DNA of 64,000 nucleotides, taken from the NCBI RefSeq assembly GCF_003349955.1, contig NZ_QLKQ01000004.1, positions 1 to 64,000 on the forward strand. The letters run 5' to 3'. Of this stretch, positions 1-64,000 are shown one piece after another (position 1 is the stretch's first letter; each line of letters begins with the position of its first letter). The DNA comes from Azospirillum brasilense (lineage in GTDB: Bacteria; Pseudomonadota; Alphaproteobacteria; Azospirillales; Azospirillaceae). Below the pieces are notes generated by a model. That model worked only from the letters and a program-made list of their open reading frames with translations. It did not search any database and was not told where the DNA came from. The translations under genes and the position numbers were made by a program.

Positions 1-1235
1 CGCTCGTCCTCGCCCCCGGCACGCATTCCGGCCCCGTCGTGGTCCGCAAGCCGGTGACGCTGCTCGGCGAGCCGGGGGCCGTCATCGACGGGGGAGGGGA
101 GGGGAACGCCGTGACGGTCTTCGCCCCCGACGTGACCGTACGCAACGTCGAGGTCCGCAATTCCGGCATCAGCCTGTCCGAGCAGAACACCGGAATCTTC
201 CTGGGCAAGGAGGCGCACCGCGGCGTGATCGAGGGCAACCGGCTGCGCGACAACCTGATCGGCATCTATGTCTGGGGCGCCCACGACGTGATGGTCCAGC
301 GCAACGACGTCATCGGGCGCACCGACCTGCGCCTGTCCGAACGCGGCAACGGCATCCAGCTGTGGAACGCGCCGGGCACGCAGGTGGTGGACAACCGCGT
401 CCAGGACGGGCGCGACGGCATCTTCACCACGACGTCGAAGAAGAACCTGTTCGCCCGCAACCGGTTCGAGCGGGTGCGCTTCGCCGTCCATTACATGTAC
501 ACGAACGATTCCGAGGTGTCGGACAACCTGTCGGTCGGCAACCATGTCGGCTACGCGATCATGTATTCCAACAACCTGGTGATCCGGAACAACCGCTCGC
601 AGGGCGACCGGGAGCACGGGCTGCTGCTGAACTACGCCAACAGCGCGCTCATCGAGGGCAACGTGATCGACGGCCATCTGTCGCCCGAACAGGCGGCGCC
701 GGTGGAGGTGGTGGCCGACAAGGACATGCCGGTGGCGACCGACGGCCCGGTGGAGGGCCAGCGCACCGGCACCTGGAAATGCGTCTTCATCTACAACGCC
801 AACAAGAACCGCTTCACCGGAAACCGGTTCGAGGGCTGCGAGATCGGCGTGCACTTCACCGCCGGGTCGGAGCGCAACACGCTGACCGGCAACGCCTTCA
901 TCAGCAACCGCACCCAGGTCAAGTATGTCGGGACCCGTCACCTCGACTGGTCGGAGAAGGGGCGCGGCAACTACTGGTCCGACAACGCCGCCTTCGACCT
1001 GAACGGCGACGGCGTCGCCGACGAGGCCTACCGCCCCAACGACGTCGTCGATCGCGTGATGTGGGCCTATCCGGCGGCGAAGCTGCTGATGAACAGCCCC
1101 GGCGTGCAGGTGATCCGCTGGGCGCAGAAGCAGTTCCCGGCGCTGCACCCCGGCGGCGTGATCGACAGCGCCCCCCTGATGAGCCCGCCGCCGTCTCCGG
1201 CGCTGCGCCAAACGGCGGAAAGGAACGACCAATGA
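1..1235 (+). CDS. nosD: NosD, copper-maturation beta-helix protein (5' partial)
   Basis: Periplasmic protein needed with NosF and NosY to assemble the copper-sulfide CuZ centre of nitrous oxide reductase. The frame is open to the left edge, so the start and signal peptide lie outside; about 410 residues are visible and family members usually have 430-450. The sequence is a run of short right-handed beta-helix repeats (CASH type) with recurrent N-R-N and G-I-x-V/F elements, for example GNRLRDNLIGIYVWGA and ENTGIFLGK. It overlaps the next gene by 4 nt (ATGA), indicating translational coupling. NosD identity rests on the fold plus the nosF-nosY-nosL order that follows; an isolated beta-helix protein would be ambiguous, but this context is diagnostic. 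Confidence 0.95.
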   Translation, partial: LVLAPGTHSGPVVVRKPVTLLGEPGAVIDGGGEGNAVTVFAPDVTVRNVEVRNSGISLSEQNTGIFLGKEAHRGVIEGNRLRDNLIGIYVWGAHDVMVQRNDVIGRTDLRLSERGNGIQLWNAPGTQVVDNRVQDGRDGIFTTTSKKNLFARNRFERVRFAVHYMYTNDSEVSDNLSVGNHVGYAIMYSNNLVIRNNRSQGDREHGLLLNYANSALIEGNVIDGHLSPEQAAPVEVVADKDMPVATDGPVEGQRTGTWKCVFIYNANKNRFTGNRFEGCEIGVHFTAGSERNTLTGNAFISNRTQVKYVGTRHLDWSEKGRGNYWSDNAAFDLNGDGVADEAYRPNDVVDRVMWAYPAAKLLMNSPGVQVIRWAQKQFPALHPGGVIDSAPLMSPPPSPALRQTAERNDQ

Positions 1236-2101
1236 CCGACACAGCGACCATCCGTGTGGAGGGAGTCTCCAAGCGCTACGGCGACGCCTTCGCCGTGCGC
1301 GAGGTGGATCTGGACCTCGCCGCCGGAGAATGCGTGGCCATGGTCGGCCACAACGGCGCCGGCAAGAGCTCGCTGATCAAGCTGATGCTCGGGCTGACCA
1401 CGCCGACCGCCGGCAGCGTCCGCGTGCTGGGCGGCGACCCGGCGAGTGCCGCCGCCTCGCACATCCGGCGGCAGGTCGGCTTCCTGCCGGAAAGCGTCGC
1501 CTTCCACCCCAGCATGACGGGGCGGGAGACGCTGGACTTCTACGCCCGGCTGAAGCGCGTGCCGCGCGACGGCAACGACGCGCTGTTCGAGCGGGTGGGG
1601 CTGGAGCCCGCCGCGGTGAAGCGCCGTGTCGGCACCTATTCGAAGGGCATGCGGCAGCGGCTGGCGCTGGCCCAGGCGCTGCTCGGCGGGCCGAAGGTGC
1701 TGTTCCTCGACGAGCCGACGACCGGCCTCGACCCGGCGCTCCGCCAGAGCTTCTACGAGATCGTGCGGGACCTGCGCGACGCCGGCACCACCGTCCTGCT
1801 GTGCAGCCACGCCCTGACCGAGCTGGAGGGGCAGGCCGACCGCGTCGTGGTGATGAACCGCGGGCGCAAGGTCGCCGACGGCTCGCTCGCCACGCTGCGC
1901 GGGCTGGCCCAGCTTCCGGTGCGCATCCGCCTGACCCGGCCGTCCGGAGAGGTCGTGGAGACGGCCTGCGCCAACGACGACAAGGTGGCGACGCTCCGCC
2001 GGATCGCCTGCGAAGGCCCTGAGCTTGCCGACATCGAGGTCGTCCAGCCGAGCCTGGACGAGATGTACGCCCACTTCCTGCGCCGGGAGGCTGCGGAATG
2101 A
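1232..2101 (+). CDS. nosF: NosF, ABC ATPase of the copper-sulfur maturation system
   Basis: Cytoplasmic ATPase that powers the NosFY membrane complex, thought to pass a sulfur species to NosD for the CuZ cluster. The 289-residue protein has Walker A GHNGAGKSS near residue 39, a signature motif of the form YSKGMRQRLALAQ instead of the common LSGGQ (usual for NosF-type ATPases), and Walker B VLFLDEPTTGLD. The ATG is inside the nosD stop (ATGA), so the short start giving MTDTATIRVEG is chosen over longer upstream frames. The gene overlaps nosY in the same way, so nosDFY are translated as a coupled block. Confidence 0.96.
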   Translation: MTDTATIRVEGVSKRYGDAFAVREVDLDLAAGECVAMVGHNGAGKSSLIKLMLGLTTPTAGSVRVLGGDPASAAASHIRRQVGFLPESVAFHPSMTGRETLDFYARLKRVPRDGNDALFERVGLEPAAVKRRVGTYSKGMRQRLALAQALLGGPKVLFLDEPTTGLDPALRQSFYEIVRDLRDAGTTVLLCSHALTELEGQADRVVVMNRGRKVADGSLATLRGLAQLPVRIRLTRPSGEVVETACANDDKVATLRRIACEGPELADIEVVQPSLDEMYAHFLRREAAE

Positions 2102-2928
2102 ACACGCTTCTGACCATCGCCGCCAAGGAGGTGCGCGACGGCCTGCGCAACCGCTGGGTCGTCGCCACCACGCTGCTGATGGCGGCGCTGGCGCTGACGC
2201 TGAGCTTCCTCGGGGCCGCCCCGACCGGCACGGTCGGCGTCGGCCGGGTGGAGGTGACCATCGTCAGCCTGTCCAGCCTGACCATCTTCCTGCTGCCGCT
2301 GATCGCGCTGCTGCTGTCCTTCGACGCGGTGGTGGGCGAGATCGACCGCGGCACCATGACTCTGCTGCTGTCCTATCCGGTGGCACGCTGGCAGGTGCTG
2401 ATCGGCAAGTTCCTCGGCCACGCCGCGATCATCGCCTTCGCCACCGTGCTCGGCTACGGCGCCGCCGGGGTGGCGCTGGCGATGAGCGGCAGCGAGATCG
2501 GGCCGGAGAGCTGGCGCGCCTTCGCCGCCATGATCGGGTCGAGCGTTCTGCTGGGTGCCGCCTTCACGGCCATGGGCTACCTTGCCTCCACGCTGGTCCG
2601 CGACCGTGGCACGGCGGCCGGCATCGCCGTGGCGATCTGGCTGGTTCTGGTCCTGCTCTACGACATGGCGCTGCTGGGGCTGCTGGTGGCCGACGGCGGC
2701 AAGACGGTGAACGCCGGCCTGCTGAACGGGCTGCTGCTCGCCAACCCGGCGGACGCCTTCCGCCTCTTCAACCTGACCGGCTTCAAGAGCGTCAGCCAGT
2801 TCGCCGGCACCGCCGGGCTGGCCGCGCAGGTGCAGGTGTCGGCCTCCGTCCTGCTGGCCGTGCTGGCCGGCTGGGTCGCCGCACCGCTGGCGCTGGCCGC
2901 CGTCCTCTTTTCCAGAAGGCAGATCTGA
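2098..2928 (+). CDS. nosY: NosY, ABC permease of the nitrous oxide reductase maturation system
   Basis: Integral membrane partner of NosF. The 276-residue ABC-2 type protein has about six hydrophobic segments and the family core FDAVVGEIDRGTMTLLLSYPVARW near residues 80-105, which resembles the coupling region of other NosY proteins. It starts on an ATGA overlap with nosF and its stop overlaps the nosL start by one nucleotide (TGATG). Length and gene order match canonical nosDFYL operons. No frame problem is visible. Confidence 0.95.
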   Translation: MNTLLTIAAKEVRDGLRNRWVVATTLLMAALALTLSFLGAAPTGTVGVGRVEVTIVSLSSLTIFLLPLIALLLSFDAVVGEIDRGTMTLLLSYPVARWQVLIGKFLGHAAIIAFATVLGYGAAGVALAMSGSEIGPESWRAFAAMIGSSVLLGAAFTAMGYLASTLVRDRGTAAGIAVAIWLVLVLLYDMALLGLLVADGGKTVNAGLLNGLLLANPADAFRLFNLTGFKSVSQFAGTAGLAAQVQVSASVLLAVLAGWVAAPLALAAVLFSRRQI

Positions 2929-3515
2929 TGAACATCGCCCTGAGAGCCACGCTGCTGGCCGCCTGCCTGCTGCTGCCGCTGTCCGCCTGCCAGCAGCAGA
3001 CGGCGGAGACCGCCCCGCCGCCGCCCGTCGCCATCACCGCCGACGCGATCGGCCATTACTGCGGCATGAACCTCGCCGACCATCCCGGCCCGAAGGGGCA
3101 GATCCTGGTCGGCGGGCGCGACCGCCCGGTCTGGCTGTCCTCCGTCCGCGACACCTTCGCCTTCACAATGCTGCCGGAGGAGGAGAAGGACGTCCGCGCC
3201 ATCTACGTGACCGACGTCGGCCAGGCCCCTGACCCGCGCAAGCCCGACCTGACCGTCTGGATCGAGGCGCGCAAGGCCTGGTACGTGGTGGGCAGCCGCC
3301 AGCGCGGCGGCATGGGCGAGGCCGAGCCCTTCCCCTTCGGCGACGAGGCCGCCGCCCGCCGCTTCGCCGCCGACAACGGCGGCGCGATCAAGCGCTTCGC
3401 CGAGGTGACCGAGGACGAGATCCTGCATCCCACGCTTCCCTCCGAGCAGACCGCGGCCGACGACGGCATGGAGCATGGCGGCGGCCACGGCGCCGGACAC
3501 GGAGGCACGCCATGA
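2928..3515 (+). CDS. nosL: NosL, copper(I)-binding outer membrane lipoprotein
   Basis: Lipoprotein copper chaperone thought to deliver Cu(I) for nitrous oxide reductase assembly through NosDFY. The 195-residue product has a hydrophobic signal ending in the lipobox LSAC, with Cys21 as lipidation site, and the family metal motif YCGMN (Cys45, Met47). Its C-terminus is histidine/glycine rich (EHGGGHGAGHGG), an extra candidate metal-binding tail not universal in NosL. The ATG overlaps the nosY stop by one base; a longer frame extending upstream is an artefact of nosY in another frame. The last four bases overlap the nosX start. Confidence 0.95.
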   Translation: MNIALRATLLAACLLLPLSACQQQTAETAPPPPVAITADAIGHYCGMNLADHPGPKGQILVGGRDRPVWLSSVRDTFAFTMLPEEEKDVRAIYVTDVGQAPDPRKPDLTVWIEARKAWYVVGSRQRGGMGEAEPFPFGDEAAARRFAADNGGAIKRFAEVTEDEILHPTLPSEQTAADDGMEHGGGHGAGHGGTP

Positions 3516-4498
3516 CCACCCGCCGCCGCTTTCTCGGCATCGCCGCGGTGGCCGCCGGGCTGGCGCTTCTGCCGGGCGGCCTCCGCGCGGCGGGCGTGCC
3601 GGTGCGGACGTGGCGCGGCGTCGCGCTGGGCGCGGATTCGATGATCCAGCTGGCGCACCCGGACCCCGCCGAGGCCGACCGGCTGATCGCCCTGTGCCTG
3701 GAGGAGGTCGCGCGGCTGGAGCGGGTCTTCAGCCTCTACCGGACGGATTCGGCGCTCGCCCGCCTGAACCGCGACGGCGTTCTCGACGCGCCGCCCGCCG
3801 ATCTGGTCCGGCTGCTGTCCGAGGCCGCGGCCGTCAGCCGCCGCACCAACGGCGCCTTCGACCCGACGGTGCAGCCGCTGTGGCAGCTCTACGCCGGCCA
3901 TTTCGCCCGCCCCGGCGCCGACCCCGCCGGCCCGCCGGAGGCCGTCCTCCGCGCCGCCCGGGAATTGGTGGATCATCGCAAGCTCCGCATCGAACCGGGC
4001 CGCGTCGCCTTCGCCGGGCGCGGCATGGCGGTGACGCTGAACGGCATCGCCCAGGGCTACGTCACCGACCGCGTGTCCGAACGGCTGCGGGCGGAGGGCA
4101 TGACCGACGTGCTGGTCGATCTGGGCGAAATCCGCGCGCTCGGGCATCACCCTTCGGGCCGCCCCTGGTCGGTCGGCCTCGCCGATCCGCTGGTGGAGGG
4201 CCGCAACGCCGGCACGCTGGAGATCGCGGAGCGGGCGGTGGCGACGTCGGGCGGCTACGGCACGCCCTTCGATCCCGCCGGGCGCTTCACCCACCTGTTC
4301 GACCCGGCGACGGGCGGCTGCGCGCGGGAGTGGCTGGCGGTCACCGTGCTCGCCCCCGACGCCACCACCGCCGACGCCCTGTCCACCGCCCTGTCGGTTG
4401 CGCCGGAAGCGCGGGCCGCCGTCCTGCTCGACCGTTTTCCGGGCACCGCCGCCCGCCTCACCCGCCGCGACGGCAGCGTCCTCGCGCTGCGCGCCTGA
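3512..4498 (+). CDS. nosX: NosX, ApbE-family FAD:protein FMN transferase
   Basis: Exported flavin transferase that covalently attaches FMN to NosR (outside the window), which feeds electrons to nitrous oxide reductase. The 328-residue protein begins with a twin-arginine signal, TTRRRFLGIAAVAAG, with cleavage likely after GLRAA. ApbE features are visible: SLYRTDSALARLN near residue 77, the TNGAFDPTVQPLW segment, TLNGIAQGYVTDR, and VLVDLGEIRALG. The start overlaps the nosL stop (ATGA). In alphaproteobacterial nos operons this position is normally NosX rather than a general ApbE, which supports the name. Confidence 0.92.
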   Translation: MTTRRRFLGIAAVAAGLALLPGGLRAAGVPVRTWRGVALGADSMIQLAHPDPAEADRLIALCLEEVARLERVFSLYRTDSALARLNRDGVLDAPPADLVRLLSEAAAVSRRTNGAFDPTVQPLWQLYAGHFARPGADPAGPPEAVLRAARELVDHRKLRIEPGRVAFAGRGMAVTLNGIAQGYVTDRVSERLRAEGMTDVLVDLGEIRALGHHPSGRPWSVGLADPLVEGRNAGTLEIAERAVATSGGYGTPFDPAGRFTHLFDPATGGCAREWLAVTVLAPDATTADALSTALSVAPEARAAVLLDRFPGTAARLTRRDGSVLALRA

Positions 4499-4525
4499 CC
4501 GTCCTTCACCCGGGAGACCATCGTC

Positions 4526-4714
4526 ATGGGAAGTTTCAGCCTGATGCATTGGGCCATCGTCCTGCTGCTCGTCCTGTTGCTGTTCGGGGCGGGCAAGCTG
4601 CCCAAGGTCATGGGCGACCTCGCCAAGGGCGTGAAGTCCTTCAAGGCCGGCCTGAAGGACGATGACGCACCGGTTCTCGTCGAGGCGACGCGCAAGCCCG
4701 CCTCCGACGCCTGA
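4526..4714 (+). CDS. tatE: TatA/TatE-like twin-arginine translocation subunit
   Basis: A 62-residue single-span protein: hydrophobic helix at residues 6-20, then the TatA hinge [27 protein letters not shown], an amphipathic helix and a short acidic tail. The F-G-x-x-K-L-P signature is diagnostic for TatA/E. Accessory tatE copies occur at the end of nos operons, where NosZ and NosX are Tat substrates; a dedicated role in exporting folded nitrous oxide reductase parts is inferred from the 27-nt spacing to nosX. A housekeeping tatABC operon presumably exists elsewhere. TatA versus TatE cannot be separated from sequence alone. Confidence 0.9.
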
Positions 4715-4736
4715 CCGCGACAGCAGAGCCGGGACG

Positions 4737-5450
4737 ATGAGACAGGGCGCCCTGACGCTGATGCGCGGCTTCCCGCTGTTCGAGGGAGTCGGCGACGAGA
4801 CCTTGGAAGCGCTGACCTACGGGGCGCTTCTCCAATGGTTCCCGCGCGAGACGCGGCTGTTCGCGGAGGGCGAGATCCCCGATTTCCTGCACATCCTCGT
4901 CGAAGGCACGGCGATGCTGGCCGGCTGCGACGAGGCGGGGCAGGAGACGGTGATCGACATCGTGCGCCCCGGCGATTGCTTCGTGCCGGCGGCGGTGCTG
5001 GCCGACGCGCCTTACCTGATGTCGGCGCGGACGCTGGAACCGTCGCGGATTCTGATGCTGGCCGCTCCCGTCCTGCGCGCGCAGGTGGCCCGCGACCACG
5101 CGCTGGCGCTGCGGCTGATGAGCACGCTGGTCGGGCAATGCCGCGGTCTGGTGCGCGAGGTCAAGAATCTGAAGCTGCGCACGACGACCCAGCGGCTTGC
5201 CGCCTTCATCCTGTCGCAGGTCGATCCGTCGCCTGAGGACGAGGCGGAGGACGGCGCAACGGTCGAATTGCCGGTCAGCAAGCGTGTGCTGGCCAGCCGC
5301 CTCGGCATGACGCCGGAACAGTTGTCGCGCACCTTCACCAAACTGACCCCGCACCAGTTGCACGTCACCGGCAACACCGTCCGGGTGCGGTCGGTCGAGC
5401 AACTTCGGCGGCACTGCAACGTCGGTCCGCTGAACGGTCATCACCCGTGA
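4737..5450 (+). CDS. Crp/Fnr-family regulator of the nos/nnr cluster
   Basis: Transcription factor of 237 residues with an N-terminal cyclic-nucleotide-binding-type beta-barrel (FPLFEGVGDETLEALTYG onward), dimer helix near residues 120-145 and a C-terminal winged helix with the recognition segment SRLGMTPEQLSRTFTKL. No N-terminal cysteine cluster for an Fnr 4Fe-4S centre is present, so it belongs to a Dnr/NnrR/FixK-like, non-iron-sulfur class; the actual signal is unknown. Start chosen at ATG 4737, 22 nt after tatE; a longer frame starting inside tatE is unlikely. Position between nos and nnrS suggests control of denitrification genes. Confidence 0.85.
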   Translation: MRQGALTLMRGFPLFEGVGDETLEALTYGALLQWFPRETRLFAEGEIPDFLHILVEGTAMLAGCDEAGQETVIDIVRPGDCFVPAAVLADAPYLMSARTLEPSRILMLAAPVLRAQVARDHALALRLMSTLVGQCRGLVREVKNLKLRTTTQRLAAFILSQVDPSPEDEAEDGATVELPVSKRVLASRLGMTPEQLSRTFTKLTPHQLHVTGNTVRVRSVEQLRRHCNVGPLNGHHP

Positions 5451-5478
5451 TCGGAAGCGGACGGGGCGGGGCCTGACG

Positions 5479-6549
5479 GTGCCGTTCCGTCCCTTCTTCC
5501 TGCTGACGGCGTTGGACGCGCTGCTGGCGGTGGGGCTGTGGCTGCCGGTCCTGCTGGGGTGGGATGTGTCCGGCGTGATCGCCGACCCGGCGGGGTGGCA
5601 CGGGCGGGCGCTGCTGTTCGGCACGCTGCCGGCGATGATGGCGGGATTCCTGCGCACCGCCCTGCCGCGCTGGACCGGGCAACCGCTGGTCGGCGCGCGC
5701 CTCTGGCCGCTCCTCGTGCCGCCCTGGCTGGCGGGACGGGCGCTGTCGCCCTGGGTGGCCACCGCGCACGCGCCGTTCCTCGCTGCGCTGGCCCTGCTCG
5801 TGACCGCACAGGTCGTCGCCGCGCGGGACCGGCGCAACGCCATCGTCGCGGCCCTGGTCGGTGCGCTGGCCGGGGCGGCGCTGTGCGACGCCGTCCCGGC
5901 CGCCTTGGCGCTGTCGCTCGGGCTGGTCATGCTGCTGGGCGGGCGCATCGCGCCGAGCCTGACCGCCACCCATCTGGGCCTCTCCAGCAAGGCGGCGCTG
6001 TTCACCGGGCGTCCCTGGTTCGAGCACGCCGCCGCCCTGGCCGCGGCCTGCGCATTGGCCGGTTGGCTGGCCGCGCCAAATTCGGGAACGACGGCCGCCG
6101 CAAGCCTTCTCGCCGCGCTGATGCAGACGGCCCGGCTGCTGCAATGGCGGGGCTGGCGGACGCTCGACCGGTCCTCGGTCCTCGCCGTGCACGCCGCCTA
6201 CGCCTGCGTCCCGCTGGGTTTCGCCGCCGTGGCGGCGTCGCCCGGCATGGCGGTGCATTTCTGGACGGTCGGGGCGCTCGGGCTGATGGGCTTCGCGGTG
6301 ATGGCGAGCATGATCCGCAAGCACGCCGGCAACGCCTTCGGACGGTCGGCGGTGGTGACGGGCTGCTACGCGCTGACCGCGCTCGCCGTCGTCCTGCGGG
6401 CGGTGGCCGCGGCGGCGGGAGAGGATGGCCCGCTGTGGCTGCTGGCCGCAGCCGGCGCCTGGAGCGCGGCGGTGGTCCTGTTCCTGGTCGCCTTCGGCCG
6501 TCTTCTCGTCCGCGGCCGCCCAAACTGCTCCACCGTCAACCAGAACTGA
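5479..6549 (+). CDS. nnrS: NnrS family haem/copper membrane protein
   Basis: Polytopic inner-membrane protein of 356 residues with about twelve hydrophobic helices. It starts with the family hallmark PFRPFFLLTALDALL directly after a GTG codon, which fixes the start at 5479. NnrS proteins are linked to tolerance of nitric oxide in denitrifiers and pathogens and are normally under Nnr/Dnr-type control. It lies 28 nt after the Crp/Fnr gene on the same strand and probably shares its transcript. Conserved histidines expected for haem binding, such as in TATHLGLS near residue 160, are present. Confidence 0.92.
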   Translation: MPFRPFFLLTALDALLAVGLWLPVLLGWDVSGVIADPAGWHGRALLFGTLPAMMAGFLRTALPRWTGQPLVGARLWPLLVPPWLAGRALSPWVATAHAPFLAALALLVTAQVVAARDRRNAIVAALVGALAGAALCDAVPAALALSLGLVMLLGGRIAPSLTATHLGLSSKAALFTGRPWFEHAAALAAACALAGWLAAPNSGTTAAASLLAALMQTARLLQWRGWRTLDRSSVLAVHAAYACVPLGFAAVAASPGMAVHFWTVGALGLMGFAVMASMIRKHAGNAFGRSAVVTGCYALTALAVVLRAVAAAAGEDGPLWLLAAAGAWSAAVVLFLVAFGRLLVRGRPNCSTVNQN

Positions 6550-6677
6550 CCGTCGCTCATCACAAAGTCCCTTTCCAGGGCTTTGAATCGCAACGATTCC
6601 CTTCGGGGAAGGCTCCTTATGGGGTCGGACCCTGGCTGTCTTGTCGGACCCGCTGCGAGGCGACAAGCGACGCTGAA

Positions 6678-6710
6678 CTGATGTGGTGGGCGGTCCTTCC
6701 ACCACATCAG
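6678..6710. terminator. Inverted repeat between convergent nnrS and ridA
   Basis: Perfect 12-bp arms CTGATGTGGTGG and CCACCACATCAG separated by 9 nt, in the 187-nt gap between the nnrS stop and the ridA stop. No T-run follows on either strand, so a terminator role is inferred from position only. A second smaller palindrome, GAATCG-CAA-CGATTC, lies at 6585-6599. Confidence 0.5.
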
Positions 6711-6736
6711 CTGACACCATTGTCCTGTGGAGTGCT

Positions 6737-7111
6737 TCACACGGCGATGATCGCGTCGATTTCGACCTGGGCGCCTTTCGGAAGGGCCGAAACCTCGTAG
6801 CAGGCACGGGCCGGCTTATGCGTTGAAAATACTTTCGCATACTCATCGTTCAGGGCGGCGAAGGTGGACAGGTCGGTGACCAGAATGGTGAGTTTCAGGG
6901 ATTTGGCGATGTCCGTGCCGGCGGCCTCGGCAATCGCGGCGATGTTGGCAAGGCATTGGGCCATCTGTTCGACGGGGTCTTCCGACACAAAAGCCCCGGT
7001 CGCCGGAACGATGGGAAGCTGGCCCGAAACAAACAGCAGATCGCCGTGGCGCATGGCTTGACAATAGGGGCCGATGGCGGCCGGGGCGTCGTCGGTATGA
7101 ATGGGGGTCAC
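6737..7111 (-). CDS. RidA family reactive enamine/imine deaminase
   Basis: Cytoplasmic trimeric enzyme family that hydrolyses reactive enamines and imines released by PLP enzymes. The 124-residue protein shows IGPYCQAMRHGDLLFVSGQLP near the N-terminus, the substrate-binding arginine in PARACYEV, and the C-terminal signature ALPKGAQVEIDAIIAV. The start is a GTG with a strong AAGGAG site 9 nt upstream. It is the last gene of the operon that begins with the substrate-binding protein at 14867, right after a PLP aminotransferase, so a role in clearing that enzyme's imine product is likely. Confidence 0.92.
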   Translation of the reverse strand: MTPIHTDDAPAAIGPYCQAMRHGDLLFVSGQLPIVPATGAFVSEDPVEQMAQCLANIAAIAEAAGTDIAKSLKLTILVTDLSTFAALNDEYAKVFSTHKPARACYEVSALPKGAQVEIDAIIAV

Positions 7112-7122
7112 GGTCTGTCTCC

Positions 7123-7152
7123 TTATGGCTCGTTATGGCTCGTTATGGCTCG
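7123..7152. repeat. Three perfect 10-bp tandem repeats in the ridA leader
   Basis: TTATGGCTCG occurs three times in a row without a mismatch, between the aminotransferase stop and ridA. On the ridA coding strand the unit is CGAGCCATAA and the last copy runs into the GGAG of the ridA ribosome binding site. Confidence 0.9.
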
Positions 7153-7169
7153 GGGGCGGGGACGTAGGA

Positions 7170-8423
7170 TCAGCCATCGCCGCGGCGAATCAGGGATTCG
7201 GCGAAGGCGACGAGCTGGTCGACGTCCGCCTCGGTGTTGAAGTAGTGCGGGGCCGCGCGAACCAGCGTGGGCAGATGGCGGCGTTCGGCGTCCAGGCGGG
7301 TGCTTTCCGGCGACGAGGTGCTGATGGCGATGCCACGGGCTGCAGCCCTGGAGACGATGTTCTGCGGGTCCACGGCATCGGAACTGAAGCTGACGATGGC
7401 GCTGGGGCACGCGCCCAGGTCGTGAGTCCGGAAGCTGGGCACGCTTGCCAAGCCATCTCGAAGCCGCTGTGCAAGCCGGCGGCAGCGGCGCCAGATGCGG
7501 TCGATGCCGATTCCCATCGCATAATCGGCGGCCTCGCCCATGCCGAGCCGCGCCATGTGGTTGCTTTCCCAGCTTTCGTAGCGCCGGGCGTCGTCGCGCA
7601 GTTCATAGCGGTTGCGCTCCACCCACCGGGCGCCGATGTGATCGATGAAGGGGGGCTCGCACCGATCCAGCATCGCGCGGCGGACATACAGGAAGCCCGC
7701 GCCGCGCGGTCCCCGCAGGAACTTGCGCGACGTCGCGGCCAGAAAGTCACAGCCGAGCGTCTGGACGTCGATCGGCATCTGACCGACCGCCTGGCAGGCA
7801 TCCAGAAGATAGGGAATGCCGTGCGCGCGGGCGATCCGGCCGACGGCGGCCGCCGGATTGTTCAATCCGCCATTGGTTGGCACCCACGTCAGCGAAATCA
7901 GGCGAACCTTCGGATCGATCATCCGCTCAAGCGCCGTCAGATCGACGACGCCCTGCTCGTCCGACGGACACACGCGGATATCGACTCCCCGGCGCCGCTG
8001 CATCTGGAGCAGGGTCACATAATTGGCGCCGTACTCCGCCTCGGCGGTGATGATCACATCGCCGGGGGCGAAGTCGAGGGAATGGAAAGCCAGCTGCCAC
8101 GCGACCGTGGCGTTCTCGACGAGAGCGATCTCGGAGGGTGCTGCGTTGATCAACAGGGCAATCGCCCCATAAACACGTTCCAGTCGCTCCTCGGACGCCG
8201 CGAAGGCACCGTATCCGCCCAGCCGGGCTTCCAGATCCAGGTAGTCGTGCATCCGCTCGACCACGGGGCGTGGCATCAGCGACGCGCCGCAACTCAAGAG
8301 GAAGGTTTGTCCGGCGAGCCCCGGCGTCTCGGCGCGGAGCGCGTCCAGTTCCTCGTCTAGGATGTCGGCAGGCAAAGGGGATGCGCCGGCCGGACGCGGA
8401 TCGTTTCCGGTCATATTGTTCAT
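7170..8423 (-). CDS. Class V PLP-dependent aminotransferase (isopenicillin-N-epimerase/cysteine-desulfurase fold)
   Basis: Fold-type I PLP enzyme of 417 residues. The cofactor lysine is in TSRKFLRGPRGAGFLYV, the usual S/A-x-K-F-x-G-P-x-G-x-G-F motif, and upstream motifs FVSCGASLMP-like entry, GDVIITAEAEYGAN and LLDACQAVGQMPIDV (the PLP-ring aspartate region) are intact. Start placed at ATG 8423 giving MNNMTGNDPRP; the longer frame adds an unlikely arginine/proline leader. It sits between an enolase-superfamily enzyme and RidA. Substrate is not readable from sequence: transaminase, epimerase or beta-lyase activity all remain possible. Confidence 0.85.
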   Translation of the reverse strand: MNNMTGNDPRPAGASPLPADILDEELDALRAETPGLAGQTFLLSCGASLMPRPVVERMHDYLDLEARLGGYGAFAASEERLERVYGAIALLINAAPSEIALVENATVAWQLAFHSLDFAPGDVIITAEAEYGANYVTLLQMQRRRGVDIRVCPSDEQGVVDLTALERMIDPKVRLISLTWVPTNGGLNNPAAAVGRIARAHGIPYLLDACQAVGQMPIDVQTLGCDFLAATSRKFLRGPRGAGFLYVRRAMLDRCEPPFIDHIGARWVERNRYELRDDARRYESWESNHMARLGMGEAADYAMGIGIDRIWRRCRRLAQRLRDGLASVPSFRTHDLGACPSAIVSFSSDAVDPQNIVSRAAARGIAISTSSPESTRLDAERRHLPTLVRAAPHYFNTEADVDQLVAFAESLIRRGDG

Positions 8424-8508
8424 TGGATTGCTTTGTAACGGCCGCCGGGGAAAGGCGCCGCCTTCCCCCGGTGGTCTTGAACATGTGCCGCACCCGCCCG
8501 TGGGCGGT

Positions 8509-8622
8509 CTAAAGCGAACGAAAGTTGGCTTTAGTCTCATGGCGCCTCATTCGCCGGCGGGCTCCGGTCGCATGTGCGACCGGGACCGCCGGCGCGGTCC
8601 AAAGCGGATCGCAATCCGCTTT
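8509..8622. repeat. Cluster of three hairpins in the gap between two catabolic genes
   Basis: Within the 197-nt gap there are three nested or adjacent inverted repeats: CTAAAGC/GCTTTAG at 8509-8534; a two-part stem at 8552-8594 with outer arms CGCCGGCGG/CCGCCGGCG and inner arms CCGGTCGCA/TGCGACCGG; and AAAGCGGAT/ATCCGCTTT at 8601-8622, which overlaps the stop codon of the dehydratase gene. The first and third share the AAAGC..GCTTTAG theme, as expected for an intergenic repeat family or a processing/attenuation site. No T-run follows. Confidence 0.6.
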
Positions 8623-9781
8623 AGCGAACCTCGGCCCAGATGTGCTCCCGGACCACGGCGTCCTTCAGGGTGACGCCATAACCCGGTCCGTCCGGAATCT
8701 GCAGGGCGCCGTTCTTCAGGCGGGTCTCGAAGGGCTCCGTCGCCACTTCGATCCAGCCGGGAATGCGGGCCCAGTAGGGGAAGTGTTCCTGCACGTAGAA
8801 GTTCGGGATCACCGCGCTGAGATGGGTGGCGATGCTGGCCGCAACGGAACTGCCGCAGACATGGGGCTGCACCTTGACGCCGTAGGCATCGGCCATGGCG
8901 GCGATCTTATGGGTTTCGGCGAACCCGCCGGTGTTGCCGATGTCCGGCTGCAGGATGCCGACGGCCCGACGCTCCAGCAGATCGCGGAAGCCGTACCGCA
9001 GATATTGCCGCTCGCCGGTGGCGATCGGAATGCTCGTCTTGGCGGCCACCTGTTCCAGCGCACCCAGGTCCCCCGGATCGCTGATTTCCTCGATGAAGGC
9101 GATATCCAGGTCTTCCAGGCCATGGACGAAGCGGATGGTGTCGCCCACCGAGAAACCACCGGCCAGATCGAGCATGAGCGAGACGTCGGCGCCCACGGCG
9201 CGCCGGACCTGCGCGACGATATCCAAAGCGGTGTTCACCGCGTCGCGGTCATCCGCGTAGCGGTTGACGGTGTGCCGAAGGGTCCCGTTGGGCTGGATGC
9301 GCGCCAAAGGGTACATTTTCAGGGCCTTGTGCCCGTCCTTCACGGCCGCCTCCGCTTGGCGCAGCAGATCGGCAACGGAGGTCGCGCCGAAGTACCAGCC
9401 ATTGGCGTAGTAGGCGAGCGTGTCGCGCATCCGTCCGCCGAACAGCTCGTGGACCGGAACGTTCAGCGCCCGTGCCCGAATGTCCCACAGAGCCTGCTCG
9501 ATGGCACTGAGGCCGGCTCCGGCAATGCCCCCCGGATTCTTCAGCCAGAAGGACTGGTCGTACATCTCGCCGACCAGGCTGTTGATGCGGGTCGGATCGG
9601 CGCCGATCACGAACCGCGCGCACAGATCCTGGATCATGCCCGCGGCGCCGGTCCGGCCGCAGCCATAAGCCGTGGCGACCTCGCCGAGGCCGGATATTCC
9701 TTCATCGGTATCGAGCTTGACGATGACGGGTTTGAGGCCCTCGCCGTTGATGACGTAGATCGTGGCTTTGGTGATCTTCAT
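8621..9781 (-). CDS. Enolase-superfamily dehydratase (mandelate racemase/galactonate dehydratase type)
   Basis: Metal-dependent enzyme of 386 residues that abstracts a proton alpha to a carboxylate. The barrel catalytic residues can be read: Lys152 and Lys155 in GHKALKMYP, metal ligands Asp205 (MLDLAG), Glu231 (AFIEEIS) and Glu257 (ATGER), the Asp280 of QPDIGNTGG, and His307 in KVQPHVCG, which with Asp280 forms the general base/acid dyad of acid-sugar dehydratases. N-terminal capping domain covers about residues 1-120. It lies in an ABC-importer operon, so it acts on an imported sugar acid or amino-acid-like compound; the exact substrate cannot be named. Confidence 0.88.
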   Translation of the reverse strand: MKITKATIYVINGEGLKPVIVKLDTDEGISGLGEVATAYGCGRTGAAGMIQDLCARFVIGADPTRINSLVGEMYDQSFWLKNPGGIAGAGLSAIEQALWDIRARALNVPVHELFGGRMRDTLAYYANGWYFGATSVADLLRQAEAAVKDGHKALKMYPLARIQPNGTLRHTVNRYADDRDAVNTALDIVAQVRRAVGADVSLMLDLAGGFSVGDTIRFVHGLEDLDIAFIEEISDPGDLGALEQVAAKTSIPIATGERQYLRYGFRDLLERRAVGILQPDIGNTGGFAETHKIAAMADAYGVKVQPHVCGSSVAASIATHLSAVIPNFYVQEHFPYWARIPGWIEVATEPFETRLKNGALQIPDGPGYGVTLKDAVVREHIWAEVR

Positions 9782-9817
9782 GATGACGCTGTCCGGTGAA
9801 TGGGATGGGATAAAGGC

Positions 9818-11494
9818 TCAGGCGCCGAGTTCATCGCGCAGGGACCGGTGGAGCGCGGAAGCCTCCTCCAGCCATCCGAGGCGCATGGCGGCGACCGAGG
9901 AGCGCAGCAGCCGGGTGTAGGGATGACGGGGAGCCCCGAGGACCTGCGCCGTGGGGCCTTGTTCGACGACTTCGCCGTTGCGCAGGACCATGATCTTGTC
10001 CGACATCGCCGCCACGGCGGAAAGGTCATGGCTGATGAACAGGATGCCGATGTTCAGCTCGCGCTTGAGTTCGTTGATCAGGTCGAGCACCGATGCCGCG
10101 ACGATGTTGTCGAGCGCCGAGGTGATTTCGTCGCAGATCAGCACGTCCGGCCGGGCGGCGAGAGAGCGGGCCAGATTGACCCGCTGCTTTTCACCGCCGG
10201 ACATCTGGCTCGGCTTGCGGTCGACGTAGTCGGCGGGCAGATGGACCTGTTCCAGAAGTTCGCGGATCCGCTCGGCGCGGCGCTCCTTGGAGCGTTCTCC
10301 GAAGAACGTCAGCACCTGTCCGAGGATGCGGCCCACCGTGTGGTGGCGGTTCAGGGACGTGTCGGCCGACTGGAAGGTGATCTGGACGGCCCGGCGCACG
10401 GGGAGGGGACGCTTGAGCACGTCCCGTTCAATCAGCCGTCCGTTGACCAGGACGTCGCCGTGGCTGGGTTGGACCAGGCCGGCGATGGCACGGGCCATGG
10501 TGCTCTTGCCCGACCCGGACTCGCCGACCACCGCCATCATCTCGCCACCGTTCAGGGTCAGCGACGCACCGCTGAGCGCCTTCACCGCGAAACCGCCGGT
10601 GCCGTAGCACACGGCCAGATCGCGAACCTCGAGAAGCGGCGGCCGGTCGGTCCGGTCGGGCGGGGACACCGCTGCCGCGGTGGCGGCGGTGACGGGGGCC
10701 GCCGTGGTCCCGGATTCGGCATCGAAACCGCGGTGCATCTCCAGGAGCCGCCGCGTGTACGGGTGTTCGGGACGATGGAGGATTTGCTCGACCGTGCCGC
10801 GCTCGACCACCTCGCCGTTGCGCATCACCAGGATGTGGGTAGCGACCTGGACCACCTGGGCGATGTCGTGGCCGACCAGGATGGCGGCGGTCCCGCTGGC
10901 GCGGATCCCCGTGTCCAGGGCCTTCAACACCTCCACCTGAGTGGTGGCGTCAAGGGCGCTGGTCGGTTCGTCACAGACCAGGATTTCGGGCATTTCATGC
11001 AGGCCCATGGCGATCATGAACCGCTGCAGTTGCCCGCCGGAAACCTCATGGGGGAATCGGTTGTAAAAGGCTTCGCCGGTGGGCAGGTCAAGAGTCCGAT
11101 AGACCTCCCGCGCGCGGGCGTGGGCCGCGTCGGGGGACATGGTGTGATGGATGCGGCTGCTTTCCGTGACCTGACGGTCCAACCGGATGCGCGGGTTGAA
11201 GGAGACCGCGGCGCTCTGGGCGATGTAGGCCAGCTTGCGGCCACGCAGGCGCGCCAGTGCCCGCCGGCTCATCCGCAGCAGATCCTCGCCTCGGAAGAGC
11301 ACCTGCCCGGAGACGTGGCGGACGCCCGGCCGCATGTGCCCCAGGGCGGTCAGCGCCAGGGTCGTTTTCCCGGACCCGGATGCCCCGATGAGCGCCAGGA
11401 TCTGGCCTTTTTCCAGCGTCAGCGAGACGTCCCGCAGAATCGGTTTCCCGCTGTCTGCGGAGAGGTTGAGGTTCTGGATATGGAGAAGCGTCAT
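9818..11494 (-). CDS. Dipeptide/opine-type ABC importer, fused double ATPase
   Basis: A 558-residue protein with two complete nucleotide-binding domains, equivalent to DppD plus DppF in one chain (as in GsiA/YejF). Domain 1 has Walker A GASGSGKTT near residue 37, signature VSGGQLQRF and Walker B ILVCDEPTSALD; domain 2 has GESGSGKST, MSGGEKQRVNLA and VLICDEITSALD. Both end with the peptide-transporter tail of the form HPYTRLL. The ATG overlaps the preceding permease stop by 4 nt. The enolase-superfamily gene follows after 36 nt. Confidence 0.93.
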   Translation of the reverse strand: MTLLHIQNLNLSADSGKPILRDVSLTLEKGQILALIGASGSGKTTLALTALGHMRPGVRHVSGQVLFRGEDLLRMSRRALARLRGRKLAYIAQSAAVSFNPRIRLDRQVTESSRIHHTMSPDAAHARAREVYRTLDLPTGEAFYNRFPHEVSGGQLQRFMIAMGLHEMPEILVCDEPTSALDATTQVEVLKALDTGIRASGTAAILVGHDIAQVVQVATHILVMRNGEVVERGTVEQILHRPEHPYTRRLLEMHRGFDAESGTTAAPVTAATAAAVSPPDRTDRPPLLEVRDLAVCYGTGGFAVKALSGASLTLNGGEMMAVVGESGSGKSTMARAIAGLVQPSHGDVLVNGRLIERDVLKRPLPVRRAVQITFQSADTSLNRHHTVGRILGQVLTFFGERSKERRAERIRELLEQVHLPADYVDRKPSQMSGGEKQRVNLARSLAARPDVLICDEITSALDNIVAASVLDLINELKRELNIGILFISHDLSAVAAMSDKIMVLRNGEVVEQGPTAQVLGAPRHPYTRLLRSSVAAMRLGWLEEASALHRSLRDELGA

Positions 11495-12336
11495 ACCCCG
11501 CCTCCCTTCTTTTCACGTTCCTGCAGGCCGTCGACGAACAGGTTCAGCAGGACGGAGACGACCGCGATGGAGAGAGCCGGATAGATCGGTGCCCAGGAAC
11601 CGATTTGCAGGCCGTCCAGATTTTCGCGGACCAGTCCGCCCCAGTCCGCCATCGGCGGCTGCACGCCAAGACCAAGGAAGCTCAGGCCGCTCATGAAGAG
11701 GATGGCGAAGCTCAGGCGCAGGGCGAAATCCGCGGTCAAGGGCATGACCACATGCGGCAGCATCTCGCCGAACAGAAGCCACCGATTGCCCTCGCCGCGG
11801 GCACGGGCCACGGTGATGAAGTCCTGTGCGATCAGATCCTGCCCAAGCGCACGGGCGATCCGGAACACGCCGGCGGCATAGACCACGGCGGTCAGAACCA
11901 CGATGGCGACGAGGGACGGGCCGGTCACGGCGAGCACGACGAGACCCGCAATGATCTTGGGAACGGACAGAACCACGTCGACGATCCGGCTGACGACCGC
12001 ATCGAACCATCCGCCGCGCAACGCCGCCAGCAGACCCAGCGTGTCGCCGATCAGGTGGGCGAGGATGGTGCTGAGCAAGGCCATGCCAAGGGTGACGCGG
12101 CCCGAACTGAGCAGCCGCGCCAGCAGATCGCGGCCGAGGAAGTCGGTGCCCAACCAGTACTCGCCGGACGGCGGAACGAAGCCGTCGCTGCTCAGAAAGG
12201 CGTCGGGGTCGTGCAGCGGCAGCAACGGCGCCGCCAGAACGACGAAGGCGACCAGCAGCAGGAGGGCGACGACAACCGACAGCAGCGTCGGCCGGAACAG
12301 GCTTTTGAACAGGGTGGATGTCTGGTGCGGCATCAT
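11491..12336 (-). CDS. ABC importer permease, DppC type
   Basis: Inner-membrane permease of 281 residues with about six spans. It has the DppC-type N-terminal region HDPDAFLSSDGFVPPSGEYW-like followed by LGTDFLGRDLLARLL, a hallmark of this subfamily, and the EAA cytoplasmic loop ARARGEGNRWLLFGEMLPHV. Start at ATG 12336 sits in an ATGA overlap with the upstream permease; the much longer frame extending to 13086 is antisense-free shadow of that gene. It pairs with the DppB-type permease. Confidence 0.93.
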   Translation of the reverse strand: MMPHQTSTLFKSLFRPTLLSVVVALLLLVAFVVLAAPLLPLHDPDAFLSSDGFVPPSGEYWLGTDFLGRDLLARLLSSGRVTLGMALLSTILAHLIGDTLGLLAALRGGWFDAVVSRIVDVVLSVPKIIAGLVVLAVTGPSLVAIVVLTAVVYAAGVFRIARALGQDLIAQDFITVARARGEGNRWLLFGEMLPHVVMPLTADFALRLSFAILFMSGLSFLGLGVQPPMADWGGLVRENLDGLQIGSWAPIYPALSIAVVSVLLNLFVDGLQEREKKGGGV

Positions 12337-13286
12337 GAGGAAGCCCCCGGTTCCTTGCGGCTGTCGAACAGCTTGGCGACGATGTCGGCGACCATGATCA
12401 GGCCGATGTAGGAGGCCGAGAAAATCATCGCGCAGGCCTGGACCACCGGCAGGTCGCGCGCCTGAACCGAATCCGCCATGAGCCGGGCGAGGCCGGGGAA
12501 GGCGAAGATGGTTTCGACGATCACCACGCCACTGATGAGGTAGGCGACATTCATCGCGATGATGTTGATCAGCGGGCCGACGGCGTTGCGCAAGGCGTGG
12601 ACCATGATCACGCGGACCGATCCGGCGCCTTTCAGCCGGGCCGTCTCGACATAAGGCTGTGTCAGGATGTTGCCGACCACCGCGCGGGTCATCCGGGCGA
12701 GCTGCGCGGTGACGATGATGGTCATGGTGGCCAACGGCAACAGCATGGATTTGAAGAGGGTCAGGACCCCCGAGCCGGGCGTCACGTAGGAAATCGCCGG
12801 CAGCCAGCGCAGATGGATCGAGAAGACGAGCACGCCCAGCGTGGCGACCAGGAATTCCGGCGTCGCGCACAGGCCGACGATGACGATGGTTCCGACCCGG
12901 TCCAGACGGGTGCCCTTGTGGACAGCCAGGACCATGCCGATCAGCAAGGCCAGGGGAACCGAGACCAACGTGGTCAGTCCGGCCAGCGTCAACGTGTTGG
13001 ACAGGCGTTCGGACAACATCACGCTGACGGGTTGGCGGGAGGTCATCGAAACGCCCCAGTCGCCATGACATATGCCCCACAACCAAGCCAGATAGCGAAC
13101 CGGTGCGGGCTGATCCAATCCCAGTTCGGCCCGCAACGCCGCCACGTTCTCGGGGCTGGCCGACTGTCCAAGCATGATTTGCGCGACATCGCCGGGCAAC
13201 ATCTCGCAGCCGACGAAAATGAGCAGGGAGATGACCAGCAGCAGGACGATGCCTGCTGCCAGCCGCTTGACGATGAATCTGATCAC
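12333..13286 (-). CDS. ABC importer permease, DppB type
   Basis: Inner-membrane permease of 317 residues with the DppB N-terminal pattern MIRFIVKRLAAGIVLLLVIS, a periplasmic insertion with LGLDQPAPVRYLAWL, and the EAA loop ARLKGAGSVRVIMVHALRNA. It starts 15 nt after the substrate-binding-protein gene and overlaps the next permease by 4 nt. DppB and DppC types together with the double ATPase define a peptide/nickel/opine (PepT) family importer. Confidence 0.93.
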   Translation of the reverse strand: MIRFIVKRLAAGIVLLLVISLLIFVGCEMLPGDVAQIMLGQSASPENVAALRAELGLDQPAPVRYLAWLWGICHGDWGVSMTSRQPVSVMLSERLSNTLTLAGLTTLVSVPLALLIGMVLAVHKGTRLDRVGTIVIVGLCATPEFLVATLGVLVFSIHLRWLPAISYVTPGSGVLTLFKSMLLPLATMTIIVTAQLARMTRAVVGNILTQPYVETARLKGAGSVRVIMVHALRNAVGPLINIIAMNVAYLISGVVIVETIFAFPGLARLMADSVQARDLPVVQACAMIFSASYIGLIMVADIVAKLFDSRKEPGASS

Positions 13287-13301
13287 GGCGAGACCCAGCG
13301 C

Positions 13302-14867
13302 TTACGAAAGCCAGACCTGATCGGAGAACCGGAAGCCGGAGAAGTTTCCGATCTGGTTGGGCGTAAGCCCCTGGATGCGGCTTGAGACACCGTCGAGATA
13401 GCTCAGGAAGACCGGCATCGTCACCGCACCGCAGTTGTGCAGGATCTCCTGGATCTCATGGTACATGGCGATGCGCTTGTCCACATCCAGGGTGGCCCGG
13501 ACACCGTCGATGAGGGAGTCCAGGCGCGGGTTGCCGTAGTGGGAGAAGTTCCACTGCGAGCCGCTCTTCCAGGTCACGTTGAGCAGCAGATGCGGCGTCG
13601 GACGGGGGAAGAAGTTGGTTGCGAAGAAGCGGCGCTTGCCGGCGACGGCGGTCCAGTAGCTCTCCGACGGCTCGCGGCGCAAGGTCAGGTTGAGGCCCGC
13701 CTGGGCGGCGGAGCGCTGCAGAAGCTGGGCGATTTCGACGCTGTAGACCACGCCGTCGCTGACCGAGAGTTCGAGCGGGGTCCGCCCGATTCCCGATTTC
13801 TTCAGGTAATGCTTGGCTTTGTCGAGGTCCAGTCCGCGCTGTGGCAGGTTGGCGTTGTAATAGGGGCTCATCTTGCCGACCGGATGGTCGTTGGCGACGG
13901 AGCCGTGGCCCTTGAGCACGGTTTCGACGATCTTCGGGCGGTCGAACATGTTGGCGATGGCCAACCCGAGGTTCGGGTCGACGTTGGTGGCGGCGTCGAA
14001 CTGATAGCCGGCGTAGCGGGTGCTCGGCGTCTCGAAGATCTTCGTGGACGGGTTCGCCGCGACCTGATCGATGCCCGCGCCTTTCAGGTCCGCGGCCATG
14101 TCGATGTCGCCGGACAGCAAGGCGCTGACCCGCGCGTTGGCGTCGGTGATCGAGATCATCTCGATCTCGTCCAGATAAGGCTGGCCGTCCTTCCAGAAAT
14201 TGGTGTTGCGAGTCAGCACGGTGCGAATGCCGGGCTGAAACTCCGCCATGACGAAGGGACCCGTGCCGACCGGCTTGGAAAAGTCCTCCGTGCCGTCCTT
14301 CACCACGCAGAACTGCAGCAGGCCGAGCAGAACGGGCAACTCGACGTCCGCCTCAGCCAGGCGGACCAGAATGGTGTCGTCACCTTCCGTGGTCACCGCG
14401 GCGATGTTGGCCACCAGGGGCTTCGCCGACGAGGCCTTGGCTTCGTTCTTGTGGCGCATGATGGAGAACGCGATGTCCTGAAGCGACAGGGGCTGGCCAT
14501 CGCTGAATTCCACGCCTTTGCGGATCTTGAAGCGCCATTCGGTGGCCGACGGGTTGGCTTCCCAGGACAGGGCCAGTTCCGGTTGCGCCTGGCCCGAGCC
14601 ATCGACGCGGGTCAGCGTGTTGAAGACGGCGGACCCGCGGATGTAGTCGTTGGCGTTGGTGAAACGCGCGCTGTCGAAGGTATCGTTGGTGCTCTGCTGG
14701 GCAAGGGCCAGCCGGACGCGGCCACCCTTCTTCGGCGCCATCGCGGAGGGGCTGTTCGTTGTCCCGGCCGCCTGGGCGATGACGGGAATCCCCCCGAGCA
14801 CGGCTGTCCCCATGGCGGTTCCGAACAAGGTGTGGAAATCACGCCGGCTGATTTTTGAAAAATTCAT
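13302..14867 (-). CDS. ABC importer substrate-binding protein, SBP family 5 (Tat-exported)
   Basis: Periplasmic solute receptor of 521 residues. The N-terminus carries a twin-arginine-like signal, KISRRDFHTLFGTAMG, with likely cleavage after VIAQAA. The mature part has the family 5 features LALSWEANPSATEWRFKIRK and VEFSDGQPLSLQDIAFS near residues 100-130. It is first in the operon and is transcribed away from a LysR gene. Family 5 receptors bind peptides, opines, nickel chelates, glutathione or oligosaccharides; the downstream enzymes favour an amino- or sugar-acid derived ligand, but this is inference. Confidence 0.92.
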   Translation of the reverse strand: MNFSKISRRDFHTLFGTAMGTAVLGGIPVIAQAAGTTNSPSAMAPKKGGRVRLALAQQSTNDTFDSARFTNANDYIRGSAVFNTLTRVDGSGQAQPELALSWEANPSATEWRFKIRKGVEFSDGQPLSLQDIAFSIMRHKNEAKASSAKPLVANIAAVTTEGDDTILVRLAEADVELPVLLGLLQFCVVKDGTEDFSKPVGTGPFVMAEFQPGIRTVLTRNTNFWKDGQPYLDEIEMISITDANARVSALLSGDIDMAADLKGAGIDQVAANPSTKIFETPSTRYAGYQFDAATNVDPNLGLAIANMFDRPKIVETVLKGHGSVANDHPVGKMSPYYNANLPQRGLDLDKAKHYLKKSGIGRTPLELSVSDGVVYSVEIAQLLQRSAAQAGLNLTLRREPSESYWTAVAGKRRFFATNFFPRPTPHLLLNVTWKSGSQWNFSHYGNPRLDSLIDGVRATLDVDKRIAMYHEIQEILHNCGAVTMPVFLSYLDGVSSRIQGLTPNQIGNFSGFRFSDQVWLS

Positions 14868-15019
14868 TCTCTGCTCTCCCTGTTACTTCCTCCGTGTATG
14901 GAGCACGGCGACAAGCGTGGGAAGCGGGTTCGCAACAGACTGATAATAAATGATTTGTTTGCTTTGGCGGGGTGCTGTATACCGGCGGCATGGGGGTAAT
15001 CATAACCAAGGCGCATGAT

Positions 15020-15973
15020 ATGAAGAGGATTTTGCCGCCGACGAACCTCTTTCTGGCTTTTGAGGCGGCTGCGCGGCACCGGAATTTTTCGCGCGCTGCG
15101 GAAGAATTGGGAATTAGCCAGCCTGCTGTCAGCCGGGCTGTGGCGTCCCTGGAAGAGGCCATCGGTGTGAAGCTGTTCTTGCGGTCAGGGCCGCGCGTGC
15201 GTCTGACCACGCGCGGCGCCGAGCTGAGCGGGTTGATGTCCAGCAGCTTCGACGCCATCGAAAAACTGATTGCGTCGTGGAAGGACAAGGAGAGCGGGCG
15301 GAAGCCGGTGCTCTTGTCCATCTCTTCATCGATGGCCGCGCATTGGCTGATTCCGCGGCTGTTCGACTTCCGGCTGGCGTTCCCCGACGTGGACCTCCGC
15401 TTCGAGCTGATCGCCGGAGGTGTCGGGCAGAGTCCGGTTCGGGCCGATCTGGGCTTGCGCCGCTTTCCAGAAACGGCCAAGGCTCCTCCAGAGAGCCACT
15501 TCCTGGATGAGATCATCCAGCCGGTGGCCGCGTTGGACTACATAAAGCGCATGGGGACGCTCGACCAGCCGCGGCGCAACCGGACGCACACCTTGATCAC
15601 CCTCAGCGATCACTGGTGCGACTGGGATACGTTCGCCCGCCTCGCTGGCATGGAATTGCCTCCGAACCACAAGACGATGGTTTTCTCCGATTATTCGGTG
15701 GCACTTCAGTCGGCCTTGAACGGGCAAGGGATCGTCCTGGGATGGCTGTCGGTGACGTCCCGATTGCTTCGCTACCGCTCACTTCTGGCGGCGTCGGACA
15801 AAGGTCTCAACACGCGCGCGACATTCAACTTCATACTTGGCGATCAAACGCCGGTGGGTGGTGTTGCGGGAGATGTGCGTGAGTGGTTGTGCGCAGAGGT
15901 CGGGAAGGACGTGGCGAAGATCGGCAAAGGGGGACGGCTGCACTCCTTCGAGTGCCATGTTCTGGTGCGCTGA
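15020..15973 (+). CDS. LysR-family regulator (GcvA-like) of the divergent importer operon
   Basis: Transcription factor of 317 residues with an N-terminal winged helix, recognition part AAEELGISQPAVSRAVASLE, and a GcvA/AmpR-like effector domain (RLFDFRLAFPDVDLRFELIAGG). Start chosen at ATG 15020 giving MKRILPPTNLFLAFEAAARH, with AAGG 9 nt upstream; GTG 14972 and ATG 14990 would add non-conserved residues. Divergent orientation from the substrate-binding-protein gene across a 152-nt gap makes it the likely regulator of that operon. Confidence 0.9.
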   Translation: MKRILPPTNLFLAFEAAARHRNFSRAAEELGISQPAVSRAVASLEEAIGVKLFLRSGPRVRLTTRGAELSGLMSSSFDAIEKLIASWKDKESGRKPVLLSISSSMAAHWLIPRLFDFRLAFPDVDLRFELIAGGVGQSPVRADLGLRRFPETAKAPPESHFLDEIIQPVAALDYIKRMGTLDQPRRNRTHTLITLSDHWCDWDTFARLAGMELPPNHKTMVFSDYSVALQSALNGQGIVLGWLSVTSRLLRYRSLLAASDKGLNTRATFNFILGDQTPVGGVAGDVREWLCAEVGKDVAKIGKGGRLHSFECHVLVR

Positions 15974-16000
15974 CGCAGACATAGGCATCCCAGCACCGGC

Positions 16001-17083
16001 TCATCGGCGTCTCCCTTTGCGCAGGGCGTCGATCTCGGTTCGCGGCGTGGACGGAAATCCGGTCTCTTCCCCGGCCGGCGCGACGGCCCACCGGATCGCC
16101 TCCTCCAGACGCTTCACCGCTTCCCGGCTTTCGGGGAGTTCCTGCCCGTAGGCCTGGAACTCGTGCGTCATATGCTCCCAGACGTCCAGCCGCACCGGCG
16201 CGTCCTGGGTCCGGGCGGTCCGGGCGAAGTCGCGGATCATGTCGACCAGGATCTCCTTGCCGCCGGCCTGGAGGTAGAGCGGCGCCAGTCCCCGCAGGTC
16301 CTGGTCGATGGGGGAGAGTTCCGCGTCGCCGAAGCCGCCCCCGCCCTTGAGCCAGGCCGCGAATTGCAGCGTCATGTAGCCTTGCACGAGGTCGTAGCGG
16401 TCGTTGCCGAACTGGCTGGCGCCGCGCTGCCCGACATCGGTCCACGGGCTGAGGCCGATGCCGATCGCCGGCTGCGGCAGTCCCGCCTTCCGCAGTTCGA
16501 TCAGTGTCATCAGCATGAGATGGCCACCCGCGGAATCCCCGCAGACGACGAGGCGGGACGGGTCGACGCCTTGCGCGAGCAGGAAGCGGTAGGCGGTCAG
16601 CGCGTCCTCGATCTGCGCGGGGTGGGGATGCTCGGGCGTCAGGCGGTAGTCCGGGGCGAAGATGGGGAGCCCCAGCGTGTCGGCCAGCATGGCGATGAGC
16701 TGCCGCGTCACGGCGGCGTAGAACGTGTACCCGCCGCCATGGAAGTGGAGCAGGGTGGCCTCGCCCTTGCGGGTGCGCGGGATGAACCAGTCGCCGCGCG
16801 GTTCGCCGGGGAGGGAGGGCCGGATGTCGACCTCGGGGGAACTGCCCAGGACGGTAACCAGGCTGTCGAAATAGGCGCGGGCTTCGGCGATGTCCCTGAG
16901 CGCGAAGGCATGGTCGAACTGAGCGCGCCAGAACAGATTGCCGATCTCGAACAGAGCGCCCCACTGCGGAACCAACGGCCTGCCGACGGCGCGACGGGCC
17001 AGCACGCTGGCCGAGATGAGGGAGATGGTGGCGAGGCTGCGGGCTCTGTGACGCAAGCGCCCCTGGAATTTGGTCTTGGCCAT
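16001..17083 (-). CDS. Alpha/beta hydrolase, hormone-sensitive-lipase type
   Basis: Esterase-type enzyme of 360 residues. The HSL oxyanion-hole motif appears as LLHFHGGGYTFY and the nucleophile elbow as VVCGDSAGGHLM, with a DYRLTPEHPHP segment between them that is typical of family IV esterases. The catalytic Asp/His pair is expected near VDMIRDFARTART and WEHMTHEF. An N-terminal extension of about 110 residues precedes the core; it has a weakly hydrophobic stretch. It is divergent from an AraC-type regulator 75 nt away. Substrate unknown, probably a short acyl ester or lactone. Confidence 0.88.
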   Translation of the reverse strand: MAKTKFQGRLRHRARSLATISLISASVLARRAVGRPLVPQWGALFEIGNLFWRAQFDHAFALRDIAEARAYFDSLVTVLGSSPEVDIRPSLPGEPRGDWFIPRTRKGEATLLHFHGGGYTFYAAVTRQLIAMLADTLGLPIFAPDYRLTPEHPHPAQIEDALTAYRFLLAQGVDPSRLVVCGDSAGGHLMLMTLIELRKAGLPQPAIGIGLSPWTDVGQRGASQFGNDRYDLVQGYMTLQFAAWLKGGGGFGDAELSPIDQDLRGLAPLYLQAGGKEILVDMIRDFARTARTQDAPVRLDVWEHMTHEFQAYGQELPESREAVKRLEEAIRWAVAPAGEETGFPSTPRTEIDALRKGRRR

Positions 17084-17158
17084 GCTCGGCTCCGATGATT
17101 AGATGGCCAGATTGTCCCGGAGCCCGCCCGGCCGTATAGAACGGAAGCGACACCCGCG

Positions 17159-18031
17159 ATGCCGTCCGCCGCCTCCGCCCGCCTGCTGCCGCCGCGCCCG
17201 GCCCTCGCCGCCTGCGTGTTCGTCGGCGTGGAGCGCGACACGCGCGGGGTGGCGCTGTCGGACGAGCAGCGGTTCAACCATTACCCGGCCACTCCGATGT
17301 CGATGATCTCGTGGATCTTCGACGGCGCGCTCCACATGGTGGAGGAGCGCAGGGCCGATGGGCGCCCGATCCTCGGCCCGCCGTTGCCGCGGCTGGTTCT
17401 GTCCGGGCCGCAGCGCCATCCCGTGGCGAGCTGGTCGCCGGGACCGGTCCACGCCCTGTCGGTCGCCTTCTATCCCGACGCCTTGGGCCGGCTCAGTGGA
17501 ATCGACACCGCCTCCCTTGTCGATCGGATCCTGCCGCTGGAGGAGCTGGTCTCCGGCCCGCTGCTGGCCGCCTGCCAAGCCCTCCTCACGTCCGAGGGGG
17601 GAACGGCGGCGTTCCATCGCCTGGAGGACCGGCTCGAGCTGCTGTGGTCGGGCCCGCGCCCATGCAAAACCGGACGGACCCCGCTGATGAGGGACTGGCT
17701 GCGCTCGCTGGCGCTGAAGGCGACGCTGTCGAGGACGGGCCGGGGGGTGCGGCAAGTCCAGCGCCGCATCAAGGGATGGACCGGCCTGAGCCACCGGGAC
17801 TTGCAGCTCTTCGCCCGGGTCGAGGAGGTGGCCGTCCGCGCGGCGCAGGATCGGGAGGGTGGCGAGCTCGACCTGGCGGGGCTCGCCGGTGAACTGGGTT
17901 TCGCCGACCAGTCGCACATGGGACGGGAGGTCCGCCGCCTCACCGGACTGTCCCCGGGACGGTTGAATGGACTCATGGCCACCCACGAGGCGTTCTGGTT
18001 CTATCGATTGCTTGACGAGAGCTTCGGATGA
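17159..18031 (+). CDS. AraC-family transcriptional regulator
   Basis: Protein of 290 residues whose C-terminal third is an AraC helix-turn-helix pair: ELDLAGLAGELGFADQSHMGREVRRLTGLSPG-type pattern ending in the P-G-R of the second helix. The N-terminal part, with FNHYPATPMSMISWIFDGALH, resembles the DUF6597-like sensor of related AraC proteins. It is transcribed away from the HSL-type hydrolase at 17083 and is likely its regulator. Other in-frame starts upstream are possible but would overlap the hydrolase promoter. Confidence 0.82.
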   Translation: MPSAASARLLPPRPALAACVFVGVERDTRGVALSDEQRFNHYPATPMSMISWIFDGALHMVEERRADGRPILGPPLPRLVLSGPQRHPVASWSPGPVHALSVAFYPDALGRLSGIDTASLVDRILPLEELVSGPLLAACQALLTSEGGTAAFHRLEDRLELLWSGPRPCKTGRTPLMRDWLRSLALKATLSRTGRGVRQVQRRIKGWTGLSHRDLQLFARVEEVAVRAAQDREGGELDLAGLAGELGFADQSHMGREVRRLTGLSPGRLNGLMATHEAFWFYRLLDESFG

Positions 18032-18156
18032 CGGCGGGGCCGCCGACCGGTGATGACCAGACCGTTTCGCCGCCACACCACCCTGTTCAGCTGAAAGCAG
18101 CATACCGCTCCGCGCCGGCTGGGATGCCTCGGCTGCAAACATGGTCTCAGGCTCGC

Positions 18157-18684
18157 TCATCCTGGGAGCGTTTTGCAAACCTCGCCGTACAATGCCTTGG
18201 GTTCCCCGTCGGATAGCCAGGCCTCCGGCTTCGGCAGCCCATCCTCGCCAAAGGTCGTGTCGGCGGTGACCGGCGCACGGCGACGCTTGGCGCAGTCGAC
18301 GATGTGCCGGCTCTTGATCGTTTCCGCGTTGGGCTCCACCAACAGGATGGACACCATCGCCAGATCGGGGTGATCGGGACGACGCATGGTTTCCCGCCCA
18401 TCCAAGACCATCAGACCACCGGTGCGGGGCCGGATGAGCGTCCAGGGCTCCAGCACGCTGCTGTAGGGAACCGCCGCGATGACGCTCAACCCTTCGGGCA
18501 GGGACGAGGCGACGCGGTCGGCCCAACTGTGGCGAAGCCATGCGGTGGCGGCCACGATGCCGATGGCCGCCACGATCGGAATCACGGCCTTGGGCAGCCG
18601 CACGCGGAGCAGCCGCGACAGGATCAGCACCACGCCGCTCAGGGCGAAGGCCGCGCAGACGACGATGATGATTTCAAAAAGCAT
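18157..18684 (-). CDS. Hypothetical membrane-anchored protein
   Basis: A 175-residue protein with two N-terminal hydrophobic helices (LFEIIIVVCAAFALSGVVLI and a second near residues 35-52) and a polar C-terminal domain of about 120 residues containing two cysteines, one in DCAKRRRAP. Start at ATG 18684 is preferred over an upstream TTG because GGTGG lies just upstream. It follows the DUF294 protein gene by 44 nt on the same strand and may be co-transcribed. I recognise no family; calling it a partner of the signalling protein would be speculation. Confidence 0.6.
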   Translation of the reverse strand: MLFEIIIVVCAAFALSGVVLILSRLLRVRLPKAVIPIVAAIGIVAATAWLRHSWADRVASSLPEGLSVIAAVPYSSVLEPWTLIRPRTGGLMVLDGRETMRRPDHPDLAMVSILLVEPNAETIKSRHIVDCAKRRRAPVTADTTFGEDGLPKPEAWLSDGEPKALYGEVCKTLPG

Positions 18685-18728
18685 GAATCCACCCGAAGCA
18701 ACCAATGATCTGCAAGGAAAGCCCGCCG

Positions 18729-20588
18729 CTAGAAGCGTCCCAGTTGATAGGTCGACGCCATCGCGGTCTGCATTGTCTTGACCACGAAGAAAGCGCTTTT
18801 CAAATGGCCTTTTTCGAAACCTGACAACTCTGTGGGAGAGAGGAAATTGTCCGTCGCCTTGCCCTCGCGCGCCATCCGCGCTTGATGACGCAGACGCGTG
18901 ATGCCAATGAACTCCAACGCACCGACCAAGTCCGCGGCGGTCTTCTGGTTGAGCGTCCGTGCCGCTGCCGCCGCCTGCAACCGCTCGGCGGTGTTGACGG
19001 CCGGGCTTCCGGCGGCCAGGGCGTAGAGCCGCGCGATGTCGACGATCGGTACCACGCCATTGTGCTTCAGGTCGAGTGTCCGGTCGTGTTCGCCGCCATG
19101 GATCAGCACGAGGTTGCGGAAGAATCCGATGGGCGGGTGCCGCGAAACCGCGTTTCCCGCCATGTAAGTCTGGAAGATCCGGTTGGACCTGGTCTTTTCC
19201 AGGACAAAATCGTGCAGTTCATTCAACAATCCCGGATCACCGTGAACGTGCCGCAGGTCAAAGAAGACGCAGGACAGCATCAGCGCCTTGGGTTCCGGCT
19301 CTTCGATCCAACGGCGGAAGCAGCTCTTCCAGACCGACAGCGGTTTGCGCCACTGCGGGTTCATCGCCATCATCCCGCCCGGGCAATAGACGTAGCCGCA
19401 AGCGTTCAACCCATGGCAGACGGCGTCGGCGAGCGCCTTGAAGTAGGAGCCGTGTTCCTGTTCGTCGTAGCTGTCGTGCAGGAGCAGGCAATTGTCCTGG
19501 TCGGACAGCGCCGTCTGCTCCCGGCGGGCCTGCGACCCGGCGGCCAGCCAGGCATAGGGGACCGGGGGCGGGCCGAGGCTTTCCTCCACAAGGCCGAGCA
19601 GGCGGACTGTGACGGCGTCGGTCAACGCCGACACGATGTGTCCGATGCTGTGCGCCGTGGCGCCGGACTCCGTCAACTGGTGGACCAGATCCGGCAGGCG
19701 CTGCATGGCCTCCTGCACCCGCTGGGGCGATTCGGCGTTGTGGATGTTCTGGGCCATGAAGACGGGCGAGGCCGTGTGACTCTCCACCACCGACGTCGCG
19801 GTCAGACAGCCCGCCACGGCACCGTCCCGCATCACCGGCACATGGTGGATGTTGTGGCGCGACATCAGCATCAGCGCATCGAGCGCGTAATCCGTCACCG
19901 GCATGCGCAGCGGATCACGGGTCATCACCCGGTCCACCGGCGCGTCGATGGACAGCCCTTCGGCGACGACGCGGTTCCGCAGGTCACGATCGGTAAGGAT
20001 GCCGACCAGCGCGCCACCATTGGTGATCAACACGCAGGACACCCGCTCGGTGCGCATGATCAGCGCCGCATCACGGATCGGGGTGTCCGTCGGAACCGTG
20101 ACCGGATCGCGGGTCAACAGGGCCCCGACGCGCTTGTTGAAAAGATCGGAGCCCCGCGCGCTCGGGGTCCCATCCACAACGTCTTGAAAACGGCCGCCCG
20201 CGAACGCGGCGAAGTGATAGGCGAAGGGAAGGTGGTTGCGGCGCAGCCGGTCGAACATCTCCGACGGCATCAGCAGAAGCCGCGTGTCTTCGATGGTCTC
20301 GGTGCGGTTGACGGCGATGCCGCCCCGCAGGATCGCGCGCACGCCGAAGCATTCGCCCTCGCCCAGCCGGGCGAGCAAATCGCCGTCCGGGCTGCGGGTT
20401 TCCACGGCGCCGAAACAGACGATGTAAAGGGTGTTCGCCGGCTCACCCGGCGTCATGACGACCGTGCCGCGCGGCACGTCGTGGACGGCCAGGTCGCCGC
20501 TGACCTCGGCCAGGGCGTCGGGCGGCAACAGGTCGAACGGATGGTGCCGCCCCAGGAAGTCGTGGAAGTTGCTCGGTTCGGCGTTCAC
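18729..20588 (-). CDS. cNMP-binding/CBS/DUF294 putative nucleotidyltransferase
   Basis: Soluble signalling protein of 619 residues. Domain order: cyclic-nucleotide-type beta-barrel at about 10-125 (HHPFDLLPPDALAEVSGD, then LARLGEGECFGVRAIL); a CBS pair at about 160-285 (GALLTRDPVTVPTD and DRVMTRDPLRMPVTD); DUF294 nucleotidyltransferase core at about 320-450 with AWLAAGSQARREQTALSDQDN, in which G-S and the D-x-D carry catalysis; and a helical C-terminal substrate domain. This architecture is common beside acetate symporter genes in proteobacteria, suggesting a role in carbon or energy signalling. A strong stem-loop separates it from actP. Confidence 0.9.
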   Translation of the reverse strand: MNAEPSNFHDFLGRHHPFDLLPPDALAEVSGDLAVHDVPRGTVVMTPGEPANTLYIVCFGAVETRSPDGDLLARLGEGECFGVRAILRGGIAVNRTETIEDTRLLLMPSEMFDRLRRNHLPFAYHFAAFAGGRFQDVVDGTPSARGSDLFNKRVGALLTRDPVTVPTDTPIRDAALIMRTERVSCVLITNGGALVGILTDRDLRNRVVAEGLSIDAPVDRVMTRDPLRMPVTDYALDALMLMSRHNIHHVPVMRDGAVAGCLTATSVVESHTASPVFMAQNIHNAESPQRVQEAMQRLPDLVHQLTESGATAHSIGHIVSALTDAVTVRLLGLVEESLGPPPVPYAWLAAGSQARREQTALSDQDNCLLLHDSYDEQEHGSYFKALADAVCHGLNACGYVYCPGGMMAMNPQWRKPLSVWKSCFRRWIEEPEPKALMLSCVFFDLRHVHGDPGLLNELHDFVLEKTRSNRIFQTYMAGNAVSRHPPIGFFRNLVLIHGGEHDRTLDLKHNGVVPIVDIARLYALAAGSPAVNTAERLQAAAAARTLNQKTAADLVGALEFIGITRLRHQARMAREGKATDNFLSPTELSGFEKGHLKSAFFVVKTMQTAMASTYQLGRF

Positions 20589-20621
20589 GGCGGGGCTCCG
20601 CAGCGCTGGCGGGAGAAAAGG

Positions 20622-20660
20622 GGAGAGCGGACCCCGCGCGTGCCGCGGGGTCCGCTCTCC
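20622..20660 (-). terminator. Stem-loop after actP
   Basis: Perfect 17-bp arms (20622-20638 and 20644-20660) around a 5-nt loop, followed on the minus strand by CCCCTTTTCTCC. It lies between the actP stop and the DUF294 gene, so it can act as a terminator or as an attenuator lowering expression of the downstream gene. Confidence 0.75.
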
Positions 20661-20686
20661 TCACTTGGTCATCTGATCCAGCCGTG

Positions 20687-22450
20687 TCAGTGGCTGTGAG
20701 CGCTTCCGGCGCCGGCCGGCAACCGGATGGTCTCGATCAGTTCCTGCACGTCGCGCGGCGGGGCCGCCGTCATCTTGCTGACGGCGAAGGCCACCAGGAA
20801 GTTCAGAAGCATGCCCACCGAGCCGATGCCCTCCGGAGAGATGCCGAGCATCCAGTTGGCCGGAACGTCGGCGGCGAGCGGCGCGATGAAGATGCCCTTG
20901 AAGTACAGGATGTAGCCCATCGTGAAGATGAGGCCGGTCAGCATGCCGGCGATCGCGCCCTCGCGGGTGACCGTCCGCGAGAAGATGCCCATCAGGATCG
21001 CCGGGAACAGCGATGCCGCGGCCAGACCGAAGGCGAACGCCACCACCTGGGCCACGAAGGCCGGTGGATTCCAGCCGAGGTAGCCGGCGATCAGGATGGC
21101 GACCGCCGCGGCCAACCGGCCCGCCGTCAATTCCTGTTTCTCCGTGATGTTCGGGGTGAGCGCCCCCTTCATCAGATCGTGCGAGATCGAGGACGAGATG
21201 ACGAGCAGCAGCCCCGCGGCCGTGGAGAGCGCCGCGGCGATGCCGCCCGCGGCCACGAGCGCGATCACCCAGTTCGGCAGGTTGGCGATCTCCGGGTTGG
21301 CGAGCACCATGATGTCGTTGTTGACGGTCAGCTCGTTGCCCTTCCAGCCCCAAGCCGACGCCTTTTCGACGAACTGCGGATTCTTGTCGTTGTAATACTG
21401 GATGCGGCCGTCGCCGTTCTTGTCCTGGAACGCCAGCAGGCCGGTCTTCTCCCAGCGCTTGAACCACTCTGGGCGCTGTTCGTACTCGAGGTTCGCGGTG
21501 GCGACGCCGACGTCGCCGTTCTGGATCGTGGTGGTCAGGTTGTAGCGGGCCATGGCGCCGACCGCCGGAGCCACGGTGTAGAGGAGCGCGATGAAGACCA
21601 GAGCCCAGCCGGTCGACGAGCGGGCGTCGCGCACCTTCGGCACGGTGAAGAAACGCACGATCACGTGCGGCAGGCCGGCGGTGCCCGCCATCAGCACCAA
21701 CGTGATGCAGAAAATGTCTATGGTCGTCTTGTTGCCGTCGGTATAAGCCGCGAAGCCCAGGTCGGTCACCAGGGTGTTCAGCCGGTCGAGCATGTACCCG
21801 CCCGAGGTCAACTCCGAGCCCATCGCGACCTGCGGCACCGGGTTGCCGGTGAGGTTGAAGGCGATGAAGACCGCCGGCACCGTGTAGGCGGAGATCAGAA
21901 CGACGTACTGGGCCACCTGGGTGTAGGTGATCCCCTTCATGCCGCCCAGCACCGCGTAGACGAACACGATGCCCATGCCGACGATCAGGCCGGTTTCGAC
22001 GCTCACTTCCATGAAGCGCGAGAACACGATGCCGACGCCGCGCATCTGGCCGGCGACGTAGGTGAAGGAGATGAAGATCAGGCAGACCACCGCCACCAGT
22101 CGGGCGGCCTTGGAATAGTAACGGTCGCCGATGAACTCCGGCACGGTGAACTTGCCGTACTTGCGCAGGTACGGAGCCAGCAGCATGGCGAGCAGCACGT
22201 AGCCGCCGGTCCAGCCCATCAGGTAGACCGAGCCGCCATAGCCCAGGAAGGCGATCAGGCCGGCCATGGAGATGAAGGAGGCGGCGCTCATCCAGTCGGC
22301 GGCCGTGGCCATGCCGTTGACGACCGGATGCACGCCCTTGCCGGCTACATAGAAGTCGCCCGTGCTGCGCGCCGTGGTGTAGAGGGCGATCCCGAAGTAC
22401 AGCGCGAAGCTGGCACCGACGACGAGGTAGGTGAGTGTCTTGAGGTCCAT
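20687..22450 (-). CDS. actP: ActP, cation:acetate symporter
   Basis: Sodium:solute symporter family permease of 587 residues with about 13 membrane spans that imports acetate and related short carboxylates. The SSS core is seen in GKGVHPVVNGMATAADWMSA and GGMKGITYTQVAQYVVL. A soluble loop of about 90 residues (around 340-430), rich in charged residues, interrupts the helices, as in other alphaproteobacterial ActP forms. Start at ATG 22450 gives MDLKTLTYLVVGASFALYF with AACGGGA upstream; the longer frame reads into the DUF485 gene. The DUF485 partner lies 17 nt upstream. Confidence 0.92.
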   Translation of the reverse strand: MDLKTLTYLVVGASFALYFGIALYTTARSTGDFYVAGKGVHPVVNGMATAADWMSAASFISMAGLIAFLGYGGSVYLMGWTGGYVLLAMLLAPYLRKYGKFTVPEFIGDRYYSKAARLVAVVCLIFISFTYVAGQMRGVGIVFSRFMEVSVETGLIVGMGIVFVYAVLGGMKGITYTQVAQYVVLISAYTVPAVFIAFNLTGNPVPQVAMGSELTSGGYMLDRLNTLVTDLGFAAYTDGNKTTIDIFCITLVLMAGTAGLPHVIVRFFTVPKVRDARSSTGWALVFIALLYTVAPAVGAMARYNLTTTIQNGDVGVATANLEYEQRPEWFKRWEKTGLLAFQDKNGDGRIQYYNDKNPQFVEKASAWGWKGNELTVNNDIMVLANPEIANLPNWVIALVAAGGIAAALSTAAGLLLVISSSISHDLMKGALTPNITEKQELTAGRLAAAVAILIAGYLGWNPPAFVAQVVAFAFGLAAASLFPAILMGIFSRTVTREGAIAGMLTGLIFTMGYILYFKGIFIAPLAADVPANWMLGISPEGIGSVGMLLNFLVAFAVSKMTAAPPRDVQELIETIRLPAGAGSAHSH

Positions 22451-22467
22451 TCCCGTTGCCCCTTCGC

Positions 22468-22749
22468 TCAGTCTTCGTGAACGCCGTGTTGACGGTCGAT
22501 GACGTTCATTCGCATCGCATAGAAGAAAATCAGGGCGACGAAGACATAGATTGAGCCCTGCTGCGCGAACCAGAAGCCAAGCTTGAAGCCGCCGAGATTG
22601 ATGGCGTTCAGTTGATCGACGAGAAGAATGCCGAATCCATAGGAAACAACAAACCATATCACCAGGCAGAGCATGATGAGGCGCAGCGATGCCTGCCAGT
22701 AGCTGTTGCGTTGTGTCGCCCGCGCTGAATCTGCACTGTTCGCTGTCAT
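22468..22749 (-). CDS. DUF485 membrane protein, ActP partner
   Basis: A 93-residue protein with two membrane helices and the DUF485-type sequence WQASLRLIMLCLVIWFVVSYG and INLGGFKLGFWFAQQGSIYVFV. DUF485 proteins (YjcH-like) are almost always encoded just before actP. Start at ATG 22749 is preceded by GGGGAA at a good distance; an upstream extension would contain unrelated basic residues. First gene of the acetate uptake operon; its promoter must lie in the AT-rich gap to the right. Confidence 0.9.
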   Translation of the reverse strand: MTANSADSARATQRNSYWQASLRLIMLCLVIWFVVSYGFGILLVDQLNAINLGGFKLGFWFAQQGSIYVFVALIFFYAMRMNVIDRQHGVHED

Positions 22750-22964
22750 GAGTACGATTCCCCTATATTTTGATATTTTATGGCGCATGGCCATTCGCGA
22801 GGGGGCTGGGAGCGGCATTCCACGGCGGGCACTCGCGTGACCTGCTTCCTTGTCGTCATATCGCCTTTTTGTGAGGCGGTCTAGTAAAACGTAAACAACG
22901 TCAAACAAATAAGCGCCATTCAGAAGATTTATGATAACTAATCTGAGGGCAATACAGTCTGCAT

Positions 22965-22989
22965 TGCGGAAGTAAAAAACACTTCCGCA
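22965..22989. repeat. Perfect 9-bp inverted repeat in AT-rich region
   Basis: TGCGGAAGT and ACTTCCGCA flank a 7-nt A-rich loop, 216 nt upstream of the DUF485 start. Could be an operator or a structured leader of the acetate operon; no T-run follows. Confidence 0.55.
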
Positions 22990-23166
22990 CATCTTTCGAA
23001 ATATAAAACGTCTCTCGCAGGCGTTATTATCCCTCTATATGAATAGGAAAACTTCCATATGTTTCCTTTCATTTTCAGTTTAAGCTTGTCGTAAATGCAA
23101 AAACAAATAGCATTATCATTTGTGCTTTCCGATACAGTAAAGGAATTTATTGACTAAACAATTACG

Positions 23167-23195
23167 TTGACTCACTGCAACGGAAGAAATACAAT
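23167..23195 (+). promoter_or_regulatory. Near-consensus sigma-70 promoter for an unannotated RNA
   Basis: TTGACT at 23167-23172 (five of six matches to TTGACA), a spacer of exactly 17 nt, and TACAAT at 23190-23195 (five of six to TATAAT). Expected transcription start is near 23203. Such a strong housekeeping-type promoter is rare in GC-rich alphaproteobacteria. Confidence 0.7.
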
Positions 23196-23202
23196 GATTT
23201 TT

Positions 23203-23419
23203 GTCACGTAGCGTTGTCAAAATATCGTTACGCAAAACGCCAAGCACGCTGAAGAGTCTATTCTCGCCTATAACGAAATTGTACGTGAGAAATAGTCTAT
23301 GAAGCCTTGTTCGGCTGGATTATGCTTCCCGATATTGCTGACGGGCGCGATGTGGCGTTTTTCTTTCTAGTGCGCCAGACTTGATCGGCACCTTGGCTTC
23401 GGCTGAGGTGCCGATTTTT
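23203..23419 (+). ncRNA. Candidate 217-nt small RNA
   Basis: Bounded by a near-consensus sigma-70 promoter ending at 23195 and a UUCG-loop terminator ending in a T-run at 23419, with no conserved protein inside. Two short frames exist (23 codons at 23299-23370, MKPCSAGLCFPILLTGAMW..., and a start-less frame ending in TGA at 23384), so a small peptide or dual-function RNA is possible. A stem is suggested by GTCTATTCTC near 23265 and GAGAAATAGTC near 23287. No similarity to 6S, 4.5S, tmRNA or RNase P RNA could be recognised. Existence is inferred; function unknown. Confidence 0.5.
23385..23419 (+). terminator. Rho-independent terminator with UUCG tetraloop
   Basis: A 13-bp stem (TCGGCACCTTGGC with GCTGAGGTGCCGA, including two G-U wobbles) closed by TTCG and followed directly by TTTTT on the plus strand. 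On the minus strand no T-run follows, so it terminates plus-strand transcription, yet no plus-strand protein gene lies upstream. Confidence 0.85.
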
Positions 23420-23586
23420 CGTGTGACGATGTTGCGTTGTGCGCCGTATTTCGACGCGACGGGGGTGATGGTTGGTGGTGGCTTGGAGACGAGACAGGGA
23501 AAGGCGCGGAATCGTCCGCCAAAGAGGCGCACCTGTTGCTTCAGCCTCGTTGGGCCGAGCCTTCGGCTAGGCCGCGGAAACCGCTG

Positions 23587-23979
23587 TTACGTGGCGAAAG
23601 AGAGATGTGTCGGAGGACGCCAGCAGGGCGTCGTGCCCCCATGGGGACAGTCGCCGTGCTCGAAGAACAGCACGACGGAATCGGCGAAGATCAGTCGTGG
23701 CGATGCCACGAGAGGAACGGCCTCGTCGCCGATTTGTTCGGGGTCCCCGTTGCTGATCTCCAGAATGATGCTGCTGCTGTCCTGCAGGGTGTCGTCGACC
23801 TTGGCGACCGCCGAATCCTCCGCATGCGCGGATGTGACATCGTACTGCACATTCATTGGGATGGGCAGTATCTCGGCGTGCGCGCCCTGCGCCGGCATCA
23901 GCAATGGCACCAACGACAGCAGCAGGGCTATCGCGATGGCCTTGGCTCCGATCAGCAGGTGGGTTGCCACACACATCAT
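23587..23979 (-). CDS. Hypothetical exported protein
   Basis: A 130-residue frame starting ATGATG with a plausible Sec signal peptide: basic/short N-region, hydrophobic core AIAIALLLSLVPLLM and a cleavage-like AHAE near residue 35. The mature part is acidic and has two cysteines in DCPHGGTTPCW near the C-terminus, which could form a disulfide or metal site. No family recognised. It lies in a disturbed region between a candidate RNA and insertion-sequence remnants, and could be a remnant itself; codon use is only moderately convincing. Confidence 0.4.
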   Translation of the reverse strand: MMCVATHLLIGAKAIAIALLLSLVPLLMPAQGAHAEILPIPMNVQYDVTSAHAEDSAVAKVDDTLQDSSSIILEISNGDPEQIGDEAVPLVASPRLIFADSVVLFFEHGDCPHGGTTPCWRPPTHLSFAT

Positions 23980-24217
23980 GCCTTAATTTGTGCGTTGGAC
24001 CCGCAAACAAATCAAGTCCTATCTGCAAGCCAAACGGGTGCGCAGAGCAGCGCTCCCGGACATGGATCCCCCGTTGCTGGGGACGGAACATGTCAATTGC
24101 ATCGGGTCGCCGGACGCAGAAAGTTGCGCACCCCGTCGTGGGTCCGGCAGAAAAGATGGGCGCTGTCTGGGAGTTGGAATTCGGGGACTGTCAGGAATTT
24201 TGTGCGCGGGCGGGCAC

Positions 24218-24366
24218 CCACTGCGAGGCATGCTCGCCTTCGTGCTCGAACACCATCCGAACCGCAAGTTCGCGGACTTCAGGAGCGTGTTTGGGTGATG
24301 CTTGCTTCGTCATGTTGACTCCAGTCTCTCAGGAAACGGAGCCTCCGAGAAACCCGGAGCGGTTCA
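24218..24366 (-). mobile_element. IS3-family remnant (left end and start of orfA)
   Basis: On the minus strand, an ATG at 24313 opens 32 codons beginning MTKQASPKHAPEVREL and containing AVRMVFEHEGEHASQW, which is the N-terminus of an IS3-family OrfA transposase. Similarity stops at Trp32 (24218), after which the frame is unrelated, so the element is truncated. Upstream, the minus strand from 24366 reads TGAACCGCTCCGGGTTTCTC, consistent with the terminal inverted repeat and leader of such elements. It abuts an IS5-type transposase fragment at 24367. Confidence 0.8.
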
Positions 24367-24497
24367 GTATGCTCGGGCGCCTCAACGATTTTCGGCGCAT
24401 TGCCACACGCTACGACCGTTCCACCATCAATTTCATGGCAGCAATCCTCATCGTGGCAACCGTAGCCTACGGGCTATGGGTCCGGACCCTAAGCTAC
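24367..24497 (+). mobile_element. IS5-family transposase C-terminal remnant
   Basis: Plus-strand frame from 24369 reads GRLNDFRRIATRYDR followed by STINFMAAILIVATVAYG, the conserved C-terminal end of IS5-family DDE transposases, where the final catalytic-domain helix is followed by a short hydrophobic tail. Everything 5' of this is missing because an IS3-type end begins at 24366. The usual stop is lost and the frame reads on. The palindrome GGGTCCGGACCC at 24478-24489 may belong to the element's outer end. Pseudogene. Confidence 0.8.
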
Positions 24498-24532
24498 CGC
24501 TTGGATTCCTGGCGGAAGATATGGAAATGCGG

Positions 24533-24565
24533 AAAAAAGCCCACCGGCGGAGGGCCGATGGGCTT
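24533..24565 (-). terminator. Rho-independent terminator
   Basis: On the minus strand, a 12-bp stem AAGCCCATCGGC / GCCGGTGGGCTT with one G-U pair and loop CCTCC runs into TTTTTT (24538-24533). It ends the candidate small RNA and would also stop read-through from the ubi-cytochrome c operon 140 nt upstream. Confidence 0.88.
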
Positions 24566-24627
24566 GGGAAGGGGGCAGAAAAACGGGAGGGTACTCGTCC
24601 AGCGGGACGCAATCGATCAACGATCGT
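24533..24627 (-). ncRNA. Candidate 95-nt Fnr-controlled small RNA
   Basis: Minus-strand unit bounded by an Fnr-type promoter (box 24662-24675, -10 TAGGAT) and a Rho-independent terminator ending in six U. Predicted +1 is an A at 24627, exactly 41.5 nt from the box centre. The RNA has C-rich single-stranded-looking stretches (UACCCUCCCG, GCCCCCUUCCC) and a terminator loop CCUCC, all complementary to Shine-Dalgarno sequences, a style known from CCUCC-motif small RNAs of alphaproteobacteria. It lies downstream of the cytochrome c gene, so it could also be a processed 3' end of that operon. Not matched to any named RNA. Confidence 0.55.
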
Positions 24628-24633
24628 GCGGTC

Positions 24634-24675
24634 ATCCTAGCCGCTGCGTACCCTCCCATCCTTGACGGCGGTCAA
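24634..24675 (-). promoter_or_regulatory. Fnr/Dnr-type promoter reading leftwards
   Basis: Perfect palindromic box TTGAC-N4-GTCAA at 24662-24675 and a -10-like TAGGAT at 24639-24634, at exactly the distance expected for a class II Fnr promoter. The box and flanks match the ubiT box region at 21 of 23 positions. The same bases can also fold as a weak hairpin behind the cytochrome c gene, so the promoter reading is not certain. Confidence 0.6.
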
Positions 24676-24701
24676 GCCGCCAAGGACATGTGCTGATTTC
24701 G

Positions 24702-25070
24702 TCAGCTGTTTTTTTTCAGATAGGCGATCAAGTCCTTGCGGGCCTGCTCGTTCTTCACCCCGGAGAAGGCCATCTTGTTGCCGGGGACGGCGCTCTTCGG
24801 GTCCGCCAGATAGGCGTCGAGCGTCGCCTCGTCCCAGGCCGGAGCGTTCTTCATGGCGTCGGAGTATTTGTAGGTCTCGACGGAGCCGGCCTTGCGACCG
24901 ACGACGCCGTGCAGGTTGGGGCCGACGCGGTTCGGGCCGCCGGCCTCGATGGTGTGGCAGGCCTTGCACTGGTTGAACACCTTTGCACCGGCATCGGCGT
25001 CCTGCGCGGCGGCAAGGCCGGGGGCCGACGCGACCAGCGCGAAGGCGAGCAGGGCAAACATGCGCTTCAT
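24702..25070 (-). CDS. Class I c-type cytochrome (cytochrome c2/c550-like)
   Basis: Periplasmic electron carrier of 122 residues. A Sec signal peptide (MKRMFALLAFALVASAPGLA, cleaved near AAAQ) precedes the haem site CKACH at residues 35-39; the axial methionine is in GNKMAFSGV, and the ends match mono-haem cytochrome c2/c550 (GPNLHGVVGRKAG, DLIAYLKK). Start at ATG 25070 after AAACG; the longer frame lacks a signal. It follows ubiV by 101 nt on the same strand, so it may be expressed with the anaerobic ubiquinone genes and pass electrons to oxidases or N-oxide reductases. Confidence 0.92.
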   Translation of the reverse strand: MKRMFALLAFALVASAPGLAAAQDADAGAKVFNQCKACHTIEAGGPNRVGPNLHGVVGRKAGSVETYKYSDAMKNAPAWDEATLDAYLADPKSAVPGNKMAFSGVKNEQARKDLIAYLKKNS

Positions 25071-25083
25071 AAGCGTTTCCTCG

Positions 25084-25116
25084 TTCAACGGACTCAAAAG
25101 TTTCAACGGACTCAAA
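25084..25116. repeat. Direct repeat between ubiV and the cytochrome c gene
   Basis: TTCAACGGACTCAAA occurs at 25084-25098 and 25102-25116, an 18-nt period. Each copy contains a degenerate half of an Fnr-like box (TTCAA-N4-CTCAA), so it may be a weak tandem regulator site or a simple duplication just upstream of the cytochrome ribosome binding site. Confidence 0.6.
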
Positions 25117-25171
25117 GGTCAGCCGGGCCGCGCGAAAGCGACGGTCCGACGGACGTCGGATGGCGGCCGCC

Positions 25172-26080
25172 TCAGGCGGCCGGGGCGTCGGCGTAGGCCG
25201 CGCCCGCCATGTTGTGGAAGAAGCCGTTCTCCAGCGGGACGGCGGTCATGCCGCGCAGCTCCGCCATCACCTCCTGTCCGCTGCGCGCGCCGTCCAGGAC
25301 GGCGCGGAAGGCCGTGGCGACGGCGACCATGTCGAGGTCCTGCGGCGACAGGCGGAAGCGCCGGATGCCCATCGCCCGCAGCCGGTCGATCTCCGCCGCC
25401 AGCGCCAGATAGCCATGCGACAGCGTCTGCGTGCCGTTGACCGACAGGAAGGGCTGGCCGTCGACGGTGCTGACCGGCATGCCATCCGGATCGTTGGCGC
25501 AGACGAACTGGCAGCCGTCCTTGTGCAGTGCGTGGGCCCGCGCGTGGTAGCAGCGGGCGGAGATGGCGAGCGGCGCCCGCCCGAACACCTGCACCTCCAT
25601 GGACAGGCCGAGCGCCGCCCCCGTCTTCGCCATCACGGCGACCGAGGCGGCGGGAAGCTCCGCCGGCAGCGACACGGCGACGGCGCCGCGCCCGGCCAGC
25701 CAGGCCAGGGTCGCTTCGTTGTAGCTGTTGATGAAGGGGCCGACGGCGTGGCGGCGTCCATCCAGCAAGGCCAGCGCGCCCATGTCGTTGGCCTCGATCG
25801 GCAGCAGGTCGCTCTCCAGGAGGTCGCGCATCGCCGCACGCTCGCGGTCGCTGCCGACCAGGATCGGGCTGGCGAGCCAGACCTCCTTCCCGGCGGCGGC
25901 CAGACGGGCGATCACCTCGTCCATGACCGGGGCGAGGAAGGGCGCGCGCTTGGAGCAGACGATCTCGCCGACGACGACGGCGTCGACCGGCGCCTCGTCG
26001 GCGATGCGGGCGTAGAAATCGCGCCAGCGCTCCGCCGGCCAGTTGAACAGGACGGGGCCAAGGGTCAGGGTGGGTTTCAT
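25172..26080 (-). CDS. ubiV: UbiV, anaerobic ubiquinone hydroxylation protein (peptidase U32 family)
   Basis: Subunit of the UbiUV heterodimer that, with UbiT, replaces the O2-dependent hydroxylases in ubiquinone synthesis. The 302-residue U32-family protein has the four cluster-ligand cysteines Cys42 (VCSKR), Cys177, Cys190 and Cys194 (ARCYHAR, DGCQFVCAN), matching the spacing of the E. coli 4Fe-4S ligands (39, 180, 193, 197). FNWPAERWRDFYARIADEAPVD and PLENGFFHNMAG are family landmarks. Start at ATG 26080, 12 nt after ubiU. Supports ubiquinone production during N-oxide respiration. Confidence 0.95.
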   Translation of the reverse strand: MKPTLTLGPVLFNWPAERWRDFYARIADEAPVDAVVVGEIVCSKRAPFLAPVMDEVIARLAAAGKEVWLASPILVGSDRERAAMRDLLESDLLPIEANDMGALALLDGRRHAVGPFINSYNEATLAWLAGRGAVAVSLPAELPAASVAVMAKTGAALGLSMEVQVFGRAPLAISARCYHARAHALHKDGCQFVCANDPDGMPVSTVDGQPFLSVNGTQTLSHGYLALAAEIDRLRAMGIRRFRLSPQDLDMVAVATAFRAVLDGARSGQEVMAELRGMTAVPLENGFFHNMAGAAYADAPAA

Positions 26081-26092
26081 GAACGCAACTCC

Positions 26093-27091
26093 TCAGCGCC
26101 ACGCGCGGGTGTAGGCGCCGGTGGTCTGGGCCCCGCCCTCGACCATGGCCTCCAGGTCGAGCGCCGGCACCGGCAGCCCGCGGTCGAACGCGTCCAGCGC
26201 CCGGCGGTAGGCGGCGACCACGGCGGCGATGTACGCCTTGCCGCGCTGGCGGCCTTCGATCTTCAGGGCGCACACCTTGGCGGCCTTCAGCTCCGGCAGC
26301 AGGGCCAGCGCGTTGAGGCTGGTCGGCTCCTCAAACAGATAGGCCGGGTCGCTGGATGTCCCGCCGCCGGGCACGAAGCGGCCCTTGCACAGCGTCGGGT
26401 AGCCCGCCGGCTCCCCGGCGCCGAAGACGTTGATGGTGAAGCCGCCGAGGCGCGACGCCAGCGCCTCGCCGCGCGGCTCGTAGCGGACATGGCTGGCCGG
26501 GGAGCAGACGCCCTGCTTGTTGGGCGACAACCCGGTCGCGTAGGAGGACAGCGAGCAGCGCCCCTCCGCCATCGGGCAGAGGCCGCCGAAGACGAAGACC
26601 TCCGTCTCCACATCGACCTCGGCGTTCAGCCGGGCGATCTCCGGCACCGTCAGCACGCGGGGCAGCACGACCCGCCGCACGCCGAAGGCCTCGCGGTAGA
26701 GCCGGATCGCCTCGGCGTTGGCAGCCGACGCCTGGACGGACAGGTGGAGTCGCAGCTCCGGATGGTGCTCCGCCGCGTAGGCGAGCAAACCGAGGTCGGC
26801 GAGGATGACGGCGTCCGCCTTCAGCCGCGCGGCGTCGTCCACCGCGCGCTGCCAGGGGGCGAGGTTGCCGGCCTGGGGGTAGGTGTTGATGGCGACGAAG
26901 ACCTGGACGGACCGCGCGTGGGCGTAGGCGATGGCCTCGGCCAGCTCCGGCCGCGAGAAGTTCAGGCCGGGGAAGTTGCGCGCGTTGGTCTCGTCGCGGA
27001 AGCCCAGATAGACGGCGTCGGCGCCCGCGTCCACGGCGGCGCGCAGCGCGGCGGGGCTGCCCGCCGGGCAGATCAGCTCGAAGGAACTCAT
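26093..27091 (-). CDS. ubiU: UbiU, anaerobic ubiquinone hydroxylation protein (peptidase U32 family)
   Basis: Partner of UbiV in O2-independent ring hydroxylation. The 332-residue protein begins FELICPAGSPAALRAAVDAG with YLGFRDETNARNF, typical of UbiU, and has cysteines 172, 179, 196 and 235 (GGLCPMAEGRC, KQGVCSP, YPTLCKG), offset by a constant three residues from the E. coli 4Fe-4S ligands 169, 176, 193, 232. It starts 4 nt after the ubiT stop and ends 12 nt before ubiV, so ubiTUV are one translational block. Confidence 0.95.
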   Translation of the reverse strand: MSSFELICPAGSPAALRAAVDAGADAVYLGFRDETNARNFPGLNFSRPELAEAIAYAHARSVQVFVAINTYPQAGNLAPWQRAVDDAARLKADAVILADLGLLAYAAEHHPELRLHLSVQASAANAEAIRLYREAFGVRRVVLPRVLTVPEIARLNAEVDVETEVFVFGGLCPMAEGRCSLSSYATGLSPNKQGVCSPASHVRYEPRGEALASRLGGFTINVFGAGEPAGYPTLCKGRFVPGGGTSSDPAYLFEEPTSLNALALLPELKAAKVCALKIEGRQRGKAYIAAVVAAYRRALDAFDRGLPVPALDLEAMVEGGAQTTGAYTRAWR

Positions 27092-27095
27092 CCCG

Positions 27096-27743
27096 TCACG
27101 CTCCCTGCCGCGGGCCGGTGAGCCGCCGCTCCAGCATGGTCATGCCCCAGCGCAGCGGCGGCGGGGCGAAGCGGCGCGCCGTGGCGAGCAGGTCGAGCGC
27201 CCGCCCGGCGTTGCGCCGCGCCACGGGCAGGGCGTGCCGCAGCGGGCCGGCCGCGGCGGCGACGTCGCCGAACAGGTCCATCTCCTCGCCGTCCAGCGTG
27301 TTGCGGAGCGCCAGGATCAGGGCGGTGTCGCCCTCGATGGAGAGTTCGCGGCGGAAGAACAGCGCGTCGCCGTCGATGCGCCCTTCCAGCAGGTCGAGGA
27401 GCCGCGCGCAGGGGCCGCGCACCGTGGCCTCCGCCTCGGCGCTGCGGTCGCAGACCCGCAGGGCCAGGGTGGGGCCGACGCGGAGCAGCAGGGCGGCGGG
27501 CGCGTCCACCGGGTCGATGAGCAGGCGGGCGTCGGGCAGCTCGCCGAGGGCGGCGAAGGCGCGGGGGTGGCGCGCCTCCAGAATCCGCAGCAGCCGGTCG
27601 AACAGCAGGCCGCCGGCCCGGTCGCCGAGCCGCCGCGCGACCCCCAGCCCGGCGCGCGTCAGTTGGACTTCGACGTCGCGGGCACGGGGGTCCGGGGCCG
27701 TCTCATGGGCCTGATCCTGAACCATGAATCCGGGATCGCGCAT
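27096..27743 (-). CDS. ubiT: UbiT, SCP2-domain accessory factor of anaerobic ubiquinone synthesis
   Basis: Lipid-binding (SCP2 sterol-carrier fold) protein that brings the isoprenoid quinone intermediate to the anaerobic pathway. The 215-residue protein shows the family signature DGDALFFRRELSIEGDTALIL near residue 130 and LLIDPVDAPAALLLRVGP before it. Start at ATG 27743 with AAGGAG eight nt upstream. It heads the ubiTUV block and carries an Fnr-type box about 94 nt upstream of its start codon, consistent with known anaerobic control of these genes. Confidence 0.93.
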   Translation of the reverse strand: MRDPGFMVQDQAHETAPDPRARDVEVQLTRAGLGVARRLGDRAGGLLFDRLLRILEARHPRAFAALGELPDARLLIDPVDAPAALLLRVGPTLALRVCDRSAEAEATVRGPCARLLDLLEGRIDGDALFFRRELSIEGDTALILALRNTLDGEEMDLFGDVAAAAGPLRHALPVARRNAGRALDLLATARRFAPPPLRWGMTMLERRLTGPRQGA

Positions 27744-27803
27744 ACGCCTGTCTCCTTCCCTTCGGAATGGTCGTGTGGCGGGCGGAGCCCGCCGGGCTTC
27801 GGC

Positions 27804-27843
27804 AATACAGCCCGGTGGTCATACCATCCTTGATGACGGTCAA
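27804..27843 (-). promoter_or_regulatory. Fnr/Dnr-type promoter of ubiTUV
   Basis: Box TTGAT-GACG-GTCAA (plus-strand reading) at 27830-27843, one base from a perfect palindrome of the Fnr consensus, with a -10-like TGTATT at 27809-27804 on the minus strand near the class II position. A GGCGGGC/GCCCGCC hairpin at 27777-27793 would sit at the 5' end of the mRNA. Confidence 0.7.
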
Positions 27844-27874
27844 GCCCAAGGTCCCGAAGCGCCCCCTGGGGCGA

Positions 27875-28387
27875 TCAGCCGCACATCCCGCCGCAGCAGG
27901 AGCCGGAGCGCCGGGCGACCAGCCGCTCGTAGGGCAGGTGAAGCTGCCCGGCCGGCGGGATGACTCCCTGCATCAGGTCGAGCACCTGCTCCGTGGTCGT
28001 GCCGGGCGGGCAGTCGGTGATCTCGCAGACCAGCCCGCCATCCGCCACGCCGAGCGGCGTCTCGGCGGCGACTGCGCTCGCCTGCCCGCCGCGCCCGATG
28101 AGGACCCGCAGGGAGGTCGCCGGGGCGGTGCCGGACTCGGGCCGCCCGATGCGCACCCGCCAGCGCTCCGGCCCGCGCTCCAGATAGGTCCAGCTCACCG
28201 CATCGCCGAACAGCGCCTGGATCTGGAGGGAGAGTGGGCGCGGGTCGTGGTCGTTGACCAGCACGAAGCCGCGGCCCGGCGCCAGATCCTGCGTGGCCTG
28301 GAGAATCAGCGGGTGGCGCTGGTGGGGCGGAATGGACTGGACGTCGATGACCGGCTCGGCCGCGGTGGACTGTTCGGCGATCTGCAT
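27875..28387 (-). CDS. DUF2249 domain protein with cysteine-rich tail
   Basis: A 170-residue cytoplasmic protein. The first 90 residues are a DUF2249 domain: DVQSIPPHQRHPLILQATQ, FVLVNDHDPRPLSLQ with the conserved N-D-H-D-P at 45-49, and TYLERGPERWRVRIGR. The C-terminus ends in CCGGMCG, a likely metal or thiol site. DUF2249 proteins cluster with NO reductase, nitrite reductase and hemerythrin genes, as here, but their biochemical function is unsettled. It is divergent from a Crp/Fnr gene, with an 11-2-11 palindrome in front of its start. Confidence 0.85.
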   Translation of the reverse strand: MQIAEQSTAAEPVIDVQSIPPHQRHPLILQATQDLAPGRGFVLVNDHDPRPLSLQIQALFGDAVSWTYLERGPERWRVRIGRPESGTAPATSLRVLIGRGGQASAVAAETPLGVADGGLVCEITDCPPGTTTEQVLDLMQGVIPPAGQLHLPYERLVARRSGSCCGGMCG

Positions 28388-28421
28388 GGGGGAGGTCCGG
28401 AGGGTTGCGATGTGGCGGCAA

Positions 28422-28445
28422 GCCTAAAGGACTGGTCCTTTAGGC
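28422..28445. promoter_or_regulatory. Perfect 24-nt palindrome between DUF2249 and Crp/Fnr genes
   Basis: Arms GCCTAAAGGAC and GTCCTTTAGGC are separated by TG. It lies 35 nt upstream of the DUF2249 start and 162 nt upstream of the divergent regulator gene. It is not an Fnr-type box; a dedicated operator is likely. Confidence 0.7.
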
Positions 28446-28606
28446 TCTTTGTTCCAGGACAAATTGCTACCTTAGTTCCGTCTTCGAGCGTCAAGCCGAG
28501 CGCAGGCGGGTTGCGGCGCGGCGCGCGGGCGGTCATCTTGGAAGGCAACCTTTCCGTGACGGCTGCCCGCAGGGGTGGGCGGGCACGACCTTTTGAGGAT
28601 GGTCCG

Positions 28607-29332
28607 ATGACGCCGCTTGCCCCCGATCCCGCCAGTCTGCGTGGCTTGCGGCTGTTTTCCGGTCTGGACGCGGCGGCCCTGGCGGAGATCGTCCGCTCCG
28701 CCCACACCCGGCGGATCGGGAAGGGAACCACCATTTTTTCCCAGGGGGACCGGGCGGCCCTCTGCCACGCGCTGATCGATGGGCGGGTCAAGATCGTCCA
28801 GACCGGAGCCGACGGACAGCAGCTGGTGGTGCGTTACATCGGTGCGGGGGAGATGTTCGGCACGGCGGCGGTCTTCTCGGGCGGCATTTACCCCGCCGAC
28901 GCGCTCGCCATGGTCGATTGCGTCGGCGTCCACTGGACCGCCGCCACCATGGGCGAACTGATGGAGCGCTATCCCCGCATCGCGTTGAACGCCCTGGACA
29001 TCGTCGGCCGCCGCCTGCAGGAGGTGCAGACCCGCCTGCGCGAGCTGTCCACCGAACGGGTGGAGCGGCGGGTCGCCCACGCCCTCCTGCGTCTGGTCCG
29101 TCAGGCGGGCCGCCGGGTCGGGAATGGCGTCGAGATCGACTTTCCGCTGTCCCGGCAGGACATCGCGGAGATGACCGGGACCACGCTGCACACGGTGAGC
29201 CGCATCCTCAGCGGCTGGGAGGGGCAGGGGATCGTCGAGGGCGGGCGCCAGCAGGTGACGATCCGCCAGCCGCACGCCCTGGTCGCCATCGCCGAGGATC
29301 TGCCCAGGCCGGAGACGCCGGAGGAGAAATAA
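28607..29332 (+). CDS. Crp/Fnr-family regulator (Dnr-like)
   Basis: Transcription factor of 241 residues: effector barrel at about 15-130 (RLFSGLDAAALAEIVRSAHTRR, IGAGEMFGTAAVF), long dimer helix around 135-160, and winged helix with the recognition segment LSRQDIAEMTGTTLHTVSRILS. No N-terminal Fe-S cysteines, so it belongs with Dnr/NnrR-type sensors, which respond to NO in known members. Start at ATG 28607; the longer frame runs through the intergenic palindrome. Its neighbours DUF2249, DUF1858 and hemerythrin suggest it controls an NO-linked regulon through the boxes found nearby. Confidence 0.88.
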   Translation: MTPLAPDPASLRGLRLFSGLDAAALAEIVRSAHTRRIGKGTTIFSQGDRAALCHALIDGRVKIVQTGADGQQLVVRYIGAGEMFGTAAVFSGGIYPADALAMVDCVGVHWTAATMGELMERYPRIALNALDIVGRRLQEVQTRLRELSTERVERRVAHALLRLVRQAGRRVGNGVEIDFPLSRQDIAEMTGTTLHTVSRILSGWEGQGIVEGGRQQVTIRQPHALVAIAEDLPRPETPEEK

Positions 29333-29354
29333 CCGGGGCGGACCCTTCGTCCCG

Positions 29355-29370
29355 TTTGCGCCGGCGCAAA
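29355..29370 (+). promoter_or_regulatory. Crp/Fnr-family box before the DUF1858 gene
   Basis: Perfect 16-nt palindrome TTTGCGCCGGCGCAAA, i.e. TTGCG-N4-CGCAA. Its centre is 41.5 nt upstream of the A of the ATG at 29404, and TACGGT occupies the -10 position, so transcription may begin at or very near the start codon. Confidence 0.7.
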
Positions 29371-29403
29371 GAGACGCGCGTTCCGGTGCGCTACGGTGCC
29401 GGG

Positions 29404-29640
29404 ATGATCGCCCCGCCATCACACCGCGCCACCGCGGCCTTGCCCTCGTCCTCCGACCTTGTCGAGGATGTGCTGGAGCGCTGGCCGTCGACCATTCCCG
29501 TGTTCCTCAAGCACCGGATGGCCTGTCCGGGCTGCCCCATGGCGCGTTTCCAGACGATCGCCGAGGTGGCGGACGACTATGGCCTGGACGCCGACGCTCT
29601 GCTCGGCGAGTTCGCCCAGGCCATCGCGGCGGAGGAGTGA
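29404..29640 (+). CDS. DUF1858 small disulfide/metal protein
   Basis: A 78-residue protein with the DUF1858 pattern: helix VEDVLERWPSTIPVFLKHRM, the redox or metal motif CPGC (Cys41, Cys44), and TIAEVADDYGLDADALL. Such proteins are encoded beside hybrid-cluster, ScdA/RIC-type or NO detoxification genes. Start ATG 29404 has only a poor ribosome binding site; together with the promoter geometry a leaderless mRNA is possible. The gene converges with hemerythrin and shares the same box type. Confidence 0.85.
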   Translation: MIAPPSHRATAALPSSSDLVEDVLERWPSTIPVFLKHRMACPGCPMARFQTIAEVADDYGLDADALLGEFAQAIAAEE

Positions 29641-29645
29641 CGCGC

Positions 29646-30101
29646 TCAGCGGTTCGCCGTCGTGTCGGCGAGGGCGGCGCGGTCGATGACGTCGTACAGC
29701 TCCAGGTCCTCGCGGGCGATGCGGTGCTTGAGGGTGGTCACCACCTCGCGCGTCTCGCGGACGAAGGTTTCCGGGTCCTTGGACACCGCCAGCGGGCCGG
29801 GCCAGCTCGCCCGGTAGCGGTCGAAGCGTGCCCGCAGGCTGCCCATTTCGGCCTGGAAGCGCGCCGCCGTGGCGCGCAGCGCCGGGGTCGGGTGGGCCAG
29901 CAGGCGCGGGTAGAGCGCGCTGTCCTCCAGCGACAGGTGGACGGTGAACACGCCGAACAGGTCGCGGACCGCCGTGGCGAGAGCGGCGGCGTTCGCCACC
30001 GGGGACGGCGCCGCCAGCAGGGAGTCGATCCGGTCGACGAGCTGTCCCACGGTGGCGTGGTGATGGCGGTACAGGGTGGTGCTGATGGCTGCACTGGACA
30101 T
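29646..30101 (-). CDS. Hemerythrin HHE domain protein
   Basis: A 151-residue four-helix-bundle protein expected to bind a di-iron centre. Ligand motifs are readable: YRHHHATVG at residues 11-19, FTVHLSLEDSALYPRL with His55 and Glu59, and LKHRIAREDLELYD near the C-terminus. In NO-associated clusters such proteins sense or scavenge NO or repair iron-sulfur clusters; which applies here is not known. Start at ATG 30101 with GGAG at good spacing. A TTGTG-N4-CGCAA box lies about 85 nt upstream. Confidence 0.9.
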   Translation of the reverse strand: MSSAAISTTLYRHHHATVGQLVDRIDSLLAAPSPVANAAALATAVRDLFGVFTVHLSLEDSALYPRLLAHPTPALRATAARFQAEMGSLRARFDRYRASWPGPLAVSKDPETFVRETREVVTTLKHRIAREDLELYDVIDRAALADTTANR

Positions 30102-30179
30102 GACGAGGTCTCCAACCGGGGCCGCCAGCGAATGGGCGGTGCGTGACGGTGAGAGTGCCGGCGGAAGCGTCGCCGTTCG

Positions 30180-30193
30180 TTGTGCCAGCGCAA
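30180..30193 (-). promoter_or_regulatory. Crp/Fnr-family box before the hemerythrin gene
   Basis: TTGTG-CCAG-CGCAA, one base away from the palindrome before the DUF1858 gene. Located about 85 nt upstream of the hemerythrin start; the -10 at the class II distance (CACTCT) is weak. Confidence 0.6.
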
Positions 30194-30290
30194 GCAGGGG
30201 ACGGGTCGGCGGAGAAACGACGCGGCGGGGAGCGGGGCGCTCGGCCCCGGCTCCCCGCCGCGGTTGAGGCGAAGGCTTCCTCAGGGACGC

Positions 30291-33200
30291 TCAGTCGTCC
30301 CCGTGCCCGTGGGCGAGCGCCGGGCCGGTCGGCAGCGCCGCCGGCTTCCCGGCCCCGACCAGCGTGCGCAGCAGGACGTAGAAGACCGGCGTCAGCAGCA
30401 GCCCGAACAGGGTGACGCCGATCATCCCGGCGAACACCGCGACACCCATCGCGTGGCGCATCTCAGCACCGGCGCCGGTGGAGGTGACCAGCGGCACCAC
30501 GCCCATGATGAAGGCGATGGAGGTCATCAGGATGGGCCGCAGCCGCAGCCGGCTGGCCTCGATGGCGGCCTGCACCACGCTGCGCCCCTGATGCTCCAGC
30601 TCGCGGGCGAACTCGACGATCAGGATGGCGTTCTTCGCCGACAGGCCGACCAGCACCATGAAGCCGATCTGCGTGAAGACGTTGTTGTCGCCCCCCGTCA
30701 GCCACACGCCGGCCAGCGCCGACATCAGGCTCATCGGCACGATCAGCAGGATGGCCAGCGGCAGGGTCAGGCTCTCGTACTGGGCGGCCAGCACCAGGAA
30801 GACGAGCAGGATGCTGATGGGGAAGATCCACAGCGCCGCGTTGCCGGCCAGGATCTCCTGATAGGTCAGGTCGGTCCATTCGAACCGCACGCCGCGCGGC
30901 AGGGTCTCGTGGGCGATGCGCTCCGCCGCCGCCTGGGCCTGGCCCGACGAATAGCCGGGAGCCGGGCCGCCGTTGATGTCGGCGGCGGTGTAGCCGTTGT
31001 AACGTACGACCATCTCCGGCCCGTAGCTCTGCTTGACGGTGACCAGCGAGGAGAGCGGCACCATGTCGCCCTGGGCGTTGCGCGTCTTCAGCAGGCCGAT
31101 GTCGGCGGATTCGGCGCGGAAGGGCGCGTCGGCCTGGACGCGGACCTGGTAGACGCGCCCGAAGCTGTTGAAGTCGTTCACATAGAGCGAGCCCAGATAG
31201 ATCTGCATGGTGTCGAACACCTCGCCGATCGGCACGCCCTGCTGCTTGGCCTTCACGCGGTCGAGATCGACGTCGAGCTGCGGCACGTTGATCTGGTAGC
31301 TGGAGAAGGCCGGCCCCAGCTCCGGCGTTTCCATGGCCTTCTTCAGGAAGGAGCCGACCGCCGCGTTCAGCGCCTCGTAGCCCAGCGCGCCGCGGTCCTC
31401 GATCTGCATCTTGAAGCCGCCCAGCGTGCCGAGGCCCATCACCGGAGGTGGCGGGAAGATGGCGACGAAGGCCTCCTTCAGGCCGGCGTAGCGCTTCTGC
31501 AGATCACCGGCGATGGCGGCGGCGGAGAGCGACGGATCCTTGCGCTCGGCGAAGGGCTTCAGCGTGACGAAGACGATGCCGGCGCTGGAGCTGTTGGTGA
31601 AGCCGTTGACCGACAGGCCGGGGAAGGCGACGGCGCTCTGCACGCCGGGGCGGGCCAGCGCGATGTCGGTCATCTCGCGGATCACCGCCTCCGTGCGGTC
31701 GAGCGAGGCGCCGTTGGGAAGCTGGGCGAAGCTGATGAGATATTCCTTGTCCTGTGCCGGGACGAAGCCCATCGGCACGGTGCGGCCGAGCAGCACGGTC
31801 ACGCCGAGCAGCCCGACATAGACCAGCATCATCAGCCCCTTGTGCCGCACCACCCCGCCGACGCCGCGGCCGTAGCCGGTCGAGGCGCGGTGGAAGACCC
31901 GGTTGAACAGCCGGAAGAAGCCGCCGAAGACCTTGTTCATGGCGCGGGTCAGCCAGTCCTGCGGCTGGTCGTGGCCGCGCAGCAGGACCGCCGCCAGGGC
32001 CGGCGACAGGGTCAGCGAGTTGAAGGCAGAGATGACGGTGGAGATCGCGATGGTCATCGCGAACTGCTTGTAGAACTCGCCGGTCAGGCCGCTCATGGCC
32101 GCCAGCGGGACGAAGACGGCGACCAGCGTCAGCGCGATGGCGATGATCGGGCCGCTGACCTCCCGCATGGCGCGGTAGGTGGCCTCCTTGGCCGACAGGC
32201 CGTTCTCGATGTTGCGCTCGACGTTCTCCACGACGACGATGGCGTCGTCCACGACGATGCCGATGGCCAGCACCATGCCGAACAGCGACAGCGCGTTGAT
32301 CGAGTAGCCCAGCCCCAGCATCAGCGAGAAGGTGCCGACGATGGACACCGGGACCGCCAGCAGCGGGATGATCGAGGCGCGCCACGTCTGAAGGAAGACG
32401 ATGACCACCAGCACGACCAGGGCGACGGCTTCCAGCAGCGTGTGGATCACCGCGTCGATGCTGGAGCGGACGAACTGCGTCGGGTCGTAGACGATGCTGT
32501 AGTCGACGCCGTCCGGCATGTCGGCCTTGAGGTCGGCCATGGTCGCCCGGATGGCGTCGGAGATGGCCAGCGCGTTGGCGCCCGGCGACTGGTTGATGCC
32601 CAGCGCCACCGCCGGCTTGTTGTCGAGCAGCGAGCGCAGGCCGTACTGCGCCGCCGCCATCTCGACGCGGGCGACGTCGCGCAGCAGGGTGACGCCGCCC
32701 TGCTCCCCGGTCTTCAGGATGATCGCGCCGAACTCCTCCGGCGTCGTCAGGCGTCCCTGCGCGTTGATCGAGAGCTGCAACGGCGTGTCGGGCAGGGAGG
32801 GGGAGGCGCCGATGACGCCCGCCGCGACCTGGACGTTCTGCTCCCGGATCGCCGCCACCACGTCGGACGCGGTCAGGCCGCGCTGGGCGACCTTGTTGGG
32901 GTCGAGCCAGACGCGCATGGAATAGTCGCCGGCGCCCCACACCTGCACCTCGCCGACGCCGCTGATCCGGCTCAGCCGGTCCTTGACGTTCAGGATGGCG
33001 TAGTTGCGCAGGTAGGTCATGTCGTAGCGGTCGTTGGGCGACAGCAGATGCACGACCATGGTCAGGGTGGGCGAGCTTTTGACCGTCGTCACGCCCAGCC
33101 GCTGCACGTCGGACGGCAGGCGCGGCAACGCCTGCGCCACCCGGTTCTGCACGAGCTGCTGCGCCTTGTCGGGGTCGGTGCCCAGCCGGAAGGTCACGGT

Positions 33201-33476
33201 CAGCGCCATGTTGCCGTCGCTGTTGGCCTGCGACTGCATGTACAGCATGTTCTCGACGCCGTTGATCTGCTCCTCCAGCGGGGAGGCGACCGTTTCGGCG
33301 ATGACCTTAGGGTTGGCGCCCGGGAACTGGGCGCGCACGACGACCGACGGTGGAACGACCTCCGGGTATTCGGAGATGGGCAGCTGGAACAGCGAGATCG
33401 CTCCCGCCAGGAACAGCGCCACCGACAGCACGCCCGCGAAGATCGGGCGGTCGATGAAGAATTTCGAGATGTTCAT
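30291..33476 (-). CDS. RND multidrug efflux transporter (AcrB/MexB type)
   Basis: Inner-membrane proton-driven pump of 1061 residues, the usual HAE1-RND length. N-terminus MNISKFFIDRPIFAGVLSVALF is canonical; the proton-relay aspartates are in GIVVDDAIVVVENVERN; the second half repeats the fold with GLSAKNAILIVEFARE. The start at ATG 33476 follows GGAAGG; the longer frame is unlikely. It follows its adaptor gene by 126 nt. No outer-membrane factor gene is present in the block, so a TolC-like protein encoded elsewhere must complete the complex. Confidence 0.94.
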   Translation of the reverse strand: MNISKFFIDRPIFAGVLSVALFLAGAISLFQLPISEYPEVVPPSVVVRAQFPGANPKVIAETVASPLEEQINGVENMLYMQSQANSDGNMALTVTFRLGTDPDKAQQLVQNRVAQALPRLPSDVQRLGVTTVKSSPTLTMVVHLLSPNDRYDMTYLRNYAILNVKDRLSRISGVGEVQVWGAGDYSMRVWLDPNKVAQRGLTASDVVAAIREQNVQVAAGVIGASPSLPDTPLQLSINAQGRLTTPEEFGAIILKTGEQGGVTLLRDVARVEMAAAQYGLRSLLDNKPAVALGINQSPGANALAISDAIRATMADLKADMPDGVDYSIVYDPTQFVRSSIDAVIHTLLEAVALVVLVVIVFLQTWRASIIPLLAVPVSIVGTFSLMLGLGYSINALSLFGMVLAIGIVVDDAIVVVENVERNIENGLSAKEATYRAMREVSGPIIAIALTLVAVFVPLAAMSGLTGEFYKQFAMTIAISTVISAFNSLTLSPALAAVLLRGHDQPQDWLTRAMNKVFGGFFRLFNRVFHRASTGYGRGVGGVVRHKGLMMLVYVGLLGVTVLLGRTVPMGFVPAQDKEYLISFAQLPNGASLDRTEAVIREMTDIALARPGVQSAVAFPGLSVNGFTNSSSAGIVFVTLKPFAERKDPSLSAAAIAGDLQKRYAGLKEAFVAIFPPPPVMGLGTLGGFKMQIEDRGALGYEALNAAVGSFLKKAMETPELGPAFSSYQINVPQLDVDLDRVKAKQQGVPIGEVFDTMQIYLGSLYVNDFNSFGRVYQVRVQADAPFRAESADIGLLKTRNAQGDMVPLSSLVTVKQSYGPEMVVRYNGYTAADINGGPAPGYSSGQAQAAAERIAHETLPRGVRFEWTDLTYQEILAGNAALWIFPISILLVFLVLAAQYESLTLPLAILLIVPMSLMSALAGVWLTGGDNNVFTQIGFMVLVGLSAKNAILIVEFARELEHQGRSVVQAAIEASRLRLRPILMTSIAFIMGVVPLVTSTGAGAEMRHAMGVAVFAGMIGVTLFGLLLTPVFYVLLRTLVGAGKPAALPTGPALAHGHGDD

Positions 33477-33602
33477 GATGGCCTTCCCAGCGGGCGGCAT
33501 GGAGTTTGGCGTGGAGTTTGGACGCAAGGCCCCCTCCGTCCCCCGCGGTGCGGAGGACGGTTGGCTACGGACGGCGTGTCCTGTGACGCGGGGGCTGGGC
33601 GG

Positions 33603-34784
33603 TTACTGGTTCGCGGCGGTCTCGATGGCGTCGGCCGGCTTGCCCATCGCCACGGTCTTCGGGCTGATGCGGGCGCCGGGGCGGGCGTGCTGGACGCCGT
33701 TGACGACGATGCGCTCCCCGGCGGCGAGGCCGCTTTTCACCACCCGCAGCCCGTTCTGCGCGGCGCCGGGGATGATCTCGCGGTACTGCACGGTGTCGTC
33801 GCCGCCGACCACCAGGACGAATTTCTTGTCCTGGTCGGTGTTGATGGCGCGGTCCTCGACCATCAGCGCGTCGTGCGGGGTGCTGCCGCCGACCTTGACG
33901 CGGGCGTAGAGGCCGGGCACCAGCATGCCGTCCGGGTTGTCGAACTTGGCGCGCACGCGGATGGTGCCGGACACGGCATCGAGCCGGTTGTCCACATGCT
34001 CCACCGTGCCGCCGCGCGAATAGCCGCTCTCGTTGGCGAGGCCGAGCTGGACCGGCACGTCGGCGGCGTCCTTCACGTTGGCGATGTGGCGCAGGTAGGT
34101 CTGCTCGTCGACGTCGAAGGAGGCGTAGATCGGCGAGACCGAGACCAGCGTCGTCAGCGGGGCGGCGGAGGCGCCGGACGCCACGACGTTGCCCACCGTC
34201 ACCTCGGCGCGCGAGACGCGGCCGGAGATGGGGGCGGTGACCTGGGTGTGCTCCAGGTCGATGCGGGCGAGGTCGAGGGCGGCCTGCGCCGCCTTCAGGT
34301 TGGCGCCGGCCTCGCGGGCGGCGTTCTCCTTCTCATCCAGCGTCTGGCGCGAGACGGTGTTGTTCTGCACCAGCCGCTGGGCGCGGTCGAGGTCGGCGGT
34401 GGTGAAGCGCACCGCGGCCTGCGCGGCGGCGACCTGGGCCTCGGCGCGCGCGACCTCGGCGACGTGGGGGCGCGGGTCGATGGTGAAGAGGGGATCCCCC
34501 TTCTTCACCAGCGCGCCGTTGCGGAAATGCACGGCGGTGATGGCGCCGGACACCTGCGGGCGCACCTCCACCCGGTCGACCGCCTCCAGGCGGCCCGAGT
34601 AGGACTGCCAGTCGGTGATCTTGCGGGCGACGACCGGCGCGACATCCACCTCGGGCGGCGGCGGGGCGGCGGTGGCCGCCGCGGGGGCGTCGGCGTGGCC
34701 CTGGGTGGAGACGACGCCGGCGACACCGGCGGTCGCGGCGCCGACGGCGAGAAGGAGGGCGAGCTTCGAAGGAGACAACGACAT
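33603..34784 (-). CDS. RND periplasmic adaptor (membrane fusion protein)
   Basis: A 393-residue MFP of the AcrA/MexA type. N-terminal signal/anchor (LALLLAVGAATAGVAGVV), a barrel-sandwich half-motif YSGRLEAVDRVEVRPQVSGAI, an alpha hairpin rich in alanine and glutamine (about 105-165), the second lipoyl half VTAPISGRVSRAEVTVGNVV, and a C-terminal beta barrel with GMLVPGLYARVKVGG. No lipobox cysteine, so it is anchored by an uncleaved helix or is soluble. It lies 22 nt after the hydrolase gene. Confidence 0.93.
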   Translation of the reverse strand: MSLSPSKLALLLAVGAATAGVAGVVSTQGHADAPAAATAAPPPPEVDVAPVVARKITDWQSYSGRLEAVDRVEVRPQVSGAITAVHFRNGALVKKGDPLFTIDPRPHVAEVARAEAQVAAAQAAVRFTTADLDRAQRLVQNNTVSRQTLDEKENAAREAGANLKAAQAALDLARIDLEHTQVTAPISGRVSRAEVTVGNVVASGASAAPLTTLVSVSPIYASFDVDEQTYLRHIANVKDAADVPVQLGLANESGYSRGGTVEHVDNRLDAVSGTIRVRAKFDNPDGMLVPGLYARVKVGGSTPHDALMVEDRAINTDQDKKFVLVVGGDDTVQYREIIPGAAQNGLRVVKSGLAAGERIVVNGVQHARPGARISPKTVAMGKPADAIETAANQ

Positions 34785-34806
34785 GGGACCACTCTCCTGG
34801 GGAGGA

Positions 34807-35658
34807 TCAGACGGGGACGCCGCGGCCGTCCGCGGAGGACAGGCGGCGGCGGAAAAAGTCGGCGACCGCCAGCAGCGCCGGGCGATGGCCCGGCAGGGCG
34901 GCGTGCGAAATGGCGGGGAAGCGGGTGACCTCGGTGGGCACGCCGGCTCCGATCAGGTTGGCGGCGTATTGCTCCGCCTCGATGCGCAGGACGTCCTTCT
35001 GCGCGGTGACGATCAGCGTCGGCGGCAGCCCGGCCAGCCGGCGGGAATCCAATGGTGCGGCGTAGGGGTGCACGCGCTGCGCCGCCTCGGGCAGATAGGC
35101 GCGGTAGCAACGGGCGTAGGCGGTCGCCGGAACGTCGCACTGCATGGCCTGGGCGTCGCCGGCGCGGGTCAGGCTGGGGTCCAGCATGGGGCCGAGCAGC
35201 GCCTGGGCGCGGATGTCCACCGCGCCCTGATCGCGCGCCAGGAAGGTCAGCGAGGCGGCGACATGGCCGCCGGCGTCATGCCCGGCGACGCCCAGCCCGT
35301 CCTTGGCGATGTTCAGGTCGCGGGCTTCGGCCAGGGTCCACAGGGCGGCTTGGTGGGCGTCGTGGGCGGCGGTGGGGAAGCAGTGGGCCGGGGCCAGCGA
35401 ATAGCCGACCGAGACGACCAGCGCCGGCACGCTCTCGGCGATGGCGGCGGCGGCGGTCTCCGCCTCCTCCAGTGAACCGGAGGTGAAGCCGCCGCCGTGC
35501 AGGTACAGCAGGGCCGGGACGGTCAGCCCGATCAGCGGCCGGTAGAGCCGCAGCCGGATGTCCTGGGCGTGGCCGGCGATGGTCCGGTCATCGACCGAAA
35601 GCCGGCACGGCTCCGTCCCGGTACTGCGTGTGTTCGACTGATCCGACGAGCGGCCCAT
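34807..35658 (-). CDS. Alpha/beta hydrolase with Asp in place of the nucleophile serine
   Basis: HSL-like hydrolase of 283 residues (ATG 35658) or 290 (GTG 35679). The oxyanion motif LLYLHGGGFTSG and the segment VGYSLAPAHCFP are canonical, but the nucleophile elbow reads VAGHDAGGH where this family has G-D-S-A-G-G; the serine is replaced by aspartate (Asp128 from the ATG). G-H-D-x-G-G is the elbow of epoxide hydrolases and haloalkane dehalogenases. Downstream acid and histidine candidates, QKDVLRIEAEQYA and ISHAALP, are present. It heads the operon with an RND pump, hinting at modification or binding of a pump substrate. Function unknown. Confidence 0.82.
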   Translation of the reverse strand: MGRSSDQSNTRSTGTEPCRLSVDDRTIAGHAQDIRLRLYRPLIGLTVPALLYLHGGGFTSGSLEEAETAAAAIAESVPALVVSVGYSLAPAHCFPTAAHDAHQAALWTLAEARDLNIAKDGLGVAGHDAGGHVAASLTFLARDQGAVDIRAQALLGPMLDPSLTRAGDAQAMQCDVPATAYARCYRAYLPEAAQRVHPYAAPLDSRRLAGLPPTLIVTAQKDVLRIEAEQYAANLIGAGVPTEVTRFPAISHAALPGHRPALLAVADFFRRRLSSADGRGVPV

Positions 35659-35794
35659 GATCCGACGGTGCCCCGGCACCCCTCCCGCATTGCAACAGGA
35701 GGGAGTGTGGGCGTTTGACTGGTCGGAATAAATACGCGGTCAACGGCAACACAATTCGGATCGCATGAACAATCCGATCCACAGAAGGCCCGGC

Positions 35795-36793
35795 TCACAC
35801 CACGCAGAGACGGGCGCCCTCCGGCTCCGCGGTGGCGGGAGCGGGCTTGGGCTTCTCCCGCTCCGGGCACTCGTAACCGTCGATCTCCTCGCCCTGCATC
35901 AGCGGGCAGCCCTCGAACAGCTCGGCGACCCAGTCGACGAAGGCGCGGACCTTGGGCGACAGATGGCGGTTGTGCGGGTAGAGCGCGGAAATCGGCATCA
36001 GGGCCGGGCGCCACTCCTTGAGGATCTCCACCAAGGCGCCGCTGCGCAAGTGGGGCAGCGCCATGAAGCGGGCGGTCTGCCCGATGCCCAGCCCCTCCAG
36101 CGCGCAGGTGACGTAGGCGTCGGCGTCGTTGACCGAGACGGGGCCGTTCAGCTTCACCTCGTGGATGACGCCGTCGCGCTCGAAACTCATCTCGTGCATC
36201 TTGCCGGTGCGCGTGAAGTAGTTGACGGCGCTGTGGCCCTCCAGCTCCTCGATGGTCCGGGGCGTGCCGTGGCGGGCGAGATAGGCCGGGCTGGCGACGG
36301 TTACCGGGCGGAAGGCGCCGACCCGGCGGGCGATCAGGCTGGAATCCACCAGATCGCCGACGCGCAGCACGCAATCCACTCCCTCCTGAATCAGGTCGAT
36401 GGGGCGGTCGCTCATCCCGATCATGATCTCGATGTCGGGATAGCGGGCATGGAACTCGTGGATGGTCGGGATGATGATGAGCCGCCCGACCGAGCCCGGC
36501 ATGTCCACCCGCAGCCGCCCACGCGGCGTCTTGCGGGCGCTGGTGAAGGAGGTCTCGATCTCCTCCAGGTCGGAGAGGATGCGGGTGGCGCCTTCCAGAT
36601 AGGCGGCGCCGTCGAGCGTCAGGCTCAGCTTGCGGGTCGTCCGCTGGAGCAGGCGCACGCCGAGCGCCGCCTCCAGATTCTGAATGGTCGTCGTCACCGA
36701 GGCGCGCGGCAGGCCCAGCGTGTCGGCGGCCTTGGTGAAGCTGTTGACCTCGACGACGCGGACGAAGACGCGCATCGCGTGCAGTTTGTCCAT
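35795..36793 (-). CDS. LysR-family regulator
   Basis: A 332-residue LysR protein beginning MDKLHAMRVFVRVVEVNSF, with helix-turn-helix AADTLGLPRASVTTTIQNLE and the family continuation LGVRLLQRTTRKLSLTLDG. The effector domain contains RYPDIEIMIGMSDRPIDLI. The first helix pattern is of the CrgA/DsdC-like large LysR clade. It is upstream of and in the same direction as the hydrolase-adaptor-pump genes across a 136-nt gap, so it likely regulates them. The C-terminus is a proline/glutamate-rich tail. Confidence 0.88.
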   Translation of the reverse strand: MDKLHAMRVFVRVVEVNSFTKAADTLGLPRASVTTTIQNLEAALGVRLLQRTTRKLSLTLDGAAYLEGATRILSDLEEIETSFTSARKTPRGRLRVDMPGSVGRLIIIPTIHEFHARYPDIEIMIGMSDRPIDLIQEGVDCVLRVGDLVDSSLIARRVGAFRPVTVASPAYLARHGTPRTIEELEGHSAVNYFTRTGKMHEMSFERDGVIHEVKLNGPVSVNDADAYVTCALEGLGIGQTARFMALPHLRSGALVEILKEWRPALMPISALYPHNRHLSPKVRAFVDWVAELFEGCPLMQGEEIDGYECPEREKPKPAPATAEPEGARLCVV

Positions 36794-36898
36794 GGTCGGT
36801 CCATCGACGCAGTGGGGGCGGCCAGCACACGAACGGAGCGGGCCGGGTTGCGCCTATCTAAGCACAGCCCGGTCTGATGTCGATGGGGCTTTGGTTGT

Positions 36899-37017
36899 CC
36901 CCTCTCTCCTCTGGGGAGAGGGTTAGGGTGAGGGGGTTGCGCTTTTGCCGAACGTGCCGCTATGGCGGGACCCCCTCACCGGCCCTTCGGGCCACCCTCT
37001 CCCCAGAGGGGAGAGGG
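36899..37017. repeat. Large imperfect inverted repeat (REP/BIME-like)
   Basis: Left part 36899-36937 (CCCTCTCTCCTCTGGGGAG then AGGGTTAGGGTGAGGGGGT) is mirrored at 36969-37017 (ACCCCCTCACC, a GGCCCTTCGGGCC hairpin, CCCTCTCCCCAGAGGGGAG). Sequences with this CCCTCTCCCC...AGGGTGAGGGGG pattern are dispersed in many proteobacterial genomes. It lies between two genes on the minus strand and could form a long stem or be a mobile repeat. Confidence 0.75.
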
Positions 37018-37053
37018 CTGCTGCGCCAACGCGGGAGTCTTGAATGGGCGCCC

Positions 37054-38340
37054 TCAGGTGGCTGGCGCCGGCTTGGCGGCCGGGGCGCGGCCCAGCGTCG
37101 GGACCAGCAGCGCGGCCCCCAGGCAGAGCAGCCCGGCGATGAAGAAGGCCGGCAGGTAGCTGTCCAGCGTGCTGCGGGCGTAGCCGGCCCCGAAGGCGGC
37201 GCAGGCGGCACCGATCTGGTGCCCGGCGAAGACCCAGCCGAAGACGAGGTTGGCGCGCTCCCGCCCGAAGCGTTCCGCCGTCAGCCGGACGGTCGGCGGC
37301 ACAGTGGCGATCCAGTCCAGCCCGTAGAACACCGCGAACAGCGACAGGCCGTAAAGCGTGAAGTCGGAATAGGGCAGAAACAGCAGCGACAGCCCGCGCA
37401 GGCCGTAATACCAGAACAGGAGCCAGCGGTTGTCGTAGCGGTCGGACAGCCAGCCCGAGGCGACCGTGCCGACGAAGTCGAAGACTCCCATCAACGCCAG
37501 CAGGCTCGCGGCCCGCACCTCCGGCACGCCGAAATCGACGCAGAGCGGGATCAGGTGGGTCTGGATCAGCCCGTTGGTGCTCGCCCCGCAGATGAAGAAG
37601 GTGGCGAACAGCACCCAGAAGACCCGCGTCTTCGACGCGTCGCGCAGGGCGCCCAGCGCGGCGGCCACCACCGATCCGGCAGGCGGCGGCGGGGCGGTCG
37701 CCGCACCCTCCTCGCCATAGGCGGCCAGCCCGAGGTCGGACGGACGGTCGCGCATCAGGGCGAGCACGGCCAGCGCCGCCACCCACAGCAGTCCGCAGAG
37801 CAGCGCCAGCGCGACGCGCCAACCCATCTGCTCGGTCAGCATCGACAAGAGCGGCATGAAGACGAGCTGCCCGGTGGCCGAGCTGGCGGTCAGCAGGCCG
37901 ACGACCAGCCCGCGCCGCCGGCTGAACCAGCGCGTCGCCACGGTGGCGCCCAGCACCATGGCGGTCAGGCCGGTGCCGAAGCCGACGACGAAGCCCCAGA
38001 GCAGGATCAGCTGCCAGACCTCGCGCATGGCGAGCGACAGCAGCAGCCCGCCGCTGACCAGAGTCAGCGAGGACAGCACCATCCGCTTGACGCCGTAGCG
38101 GTTGATGAGCGCGGCGGCGAACGGCCCCATCAGGCCGAACAGCAGCAGGCGGATGGCGAGCGCCACCGAGATGTCGGCGATGGACCAGCCGAACTCGCGC
38201 TGCAGGGGCAGCAGCAGGACGCCGGGGGCGCCGACCGCGCCGGCCGACACCAGCATGGTCAGGAAGGTGACGCCGACGACGGCCCAGCCGTAATGGACGT
38301 TGCGCCGCGCCAGCGCGGCGGCGACGGGGGAGGACAGCAT
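37054..38340 (-). CDS. MFS transporter
   Basis: A 428-residue major facilitator with twelve predicted helices: NVHYGWAVVGVTFLTMLVSAG at the start, the loop 2-3 motif ALINRYGVKRMVL, RWFSRRRGLVVGLLTASSATGQ in the first half, and a central cytoplasmic loop near residues 195-225. The FSRRRGLVVG and TASSATGQL pattern is shared with oxalate/formate-antiporter-like and monocarboxylate MFS proteins. It is the last gene of an operon with a thiolase and an SDR (28-nt gap), suggesting transport of an organic acid; the substrate is not readable. Confidence 0.88.
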   Translation of the reverse strand: MLSSPVAAALARRNVHYGWAVVGVTFLTMLVSAGAVGAPGVLLLPLQREFGWSIADISVALAIRLLLFGLMGPFAAALINRYGVKRMVLSSLTLVSGGLLLSLAMREVWQLILLWGFVVGFGTGLTAMVLGATVATRWFSRRRGLVVGLLTASSATGQLVFMPLLSMLTEQMGWRVALALLCGLLWVAALAVLALMRDRPSDLGLAAYGEEGAATAPPPPAGSVVAAALGALRDASKTRVFWVLFATFFICGASTNGLIQTHLIPLCVDFGVPEVRAASLLALMGVFDFVGTVASGWLSDRYDNRWLLFWYYGLRGLSLLFLPYSDFTLYGLSLFAVFYGLDWIATVPPTVRLTAERFGRERANLVFGWVFAGHQIGAACAAFGAGYARSTLDSYLPAFFIAGLLCLGAALLVPTLGRAPAAKPAPAT

Positions 38341-38368
38341 GGAGGGGGTTCCGGTGTGGCGGACAGGG

Positions 38369-39559
38369 TCAGGCGGGCCGTTCGACCGCGATGGCCGTGG
38401 CCTCGCCGCCGCCGATGCACAGGCTGGCGACACCGCGGCGCAGCCCCCGCGCGGCCAGCGCGTGCAGCAGCGTCACGATCAGCCGCGCGCCGGTGGCGCC
38501 GATGGGGTGGCCGAGCGCGCAGGCCCCGCCGTTGACGTTCAGCGCGTCGCGGGGAATGCCGAGGTCGCGCTGCGCCGCCATGGCGACGACCGCGAAGGCC
38601 TCGTTGATCTCGAACAGGTCGACGTCGCGGACACCCCAGCCGACGCGGTCGAGCAGCTTGCGGATCGCCGGAATCGGCGCCGTGGTGAACCAGGCCGGGT
38701 CCTGGCTGTGGGTGGCGTGGCCGAGGATGGTCGCCAGCACGGGCAGCCCCTCGCGCTCGGCCAGCGAGCGGCGGGTGAGCAGCAGCGCCGCCGCCCCGTC
38801 GGCGTTGGCCGAGGAGCTGGCCGCGGTGATCGTGCCGTCGCGGCGGAAGGCCGGCTTCAGGCCGGGGATCTTCTCCGGCGCGACCTTCAGCGGGTTCTCG
38901 TCGTCGGCGACGGTGCGCTCGCCACCTTTGACGGCGAGAGTGACGGGCGCGATCTCGGCGGCGAAGGCGCCGCTCGCGATGGCGGCGCGGGCGCGGGTCA
39001 GCGTCTCGACGGCGTAGGCGTCCTGCTCGGCGCGGGTGAAGCCGTAGAGGTCGGCGGTCGCCTCGCCGAAATCGCCCATCGGGCGCCCGCCCTCATAGGC
39101 GTCCTCCAGCCCGTCGAGCATCAGGTGGTCGAGGATGCGGTCGTGCCCGATGCGGTAGCCGCCGCGCGCCTTGGCCAGCAGATAGGGCGCGTTGGACATC
39201 GACTCCATGCCGCCGGCGACCACGAGGTCGGCGGAGCCGGCGCGGATCAGGTCGTGGGCGAGCATCGTCGCCTTCATGCCGGAGCCGCAGACCTTGTTGA
39301 CGGTGGTGGCGCCGGTGGCGTCGGGCAGACCGGCGCCGCGCGCCGCCTGTCGGGCCGGCGCCTGCCCCTGGCCGGCGGGCAGCACGCAGCCGAGCAGAAC
39401 CTCGTCCACCCGCCCCGGCGCCAACCCGGCGCGGCTCAGCGCCGCACGGACGGCGTGGGCGCCCAGCGCGTGGGCGGGCAGAGCCGACAGCTCCCCCTGG
39501 AAACGGCCGAGCGGCGTGCGCGCGGCGGAGACGATGACGACGGGGTCCGTTGCGTCCAT
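38369..39559 (-). CDS. Thiolase, acetyl-CoA acetyltransferase type
   Basis: A 396-residue thiolase, the normal length. Active-site residues are intact: Cys91 in NKVCGSGMKA, the NEAFA motif, His in GGACALGHPIGATGA and the second cysteine in SLCIGGGEA. It either condenses two acyl-CoA units or cleaves 3-ketoacyl-CoA. It lies between an SDR and an MFS gene under a TetR regulator, which suggests degradation of a carboxylic acid rather than a polyhydroxyalkanoate role (no phaB/phaC here). Substrate length is not readable. Confidence 0.92.
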   Translation of the reverse strand: MDATDPVVIVSAARTPLGRFQGELSALPAHALGAHAVRAALSRAGLAPGRVDEVLLGCVLPAGQGQAPARQAARGAGLPDATGATTVNKVCGSGMKATMLAHDLIRAGSADLVVAGGMESMSNAPYLLAKARGGYRIGHDRILDHLMLDGLEDAYEGGRPMGDFGEATADLYGFTRAEQDAYAVETLTRARAAIASGAFAAEIAPVTLAVKGGERTVADDENPLKVAPEKIPGLKPAFRRDGTITAASSSANADGAAALLLTRRSLAEREGLPVLATILGHATHSQDPAWFTTAPIPAIRKLLDRVGWGVRDVDLFEINEAFAVVAMAAQRDLGIPRDALNVNGGACALGHPIGATGARLIVTLLHALAARGLRRGVASLCIGGGEATAIAVERPA

Positions 39560-39587
39560 GATCGCGAACTCCTTTATGGGATGGGGA

Positions 39588-40343
39588 TCACTGCACCGTC
39601 AGGCCGCCGTCGACGTTGATCGACTGGCCGGTGATGAAGGACGCGGCGTCGGAGCACAGCCAGACCACGGTGTCGGCGACCTCGCGCGGCTGGCCGACGC
39701 GACCGACCGGGTGCAGCGGGCCGAGCGCCGCGTTCACCGCCTCCTCCCCGCCGAAGGACCCGGCGCTCATCGGCGTCTGGATGATCGCCGGGCAGACGGC
39801 GTTGACGCGCACGCCGGACTTGGCGACCTCGATGGCGACGCTGCGGGTCATGCCCTCGACCGCCGCCTTGCTGGCGGAATAGACGCTGTTGCCGGCCAGA
39901 CCGATCTGCCCAAGCACCGAGCCGGTGGACACGATGGCGCCCTTGCCCTGCCGCAGCATGATCGGCAGCTCGTGCTTCAGGCACAGCCAGACGCCCTTGA
40001 TGTTGACGGCGACCATGCGGTCGAAGTCGGCCTCCGTCGTGTCGGCCACCGAGCGGCCGAAATGGATGCCGGCGTTGTTGAAGGCGTAGTCGAGCCGGCC
40101 GTGGTCCCGCTCGATCCGGGCGAACAGGGCGGCGACCTCCTCGGCGTCGGCGACGTCCGCCTGGACGAAGACGGCGCGCCCGCCGGCCTGCCGGACGAGG
40201 TCCACCGTCTCCAGCCCCTCCGCCTCGCGCCGCCCGGTGACGATGGCCGTGGCGCCCGCCTTGGCGAAGGCCAGCGCGGTCGCCCGCCCGATGCCCGAGG
40301 TGCCGCCGGTGACCAGGGCCACGCCGCCGCTCATATCCGTCAT
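39588..40343 (-). CDS. Short-chain dehydrogenase/reductase
   Basis: A 251-residue classical SDR. Cofactor motif TGGTSGIG near residue 12, NNAG, the catalytic serine in STGSV, YSASK with the Tyr-Lys pair, and the C-terminal GQSINVDGG are all in place. An aspartate in the ADVA segment and TGRR after beta-2 leave NAD or NADP preference open (the arginines favour NADP). Start at ATG 40343 with GGAGAGG just upstream. First gene of the operon with the thiolase and transporter; a 3-hydroxyacyl or secondary alcohol dehydrogenase is likely. Confidence 0.9.
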
Positions 40344-40380
40344 TGTCCTCTCCATGTCCGCTGGGTTATGATGATGACCA

Positions 40381-40416
40381 TCATGAATGGACTTATTCAT
40401 GACGTCCATCATGAAT
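40381..40416. promoter_or_regulatory. Operator-like repeats between SDR and tetR
   Basis: TCATGAAT (40381-40388) and ATTCATGA (40395-40402) form a perfect 8-bp inverted repeat with a 6-nt spacer; a third TCATGAAT stands at 40409-40416. The position in the divergent promoter gap fits a TetR operator. Confidence 0.7.
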
Positions 40417-40469
40417 ATCGCTGCGACCTCCCGGGCTGGAGGCGTGGCAGCCATGCACAGGGTGACGAC

Positions 40470-41090
40470 GTGAAGGTTTCCAAGGAAAAGGCGGCGGAGA
40501 ACCGGGCCGCCATCGTCAAGGCGGCGGGACGCCTGTTCCGCGAGCGCGGATTCGACAAGGTCGGGGTGGCGGAGGTCACCAAGGCCGCCGGGCTGACCCA
40601 CGGCGGTTTCTACGGCCATTTCGCCTCGAAGGACGCGCTGGCCGCCGAGGCCTGCGAGGCAGCCTTCGCGGAGAGTCTCGGCCGGCTGCCCGCCGACGAG
40701 GCGTCGCCGGAGGGGGCGCTCGACGCCTTCCTGACGCGCTATCTGAGCGAACGGCACCGCGACCGGCCGGACGCCGGCTGTCCGATGGCCGCCTTCGCCG
40801 GGGAGGTGGCGCGGCAGGACCCGGCGGTGCAGGAGCGTTTCGGGACCGGCGTCGAGGGCTTCTTCGCGGCGGTGGAAGAGCGCCTGCCGGAGCGGAGCGG
40901 GGAGGGCGCCGCCGAGCGCCGCGACCGCGCCATCGCCATCGTGTCGGCTCTGGTCGGCGGCATGGCGCTGGCCCGCGCCACCGCGCCGACCGATCCGGAC
41001 CGGTCGGCGGCGATCCTGGCGGCGCTGCGCCGCCAGCTCGGCATCCTGGGAAACGGCGTGGGAGATGGCGTGGGAGAGGGCGGGGCGTGA
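40470..41090 (+). CDS. TetR-family repressor of the divergent SDR-thiolase-MFS operon
   Basis: A 206-residue TetR protein. The GTG at 40470 gives the family-typical start [20 protein letters not shown], with AGGGTGA upstream; longer frames read through the operator. DNA-binding part: [36 protein letters not shown]. This HGGFYGHF subgroup includes regulators responding to fatty or aromatic acids. Divergent arrangement and adjacent palindromes indicate local autoregulated repression. Confidence 0.9.
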
Positions 41091-41106
41091 GCGCGCCCGC
41101 CGGTGC

Positions 41107-41895
41107 TCAGCGCACCAGCGCGACCGGCTCGCCGCTGTCCGGATGGGGGATCACCGCCATCGGCAGGCCGTAGACGGCGCCCAGCCGCGCCGGCGTCATG
41201 ATCTCGGCCGGGGGGCCGCGGTCGATCAGCCGACCGCCCTGCAGGGCGACGATGTCGTCGCAGAAGCGCGCCGCCATGTTCACGTCGTGCAGCACCGCGA
41301 CCACGCCGATGCCGCGCTCGCGCGACAGGCGGCGGACCAGGGCCAGCACCTCCACTTGATGGGCGACGTCGAGCGCCGAGATCGGCTCGTCGAGCAGCAG
41401 GCAGCCGGCGTCCTGCGCGATCAGCATGGCCAGCCATACCCGCTGCCGCTCGCCGCCCGACAGGCTGTCGACCAGCCGGTCGGCGAAGGGCGCGGTGTCG
41501 GTCAGCGCCAGCGCTTCCTCCACCTTGCGGGCGTCCTCCGCGCGGAAGGCGCCGAGCGCGCCGTGCCAGGGATAGCGGCCGAGCGCCACCAGCTCGCGCA
41601 CCAGAAGCCCGGACGCCGCGGGCATGTGCTGCGGCAGGTAGCCGATGCGGCGGGCGAGGGCGCGCTGCTTCCAGCGGTCCAGGGGCCGGCCGTCGAACAG
41701 CACCCGCCCGCCGCTCGGCGGCTGCTGGCGGGCGAGGATCTTCAGCAGGGTCGATTTGCCGGAGCCGTTGTGGCCGATCAGCGCGGTCACCCGGTGGGGG
41801 AACAGGTCGCAGGACGGCAGGTCGAGCAGCAGGCGCCCCGGCAAGGCGAAGCGCACCCCGTCGAGGCGGAACATCGGCTCCGTGGCGGGCGTCAT
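41107..41895 (-). CDS. fhuC: FhuC-type siderophore ABC importer ATPase
   Basis: ATPase of 262 residues for an Fe(III)-hydroxamate-type importer. Walker [10 protein letters not shown] near residue 37, [10 protein letters not shown] (Q-loop), signature [17 protein letters not shown] and Walker [12 protein letters not shown]; the pattern [10 protein letters not shown] and [12 protein letters not shown] are hallmarks of FhuC-type ATPases. The start overlaps the preceding gene by 4 nt. Last gene of the receptor-fhuD-fhuB-SIP-fhuC operon. Confidence 0.9.
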
Positions 41896-43010
41896 GCGGA
41901 AATTCCTTTGGCCGACGCTCCCGGCGGGGTGCGCCGCCAGTAGGCGACGGCGAGCATGCGGTCGCGGTCGATGCCGCATCCCCGCAGATGCTCGCGCAGC
42001 CGGGCGAGGTCGTCGAACTCGCAGGCGGCCCAGGCGAACAGGGTGGCGGTGTCCGCCGGGAGGGGCAGGGCGCGCACCGCCTCGACCAGCGGGCTTGCCG
42101 TCCCGGCGTTGCGGCGGTGCAGCCAGCGGACGGCGAACCCTGCGGGGGCCCGGAGCGGCAGCTCGTCCGCCGCGTCCTCGACCTCGATCAGGGCAGTGCC
42201 GCGGGCGTCGTCGGGCAGCTCCTCCAGGATGCGGGCGATGGCGGGGAGGGCCGTCTCGTCGCCGGCCAGCAGGTACCAGGAGGCCGGACGGATGCCGAGC
42301 CCGTAGGGGCCGGACATGCCGCAGAGGTCGCCGGGCCGCGCCCGCCGGGCGAAATCGGCGCCGGGGGCCTCGCCGGAATGGCCGTCATCATGGCCGCCAT
42401 CCTCGTGCAGGACGACGTCGATGTCCAGTTCGCCAGCCTCGGCGTCGACGCGCCGCAGGGTGTAGTAGCGGACCGCCGGCCGGCGCTCGGGGTCGGGCAG
42501 GACCGGCCGTCCGTCGGGGCCGGGGCGCGGCCAGGACGGCGCCTCCAGCCCCGGCGGCGGCAGGTAGAGACGGACATGCAGGTTGTCCGACGTCGCGAAG
42601 CGTCCAAGGTCCCGGCCGTGGAAGGTGATGCGGCGCAGGCGCGGGGTCAGGTCGCGGACGGCGGCGACGCGGATTTCGCGGAAATCGGCGAACAGCGCCC
42701 CGGTCTCGACGTCGCCGGTCCAGACGATCGCCGCGTCCTCCCCGAGCAGGCCGAGCAACTGCTCGGTGACGGAGCCGCGGAACCGCTCCAGGAGGCCGCG
42801 GTCGTCCGATTCCGCCCGCAGACGCAGGGCGTCCGTGCCCACGGTCAGCGTCAGGCGGCCGAACGGCCCGTCCGTCGTCAGGCGGTCGCCGTCGCGGGCG
42901 AAGGTCAGGCCGTAGGGCTCGGAGGCGGCGACCAGCCAGTCCGCGGCGGCGGCGGGGCTGCCGGGGAGGCGGTCTTGGGGAATCGCGGTGTCGCAGGAGA
43001 AGCGGGTCAT
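41892..43010 (-). CDS. DUF2218-siderophore-interacting protein fusion (ferric siderophore reductase)
   Basis: A 372-residue cytoplasmic protein combining an N-terminal DUF2218 domain (about 5-100: AADWLVAASEPYGLTFARD, GRLTLTVGTDALRLRA) and a C-terminal SIP/ViuB flavoreductase (about 110-365) with RITFHGRDLGRF, VRYYTLRR (flavin-binding) and WYLLAGDETALPAIARILE (nicotinamide part). SIP proteins reduce imported ferric siderophores with NAD(P)H. The start overlaps the fhuB stop by one nucleotide and the stop overlaps the fhuC start. Confidence 0.88.
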   Translation of the reverse strand: MTRFSCDTAIPQDRLPGSPAAAADWLVAASEPYGLTFARDGDRLTTDGPFGRLTLTVGTDALRLRAESDDRGLLERFRGSVTEQLLGLLGEDAAIVWTGDVETGALFADFREIRVAAVRDLTPRLRRITFHGRDLGRFATSDNLHVRLYLPPPGLEAPSWPRPGPDGRPVLPDPERRPAVRYYTLRRVDAEAGELDIDVVLHEDGGHDDGHSGEAPGADFARRARPGDLCGMSGPYGLGIRPASWYLLAGDETALPAIARILEELPDDARGTALIEVEDAADELPLRAPAGFAVRWLHRRNAGTASPLVEAVRALPLPADTATLFAWAACEFDDLARLREHLRGCGIDRDRMLAVAYWRRTPPGASAKGISA

Positions 43011-45004
43011 CAGCGCCGTCCCAGAAGCCAGAGGAGGAAGGGGCCGCCGATCACGGACGCGAGCAGCCCGGCCGGCACTTGATAGGGGAAGATCACGCCG
43101 CGTCCAAGCCAGTCGGCGGCCAGCATGACCAGCCCGCCAAGCAGGGCGGAGCCGGCGAGATGGGCCGCCGCCCGCTGCAGGCCGAGCATGCGGGCGAGGT
43201 GCGGCCCCATCAGCCCGACGAAGCTCAGCGGCCCGACGATCAGCGTCGCCGCCGCGGTCAGCAGCGCCGACAAACTGAACAGGACGGCGCGGCTGAGCGG
43301 CGGGCTGACCCCCAGGGCCGCCGCCACCCCGCCGCCGAGCGGCAGCAGGTCGAGCCAGCGGGCGACGAAGGGGATGGCGGCGACGGCGAGCCCGGCCAGC
43401 AGCGCCGCCGCCAGCGCGTCGGTCGGGCCGACCATGTAGGTGGAGCCGGACAGCCAGGTGACGAGCGTCTGGAGGCGCGGATCGTGTCCGGCCATCAGGA
43501 CGGCGACGACGACCCCGGAGATGGAGCTGGTGGCGATCCCGGCCAGCAGCAGCCGGTCGGGCGAGAAGCCGTCCTTGCGGCCGAGCGCCAGCATCGCCGC
43601 CAGCACCGCCGCCGCTCCCGCCCCGCCGGCCAGGATCTGGGCGCCGCGGCCGGGGGTTTCGGCCGAGAACATCAGAACGATCACGCCGAGGATCGCGCCG
43701 GAGGACACGCCGAGGATTTCCGGCGCCGCCAGCGGGTTGCCGGTCATCCGTTGCAGCGTGGCGCCGGCCAGTGCCAGCATCGCTCCGCCGGCCAGCGCCG
43801 CCAGCGCCCGCGGCAGGCGCCAGGGCTCCACCGCGGCAAGGGCGTTGCCGACGCTCCACTCCCAGCCGTCCGGACCGCGGCCGGCGGCGACCGCCGCCCA
43901 CAGGGCCAGCGGCAGCAGCAGGGCGCCGGCGGCGAGCAGCAACGCCGGGCGGTGCGCCCGCGGCGGCGGTGCTGTGGCGGCGGTGACCGGCGGTGCCGCC
44001 GTGCGCAGGCGGGGCAGCAGCCACAGCAGCATCGGCACCCCCAGCACCGCGGTGACGGCGCCGGTCGGCAGTTCGCGGTAGGTGACCGGGGCCAGAAGCA
44101 CCAGGGCGTCGGTCGCCCACAGCAGGGCGGCGCCGCACAGCGTCGCCCAGAGCAGGCGTGGACCCAGCCGGCGGGCGCCGGCCATGCCGACGATGGTCGG
44201 GGCGGCCAGCCCGACGAAGCTGACCACGCCGACGGCGGCGACGCTCAATGCCGCCAGCATCACCGCGATCACGAGACCGGCCAGCCGGGCGCCCGCCACC
44301 GACAGGCCCAGGCTGCGCGCCCCGCCCTCGCCGAGGCCGAGCAGGACCAGCGGGCGCAGCACCAGCGCGGCGGCGAGCGCCAGCACGGCCAGCCGCGGCG
44401 CCAGGAAGGCGGCCATGCTCCAATCCTGCTGGTCGAGGAAGCCGGCGCCCCACAGGAACAGGCCGATCAGCAGGTCATGGTTGAACAGCACCATCACACC
44501 GCTGACCGACCCAGCGTAGAGGCTGAGGACGAGGCCGGCCAGAACGACGGTGACCGGCGACAGCCCCTTGCGCCAGGACAGCGCCAGCAGCGCCGCCGCC
44601 GACAGCCCGGCGCCGGCCAGCGCCACCCATTCCCGCCCCAGCGCCAGCGCGTCGGGCAGCCACAGCGTGGCGATGGCGAGCGACAGGTGGGCGCCGGCGG
44701 AGATGCCCAGAGTGGCCGGCTCGGCCAGCGGGTTGCGCAGGACCTGTTGCAGGATGGCCCCGGCGAGGCCCAGCGCCGCCCCGACCAGCAGGGCGACCGC
44801 GAAGCGCGGGAACAGGACGTAATGGGCGGCGAGCTGGTCGAGCCGCGCCGGGTCGGGCGCGATGAGCGCCCGCCACCACAGCCCGGCCGGCAACTGCCGC
44901 TCAAGGACCAGGGCGGACACCAGCCCGGCCAGCAGGAACAGGCCGAGGACCGGTCCGGCGGGACCGAAGCGGCGGAACGGGGGTGAGGTCGCGGTGTCAG
45001 CCAT
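43010..45004 (-). CDS. fhuB: FhuB-type siderophore importer permease (fused double domain)
   Basis: A 664-residue inner-membrane permease made of two homologous FecCD-type halves of ten helices each, as in FhuB. Both halves repeat the landmarks: GAILQQVLRNPLAEPATLG / GATLQRMTGNPLAAPEILG and VGVVSFVGLAAPTIVGMAG / VGPLSFVGLMGPHLARMLG. A linker of about 40 residues rich in Ala/Pro joins them. Start at ATG 45004 overlaps the fhuD end by 8 nt; a TTG further upstream is less likely. Confidence 0.93.
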   Translation of the reverse strand: MADTATSPPFRRFGPAGPVLGLFLLAGLVSALVLERQLPAGLWWRALIAPDPARLDQLAAHYVLFPRFAVALLVGAALGLAGAILQQVLRNPLAEPATLGISAGAHLSLAIATLWLPDALALGREWVALAGAGLSAAALLALSWRKGLSPVTVVLAGLVLSLYAGSVSGVMVLFNHDLLIGLFLWGAGFLDQQDWSMAAFLAPRLAVLALAAALVLRPLVLLGLGEGGARSLGLSVAGARLAGLVIAVMLAALSVAAVGVVSFVGLAAPTIVGMAGARRLGPRLLWATLCGAALLWATDALVLLAPVTYRELPTGAVTAVLGVPMLLWLLPRLRTAAPPVTAATAPPPRAHRPALLLAAGALLLPLALWAAVAAGRGPDGWEWSVGNALAAVEPWRLPRALAALAGGAMLALAGATLQRMTGNPLAAPEILGVSSGAILGVIVLMFSAETPGRGAQILAGGAGAAAVLAAMLALGRKDGFSPDRLLLAGIATSSISGVVVAVLMAGHDPRLQTLVTWLSGSTYMVGPTDALAAALLAGLAVAAIPFVARWLDLLPLGGGVAAALGVSPPLSRAVLFSLSALLTAAATLIVGPLSFVGLMGPHLARMLGLQRAAAHLAGSALLGGLVMLAADWLGRGVIFPYQVPAGLLASVIGGPFLLWLLGRR

Positions 45005-45944
45005 GATGCGGCGCAAGCCCTTCGCCGAGCAGGCGGGCGAAACGTTCCGCCGCCGGGACGCCGCCGTAGAAGAGGATGGGCGGCAGGATGGTGACCCGGC
45101 CTTCGCGCAGGAAGGGCAGCCCGGCGAACAGCGGCAGGGCGGCCAGCGCCTCCAGCGCCCGCCCGCCCTCGCTGCCGATGTTGACCAGCCCGGCGTCGGG
45201 GCGTCCGGTCAGCCGGTCCATGGTCACCGTGGCGTGGCCGTAGGGGCCGCTGGGGCCGGTCCAGGCGTTCACGATCCCCAGCCGGTCGAGGACATCGTGA
45301 TAGAGGCTGTTGCGCCCGTGGATGAGGACGCGCCGCCCGTCGAGGACGCTGAGGATGTAGAGCGGGCGGCGCTCCCATCCGGACAGCCGGTCGCGCGCCG
45401 CCGCCAGAGTGCGGTCGAGCCGGGCGACCGCCCGCTCCGCCGCCTCCGGCACGCCGAGGTCGGCGGCCAGCCCGCGCAGCGAGGCGACGGCGAAGGCGAG
45501 CTGCCCACCCGGCTCCCCGTCCCCGTCGGACCGGGTGTCGAAGGGCGGATGGACGGTGACGGGGGCGATCCGTTCCAGCCGGCCCTGCACCGCCGACAGC
45601 GCGCCGTCGCCGACGAAGCGCGCCGGGGCGAGCCGGTCGAGCAGCTCCAGGTTCGGCTCCGCCCGCGCGCCGATGTCCGGAACGCCGTCCGGCACCGCCG
45701 GCTCGACCACCGCCCGGCGGTAGCGGTCAAGCTCGGGAATGCCGCGGGGAACGATGCCCAGCGCCAGCAGAGCCTGCGCGCTCGTCCAGTCGAGCGCGCA
45801 GAGTCCGCCGTCCGTCCTTCGCTCCGCCGACCACGCGCCGCCGGCCATCAGGCCGGCCGGGAGCAGGATGGCCGGGAGCAGGGCGGCGGCGCGGAGGAGT
45901 CGGCGCCGGCTGACGGTGCCGTTGATGCCGGGCATCGAGGACAA
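44997..45944 (-). CDS. fhuD: FhuD-type siderophore-binding protein (Tat-exported)
   Basis: Periplasmic ferric siderophore receptor of 315 residues. It has a twin-arginine signal SRRRLLRAAALLPAILLPAG and a FhuD-like mature domain with LGIVPRGIPELDRYRR, the long central helix region around 160-180 and IGSEGGRALEALAALPLF. Start at ATG 45944, 10 nt after the TonB-receptor stop. Hydroxamate specificity is suggested by the FhuD/FhuB resemblance, not proven. Confidence 0.88.
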   Translation of the reverse strand: MSSMPGINGTVSRRRLLRAAALLPAILLPAGLMAGGAWSAERRTDGGLCALDWTSAQALLALGIVPRGIPELDRYRRAVVEPAVPDGVPDIGARAEPNLELLDRLAPARFVGDGALSAVQGRLERIAPVTVHPPFDTRSDGDGEPGGQLAFAVASLRGLAADLGVPEAAERAVARLDRTLAAARDRLSGWERRPLYILSVLDGRRVLIHGRNSLYHDVLDRLGIVNAWTGPSGPYGHATVTMDRLTGRPDAGLVNIGSEGGRALEALAALPLFAGLPFLREGRVTILPPILFYGGVPAAERFARLLGEGLAPHHG

Positions 45945-45954
45945 GGGGCCGGCC

Positions 45955-48222
45955 TTACCAGCTGTACTTCAGCGTCGCCAGGATCTGGCGGCGGTTGCCG
46001 TACAGCACCGTGTTGTCGTAGAAGCCCGGCGCATAATACTTCTTGTCGGTCAGATTGCTGACGTTGAGCGCGGCGCTGGCCCCCGCCAGCTCTGGACGCA
46101 GGGCGCCCAGGTCGTAGCGGATGGCGGCGTCGATCAGCGCGTGCTCGGGGATGCTCGCGGTGTTGGCGATGTTCTTGGACGAGCCGACATAGCGCACCCC
46201 CGCCCCGAGGCCGAGCCCGTCGAGCGGCCCCGCCTTGACGGTGTAGTCGCCCCAGGCCGAGGCCATGTGGCGCGGAATCCCCTTCGGCCGCAGCCCGACC
46301 GAGCTGGTGGAGGAACCCACGGCCGGGTTGTCCTTGGTGATCTCGGCGTCGATGAAGGCGTAGGAGGCGATCAGGCTGAACGATTCCGTCAGCGCCATCT
46401 TGCCCTCCAGCTCGACGCCGCGGCTGCGGATCTCGCCCTCCTGCACGGCGTAGCCGCTGTAGAGCGGGTCGTTGGTCGACACGTTCTGCTGGGTGATGTG
46501 GTAGAGCGAGGCGGAGATGAAGCTGGTCCAGCCCGCCGGCTGGTACTTCACGCCGACCTCGTACTGCGTGCCGGTGGTCGGCTTGAAGGTGCCGCCGCCG
46601 CGTTCCGGGGCCAGCGTGCCGGTGCTCGGCTGGAACGAGGTCGCGAAGCTGGCGTAGGGCGCGATGCCGTTGTCGAAGACGTAGCCGAGGCCGGCGCGCC
46701 CGGTGAAGTCGTGGTCGCGCGTGGTCTGGAAGCCGTTGGAGAGGTAGTCGACCTCCTTGCCGACCACCCAGTCCTGACGGCCGCTGAGCGTCAGGATCCA
46801 GTTGTCGTAGCGGAGCTGGTCCTGGAGGTAGGCGCCGATCTGCGACAGCTTGCTCTTCCCGTTCACCCAGGGGTCGGCGTAGATGAACTCCGTCCCCGGA
46901 TAGGACGGGTTGAAGATGTCGACGACCAGCGAGTTCAGCGTGTTCCGCCGCGTCTCCTTGCCGGAGTAATAGCCGTAATCGACGCCGGCCAGGATGGTGT
47001 GCGAGACCGGGCCGGTGGTCAGCTTGCCCTGGATGTTGCTGTCGATCAGGTAGGTGTCGGTGTTCTTCGGACGGTCCTGCAGCCCCACCGGGTAATAGCG
47101 GCCGTCCACCAGCTCGACCGGCCATTCGGTGCTGAAGGAGGTCTGGAAGCTGACCCGCGAATGCATGTAGCGGGCGTTCTGGTGGATCGACCAGTTCGGG
47201 CTCAGCTCATGCTCGACCTCGTAGCCGATCGACGTGTTCTTCACCCGCCAGTCGGACACGCCGGGAACGCCGAAATAGAGGTCGGTGCCGATCACGTCGA
47301 GCGCGCTGCGCGGGATGCTCTGCTCCGACCCGCCCATCTTCAGCGACTGGTGGCTGGCGAGCAGGGTCAGCTTGGTTTTGTCGGTCGGCTTGAAGGTCAC
47401 CGCCGGCGCGATGTAGAAGCGGTCGTCCGGCGCGTGGTCCACCTGGGTGTCGGACAGGCGGCCGAGCCCGGTCAGGCGGTAGAGCACCTTGCCCTCGCCA
47501 TCGACCGGCCCGCCGAGATCGAAGGCGGCCTGACGGCGCTTGTAGCTGCCCGTCTGAAGCTGGATTTCGTGCAGCGGCGCGGCGGTCGGCCGCTTGCTGG
47601 TCAGGTTCACGACGCCGCCGGGCGCGGTCTGGCCGAACAGGACCGACGAGGGTCCCTTCACGATGTCGACGCGCTCCAGCCCGTAGGGCTCGAAATTGGT
47701 GTCGTAGTTGTTGAAACCGGCCCGCAGGCCGTCGCGGTAGATGCCGAACAGGCTGAAGTCGCGGAAGCCGCGCATCGAGAAGTCTGGGGCGCCGGGGCCG
47801 CCCGGATAATCGACCACGACGATGCCGGGCGAGTAGGCGACAGCACCGCCGAAATCCTGCACGGCGCGCTGGTCCAGCTCCTCGCGGGTCACGACGGAGA
47901 TCGTCTGCGGAATCTCGACGAGCGGCGTGTCCACCTTGGTGCCAACGGCGCTGCGCGTCGCGACATAGCCGTCGGTGCCGCCGACGACGCCCTGGACGGT
48001 GAGCGGGGCGAGAACCGTGGCGTTGCCGGCCGATCCGCCGTTGACTGTTCCGCCGCCAGCCTGTCCGGCGTCCGGCTGTTGAGCCAGGGCGGTTGGCTGA
48101 TGCGCCAACGCCGTCATTCCGGCCATCGTCGTCGCCAGCAGGACCGCCTTCAGACGCCCGCGCTTGCCCGTCGCCGGACGGCCGGCCGCTGCGGCCACCC
48201 CAACCCCAATCTCCATCTCCAT
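45955..48222 (-). CDS. TonB-dependent siderophore receptor (ferrichrome/FhuA type)
   Basis: Outer-membrane receptor of 755 residues. Signal peptide up to about residue 48 (ALAQQ), TonB box-like VLAPLTVQG, plug domain (VEIPQTISVVTREELDQR, MRGFRDFSLFGIYRDGL, VKGPSSVLFGQTAPGGVVNL) and a 22-strand barrel ending in the required aromatic residue (ATLKYSW). It has no STN signalling domain, so it transports but should not signal to FecR by itself. First gene of the import operon and strikingly similar to the STN-bearing receptor at 51248-53689. A sigma-type promoter element lies 62 nt upstream. Confidence 0.93.
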   Translation of the reverse strand: MEMEIGVGVAAAAGRPATGKRGRLKAVLLATTMAGMTALAHQPTALAQQPDAGQAGGGTVNGGSAGNATVLAPLTVQGVVGGTDGYVATRSAVGTKVDTPLVEIPQTISVVTREELDQRAVQDFGGAVAYSPGIVVVDYPGGPGAPDFSMRGFRDFSLFGIYRDGLRAGFNNYDTNFEPYGLERVDIVKGPSSVLFGQTAPGGVVNLTSKRPTAAPLHEIQLQTGSYKRRQAAFDLGGPVDGEGKVLYRLTGLGRLSDTQVDHAPDDRFYIAPAVTFKPTDKTKLTLLASHQSLKMGGSEQSIPRSALDVIGTDLYFGVPGVSDWRVKNTSIGYEVEHELSPNWSIHQNARYMHSRVSFQTSFSTEWPVELVDGRYYPVGLQDRPKNTDTYLIDSNIQGKLTTGPVSHTILAGVDYGYYSGKETRRNTLNSLVVDIFNPSYPGTEFIYADPWVNGKSKLSQIGAYLQDQLRYDNWILTLSGRQDWVVGKEVDYLSNGFQTTRDHDFTGRAGLGYVFDNGIAPYASFATSFQPSTGTLAPERGGGTFKPTTGTQYEVGVKYQPAGWTSFISASLYHITQQNVSTNDPLYSGYAVQEGEIRSRGVELEGKMALTESFSLIASYAFIDAEITKDNPAVGSSTSSVGLRPKGIPRHMASAWGDYTVKAGPLDGLGLGAGVRYVGSSKNIANTASIPEHALIDAAIRYDLGALRPELAGASAALNVSNLTDKKYYAPGFYDNTVLYGNRRQILATLKYSW

Positions 48223-48283
48223 AACCCCCGAATGACTCTCGATCCGGCGGGTTCCGCGTCCTGCGAAACCCGTCTCCTGCCTC

Positions 48284-48312
48284 TAAGACGAAGGGGGTAG
48301 GCGGAACTTAAG
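48284..48312 (-). promoter_or_regulatory. Putative FecI-type ECF promoter of the receptor operon
   Basis: On the minus strand CTTAAGTT (48312-48305) and TTCGTCTTA (48292-48284) stand at the same spacing as in the exporter promoter at 50071-50099; I count 20 identities in 29 positions, clustered in the two boxes. It lies 62 nt before the receptor start. Confidence 0.55.
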
Positions 48313-48338
48313 GGGATTCTTTCATCGCCGTGAATTTT

Positions 48339-49991
48339 TTAGCGGGTGAATTCCTCCTGGGCGACCATTCCGGCGGTCAGCCGGAGCAGATGGTCGGCCA
48401 CGTCGAAATAGCGGTCGTCGTGGGAGATGACGATGATCGTCTTGCCCATCGCCTTCAGGCTGGGCAGCAGCTCGGTGTAGAAGATCCGGCGGAAGGCCGG
48501 GTCCTGGTCGGCGGCCCATTCGTCGAACACCAGCACCGGTCGCCCCTCCGTCCAGGCCTGGAGCAGGGCCAGCCGCTTGCGCTGCCCGGTGGACAGGTCG
48601 GTGGTGCTGAACACCCCGTCGACCAGACTGACCTTGTGGGCGATCTCCAGCCGTTCCAGATAGGCCTGGGCCTCCTCCGGCACGTTTCCGCCCGCCTGGA
48701 TCAGGTCGTCGAACAGGAAATAGTCGGCGAAGATGGTGGTGAAGAGCTGGCGGTAGTCGTCGCGCGTCTCCGGCGTCACCGGCTTGCCGTTCAGCAGGAT
48801 CTCTCCGTCCTGCGGGGCGTAGAGGCCGAGCAGCATCTTGATCAGCGTGGTCTTGCCGCAGCCGTTCTCGCCGACGATGAACAGGATCTCGCCGCGCCCG
48901 ACGCGCAGCGACACGGGGCCGAGCACGAAGGGGGCCTCGCCCGGCCCGGCCGGCGGGTAGGCGTAGCGGGCGTCGCGCAGCTCCAGCGAGTCGATGGTTT
49001 CGGGCGGCCGCCCGTCGTCCTTCATCAGCAGGTGCGGCTCCGGCGAGGCGAAGGCCGCCGACAGCTCGGCGATGCGGCGGAAGGCGACCTGGGCGCGGCT
49101 GACGATGGGCAGGGTGCCGATCAGATGCTCCAGCGGCCCTTTCATGTAGAGCAGGACCAGGATGAAGCCGCTGAGCGTCCCGCGGTCGGTGCTGGGCCAC
49201 AGCGCCTCGACGCCGAGCGCCACCCCGATGACGATGAAGAACAGGGTGGAGCCGAACCCCTTGGCGACGACGAAGAGGGTGATCGAGCGGATCTGGACCT
49301 CGCAGATGCGGTCGATGGTGCCGCGCAGCGCCTCGCTTTGCAGGCGCAGCCGGCGCGGCCGGTTGATGCGCAGCTCCTTCGCCCCCTCCGCCAGCGAGCG
49401 GTAGTGCTTCTGCAGCTCGTCCTCGTGGGCGCGCGCCTCCTGGAAGCCCTCGATGCCGCGGCCGCGCGCGATGTACTGAACGGCGCTGCCGATCAGGATG
49501 GCCGCCGCCGTCGCCAGGAACATCGGCCAGGACAGCAGGGCCAGATAGACGAGGCTGCCCAGAGTGACGCTGAGCGACACCGCCAGCGGCGCGAAGACGA
49601 AGGCGAAGTCGCTGATGGTGTCCACGTCGTGGGTCAGCACCGGGATCAGGCGGTGGCTGCGGTAGCGCTCCAGCTGGTCGATCGGCGCCGTCAGGATGCG
49701 GTCGCCCAGATCCTTGCGCAGCCGCGCGATGACCCGCTGCCCGATCCGGTTGGTGCCGATGTCGGACAGGACCGACCCGGCCAGCGCCAGCGCGCACAGC
49801 CCGGCGAAGGCGAGCAGGAGCCCGGCGCCGGGGCTGTCGCCGGCGTGCAGGATGCGGTTGATGGCGGCCAGCAGCCCGGTCACGCTGAGCCCGCCGAGCA
49901 CACCAAGAAGGGTGGCGGCGGTCAGCAGCGGCCAGAAGGGGCGCAGGAGATGGAGCAGCGCGGACAGGCTGGAACGGGGGGACGTCGGCAT
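48339..49991 (-). CDS. Cyclic-peptide/siderophore export ABC transporter (PvdE/SyrD family)
   Basis: Half-size exporter of 550 residues with fused membrane (about 1-300, six helices) and ATPase domains. Walker A is GENGCGKTT, the signature LSTGQRKRLALLQAW, and Walker B VLVFDEWAADQDPAFRR; the LSTGQ and FDEWAADQDP combination marks the PvdE/SyrD cyclic-peptide subgroup. Such transporters move siderophore precursors to the periplasm, yet no NRPS gene is in the window. The gene precedes the receptor operon on the same strand (116-nt gap) and shares its promoter element. Confidence 0.9.
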   Translation of the reverse strand: MPTSPRSSLSALLHLLRPFWPLLTAATLLGVLGGLSVTGLLAAINRILHAGDSPGAGLLLAFAGLCALALAGSVLSDIGTNRIGQRVIARLRKDLGDRILTAPIDQLERYRSHRLIPVLTHDVDTISDFAFVFAPLAVSLSVTLGSLVYLALLSWPMFLATAAAILIGSAVQYIARGRGIEGFQEARAHEDELQKHYRSLAEGAKELRINRPRRLRLQSEALRGTIDRICEVQIRSITLFVVAKGFGSTLFFIVIGVALGVEALWPSTDRGTLSGFILVLLYMKGPLEHLIGTLPIVSRAQVAFRRIAELSAAFASPEPHLLMKDDGRPPETIDSLELRDARYAYPPAGPGEAPFVLGPVSLRVGRGEILFIVGENGCGKTTLIKMLLGLYAPQDGEILLNGKPVTPETRDDYRQLFTTIFADYFLFDDLIQAGGNVPEEAQAYLERLEIAHKVSLVDGVFSTTDLSTGQRKRLALLQAWTEGRPVLVFDEWAADQDPAFRRIFYTELLPSLKAMGKTIIVISHDDRYFDVADHLLRLTAGMVAQEEFTR

Positions 49992-50070
49992 CGGGGTTCC
50001 TGGGGGACGGGGCGACGGGCGGCCGCGCGACGCCCCCGCCGGGAAGGCGGACGCGCACGGCCCTGACGAT

Positions 50071-50099
50071 TAGGACGAACGAGCGGGGCAAAACTGAAG
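50071..50099 (-). promoter_or_regulatory. Putative FecI-type ECF promoter of the exporter gene
   Basis: Minus strand CTTCAGTT (50099-50092) and TTCGTCCTA (50079-50071), spaced exactly as in the element before the receptor operon. It lies 80 nt upstream of the exporter start, in the divergent gap with fecR. Confidence 0.55.
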
Positions 50100-50199
50100 C
50101 GGTACCGGCGGAGCGGTCGCGGCCATCCCGCCCGCCTTGCGGTGTGGTCCCGGTCTGCCCTATAGCTGGCACACGATTTCCGGAGCCGAGCGCGCCTGT

Positions 50200-51219
50200 A
50201 TGCCTCCGTCCCATCCTTCCGACGACGACCGCGTGACCGAAGAGGCGGCGGACTGGTGCCTGCGCCTGCAAGCGGAGGAGGTGAGCGACGCCGACCGGGC
50301 CGCCTTCGAGCGCTGGTGCCGGGACGACCCGCGCCATGCGGCGGAATTCGACGCGATGCGGGAGCTGTGGGGCCTGTCCGCCGGGCTGCGGCCGCGGGTG
50401 ACCGCGCCCCCCGCTCCGGCACGGCCCGTCGAGGTGGTGCGTTCTCCCCTTGTCCGGCCCCTTGTCCGGCCCCTTGTCCGGGCGCCGAAACAGCGGCGCT
50501 GGGCGCTGGCGGCCTGCGTCGCGGCGGCCCTGGCCGTCGGCTGGCCGGTGGGCTGGTCGTTCGGTGTGCTGCCCGGCACGGTGGACGTCTTCCTCGGCGG
50601 GGACCGGCACCGCGTGGTCGGTCTGCCCGACGGCTCGACGGTGGACCTGAACGTCCGCACCACCCTGTTCTACGCCCAGTTCCGCGACCGCCGCAGCGTG
50701 CTGATGGACCATGGCGAGGCCTATTTCGCGGTCGCGGGCGACGCCGCACGGCCCTTCACCGTCTTCACCGCCGCCCATCGGGTCCGGGTGACCGGAACGC
50801 GGTTCAACGTCTGGGCCAACGACGGCGAGCTGGCCGTGACGCTGGCCGAGGGCGCGGTGACCGTGAGCGCCGCCGCCGCCGCGGCGGGGGAGGAGCCCCT
50901 GCGGCTGACGCCGGGCCAGCAGGGCCGATTCGCCCGCGACAGCCGGTTCGGCAGCGTCGCGCGCGTCGATCCGGCGCGGGTGCTGTCCTGGCGCGAGGGC
51001 AAGCTGGTGTTCGACGACATCACCCTGGCCGAGGCGGTCCCGCTGTTGAACCCCTATCTGGCGCAGCCGCTGCGGCTGGCCGACCGCCGGGTCGGGGCGA
51101 TGCGCATCGGCGGCGTGTACGACGTTGCCGACCTCGACCGCGTGGTGGCGTCGCTGCCGCGGGTGCTGCCGGTGACGATCGCCGCGAAGGACGGCGCGCT
51201 GCTCCTCTCCGCCCGCTGA
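50200..51219 (+). CDS. fecR: FecR-family anti-sigma/transmembrane signal protein
   Basis: Inner-membrane regulator of 339 residues that relays receptor occupancy to a FecI sigma. N-terminal cytoplasmic DUF4880 part (EEAADWCLRLQAEEVSDADRAAFERW), a linker containing three LVRP repeats, one membrane helix (WALAACVAAALAVGWPVGW), the FecR domain (GDRHRVVGLPDGSTVDLNVRT, AYFAVAGDAARPFTV, VRVTGTRFNVW) and a C-terminal STN-like fold. Start at ATG 50200 is preferred over an upstream frame. It is unusually separated from fecI by the 2.4-kb receptor gene on the opposite strand. Confidence 0.9.
   Translation: MPPSHPSDDDRVTEEAADWCLRLQAEEVSDADRAAFERWCRDDPRHAAEFDAMRELWGLSAGLRPRVTAPPAPARPVEVVRSPLVRPLVRPLVRAPKQRRWALAACVAAALAVGWPVGWSFGVLPGTVDVFLGGDRHRVVGLPDGSTVDLNVRTTLFYAQFRDRRSVLMDHGEAYFAVAGDAARPFTVFTAAHRVRVTGTRFNVWANDGELAVTLAEGAVTVSAAAAAAGEEPLRLTPGQQGRFARDSRFGSVARVDPARVLSWREGKLVFDDITLAEAVPLLNPYLAQPLRLADRRVGAMRIGGVYDVADLDRVVASLPRVLPVTIAAKDGALLLSAR
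50446..50481 (+). repeat. Three 12-bp tandem repeats inside fecR
   Basis: CCCCTTGTCCGG is repeated three times exactly, encoding the LVRP-LVRP-LVR linker between the cytoplasmic domain and the membrane helix. Confidence 0.95.
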
Positions 51220-51247
51220 GGCCGGGAGCTGGTCACCAGCGGGCCGG

Positions 51248-53689
51248 TCACCAGCGGTAGGACAGGGTCGCCAGCACCGCCCGCCGGTTGCCGACGAAGA
51301 CCGAATCCTCATAGAAGCCCGGCGCGAAATAGCGGCGGTCGAACAGGTTGGTCGCGGTCAGCGTCAGCCCGACCCCGTCGAGCGATGGGGCGAGCCGGTC
51401 CAGCTCGTAGCCCAGGCTGACATCGACCAGCGTGTAGGCGGGGACGCGCACGCTGTTCGCGGCGTTGTCCGTCGCGCCGACATACCGCAACCCGATGCCG
51501 GCGGTCAGGCCGTCGGCCGGTCCGTCCTCGACACGCTGGCGCAGCCAGAGCGACGCGGCGTGGCGGGGGACCGAGGCCACCCGGTTGCCGGTCTTGTCGG
51601 TGCCGCCGGGGGCGGCGGTGTCGCGGGTGACCCGCGCGTCGGTGAGGGTGTAGGCCGCCGTCAGATCGGTCGTCTCGCTGACCGCGGTCCGCGCCTCCAG
51701 CTCGACGCCGCGCGACCGCGTCTCGCCGGTCTGGGCCAGATAACCGGGATGGTCCGGGTCGGCGGCGGTGAGGTTGCGCTGCACCGCGCGGAACAGCGAC
51801 GCGGTGAACAGCCCGTCGAATCCCCCGGGCCGGTAGCGCAGCCCGGCTTCGATCTGCGCGCCGCGGCTCGGCGAGAAGGGACGGCCTTGCGCGTCGCTGC
51901 CGCTGGTCGGCTGGAAGGAGGTCGCATAGCCGGCGTAGGGCGTCAGGCCGTTGTCGAAGCGGTAAGCGAGCCCGATGCGCTTGGTGAAGGCGCGGTCGGG
52001 CTGGGTCGTCTTCACCGGCACGCTGTCGGACAGCAGGCCGCGGACGTCCGTGCGGCTCCAGTCCAGCCGCCCGCCGAGGGTCAGCCGCCAGCCCCCGGCG
52101 GCGATCTCGTCCTGGAGATAGAGGCCGGTCTGGCGGATGCGGTCGGTCAGGTCGTTGAGCAGCGTCGCGTCCCAGGCGTAGGGTCCGCCATAGACCGGGG
52201 CGAAGACGTCGATCGGGTCGGCCACCGTGCCGTGCCGCCGCGTTTCGTGCACCCGGTAGCGGGCGTGATCGGCGCCGACCAGCAGGCTGTGGCGCAGCGG
52301 TCCGGTGGTGACGGCGCCCTGCAGGTTGGCGTCGGCCAGCAGGGTGGAGCTGGTCTTGGGCCGGTCCTGCAGCCCGAACCGGTAGTAGCGGTCCGCCTCC
52401 AGCGCGCCGGAGTCCGCCGAGCTCCACCGGTAGCCGACGCGGCTGCGGCTGTGGCGCAGGCTGTGGCGCAGCGTCCAGTCGCCGGCCAGGACCTTGCCCA
52501 GCGCGTGGCGGACCTCGTAGCCGGCCGAGAGGGTGCGCGAACGGTAGGAACTCACCCCCGGATAGCCCAGGAACAGGCTTGGATCGAGGCGGCCGTAGGG
52601 GTTGTCCAGCACCGTGCCCGACACCGGGAAGCTCTGCTCCGCCCCCATTTTGCGGAAGTCGAGGAGGCTGGCGAGCAGGGTGATCTCGGTGCCCTCGCCG
52701 GCCGACCAGGACAGCGCGGGGGCGACGTAGAGGCGGTCGTCCGGCGTGTGGTCGACCTGCGTGCCGCTGCGCCGTGACAGCGCGGTCAGCCGGTAGCGCA
52801 GCGATCCTTCGGCGTCGATGCGGTCGCTCAGATCGGCGGTGACCTGCCGCCGGTCATGACTGCCGCCCTGGAGCTGGAGCCGGTGGAGCGGTTGATCGGT
52901 CGGGCGCTTGCTGGTCAGGGCGATGGCGCCGCCGGGCGGCATCGCGCCGTAGATGGCCGAGGCCGGTCCCTTCAGCACCTCCAGCCGCTCCACGCCGAAG
53001 GGCTCGTACTCCAGCCCGTAGGGGTTGAAACCGCTGCGCAGCCCGTCGATCAGGACGGAATCGGAACTCTGGCGGAAGCCGCGGACATAGACGTCGATGG
53101 CGCCCTGGCCGCCGGGATAGTCGATGGGGCGCACCCCGGCGCTGTAGGCCAGCGCGCCGTTGATGTCCTGGACGTCGCGCCGGTCGAGATCGGCGCGCGT
53201 GACGATGGAGAGCCCCTGCGGCAGGTCTTCGACGGGGGTTTCGGTGCGGCCGACGCTGCGGTCGGGGCTGGCGAGGCTCGCCGCCCGGCCGCTGTGCGGC
53301 GGTCGGCCCTCCACCGTCAAGGGGGGCAGGACGTCGGCGGTTTCCTGCGGCCGGCCGATGGTCGCCATCCCGTCGCGCAGGTCGAAGGACAGGCCGGTCC
53401 CGCCCAGCAGTTCGGCGAGGGCCGCCGCCGGGGCCATCCGTCCCGCCAGGGCGCGCGACCGGCGGCCCGACACGAGGTCCGGGCTGTAGAGGATCTGCAA
53501 ACCGGTCTGCTGGCCGAAGCGGGTCAGCGCCTCGCCCAGCGGAAGGGCCGGGATCGCCAGCGGCCTGTCTTGGGAAACGGCCTGCACGGAATCGGACAGG
53601 GTGGCGGGCAGGGCGGGGGAAGGCGCGCCGGGCACCGAGCAGCCGAGCGCCAGCCCGCCGAGCAGAAAGCCTGCGAGGCGCGGGGTCAT
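51248..53689 (-). CDS. TonB-dependent transducing siderophore receptor with STN domain (FecA/FpvA type)
   Basis: An 813-residue outer-membrane receptor. After a signal peptide, an STN signalling domain covers about 40-115 (IPALPLGEALTRFGQQTGLQILYSP, ALAELLGGTGLSFDLRDG), followed by TonB box LPPLTVEG, plug (VEDLPQGLSIVTRADLDRR, VRGFRQSSDSVLIDGLRSG) and barrel ending in TLSYRW. The STN domain should signal through FecR to FecI. It shares many blocks with the receptor at 45955-48222 (TQVDH.PDDR.Y.AP, YPGVSSYR versus VPGVSDWR, terminal RY...D..FAPGFYE), so the two arose by duplication. Convergent with fecR. Confidence 0.92.
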   Translation of the reverse strand: MTPRLAGFLLGGLALGCSVPGAPSPALPATLSDSVQAVSQDRPLAIPALPLGEALTRFGQQTGLQILYSPDLVSGRRSRALAGRMAPAAALAELLGGTGLSFDLRDGMATIGRPQETADVLPPLTVEGRPPHSGRAASLASPDRSVGRTETPVEDLPQGLSIVTRADLDRRDVQDINGALAYSAGVRPIDYPGGQGAIDVYVRGFRQSSDSVLIDGLRSGFNPYGLEYEPFGVERLEVLKGPASAIYGAMPPGGAIALTSKRPTDQPLHRLQLQGGSHDRRQVTADLSDRIDAEGSLRYRLTALSRRSGTQVDHTPDDRLYVAPALSWSAGEGTEITLLASLLDFRKMGAEQSFPVSGTVLDNPYGRLDPSLFLGYPGVSSYRSRTLSAGYEVRHALGKVLAGDWTLRHSLRHSRSRVGYRWSSADSGALEADRYYRFGLQDRPKTSSTLLADANLQGAVTTGPLRHSLLVGADHARYRVHETRRHGTVADPIDVFAPVYGGPYAWDATLLNDLTDRIRQTGLYLQDEIAAGGWRLTLGGRLDWSRTDVRGLLSDSVPVKTTQPDRAFTKRIGLAYRFDNGLTPYAGYATSFQPTSGSDAQGRPFSPSRGAQIEAGLRYRPGGFDGLFTASLFRAVQRNLTAADPDHPGYLAQTGETRSRGVELEARTAVSETTDLTAAYTLTDARVTRDTAAPGGTDKTGNRVASVPRHAASLWLRQRVEDGPADGLTAGIGLRYVGATDNAANSVRVPAYTLVDVSLGYELDRLAPSLDGVGLTLTATNLFDRRYFAPGFYEDSVFVGNRRAVLATLSYRW

Positions 53690-53743
53690 TCAGAACTCGC
53701 GCAACGAATACTAGAAATCACCGCAGGAATTTCTGCCTTTTCC

Positions 53744-53757
53744 TCATTTGCAAATGA
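53744..53757. promoter_or_regulatory. Palindrome in the fecA/fecI divergent gap
   Basis: TCATTTGCAAATGA is a perfect 14-nt palindrome, AT-rich in a GC-rich gap, 55 nt from the receptor start and 87 nt from the fecI start. A Fur-type operator is a reasonable guess given the iron genes. Confidence 0.55.
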
Positions 53758-53843
53758 CTGTCAGTTGCATTAGCTTGCGACGGCTTGTCAAGCCTTGGGG
53801 TTTGCTGCCCCGCCGCGGCGTCGCTTTGCACAAGGATCGTCCC

Positions 53844-54377
53844 ATGCGACCGGTAGGAACCGCCGAGAATCAGACCCTGACCGACGTCTTCACGACGCAT
53901 CGGCGGTCGCTGATCGGGATGGCCGAGCGGATCACCGGGTGCCGCCACCACGCCGAGGACGTGGTTCAGGACGCCTTCGTGAAGCTGCTGGGGACGGAGT
54001 CGACCAGTTCCATCCGGGCCAAGGCGGGCTACCTGATGATGGTCGTGCGCAATCTCGCGATCGATCACTACCGCCGGAAAGGCCTGGAATCGCGTCTGAT
54101 GGCGGCGGAGGAGGAAGGGCAGGCGGTGAGCACGCCGGACGCGGCCTCGCCGGAAAGCGTGAACGTGAACCGCCAGCTCCTGCACACGCTCGAATCGGCG
54201 CTGGCCGATCTGCCGGAGCGCACCCGCTACGCCTTCGAGATGCACCGGATCCACGGCCACAGCCAGAAGGACATCGCGGAAACCCTCGGCGTGTCGCCGA
54301 CGCTGGTCAACGTCATGATCCGCGACGCGCTGGTCCACTGCCGCAAGGCGATGAAGCGGGTCGATCCGTCCGCCTGA
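53844..54377 (+). CDS. fecI: FecI-type ECF sigma factor
   Basis: A 177-residue sigma-70 family ECF protein. Region 2 is seen in ITGCRHHAEDVVQDAFVKLL and AGYLMMVVRNLAIDHYRRK; region 4 in LADLPERTRYAFEMHRIHGHSQKDIAETLGVSPTLVNVMIRDAL, which has the H-G-x-S-Q-K-D-I-A-x-x-L pattern of FecI-like factors. Start at ATG 53844 after AAGGA; the longer frame covers the promoter gap. Divergent from the STN receptor. Likely reads the two matching promoter elements at 48284 and 50071. Confidence 0.92.
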   Translation: MRPVGTAENQTLTDVFTTHRRSLIGMAERITGCRHHAEDVVQDAFVKLLGTESTSSIRAKAGYLMMVVRNLAIDHYRRKGLESRLMAAEEEGQAVSTPDAASPESVNVNRQLLHTLESALADLPERTRYAFEMHRIHGHSQKDIAETLGVSPTLVNVMIRDALVHCRKAMKRVDPSA

Positions 54378-54472
54378 CGATCGGGGGGCGTTCGACCGCG
54401 ATGGTCGCTTGACCGGCGGCCCGGCAACGGCGTTACCTGTCCGCGACCAGACTGGGCGGGGACCAGATCGGG

Positions 54473-55489
54473 ATGCCGCGCGCTGCTCCGCCCGGGTTGG
54501 CCATGCGGACCGAATGGACGGTTGCCGCTTGCCCCGGAGACCGCCCGCCCGTGACCCACACCGCTTCCGCCCGTCCGCCGCTGGGCGCCGAGACGCCGTT
54601 GGACCGCCAGTTGCGTGTCTGGTGCAACCACCACCGCCCGGTTCCGCCCGACGAGGGGATGCGCGCCCTGACGGAGCGGTGGCTCGGCCCCCATCTTGCG
54701 GCCCTGGACGCGCTGATGCTGGAGCTGCGCCATGGCGTCGACCGGGATCGGGACGAGGGCCGGCTGACCTTCCCGAAGCGCCGCAACCCTTACCCCAAGG
54801 GCTTCTGCCGCGAGATCAGCGACGCCGTCTTCGAGCGGTTGCGCCGCCGGATCGCCGCGCCGGACACGCCGGTCACGCAGGCCCTGGCGGCCTTCGTCCG
54901 CGAGGGCGGCCACCTCTCGCCGATCTGGGGGGCGCTGCGCGGCAGCTACTTCCAGAACGCCATGCAGGTCGGCGCGCTGTATGTCGACGCGGCCAACGAC
55001 ACCGTGACCGTCACCAAGCCCAAGGTCGAGATCCTGCCCCTGGAGGCGAGCGGACTCGAACCCGTCGTCGAGGTGGCCCATTTCGCCCGGATCGCCCAGG
55101 TCTACTGGGGCGGCACCCTGTGGGCCAACACCCTGTTTCCGCGGCTGGCGCCGGTCTTTCCCATCCTCTACATCGACCCGGACGGACGCCCCCGCCTGCA
55201 CCCGGACAGCCTCGGGGTCTTCGCCGAGAACATGGTCGGCGGCTGCCGGTCGGCCCTGGCCTTCCTGGAGCAGGAACGCGACGGCGGGCGCGTTCTGCCG
55301 GCCGATGTCGCGACGGCGCTCGCCCCATGGCGGAGCCATGGCTCCTGGTTCGAGGAGATGTGCCCGACGCCGGACTGGGACCGGCTCCGCGCCTGTTTCG
55401 CCCAGGCGGCCGATCCGCAAGGGCCGTACCGTTCGGCCCAGGGCTTCCAGGGGATGATCGAGGCGGTCAAGCGCGCGGCGGCGGTGTAG
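54473..55489 (+). CDS. Conserved-looking protein of unknown function
   Basis: A soluble protein of 338 residues (ATG 54473, GGGGA upstream; ATG 54503 or GTG 54551 are alternatives, since the first 25 residues look non-conserved). Base use and amino-acid composition are gene-like, and blocks such as FPKRRNPYPKGFCREISDAVFERL, LSPIWGALRGSYFQNAMQVG, KPKVEILPLEASGLEPVVEVAHF and LWANTLFPRLAPVFPILYIDPDG look like a folded enzyme-sized domain. There is no signal peptide, membrane helix or nucleotide-binding motif. I recognise no family. It follows fecI by 95 nt on the same strand, which suggests but does not show an iron link. Confidence 0.75.
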   Translation: MPRAAPPGLAMRTEWTVAACPGDRPPVTHTASARPPLGAETPLDRQLRVWCNHHRPVPPDEGMRALTERWLGPHLAALDALMLELRHGVDRDRDEGRLTFPKRRNPYPKGFCREISDAVFERLRRRIAAPDTPVTQALAAFVREGGHLSPIWGALRGSYFQNAMQVGALYVDAANDTVTVTKPKVEILPLEASGLEPVVEVAHFARIAQVYWGGTLWANTLFPRLAPVFPILYIDPDGRPRLHPDSLGVFAENMVGGCRSALAFLEQERDGGRVLPADVATALAPWRSHGSWFEEMCPTPDWDRLRACFAQAADPQGPYRSAQGFQGMIEAVKRAAAV

Positions 55490-55599
55490 CACGCCCCACG
55501 GCCCGGCCTCTTTACGGCGCGGTGCCCCGACGATAAGCTGGAGCCATTGATTTTTGCTATGGCCGCTCCGGCAGCGGTGCTGTGGAGCAGGACGGTCCG

Positions 55600-56826
55600 A
55601 TGAACGGCATTCCCAACATCCGGCATTTGCGGGCCTTCCGCGAGGTGGCGCGGCGCGGCAGCATCAGTCAGGCGGCGGAGCATGTGCATCTGTCCCAGCC
55701 CGCCATCACCCAGGCCATCGCCAAGCTGGAGGAGGAGGTCGGCACCCCCCTGTTCGAGCGGCGGCCGGACGGCATGGCGGTGTCCGCCATGGGCGTGCTG
55801 TTCCTCGACCGGGTGGAGCGCGCGCTCGACCGCCTGCGCACCGGCACGCGCGAGGCCGTCCGCATCGGCGGGCGCAAGGGCGGTCTGCGCGGTGTGGCGG
55901 ATTTCGACCAGCTGCTGACCGCGGCGCAGATCCGGGCGCTGGCCGCGGTCGCCGACGCCGGCAATTTCAGCCTCGCCGCGCGCACCGTCGGCATCTCGCA
56001 ACCGACCTTGCACCGCGCCGCCCGCGATCTGGAACGGCTGGCGGGCATGGCGCTGTTCGCGCGGACCGCCGCCGGCATCGCGCTGACCCCCGCCGCCAAG
56101 GCGCTGGTCCAGCATGTCAAGCTGGCGATCACCGAGCTGGAGCAGGGATTCGCGGAGGTTGGCGAGGGGCTGGGCGGCGACACCGCCCGCATCGTGGTCG
56201 GCAGCATGCCGCTGTCGCGCCCCTTCATCCTGCCGACCGCCGTCAACGCGCTGGTGCGCGAGCGTCCGGACGTCCAGTTCGACGTGCTCGACGGCCCGTA
56301 CGACGACCTGCTGCACGGGCTGCGCCACGGCGAGATCGACGTGCTGATCGGCGCGCTGCGCGACCCGCTGCCCATCGACGACGTCGTGCAGGAGCCCTTG
56401 TTCGAGGACCCGCTGGTCGTGGTGGCGCGCGCCTTCCATCCACTGTCCCGCCGGCCCAGGCTGTCGCTGGAGGAGCTGGCGGGGTGCCAATGGGTGGTCC
56501 CGCGCCGCGACACGCCGACCCGTGACCGGTTCGAGGCGCTGTTCGCCGACGCCCCGCCGCGCGGGCTGGTCGAGACCAGCTCCCAGATCCTGGTGCGCGG
56601 CCTGCTGCTGGGCAGCGACCGGTTGACCCTGATCTCGGCGCACCAGATCCGGCATGAGCATGAGCTGGGGCTGCTGGTCATCCTGCCCGTGGAGCTGGCC
56701 AACACCGAGCGCACCATCGGCCTCACCGTGCGCCGGGGGTGGCGCCCGACCGCGACGCAGGCGCATTTCCTCGACCTGCTGCGCGCGGCCGGCAAACAGG
56801 CCGTCTCGCCGGTTCCCCGCCCGTGA
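55600..56826 (+). CDS. LysR-type regulator with two N-terminal DNA-binding domains
   Basis: A 408-residue protein about 100 residues longer than usual LysR regulators. It has two winged-helix domains: residues about 6-65 (LRAFREVARRGSISQAAEHV, LSQPAITQAIAKLEEEVG) and about 105-165 (IRALAAVADAGNFSLAARTV, ISQPTLHRAARDLERLAG), then one effector domain (GSMPLSRPFILPTAVNALVRERPDVQFD). Start at ATG 55600 with GGACGG upstream. It precedes a dehydrogenase gene and the aromatic catabolic cluster and probably regulates part of it. Confidence 0.88.
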   Translation: MNGIPNIRHLRAFREVARRGSISQAAEHVHLSQPAITQAIAKLEEEVGTPLFERRPDGMAVSAMGVLFLDRVERALDRLRTGTREAVRIGGRKGGLRGVADFDQLLTAAQIRALAAVADAGNFSLAARTVGISQPTLHRAARDLERLAGMALFARTAAGIALTPAAKALVQHVKLAITELEQGFAEVGEGLGGDTARIVVGSMPLSRPFILPTAVNALVRERPDVQFDVLDGPYDDLLHGLRHGEIDVLIGALRDPLPIDDVVQEPLFEDPLVVVARAFHPLSRRPRLSLEELAGCQWVVPRRDTPTRDRFEALFADAPPRGLVETSSQILVRGLLLGSDRLTLISAHQIRHEHELGLLVILPVELANTERTIGLTVRRGWRPTATQAHFLDLLRAAGKQAVSPVPRP

Positions 56827-56832
56827 GCGGCC

Positions 56833-56890
56833 ATTCAAAACGCGCCGGAAGCGCTATTCAAAAATTGGATAGGATGGTCCGTCATTGAAT
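56833..56890. promoter_or_regulatory. Repeated ATTCAAAA motif upstream of the DUF1932 gene
   Basis: ATTCAAAA at 56833-56840 and 56856-56863 (23-nt period), the second extending into the near-palindrome ATTCAAAAATTGGAT, and ATTGAAT at 56884-56890. Placed between the LysR stop and the next gene, it resembles a LysR-type binding region. Confidence 0.45.
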
Positions 56891-56968
56891 GCCGCCGGCG
56901 GGGTGCCGGCGTGCTAGTCCTGACCAGTCGAGGGGAGGTGGACTCCCGGCGCACGGACGGAGGCGGCG

Positions 56969-57889
56969 ATGACGGTGCAGGATCGGCGGACGGCCAAGGT
57001 GGCCTTCATCGGCTTCGGGGAGGCGGCGTCGGCCTTCCGCTCCGGCTGGCGGGGCGCCGGGCTGGCGGACACGGTCGCCGCCTTCGACGTCAAGACCGGG
57101 TCCGCCGACGCGGTGGTGCGCGCCCGCAAATGGGCGGACTATGTGGCGGCCGGCGTGACCGGCGCCGAGCGGGCGGAGGATGCCCTGGCCGGGGCCGCGC
57201 TGGTCTTCTCGCTGGTCACCGCCGATCAGGCGCAGGCCGCCGCCCGCAGCGCCGCCGCCCATCTCGCGCCCGGCGCGCTGTTCTTCGATGGCAACTCCTG
57301 CGCGCCCGGCACCAAGCGGGAATCGGCGCAGGCGGTCGAGGCGGCGGGCGGGCGCTACGTCGATCTGGCGGTGATGGCGCCGGTCCATCCGAAGCTCCAC
57401 AAGACTCCGCTGCTGGTCGCCGGCCCGCACGCCGCCGAGGCCCTGGCCGCCCTGTCCGCCCTGGAGATGAACGCGAAGGAGGCGCCGGGGCCGGTCGGCA
57501 CCGCCTCCTCCATCAAGATGATCCGCAGCGTCATGATGAAGGGGCTGGAGGCGCTGTTCCTCGAATGCGTGCTGGCCGGGCGCAAGGCCGGGGTGGACGA
57601 GGTGGTGCTGGACTCCCTGGACGTCACCTATCCCGGTTTCGGCTTCAAGGAGCGCGCCGCCTACATGCAGGAGCGCGTCATGACCCACGGCGTCCGCCGC
57701 GCCGCCGAGATGCGCGAGGTCGCGCGCACCGTCGATGAGCTGGGTTTGGCCGGCGGCATGGCCCGCGCCGCCGTCGACTGGCAGCAGCGTATCGGCGACC
57801 TCAAGCTGGACGCCCGCGCCATCGGCGAGAGCGATTACCGGGCGCTGGCCGACGCCATTCTGGCGCGGCTCGACCCGGTCGAGCGGTGA
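56969..57889 (+). CDS. NAD(P)-dependent dehydrogenase with DUF1932 domain
   Basis: A 306-residue member of the beta-hydroxyacid/6-phosphogluconate dehydrogenase group. N-terminal Rossmann fold with VAFIGFGEAASAF, catalytic-loop region FDGNSCAPGTKRESAQ and DLAVMAPVHPKLHKTPLLVAG; the conserved lysine is in SSIKMIRSVMMKGLEAL. The C-terminal third is the DUF1932 helical domain (GFGFKERAAYMQERVMTHG, RRAAEMREVA). Related genes occur in protocatechuate/gallate 4,5-cleavage clusters, where the exact reaction is often unassigned. It is not LigC, which belongs to the Gfo/Idh family. Confidence 0.82.
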   Translation: MTVQDRRTAKVAFIGFGEAASAFRSGWRGAGLADTVAAFDVKTGSADAVVRARKWADYVAAGVTGAERAEDALAGAALVFSLVTADQAQAAARSAAAHLAPGALFFDGNSCAPGTKRESAQAVEAAGGRYVDLAVMAPVHPKLHKTPLLVAGPHAAEALAALSALEMNAKEAPGPVGTASSIKMIRSVMMKGLEALFLECVLAGRKAGVDEVVLDSLDVTYPGFGFKERAAYMQERVMTHGVRRAAEMREVARTVDELGLAGGMARAAVDWQQRIGDLKLDARAIGESDYRALADAILARLDPVER

Positions 57890-57902
57890 CGAACGGTTCG
57901 CG

Positions 57903-58820
57903 CTATTCGGCCCGCGCCGCACGCCGGAAGGCGGCCGGCGTCTTCCCGGTCAGCCTCTTGAAGACGCGGTTGAAATAGCCGGGATCCTGGAAGCCCAGCT
58001 CATAGGCGATCATCGCCACCGGTGCGGCGATGTAGACCAGACGGCGCTTCGCTTCGAGCAGCAGGCGGTCCTGCACCACCTCGAAGGCGGAGCGGCCGGC
58101 GAGATGCCGGCACAGGCGGTTCAGCCGCGATTCCGTGATCCCCAGCGCGTCCGCGTAGCGCGGGATCGTCCAATGTTCGGTGAAATGGTCCTCGACCAGC
58201 GCGCGGAAGCGGGCGAACAGCGCGGTGCGCACGCGCTCCGCCGGGTCGGCGCCGGCCGCCGCCGCGCGCTGGCGCTCCAGCAGCAGCAGGACGCCGCGCA
58301 GCAGCCACTCGCACATCGCCGACCGGCCGAGCTGCGGCCAGCGGAACTCCGTCATCAGCTGGTCGAGCAGCGCGGCGACGCGCCCCGCCGCCGCCGGGGC
58401 GTCGGTGAAATCGATCAGGCAGGGGCGCAGGAACAGCGCCTCGAACAGCGGCCGGCTCTGCGCGCTGGCCCCGTCGAACAGCATCACCTCGGCCACCGTC
58501 AGCACATAGCCGTGGCTGCCCGGCTGGAACTGGAAGGAATGCACCACCGCCGGGGGAACGACGATCACGCAGGGGGCCGCGACCTCCGCCACCCGGTCGT
58601 CGATCTGCACGCGCGCCCCGCCGTCGAGCACCGCCACCAGCTGGAACAGCCCGCGGTGGGTGTGGGAGCCGATGCCCCAATCATAGAGGCGGCTGCGGCT
58701 TTCGATGTCCTCGATGTGGATGAATTCGGCGTCGGTGAGCCGGGCCTCCTCGCCGTAGAGCGCGAACAGCGGGACCATCCCGGAAGGCGTCTGCGCCAGC
58801 CCGTCCGCATGCTGTTCCAT
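57903..58820 (-). CDS. AraC-family activator, PobR-like
   Basis: A 305-residue regulator with an N-terminal cupin sensor (IGSHTHRGLFQLVAVLDGGARVQIDD, PCVIVVPPAVVHSFQFQPGSHG) and a C-terminal AraC domain (YADALGITESRLNRLCRHLAGRSAF, IAYELGFQDPGYFNRVFKRLTGKTPAAFRR). Start at ATG 58820 with GGAGGA just upstream. It is divergent from the P450 gene and is the likely activator of the P450 operon; the cupin type is common in regulators of hydroxybenzoate pathways. Confidence 0.88.
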   Translation of the reverse strand: MEQHADGLAQTPSGMVPLFALYGEEARLTDAEFIHIEDIESRSRLYDWGIGSHTHRGLFQLVAVLDGGARVQIDDRVAEVAAPCVIVVPPAVVHSFQFQPGSHGYVLTVAEVMLFDGASAQSRPLFEALFLRPCLIDFTDAPAAAGRVAALLDQLMTEFRWPQLGRSAMCEWLLRGVLLLLERQRAAAAGADPAERVRTALFARFRALVEDHFTEHWTIPRYADALGITESRLNRLCRHLAGRSAFEVVQDRLLLEAKRRLVYIAAPVAMIAYELGFQDPGYFNRVFKRLTGKTPAAFRRAARAE

Positions 58821-58848
58821 GCCGTCCTCCCACGCGCCTTCGTTTGTC

Positions 58849-58939
58849 GGAAAAGTACAATTTTCCTTCCGCTTCGTCCATTCCGCGAGGCGGGTCGACC
58901 CGTTTAGGATGCAATTGTTCGCGACCTGAACGGTTCGCG
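58849..58939. promoter_or_regulatory. Divergent AraC/P450 control region with repeats
   Basis: GGAAAA-N6-TTTTCC inverted repeat at 58849-58866 near the AraC gene, and GTTCGCG directly repeated at 58917-58923 and 58933-58939 (16-nt period) nearer the P450 gene. Direct repeats with one and a half helical turns fit AraC-type binding. Confidence 0.5.
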
Positions 58940-59003
58940 TCAATCCAAACCAAAAATCGTCAATTGGCCGCCCGCCGCCGCGGGCGTCGGAGGACTGCGC
59001 CCG

Positions 59004-60167
59004 ATGTTTCGCTTCGATCCCTACTCACCGGCCGTCGACGCCGACCCGTTTCCTTTCTACAAGACCTTGCGTGACGAACATCCCTGCTTCTGGAGCGAGG
59101 AAGCCAACATGTGGGTGCTGTCGCGTTACGACGACATCGTCACCGCGCTGAACGACTGGGAAACCTATTCTTCGGCCAAGGGCAACCTGATGGACGAGAT
59201 GCCCAACCGCGCCGGCAACACGCTGGGCACCACCGATCCGCCCCGCCACGACCGCCTGCGCAGCATCGTCCAGTTCGCCTTCACCAAGAAGGCCGTGGAA
59301 GGGCTGACCGAGCCGGTGCGCGCCTCGGCCAACCGGGCGCTCGACGCCGTGCAGGGGGAGAAGACCTTCGACTTCGTCAGCGACGTCTCCAGCAAGGTCA
59401 CGGTGGACGTGCTGTTTGGCCTGTTCAATCTGCCGCGCGAGAACGAGCGGATGGTGCGCGACAAGGCCGTGCTGATGGTGCAGTCCGATCCCCGCACCCG
59501 CCAGAAGGGGCCGGAGCACCTCGCCGCCTTCCAGTGGATGAGCGAATACGCCAAGGAGCTGGTCGAACTGCGCAAGCGCGAGCCCGGAGACGACCTGATC
59601 ACCGCCCTGATCCAGGCCGAGGTCGCGGGCGAGAAGCTGGCCGACCGCGAGGTGCAGATGACCATCACCACGCTGATCATGGCCGGCATCGAGTCCCTGT
59701 CGGGCTTCCTCGCGATGTTCGCCCTGAACCTCGCCGACCACGCCGACGCGCGCCGCCGGCTCGCCGCCAACCCGGCGCTGATCCCCGACGCCATCGAGGA
59801 ATCGCTGCGCTTCAACACCTCGGCCCAGCGCTTCCGCCGCTGCCTGCAGAAGGACGTCGAGCTGCATGGCCAGACGATGCGCGCCGGTGATTTCGTCTGC
59901 CTCGCCTATGGATCGGGGAACCGCGACGAGCGGCGCTTCGCCAACGCCCATCTTTACGACATCGACCGCAAGCCGAAGGGCCATCTGGGATTCGGCGGCG
60001 GCGTCCACGCCTGCCTCGGCACCGCCTTCGCCCGTCTGGCCGCCCGCGTCGCCTGCGAGGAATTCCTGAAGCGCGTGCCGGAGTTCGTCCGGGTGCAGGA
60101 CCAACTGCCCTGGATGCCCTCCACCACCTTCCGCAGCCCGACCCGCCTCGAACTGGCGGTCGGCTGA
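59004..60167 (+). CDS. Cytochrome P450 (aromatic-acid type, class I)
   Basis: A 387-residue soluble bacterial P450. Key elements: TTDPPRHDRLRSIVQFAFT in the B'-C region, the I-helix MAGIESLS (residues 226-233) where the usual acid-threonine pair reads Glu230-Ser231, ExxR as Glu266-Arg269, and the haem loop FGGGVHACLG with Cys337. With the ferredoxin and reductase that follow it forms a complete three-component monooxygenase. Its place beside protocatechuate-cleavage genes points to oxidation or O-demethylation of a substituted benzoate; the substrate is inference. An 84-nt gap with a strong hairpin precedes the ferredoxin. Confidence 0.9.
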   Translation: MFRFDPYSPAVDADPFPFYKTLRDEHPCFWSEEANMWVLSRYDDIVTALNDWETYSSAKGNLMDEMPNRAGNTLGTTDPPRHDRLRSIVQFAFTKKAVEGLTEPVRASANRALDAVQGEKTFDFVSDVSSKVTVDVLFGLFNLPRENERMVRDKAVLMVQSDPRTRQKGPEHLAAFQWMSEYAKELVELRKREPGDDLITALIQAEVAGEKLADREVQMTITTLIMAGIESLSGFLAMFALNLADHADARRRLAANPALIPDAIEESLRFNTSAQRFRRCLQKDVELHGQTMRAGDFVCLAYGSGNRDERRFANAHLYDIDRKPKGHLGFGGGVHACLGTAFARLAARVACEEFLKRVPEFVRVQDQLPWMPSTTFRSPTRLELAVG

Positions 60168-60173
60168 ACATCT

Positions 60174-60219
60174 GGGACGACGGCGCGGCTGGGGGAGACT
60201 CCGGCCGCGCCGTCGTCCC
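60174..60219 (+). terminator. Strong stem-loop between P450 and ferredoxin genes
   Basis: Perfect 16-bp arms GGGACGACGGCGCGGC and GCCGCGCCGTCGTCCC around a 14-nt loop, followed nine nt later by TTTTTT at 60229-60234. It may attenuate transcription into, or protect the mRNA before, the ferredoxin gene whose AAGGAAG site follows at once. Confidence 0.75.
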
Positions 60220-60251
60220 GGAACACGCTTTTTTAAAAGGAAGTTTCGGTC

Positions 60252-60575
60252 ATGGCGAAGGTCACCTTCATCGAGCACGACGGCCTGGAGCAGGTCGTGG
60301 ACATCCCGACGGGCTGGACCCTGATGCAGGGCGCGGTGCAAAGCGGCGTCGCCGGCATCGAGGGCGAATGCGGCGGTTCCTGCGCCTGCGCGACCTGCCA
60401 CTGCTACGTGGACGAGGCGCTCGTCGACTCCCTGCCGCCGCCCAGCGAGACGGAGGAGGAAATGCTCGGCTGCACGGCGTCGGAGCGGCGGAGCAACAGC
60501 CGCCTGTCCTGCCAGATCCGGGTGAGCGACGCGCTGGACGGCCTCGTGGTCCGCCTGCCGGAGGCCCAGAGCTGA
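60252..60575 (+). CDS. 2Fe-2S ferredoxin (adrenodoxin/putidaredoxin type)
   Basis: A 107-residue electron carrier to the P450. Cluster ligands Cys40, Cys46, Cys49 and Cys87 follow the C-x5-C-x2-C...C rule; the loop also has extra cysteines at 44, 51 and 74. Opening [19 protein letters not shown] and the C-terminal [20 protein letters not shown] are typical. Ribosome binding site AAGGAAG. The stop overlaps the reductase start by one base, so the two redox partners are translated together. Confidence 0.94.
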
Positions 60576-61825
60576 TGGGCGACTCGGCGCAAGCGGACGC
60601 GGGAATGGTCGAAGCGGGAATGGTCATCGTCGGGGCGGGGCAGGGCGGCTTGCAGGTCGCCGAATCCCTGCGCGCCGAGGGCTATGACGGTCCCATCACG
60701 CTGATCGGGGAGGAGGCTGCGACCCCCTATCACCGGCCGCCGCTGTCCAAGGCGATTCTCGCCGGCACGATGGAGGAGGCGCAGCTCGCCATCCGCGGCG
60801 CCGAGTTCTTCGAGCGGCAGCGCATCGCTCTGCTCACTGGCATGCGCGTCGTCGCCATCGACCGCTCCGCCCGGCAGGTGCGCCTGGAGGACGGGCGCCG
60901 TCTGGACTATAGCGGGCTGGCGCTCGCCACCGGCGCACGGGTGCGCCGTCTGCCGATTGCCGGTGACGGGTTGGATGGTGTGCTCGGCCTGCGGTCGCTG
61001 GACGACGCGCGGCGGATACGCGGGGCGCTCGACCGGGCGGCGCGGGTGGTGGTGATCGGCGGCGGCTACATCGGGCTGGAGGTCGCGGCGGCGGCGCGCA
61101 AGCGCGGCCTGGAGGTGACCATTCTGGAGGCCGCGGACCGGCTGCTCGCCCGCTCGGCGACGCCGTTCCTGGCGGGCTTCTACGCCGACCTGCACCGCGG
61201 GCAGGGCGTGATGGTCGAGCTGGGAGCCAAGGTCGTCGCGCTGGACGGGGAGGGGGGCCGCGTCAGTGCCGTGCGCACCGCCGACGGGCGCTCGCACCCG
61301 GCGGATCTGGTGGTGGTCGGCGTCGGAATCGTCCCCGACACGGCGTTGGCCGAGGGCTGCGGGCTGGCGTGCGACGGCGGTGTCCTGGTAGACGATTGCG
61401 CCCGCACCGACGATCGGGCCATCGTTGCGGTCGGCGACTGCACGGCCCGGCGCACCGGCACGGGGGCGCTGCTGCGGCTGGAGTCGGTGCAGAACGCCGT
61501 CGAGCAGGGGAAGTCGGCCGCCGCCGCGCTGCTGGGGCGGGAACGTCCTTTCACGGCGGCGCCCTGGTTCTGGTCCGATCAGTATGACGTGAAGCTGCAG
61601 ATCGTCGGCCTGTCCGCTGCTCACGACCGGATGGTGCTGCGCGGGTCGCCGGAGGAGCGCCGCTTCTCGGCCTTCTATTTCCGCGAGGGCGCCCTGGTCG
61701 CCATCGACTCCGTCAACCGCCCGGCGGACCACATGGTTGGCCGCAAGCTGCTGGACCGCAAGGCCGCGCTGACGCCGGACCAAGCGGCCGACGAGACCTT
61801 CCCGCTGGCGTCCCTGACGCGCTGA
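60575..61825 (+). CDS. FAD-dependent ferredoxin reductase
   Basis: A 416-residue NAD(P)H:ferredoxin reductase of the putidaredoxin/rubredoxin reductase family. FAD-binding MVIVGAGQGGLQVAESLR near residue 17, PYHRPPLSKAIL, ALATGARVRRLP, the NAD-binding RVVVIGGGYIGLEVAAAARKRG, and AVGDCTARRT plus LESVQNAVEQGKSAAAAL towards the end. Start at ATG 60575 in a TGATG overlap with the ferredoxin; the longer frame is a shadow of that gene. Completes the P450 electron chain. Confidence 0.93.
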   Translation: MGDSAQADAGMVEAGMVIVGAGQGGLQVAESLRAEGYDGPITLIGEEAATPYHRPPLSKAILAGTMEEAQLAIRGAEFFERQRIALLTGMRVVAIDRSARQVRLEDGRRLDYSGLALATGARVRRLPIAGDGLDGVLGLRSLDDARRIRGALDRAARVVVIGGGYIGLEVAAAARKRGLEVTILEAADRLLARSATPFLAGFYADLHRGQGVMVELGAKVVALDGEGGRVSAVRTADGRSHPADLVVVGVGIVPDTALAEGCGLACDGGVLVDDCARTDDRAIVAVGDCTARRTGTGALLRLESVQNAVEQGKSAAAALLGRERPFTAAPWFWSDQYDVKLQIVGLSAAHDRMVLRGSPEERRFSAFYFREGALVAIDSVNRPADHMVGRKLLDRKAALTPDQAADETFPLASLTR

Positions 61826-61847
61826 TTGCCGTGTCGTGACGCAAAGA

Positions 61848-61883
61848 AACAGGCCGGTGCAGCGCGCGCTGCACCGGCCTGTT
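61848..61883. terminator. Bidirectional terminator between reductase and ligB
   Basis: A 36-nt perfect palindrome with 16-bp arms (AACAGGCCGGTGCAGC and its complement) and GCGC at the centre, in the gap between convergent genes; A-rich sequence precedes it on the plus strand, i.e. T-rich on the minus strand. Confidence 0.85.
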
Positions 61884-61943
61884 CCGCATGATCCCCGTCC
61901 GCCGGGGAACGCATCGGCGGACGGAGACCAACGGAAGGCCCGA

Positions 61944-62786
61944 TCAGACCGCGCTTTCCAGGACCAGCAGGCCGGCCCCGGTGTTGGAGATCGGGATGTG
62001 GTAGTTGCTGTGGACCTTCGAGACCCTCTTGCCCAGCGCGCCGCGCATGATCAGCCAGAGGATCAGCTCCGCCCCCTGGGCGCCGGCCAGCCGGACCAGA
62101 TCGTGGATGGAGTATTTCGCCAGCGCCTCCGGCTCGTCGACGATCTTCTCCAGGCACATCAGGTCGAAGTCCTTGTTGATGAAGCCCGCCCGCTCGCCGT
62201 CGAGTTGGTGCGACAGGCCGCCGGTGCCCAGCACGACCACCTTCAGGTCCTTGGGGTAGGACGCCACCGCGCGGCCGATGGCCTCGCCCAGCTTCAGGCA
62301 GCGCGCCGGGGTCGGCAGCGGGTGCTGCACCGTGTTGACCGCCACCGGAATGGTGCGGACGGGGCGCTGGGTCTGGTCGGGCCACAGCAGGGCCATCGGC
62401 ACGGTGAAGCCGTGGTCCACCGCCATCTCCTGGCAGGAGCAGATGTCGAACTCGTCGTTCACCAGCGATTCGATGATGTGCCAGGACAGCTCCGGATCGC
62501 CGGGGTAGGGCGGCAGTGGCTTCAGGCCCCAGCCCTCGTCCTTGTTCTGGTACTCCGGGGCCGCGCCGATGGAGAAGGTCGGCATCTTGTCGAGGAAGAA
62601 GTTAAGCCCGTGATCGTTGTAGACCACGATCGCCACGTCCGGCTTGACCTCGGCCAGCCACTCGCGGGCCTTGGGATAGCCGTCGAAGAACGGCTTCCAG
62701 TAGGGGTCCTCGAAGAGTTCGTTGGCGATGGCGTTGCCGATCGCGGGAATGTGGGAGGTGGTGACGCCACCGACGATCTTGGCCAT
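61944..62786 (-). CDS. ligB: Protocatechuate 4,5-dioxygenase beta (catalytic) subunit
   Basis: Extradiol type II dioxygenase of 280 residues that opens the ring of protocatechuate (or a close analogue such as gallate) between carbons 4 and 5. Iron ligands His12 (TSHIPAIG), His59 (YNDHG) and Glu240 (GAELI) and the catalytic His193 (GTGGLSHQL) align with His12, His61, Glu242 and His195 of the Sphingobium enzyme. It starts 4 nt after ligA. Strict specificity between protocatechuate and gallate cannot be told from sequence; the separate LigA subunit favours protocatechuate. Confidence 0.93.
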   Translation of the reverse strand: MAKIVGGVTTSHIPAIGNAIANELFEDPYWKPFFDGYPKAREWLAEVKPDVAIVVYNDHGLNFFLDKMPTFSIGAAPEYQNKDEGWGLKPLPPYPGDPELSWHIIESLVNDEFDICSCQEMAVDHGFTVPMALLWPDQTQRPVRTIPVAVNTVQHPLPTPARCLKLGEAIGRAVASYPKDLKVVVLGTGGLSHQLDGERAGFINKDFDLMCLEKIVDEPEALAKYSIHDLVRLAGAQGAELILWLIMRGALGKRVSKVHSNYHIPISNTGAGLLVLESAV

Positions 62787-62790
62787 GGTC

Positions 62791-63138
62791 TCAGTTCCCC
62801 GCCGCCTTGAGCTTCGCCTTGAATTCCTCGACCGTCATGCCGGTCTGCTGCGCGCCGATGTCCTGGACATTCAGGCCGAGCATGCCGATGAACTTGGCGA
62901 GGTAGTAGATGTTGCCGCCGGCCGCGAGCAGGGCCAGCGCGTTGCGCTCCCGGATGGCCGTCTTCTGCTCGTCGGTCAGGCCGAACTTGGCGCAGTAGGC
63001 GTCCTCGTCGGCCAGGAATTCCTGCCGGGCCGCGGCCTCGTTGAACGAGTAGCACATCTTGTTGAGCGGATAGCCCTTCATGGCCATCCGGCCGTCGAAG
63101 ATGGTGGTGCCGGGGATCGGCTCGTGGGGTGCGGTCAC
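62791..63138 (-). CDS. ligA: Protocatechuate 4,5-dioxygenase alpha subunit
   Basis: Small helical subunit of 115 residues that caps the LigB active site. Family landmarks GTTIFDGRMAMKGYPLNKMCYSFN and NALALLAAGGNIYYLAKFIGMLGLNVQDIGAQQTGM-type C-terminal pattern are present. The start is a GTG at 63138 with a perfect AGGAGG eight nt upstream; the longer frame runs over the ligI end and is rejected. Located between ligI (41-nt gap) and ligB (4-nt gap). Confidence 0.93.
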   Translation of the reverse strand: MTAPHEPIPGTTIFDGRMAMKGYPLNKMCYSFNEAAARQEFLADEDAYCAKFGLTDEQKTAIRERNALALLAAGGNIYYLAKFIGMLGLNVQDIGAQQTGMTVEEFKAKLKAAGN

Positions 63139-63179
63139 GGGTGTTTCCTCCTTTTCGTTTCTGTCGCTCGTTTTTGGGC

Positions 63180-64000
63180 TTATTCGGGCCAGTAAAGCCG
63201 CATCGGGTTGTCGACGAGAAGCGCCTTTTGCTTGGCCTCGTCGGTGGCGATGCGGGGGATGACGTCGACCAGATGCCCGTCGTCGGGCATATGCGAGGTC
63301 ATGTTCGGGTGCGGCCAGTCGGTGCCCCACAGCACGCGGTCGGTGAAGCGGTCGACCAGCAGGCGGGCGAAGGGCACCACGTCGTCGTAGGACGGCGGAC
63401 CCTGGACGCTCAGCCGCTCGGGGCAGCTCACCTTGCTCCAGACCTTCGGGTTCTCGTCCATCAGGGCGACGAACTTCCGGAACTGCGGGTGGTCCACGCC
63501 CTTGGCGATGTCCGGGCGGCCCATATGGTCCACGACGATGGTGGTCGGCAGCTCGCGCAGGAAGGGCGTGAGGTCGTCCAGGTCCGGCGCCTCGAAATAG
63601 ACCACGATGTGCCAGCCGAATTTTGCGATCTTGTCGGCGATGCCGAGGAAGACCGCCTTGGGCGTCGCGTCCACCAGACGCTTGACGAAGTTGAAGCGCA
63701 CCCCGCGCACGCCGGCCTCGTGCAGCTCGGCCAGTTCGCCCTCGGTGATCGAGGGGCCGACGGAGGCGACGCCGCGCGCCAGCCCGTTGGAGGCCCTCAG
63801 CGCGTCGACCAGCGCCCGGTTGTCCTTGCCGTGGCAGGTCGCCTGGACGATGACGTTGCGCGCGAAGCCCAGCTCGTCGCGCAGGGCGAACAGCTTTTCC
63901 TTCGGCGCGTCGCAGGGGGTGTATTTGCGCTCCGGCGCGTAGGGGAAGCGGTCGGCCGGGCCGAAGACGTGGCAGTGGGCGTCCACCGCGCCGGGCGGCG
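63180..64000 (-). CDS. ligI: 2-pyrone-4,6-dicarboxylate hydrolase (5' partial)
   Basis: Amidohydrolase-superfamily enzyme that opens 2-pyrone-4,6-dicarboxylate to 4-oxalomesaconate, the third step of protocatechuate 4,5-cleavage. About 273 residues are visible; the frame is open to the right edge, where the sequence reads PPGAVDAHCHVFGP, so only the first few tens of residues are missing. Signatures: VDAHCHVFGP, RFPYAPERKYTPCDAP, VRFNFVKRLVD, VVDHMGRPD, KVSCPERLSVQGP and LWGTDWPHPNM with the catalytic aspartate. First visible gene of the ligI-ligA-ligB operon. Confidence 0.94.
   Translation of the reverse strand, partial: PPGAVDAHCHVFGPADRFPYAPERKYTPCDAPKEKLFALRDELGFARNVIVQATCHGKDNRALVDALRASNGLARGVASVGPSITEGELAELHEAGVRGVRFNFVKRLVDATPKAVFLGIADKIAKFGWHIVVYFEAPDLDDLTPFLRELPTTIVVDHMGRPDIAKGVDHPQFRKFVALMDENPKVWSKVSCPERLSVQGPPSYDDVVPFARLLVDRFTDRVLWGTDWPHPNMTSHMPDDGHLVDVIPRIATDEAKQKALLVDNPMRLYWPE

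Follow-up and report, generated by a model that had tools for sequence, protein, structure and literature searches.

Background

Small RNAs that respond to oxygen, among them FnrS, NarS and PcrZ (PMC8139620), are a known kind of regulator, and the predicted RNA described here, from Azospirillum brasilense, most likely founds a new family of that kind, FnrS-like in working but with an anti-Shine-Dalgarno seed. Azospirillum is in wide use as a crop inoculant; it fixes nitrogen under low oxygen, and denitrification is common in it. The FnrS family is present in Rfam. The likeness to enterobacterial FnrS, as far as the available part of a review describes it (PMC8139620), lies in a small RNA with an Fnr-controlled promoter and expected anaerobic expression, from which a repression of functions unneeded without oxygen would be the likely expectation here too. 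In contrast to FnrS, to which it bears no sequence relation, the RNA carries a CUCC anti-Shine-Dalgarno seed and is restricted to Azospirillum in the searches made. PcrZ of Rhodobacter sphaeroides, compared by description, is also alphaproteobacterial, induced at low oxygen and dependent on an Fnr-type protein, its control by FnrL being possibly indirect according to a table in the same part of the review (PMC8139620). DenR (sRNA-29) of Paracoccus denitrificans, again compared by description, is a denitrification-linked alphaproteobacterial small RNA that acts via a GntR-type regulator and whose activator is given as unknown by the review (PMC6686037, PMC8139620, both in the sections available); PcrZ and DenR are the alphaproteobacterial entries in the available portion of the review's table (PMC8139620). 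NfeR1 of Sinorhizobium, of the alpha-r14 family, resembles our RNA in being alphaproteobacterial, in its three hairpins and in an anti-Shine-Dalgarno-type seed; in the sections of its description at hand (PMC10746234) it is a 123-nt RNA that carries CCUCCUCCC in the unpaired part of all three hairpins, is under LsrB and NtrC control and silences ntrB via anti-Shine-Dalgarno motifs, whereas here one shorter core lies in a linker or in the loop of hairpin 1, behind an Fnr-type promoter. The literature searched, as far as its texts were available, held no report of an Fnr-controlled small RNA of Azospirillum, and the available main text on nitrogen-starvation small RNAs of A. brasilense Sp245 (PMC7685610) gave no match to the RNA.

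Our reading of the locus, which we regard as reasonably likely, is a trans-acting small-RNA gene under a low-oxygen switch of the Fnr/FixK family whose CUCC core would cover Shine-Dalgarno sequences.

Locus structure and predicted promoter

The window (the whole 64-kb stretch of A. brasilense DNA that was analysed) carries the unit on its minus strand, with the following features in and around it:

24662..24675 (-), Fnr-type dyad TTGACCGCCGTCAA, read from the sequence, centre 24668.5, at -41.5 from the predicted +1
24634..24639 (-), -10 element TAGGAT, at -12 to -7 if +1 is 24627
24533..24627 (-), predicted small RNA, 95 nt, +1 being the A at 24627; covariance models R1 and R2
24610..24626 (-), hairpin 1 of the predicted fold, 6 bp, loop UUGAU here
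24596..24609 (-), hairpin 2 of the predicted fold, 5 bp here and up to 9 bp in relatives
24566..24595 (-), C/U-rich linker with CCUCCCG (24590-24584) and UUUUUC, unpaired in the predicted fold
24533..24565 (-), Rho-independent terminator of the predicted fold, 12-bp hairpin and U run
24702..25070 (-), cytochrome c gene (PF00034), 5' of the RNA and outside the unit
25172..27743 (-), neighbouring ubiT-ubiU-ubiV operon (ubiT 27743-27096, ubiU 27091-26093, ubiV 26080-25172; NCBIfam UbiV, UbiU and UbiT above cut-off)
27843-27830 (-), dyad at ubiT similar to that of the RNA, from the one-mismatch box search

The initial annotation of this DNA had proposed an Fnr-controlled small RNA here, and on re-reading of the minus strand the geometry it gave for the box, the TAGGAT spacing, the +1 A and the terminator is exact. 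The dyad has the class II Fnr/Crp-type spacing (centre about -41.5), counted from a predicted +1, and six T follow the terminator hairpin, the last at 24533, which gives the predicted length of 95 nt. A perfect box occurs once in the 64-kb window; with one mismatch allowed there are three sites against 0.73 expected, a number reached by 3 of 100 shuffles. The match of 21 of 23 positions to the ubiT promoter that had been claimed holds for a 23-mer shifted by one base, but the centred 23-mer agrees at 20 of 23. The stretch shared at 21/23 by the RNA promoter and the ubiT promoter dyad (27830-27843) reads GGCTTGACC..TCAAGGATGG, and one of the two promoters could derive from the other by duplication.

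Distribution across genomes

Blastn against 100 relatives gave matches in 21 genomes, and in nine of these the match spans nearly the whole stretch from box to terminator. Two covariance models were built with the box excluded, R1 from ten RNAs and R2 from 15, the latter being run over 82 genomes of the order. Over 45 Azospirillum genomes R1 returned its ten input copies and five distant ones with different stems, and in all five of the latter a perfect dyad stands exactly 48 bases 5' of the RNA start; R2 added 16 further copies with the dyad at -48 (14 copies) or -49 (two). One strong copy per genome is found in 31 of the 45 Azospirillum genomes, and every one of the 31 matches of at least 36 bits in the R2 search of the order has the dyad. 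It had been expected beforehand that box, -10 element and terminator would be conserved together in relatives, and a covariance search had been proposed; models blind to the box recover copies that bear it, and the parts are kept as a unit in 31/45 genomes.

Weaker matches behave differently. The other 21 R1 matches examined comprise 20 without a dyad and one (G006) whose dyad stands 38 bases ahead of the RNA start, a displaced and shortened version in which the dyad is 10 bases off its usual place. Twelve further R2 matches examined include one (L170) that belongs to the 31 and 11 without a dyad at -48 or -49; a similar dyad occurs at -25 in L171. Thirteen of the 45 Azospirillum genomes gave no match with a box, and matches examined in other genera of the order (leaving aside the terminator-only G104) showed no dyad at -48 or -49. 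Over 385 genomes of the class, R2 gave three other matches at E<=0.003 (38.7, 31.0 and 30.5 bits), none with the dyad; the 38.7-bit match (G175, E 2.5e-5) is from outside the family and boxless, so that outside the order score alone is no proof of kinship. A strict pattern of dyad plus CTCCCGTTTT, which would miss lipoferum-type copies, found the window's own copy alone in the 385 class genomes. The pattern of dyad, 32-37 bases and CAATCG is present in 26/45 Azospirillum genomes, all within the 31, with none in the control, four of its 30 matches lying at other places (G015, G004 twice, G037). Run on the 11 other dyad loci of the own genome and on two alpha-r14 matches, R2 gave weak matches only. 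At the search sensitivity used, the small-RNA family is limited to the genus.

Within the 31 copies a dyad of the form TTGAY-N4-RTCAA lies upstream of the RNA start without exception, at -48 in 29 and at -49 in two, so that its centre falls at -41.5 in 29/31 and at -42.5 in 2/31, measured from the RNA start of the model, +1 being predicted. A-11 and T-7, the positions generally regarded as the most important of a -10 element, are present in all 31 and the other four positions vary; C-1 and C+2 are likewise invariant (31/31), A+1 occurs in 29/31, and strong conservation sets in at the predicted +1. Mean pairwise identity among the ten brasilense-type copies and among 14 of the 16 copies L155-L170, respectively, is 95 and 90% in the box, 75 and 53% in the spacer that leads from it to the -10 element, 72 and 80% from -14 to -1, 90 and 91% over the first 60 bases of the RNA, and 86 and 81% over its last 35. 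Outside the unit it is 61 and 44% 3' of the terminator and 78 and 70% 5' of the box, coding sequence included.

Predicted RNA structure

The 95-nt RNA has a predicted folding energy of -35.0 kcal/mol (z -3.98; 1 of 200 shuffles equally good), in the order hairpin 1, hairpin 2, free C/U-rich linker and terminator, and with the terminator counted this three-hairpin layout is predicted for 30 of the 31 copies folded singly (L138 is the exception). Hairpin 1 is paired in 98.9% of cells across the 31 sequences, with two pairs changed on both sides, and its loop reads AUCUCC in most lipoferum-type copies. For hairpin 2 the model alignment pairs 71.6% of cells, and single folds of lipoferum-type copies give a longer, shifted stem; in the terminator both sides have changed in 7 of 12 pairs. 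Overall the 31-row alignment, which is fitted to the model and leans towards it, has both-sided changes in 12 of 23 pairs. This same model-fitted alignment contains 62 both-sided cells against 23.0 +- 4.5 in shuffled ones (0/500 as good), and at most 25 when pairing partners are slid by 1-3 columns; restricted to the ten close copies, the test shows no significant covariation, 157 of 500 shuffles doing equally well.

The absence of a protein frame inside the unit, noted in the initial annotation, is borne out among the 31 copies, which have no common frame. This bears on the highly improbable alternative that the conserved stretch has no function as a small RNA and is a promoter and terminator only, or a short coding transcript: open frames do start inside the RNA in some copies, but their start codons, phase and length differ from copy to copy, the unit ends at its terminator after about 95 nt, and two annotated records show a convergent gene next to it. 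In eight plasmid records with the locus no protein gene is annotated there. The terminator hairpin (24537-24565) is itself nearly symmetrical, the model matching its opposite strand as well, and the convergent nnrS gene of A. brasilense reaches exactly to the RNA terminator, so that the terminator may stop both genes.

Against Rfam, no family scored above threshold for the RNA in the window or in 20 relatives, and positions 20000-30000 of the window gave no FnrS match at E<=5. Membership of the alpha-r14 or cuckoo family (NfeR1 type) was considered and rejected, and we hold it to be very improbable. It would account for the three hairpins, for the anti-Shine-Dalgarno-like core and for a full-length match to RF02344; this match is below threshold, however (27 bits against 58.8), the defining triple motif CCUCCUCCC occurs in none of the 31 copies, and none of the 20 relatives (of 30) that were run against Rfam has an alpha-r14 match at E<=1. 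In the own genome RF02344 matches six places below threshold, the strongest away from the locus of the window's RNA (32.2 bits, E 8.8e-4; L001 1501-1617, C105), and at E<=10 it also matches 9 of 14 control genomes.

Genomic neighbourhoods

In the ten brasilense-type copies the RNA lies 3' of ubiTUV and the cytochrome c gene on the same strand (tblastn; in G008 the cytochrome c match covers residues 44-122 only). In two annotated records it has the ubiTUV/cytochrome c side on one flank and, on the other, an nnrS-Crp/Fnr-nos block in convergent orientation; one record lists no cytochrome c gene. The other 21 copies have no cytochrome c relative on either side (stretch of up to 1.5 kb), and one of them (G001) has ubiV beside the RNA, making 11/31 copies next to ubiV and 20/31 with neither ubiV nor cytochrome c in the flanks examined. 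In G001 the RNA is preceded by ubiV and followed by nnrS; in G003 it is flanked by a COX3-type gene, norE-like by eye, and by nirK; in G026 it comes after nirK, and in G018 a HemD gene and an iron transporter lie on its two sides. G023 has a COX3-type gene nearby. In 16 copies (G039 and 15 of L155-L170) an RND efflux gene precedes the RNA, at a distance of about 860 bases in L155. A search for ubiT in viral contigs found none.

These arrangements speak to the origin of the RNA. Processing from the 3' end of a ubiTUV-cytochrome c mRNA, as NarS is derived from narK (PMC8139620, in the part available), would suit the 10/31 copies with ubiV and cytochrome c ahead of the RNA on the same strand, and in a read-through transcript GGGAGGGTAC of the spacer could pair with GUACCCUCCC of the RNA. 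Yet 20/31 copies keep the dyad, A-11, T-7 and C-1 beside unrelated genes with neither ubiV nor cytochrome c, and the spacer between box and -10 element is poorly conserved; we therefore judge a 3'-UTR origin improbable. The alternative entertained in the initial annotation, that the RNA is cut from the 3' end of the cytochrome c transcript, loses ground in the same way, 21/31 copies having no cytochrome c neighbour. Because the unit keeps its parts while its neighbours change, it is probably not just a processed tail of that mRNA: box, -10 element, predicted start, RNA and terminator are to be read from their conservation as a unit that travels across unrelated neighbourhoods. The proposed tie to the anaerobic ubiquinone operon survives as adjacency to ubiV in 11/31 copies, but it is loose, the other 20 lying elsewhere.

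Two observations concern the window itself. GGGAGGGTAC (24648-24657, in the spacer) is the exact complement of GUACCCUCCC (24585-24594, in the RNA), partly kept by eye in brasilense-type copies, and read-through mRNA from the cytochrome c side would thus mask the anti-Shine-Dalgarno core. A relative of the nnrS gene that in A. brasilense abuts the RNA terminator lies at 5479-6432 (+), about 18 kb from the RNA (89% identical over 318 residues), from which the window seems rearranged or seems to hold an insertion starting just behind the terminator (24529-24533).

Probable regulon and candidate regulators

The 7.1-Mb own genome contains 12 perfect dyads, against three for the reversed control pattern. 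Seven of the 11 others are at hemN (its radical-SAM domain exceeds the cut-off, HemN_C falls just short), hemA, nnrS, a hemerythrin gene, a gene for a norC-like cytochrome that precedes a norB-like gene (by eye), a gene that has an FMN-binding domain and resembles nosR by eye, and the nap genes, in the last case about 760 bases 5' of napA; the remaining four are at or in genes with no apparent anaerobic link. One Fnr-like protein of the genome has CX2CX7C at its N-terminus, its best NCBIfam model being FnrL (197.9 bits, below the cut-off of 300); a FixK-like protein lacks CX2CX7C. Since PF13545 has 15 matches above the Pfam cut-off in the genome, nothing points to Fnr in particular. The Crp/Fnr protein at 28643-29329 falls far below the cut-offs of 12 NCBIfam models, among the matches listed. 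To our knowledge, TTGAC versus TTGAT half-sites do not separate Fnr from FixK or Dnr. One common consensus is given for FnrN and FixK in the available part of an alphaproteobacterial study (PMC4999443). Going by the box, the activator would be a protein of the Fnr/FixK family, either Fnr itself or a FixK/Dnr-type relative.

Such an activator would bind the box at -41.5 and switch on transcription under low oxygen; Fnr biology and the company that the box keeps in the genome suggest activation under oxygen limitation alongside denitrification and haem genes. That the locus is a small RNA with an Fnr-type switch is highly likely, and control of the predicted RNA by oxygen quite likely. A genus-wide RNA tied to an Fnr-type box would add a post-transcriptional arm to the switch, as FnrS does in enterobacteria.

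Putative anti-Shine-Dalgarno core and candidate targets

CUCC(C) is the feature outside the stems common to nearly all copies. The window has CCCUCCC at 24591-24585, CCCCCUUCCC within the linker and CCUCC in the terminator loop, all of which the initial annotation had read as anti-Shine-Dalgarno motifs. The reading is supported in part, for the CUCC core, a C-rich segment able to pair with GGAG that is predicted to be unpaired in 29/31 copies, but not for CCCCCUUCCC or the terminator-loop CCUCC, which are not kept in close relatives. The core occurs as CUCCCG in the linker of 14 copies (9/10 brasilense-type, G001, G003, G026, G039 and G002) and as CUCC in the hairpin-1 loop of 16, G039 having both; it is missing in the close relative G008 (CUUCCCG) and paired in G018. 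The lipoferum-type linker mostly reads CCUCUUUCG instead. The difference in seed position between the two clades is a natural experiment that could tell which segment of the RNA is the active one.

Through this core the RNA may bind Shine-Dalgarno sequences and so reduce the translation of particular mRNAs, repression by covered ribosome-binding sites being suggested by the motif and by the NfeR1 precedent; given such an RNA, pairing with ribosome sites is likely. An Fnr-type small RNA could also act otherwise, as a sponge for a small RNA or a protein or via its conserved hairpins. Conservation is among the highest in hairpin 1 and at the 5' end, and the energy test described below showed no general pairing with ribosome-binding sites; against this, an unpaired CUCC is kept in 29/31 copies despite its differing place between clades, and we consider action of this other sort unlikely.

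The prediction of targets from the C-rich stretch, proposed in the initial annotation, yielded sites that recur within the brasilense clade but energies no better than those of decoys. Linker duplexes averaged -15.6 kcal/mol over 79 start regions and -15.9 over 79 coding decoys, and 8 of 10 shuffled linkers gave better energies than the real one. The linker complement AAACGGGAGG precedes an ATG at 37 sites in the ten brasilense-type genomes, against two for the reversed sequence, a control that ignores ordinary Shine-Dalgarno sequences. Genes that recur (all named by eye) encode a hydrolase-like protein (8/10 genomes), an ABC-type binding protein (confirmed in six, like letters in three more), a glutathione-transferase-like protein (confirmed in five, like letters in one more) and a small secreted-looking protein (four genomes). 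The hydrolase-like candidate has a duplex energy of -33.3 kcal/mol, better than all 79 background starts. Of the lipoferum-type complement, ACGAAAGAGG, matches before ATG include a dnaK-like gene in 14/14 genomes; its other matches are an ABC-type binding protein in three and the antisense strand of the RNA itself. The target sets examined for the brasilense clade and the lipoferum type have no protein in common. These recurrent matches before ATG are candidate targets by sequence, and leads only.

A wider reading of the small RNA, which we put forward tentatively and with less than even confidence, is a single-copy, genus-wide anaerobic riboregulator of the Fnr/denitrification regulon that would silence genes of oxic life and uptake, and whose seed would have moved from the linker (brasilense) to the hairpin-1 loop (lipoferum) with promoter, start and fold fixed.

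Two of the weak model matches resemble each other in another way: L171 1557-1640 (-), from G022, and L153 1501-1580 (-), from G019, both have GUUUCCUCCCU(U)AGACUCGA just before a terminator, and L171 also has TTGATCTGAGTCAA upstream. This element is possibly another CCUCCC small RNA.
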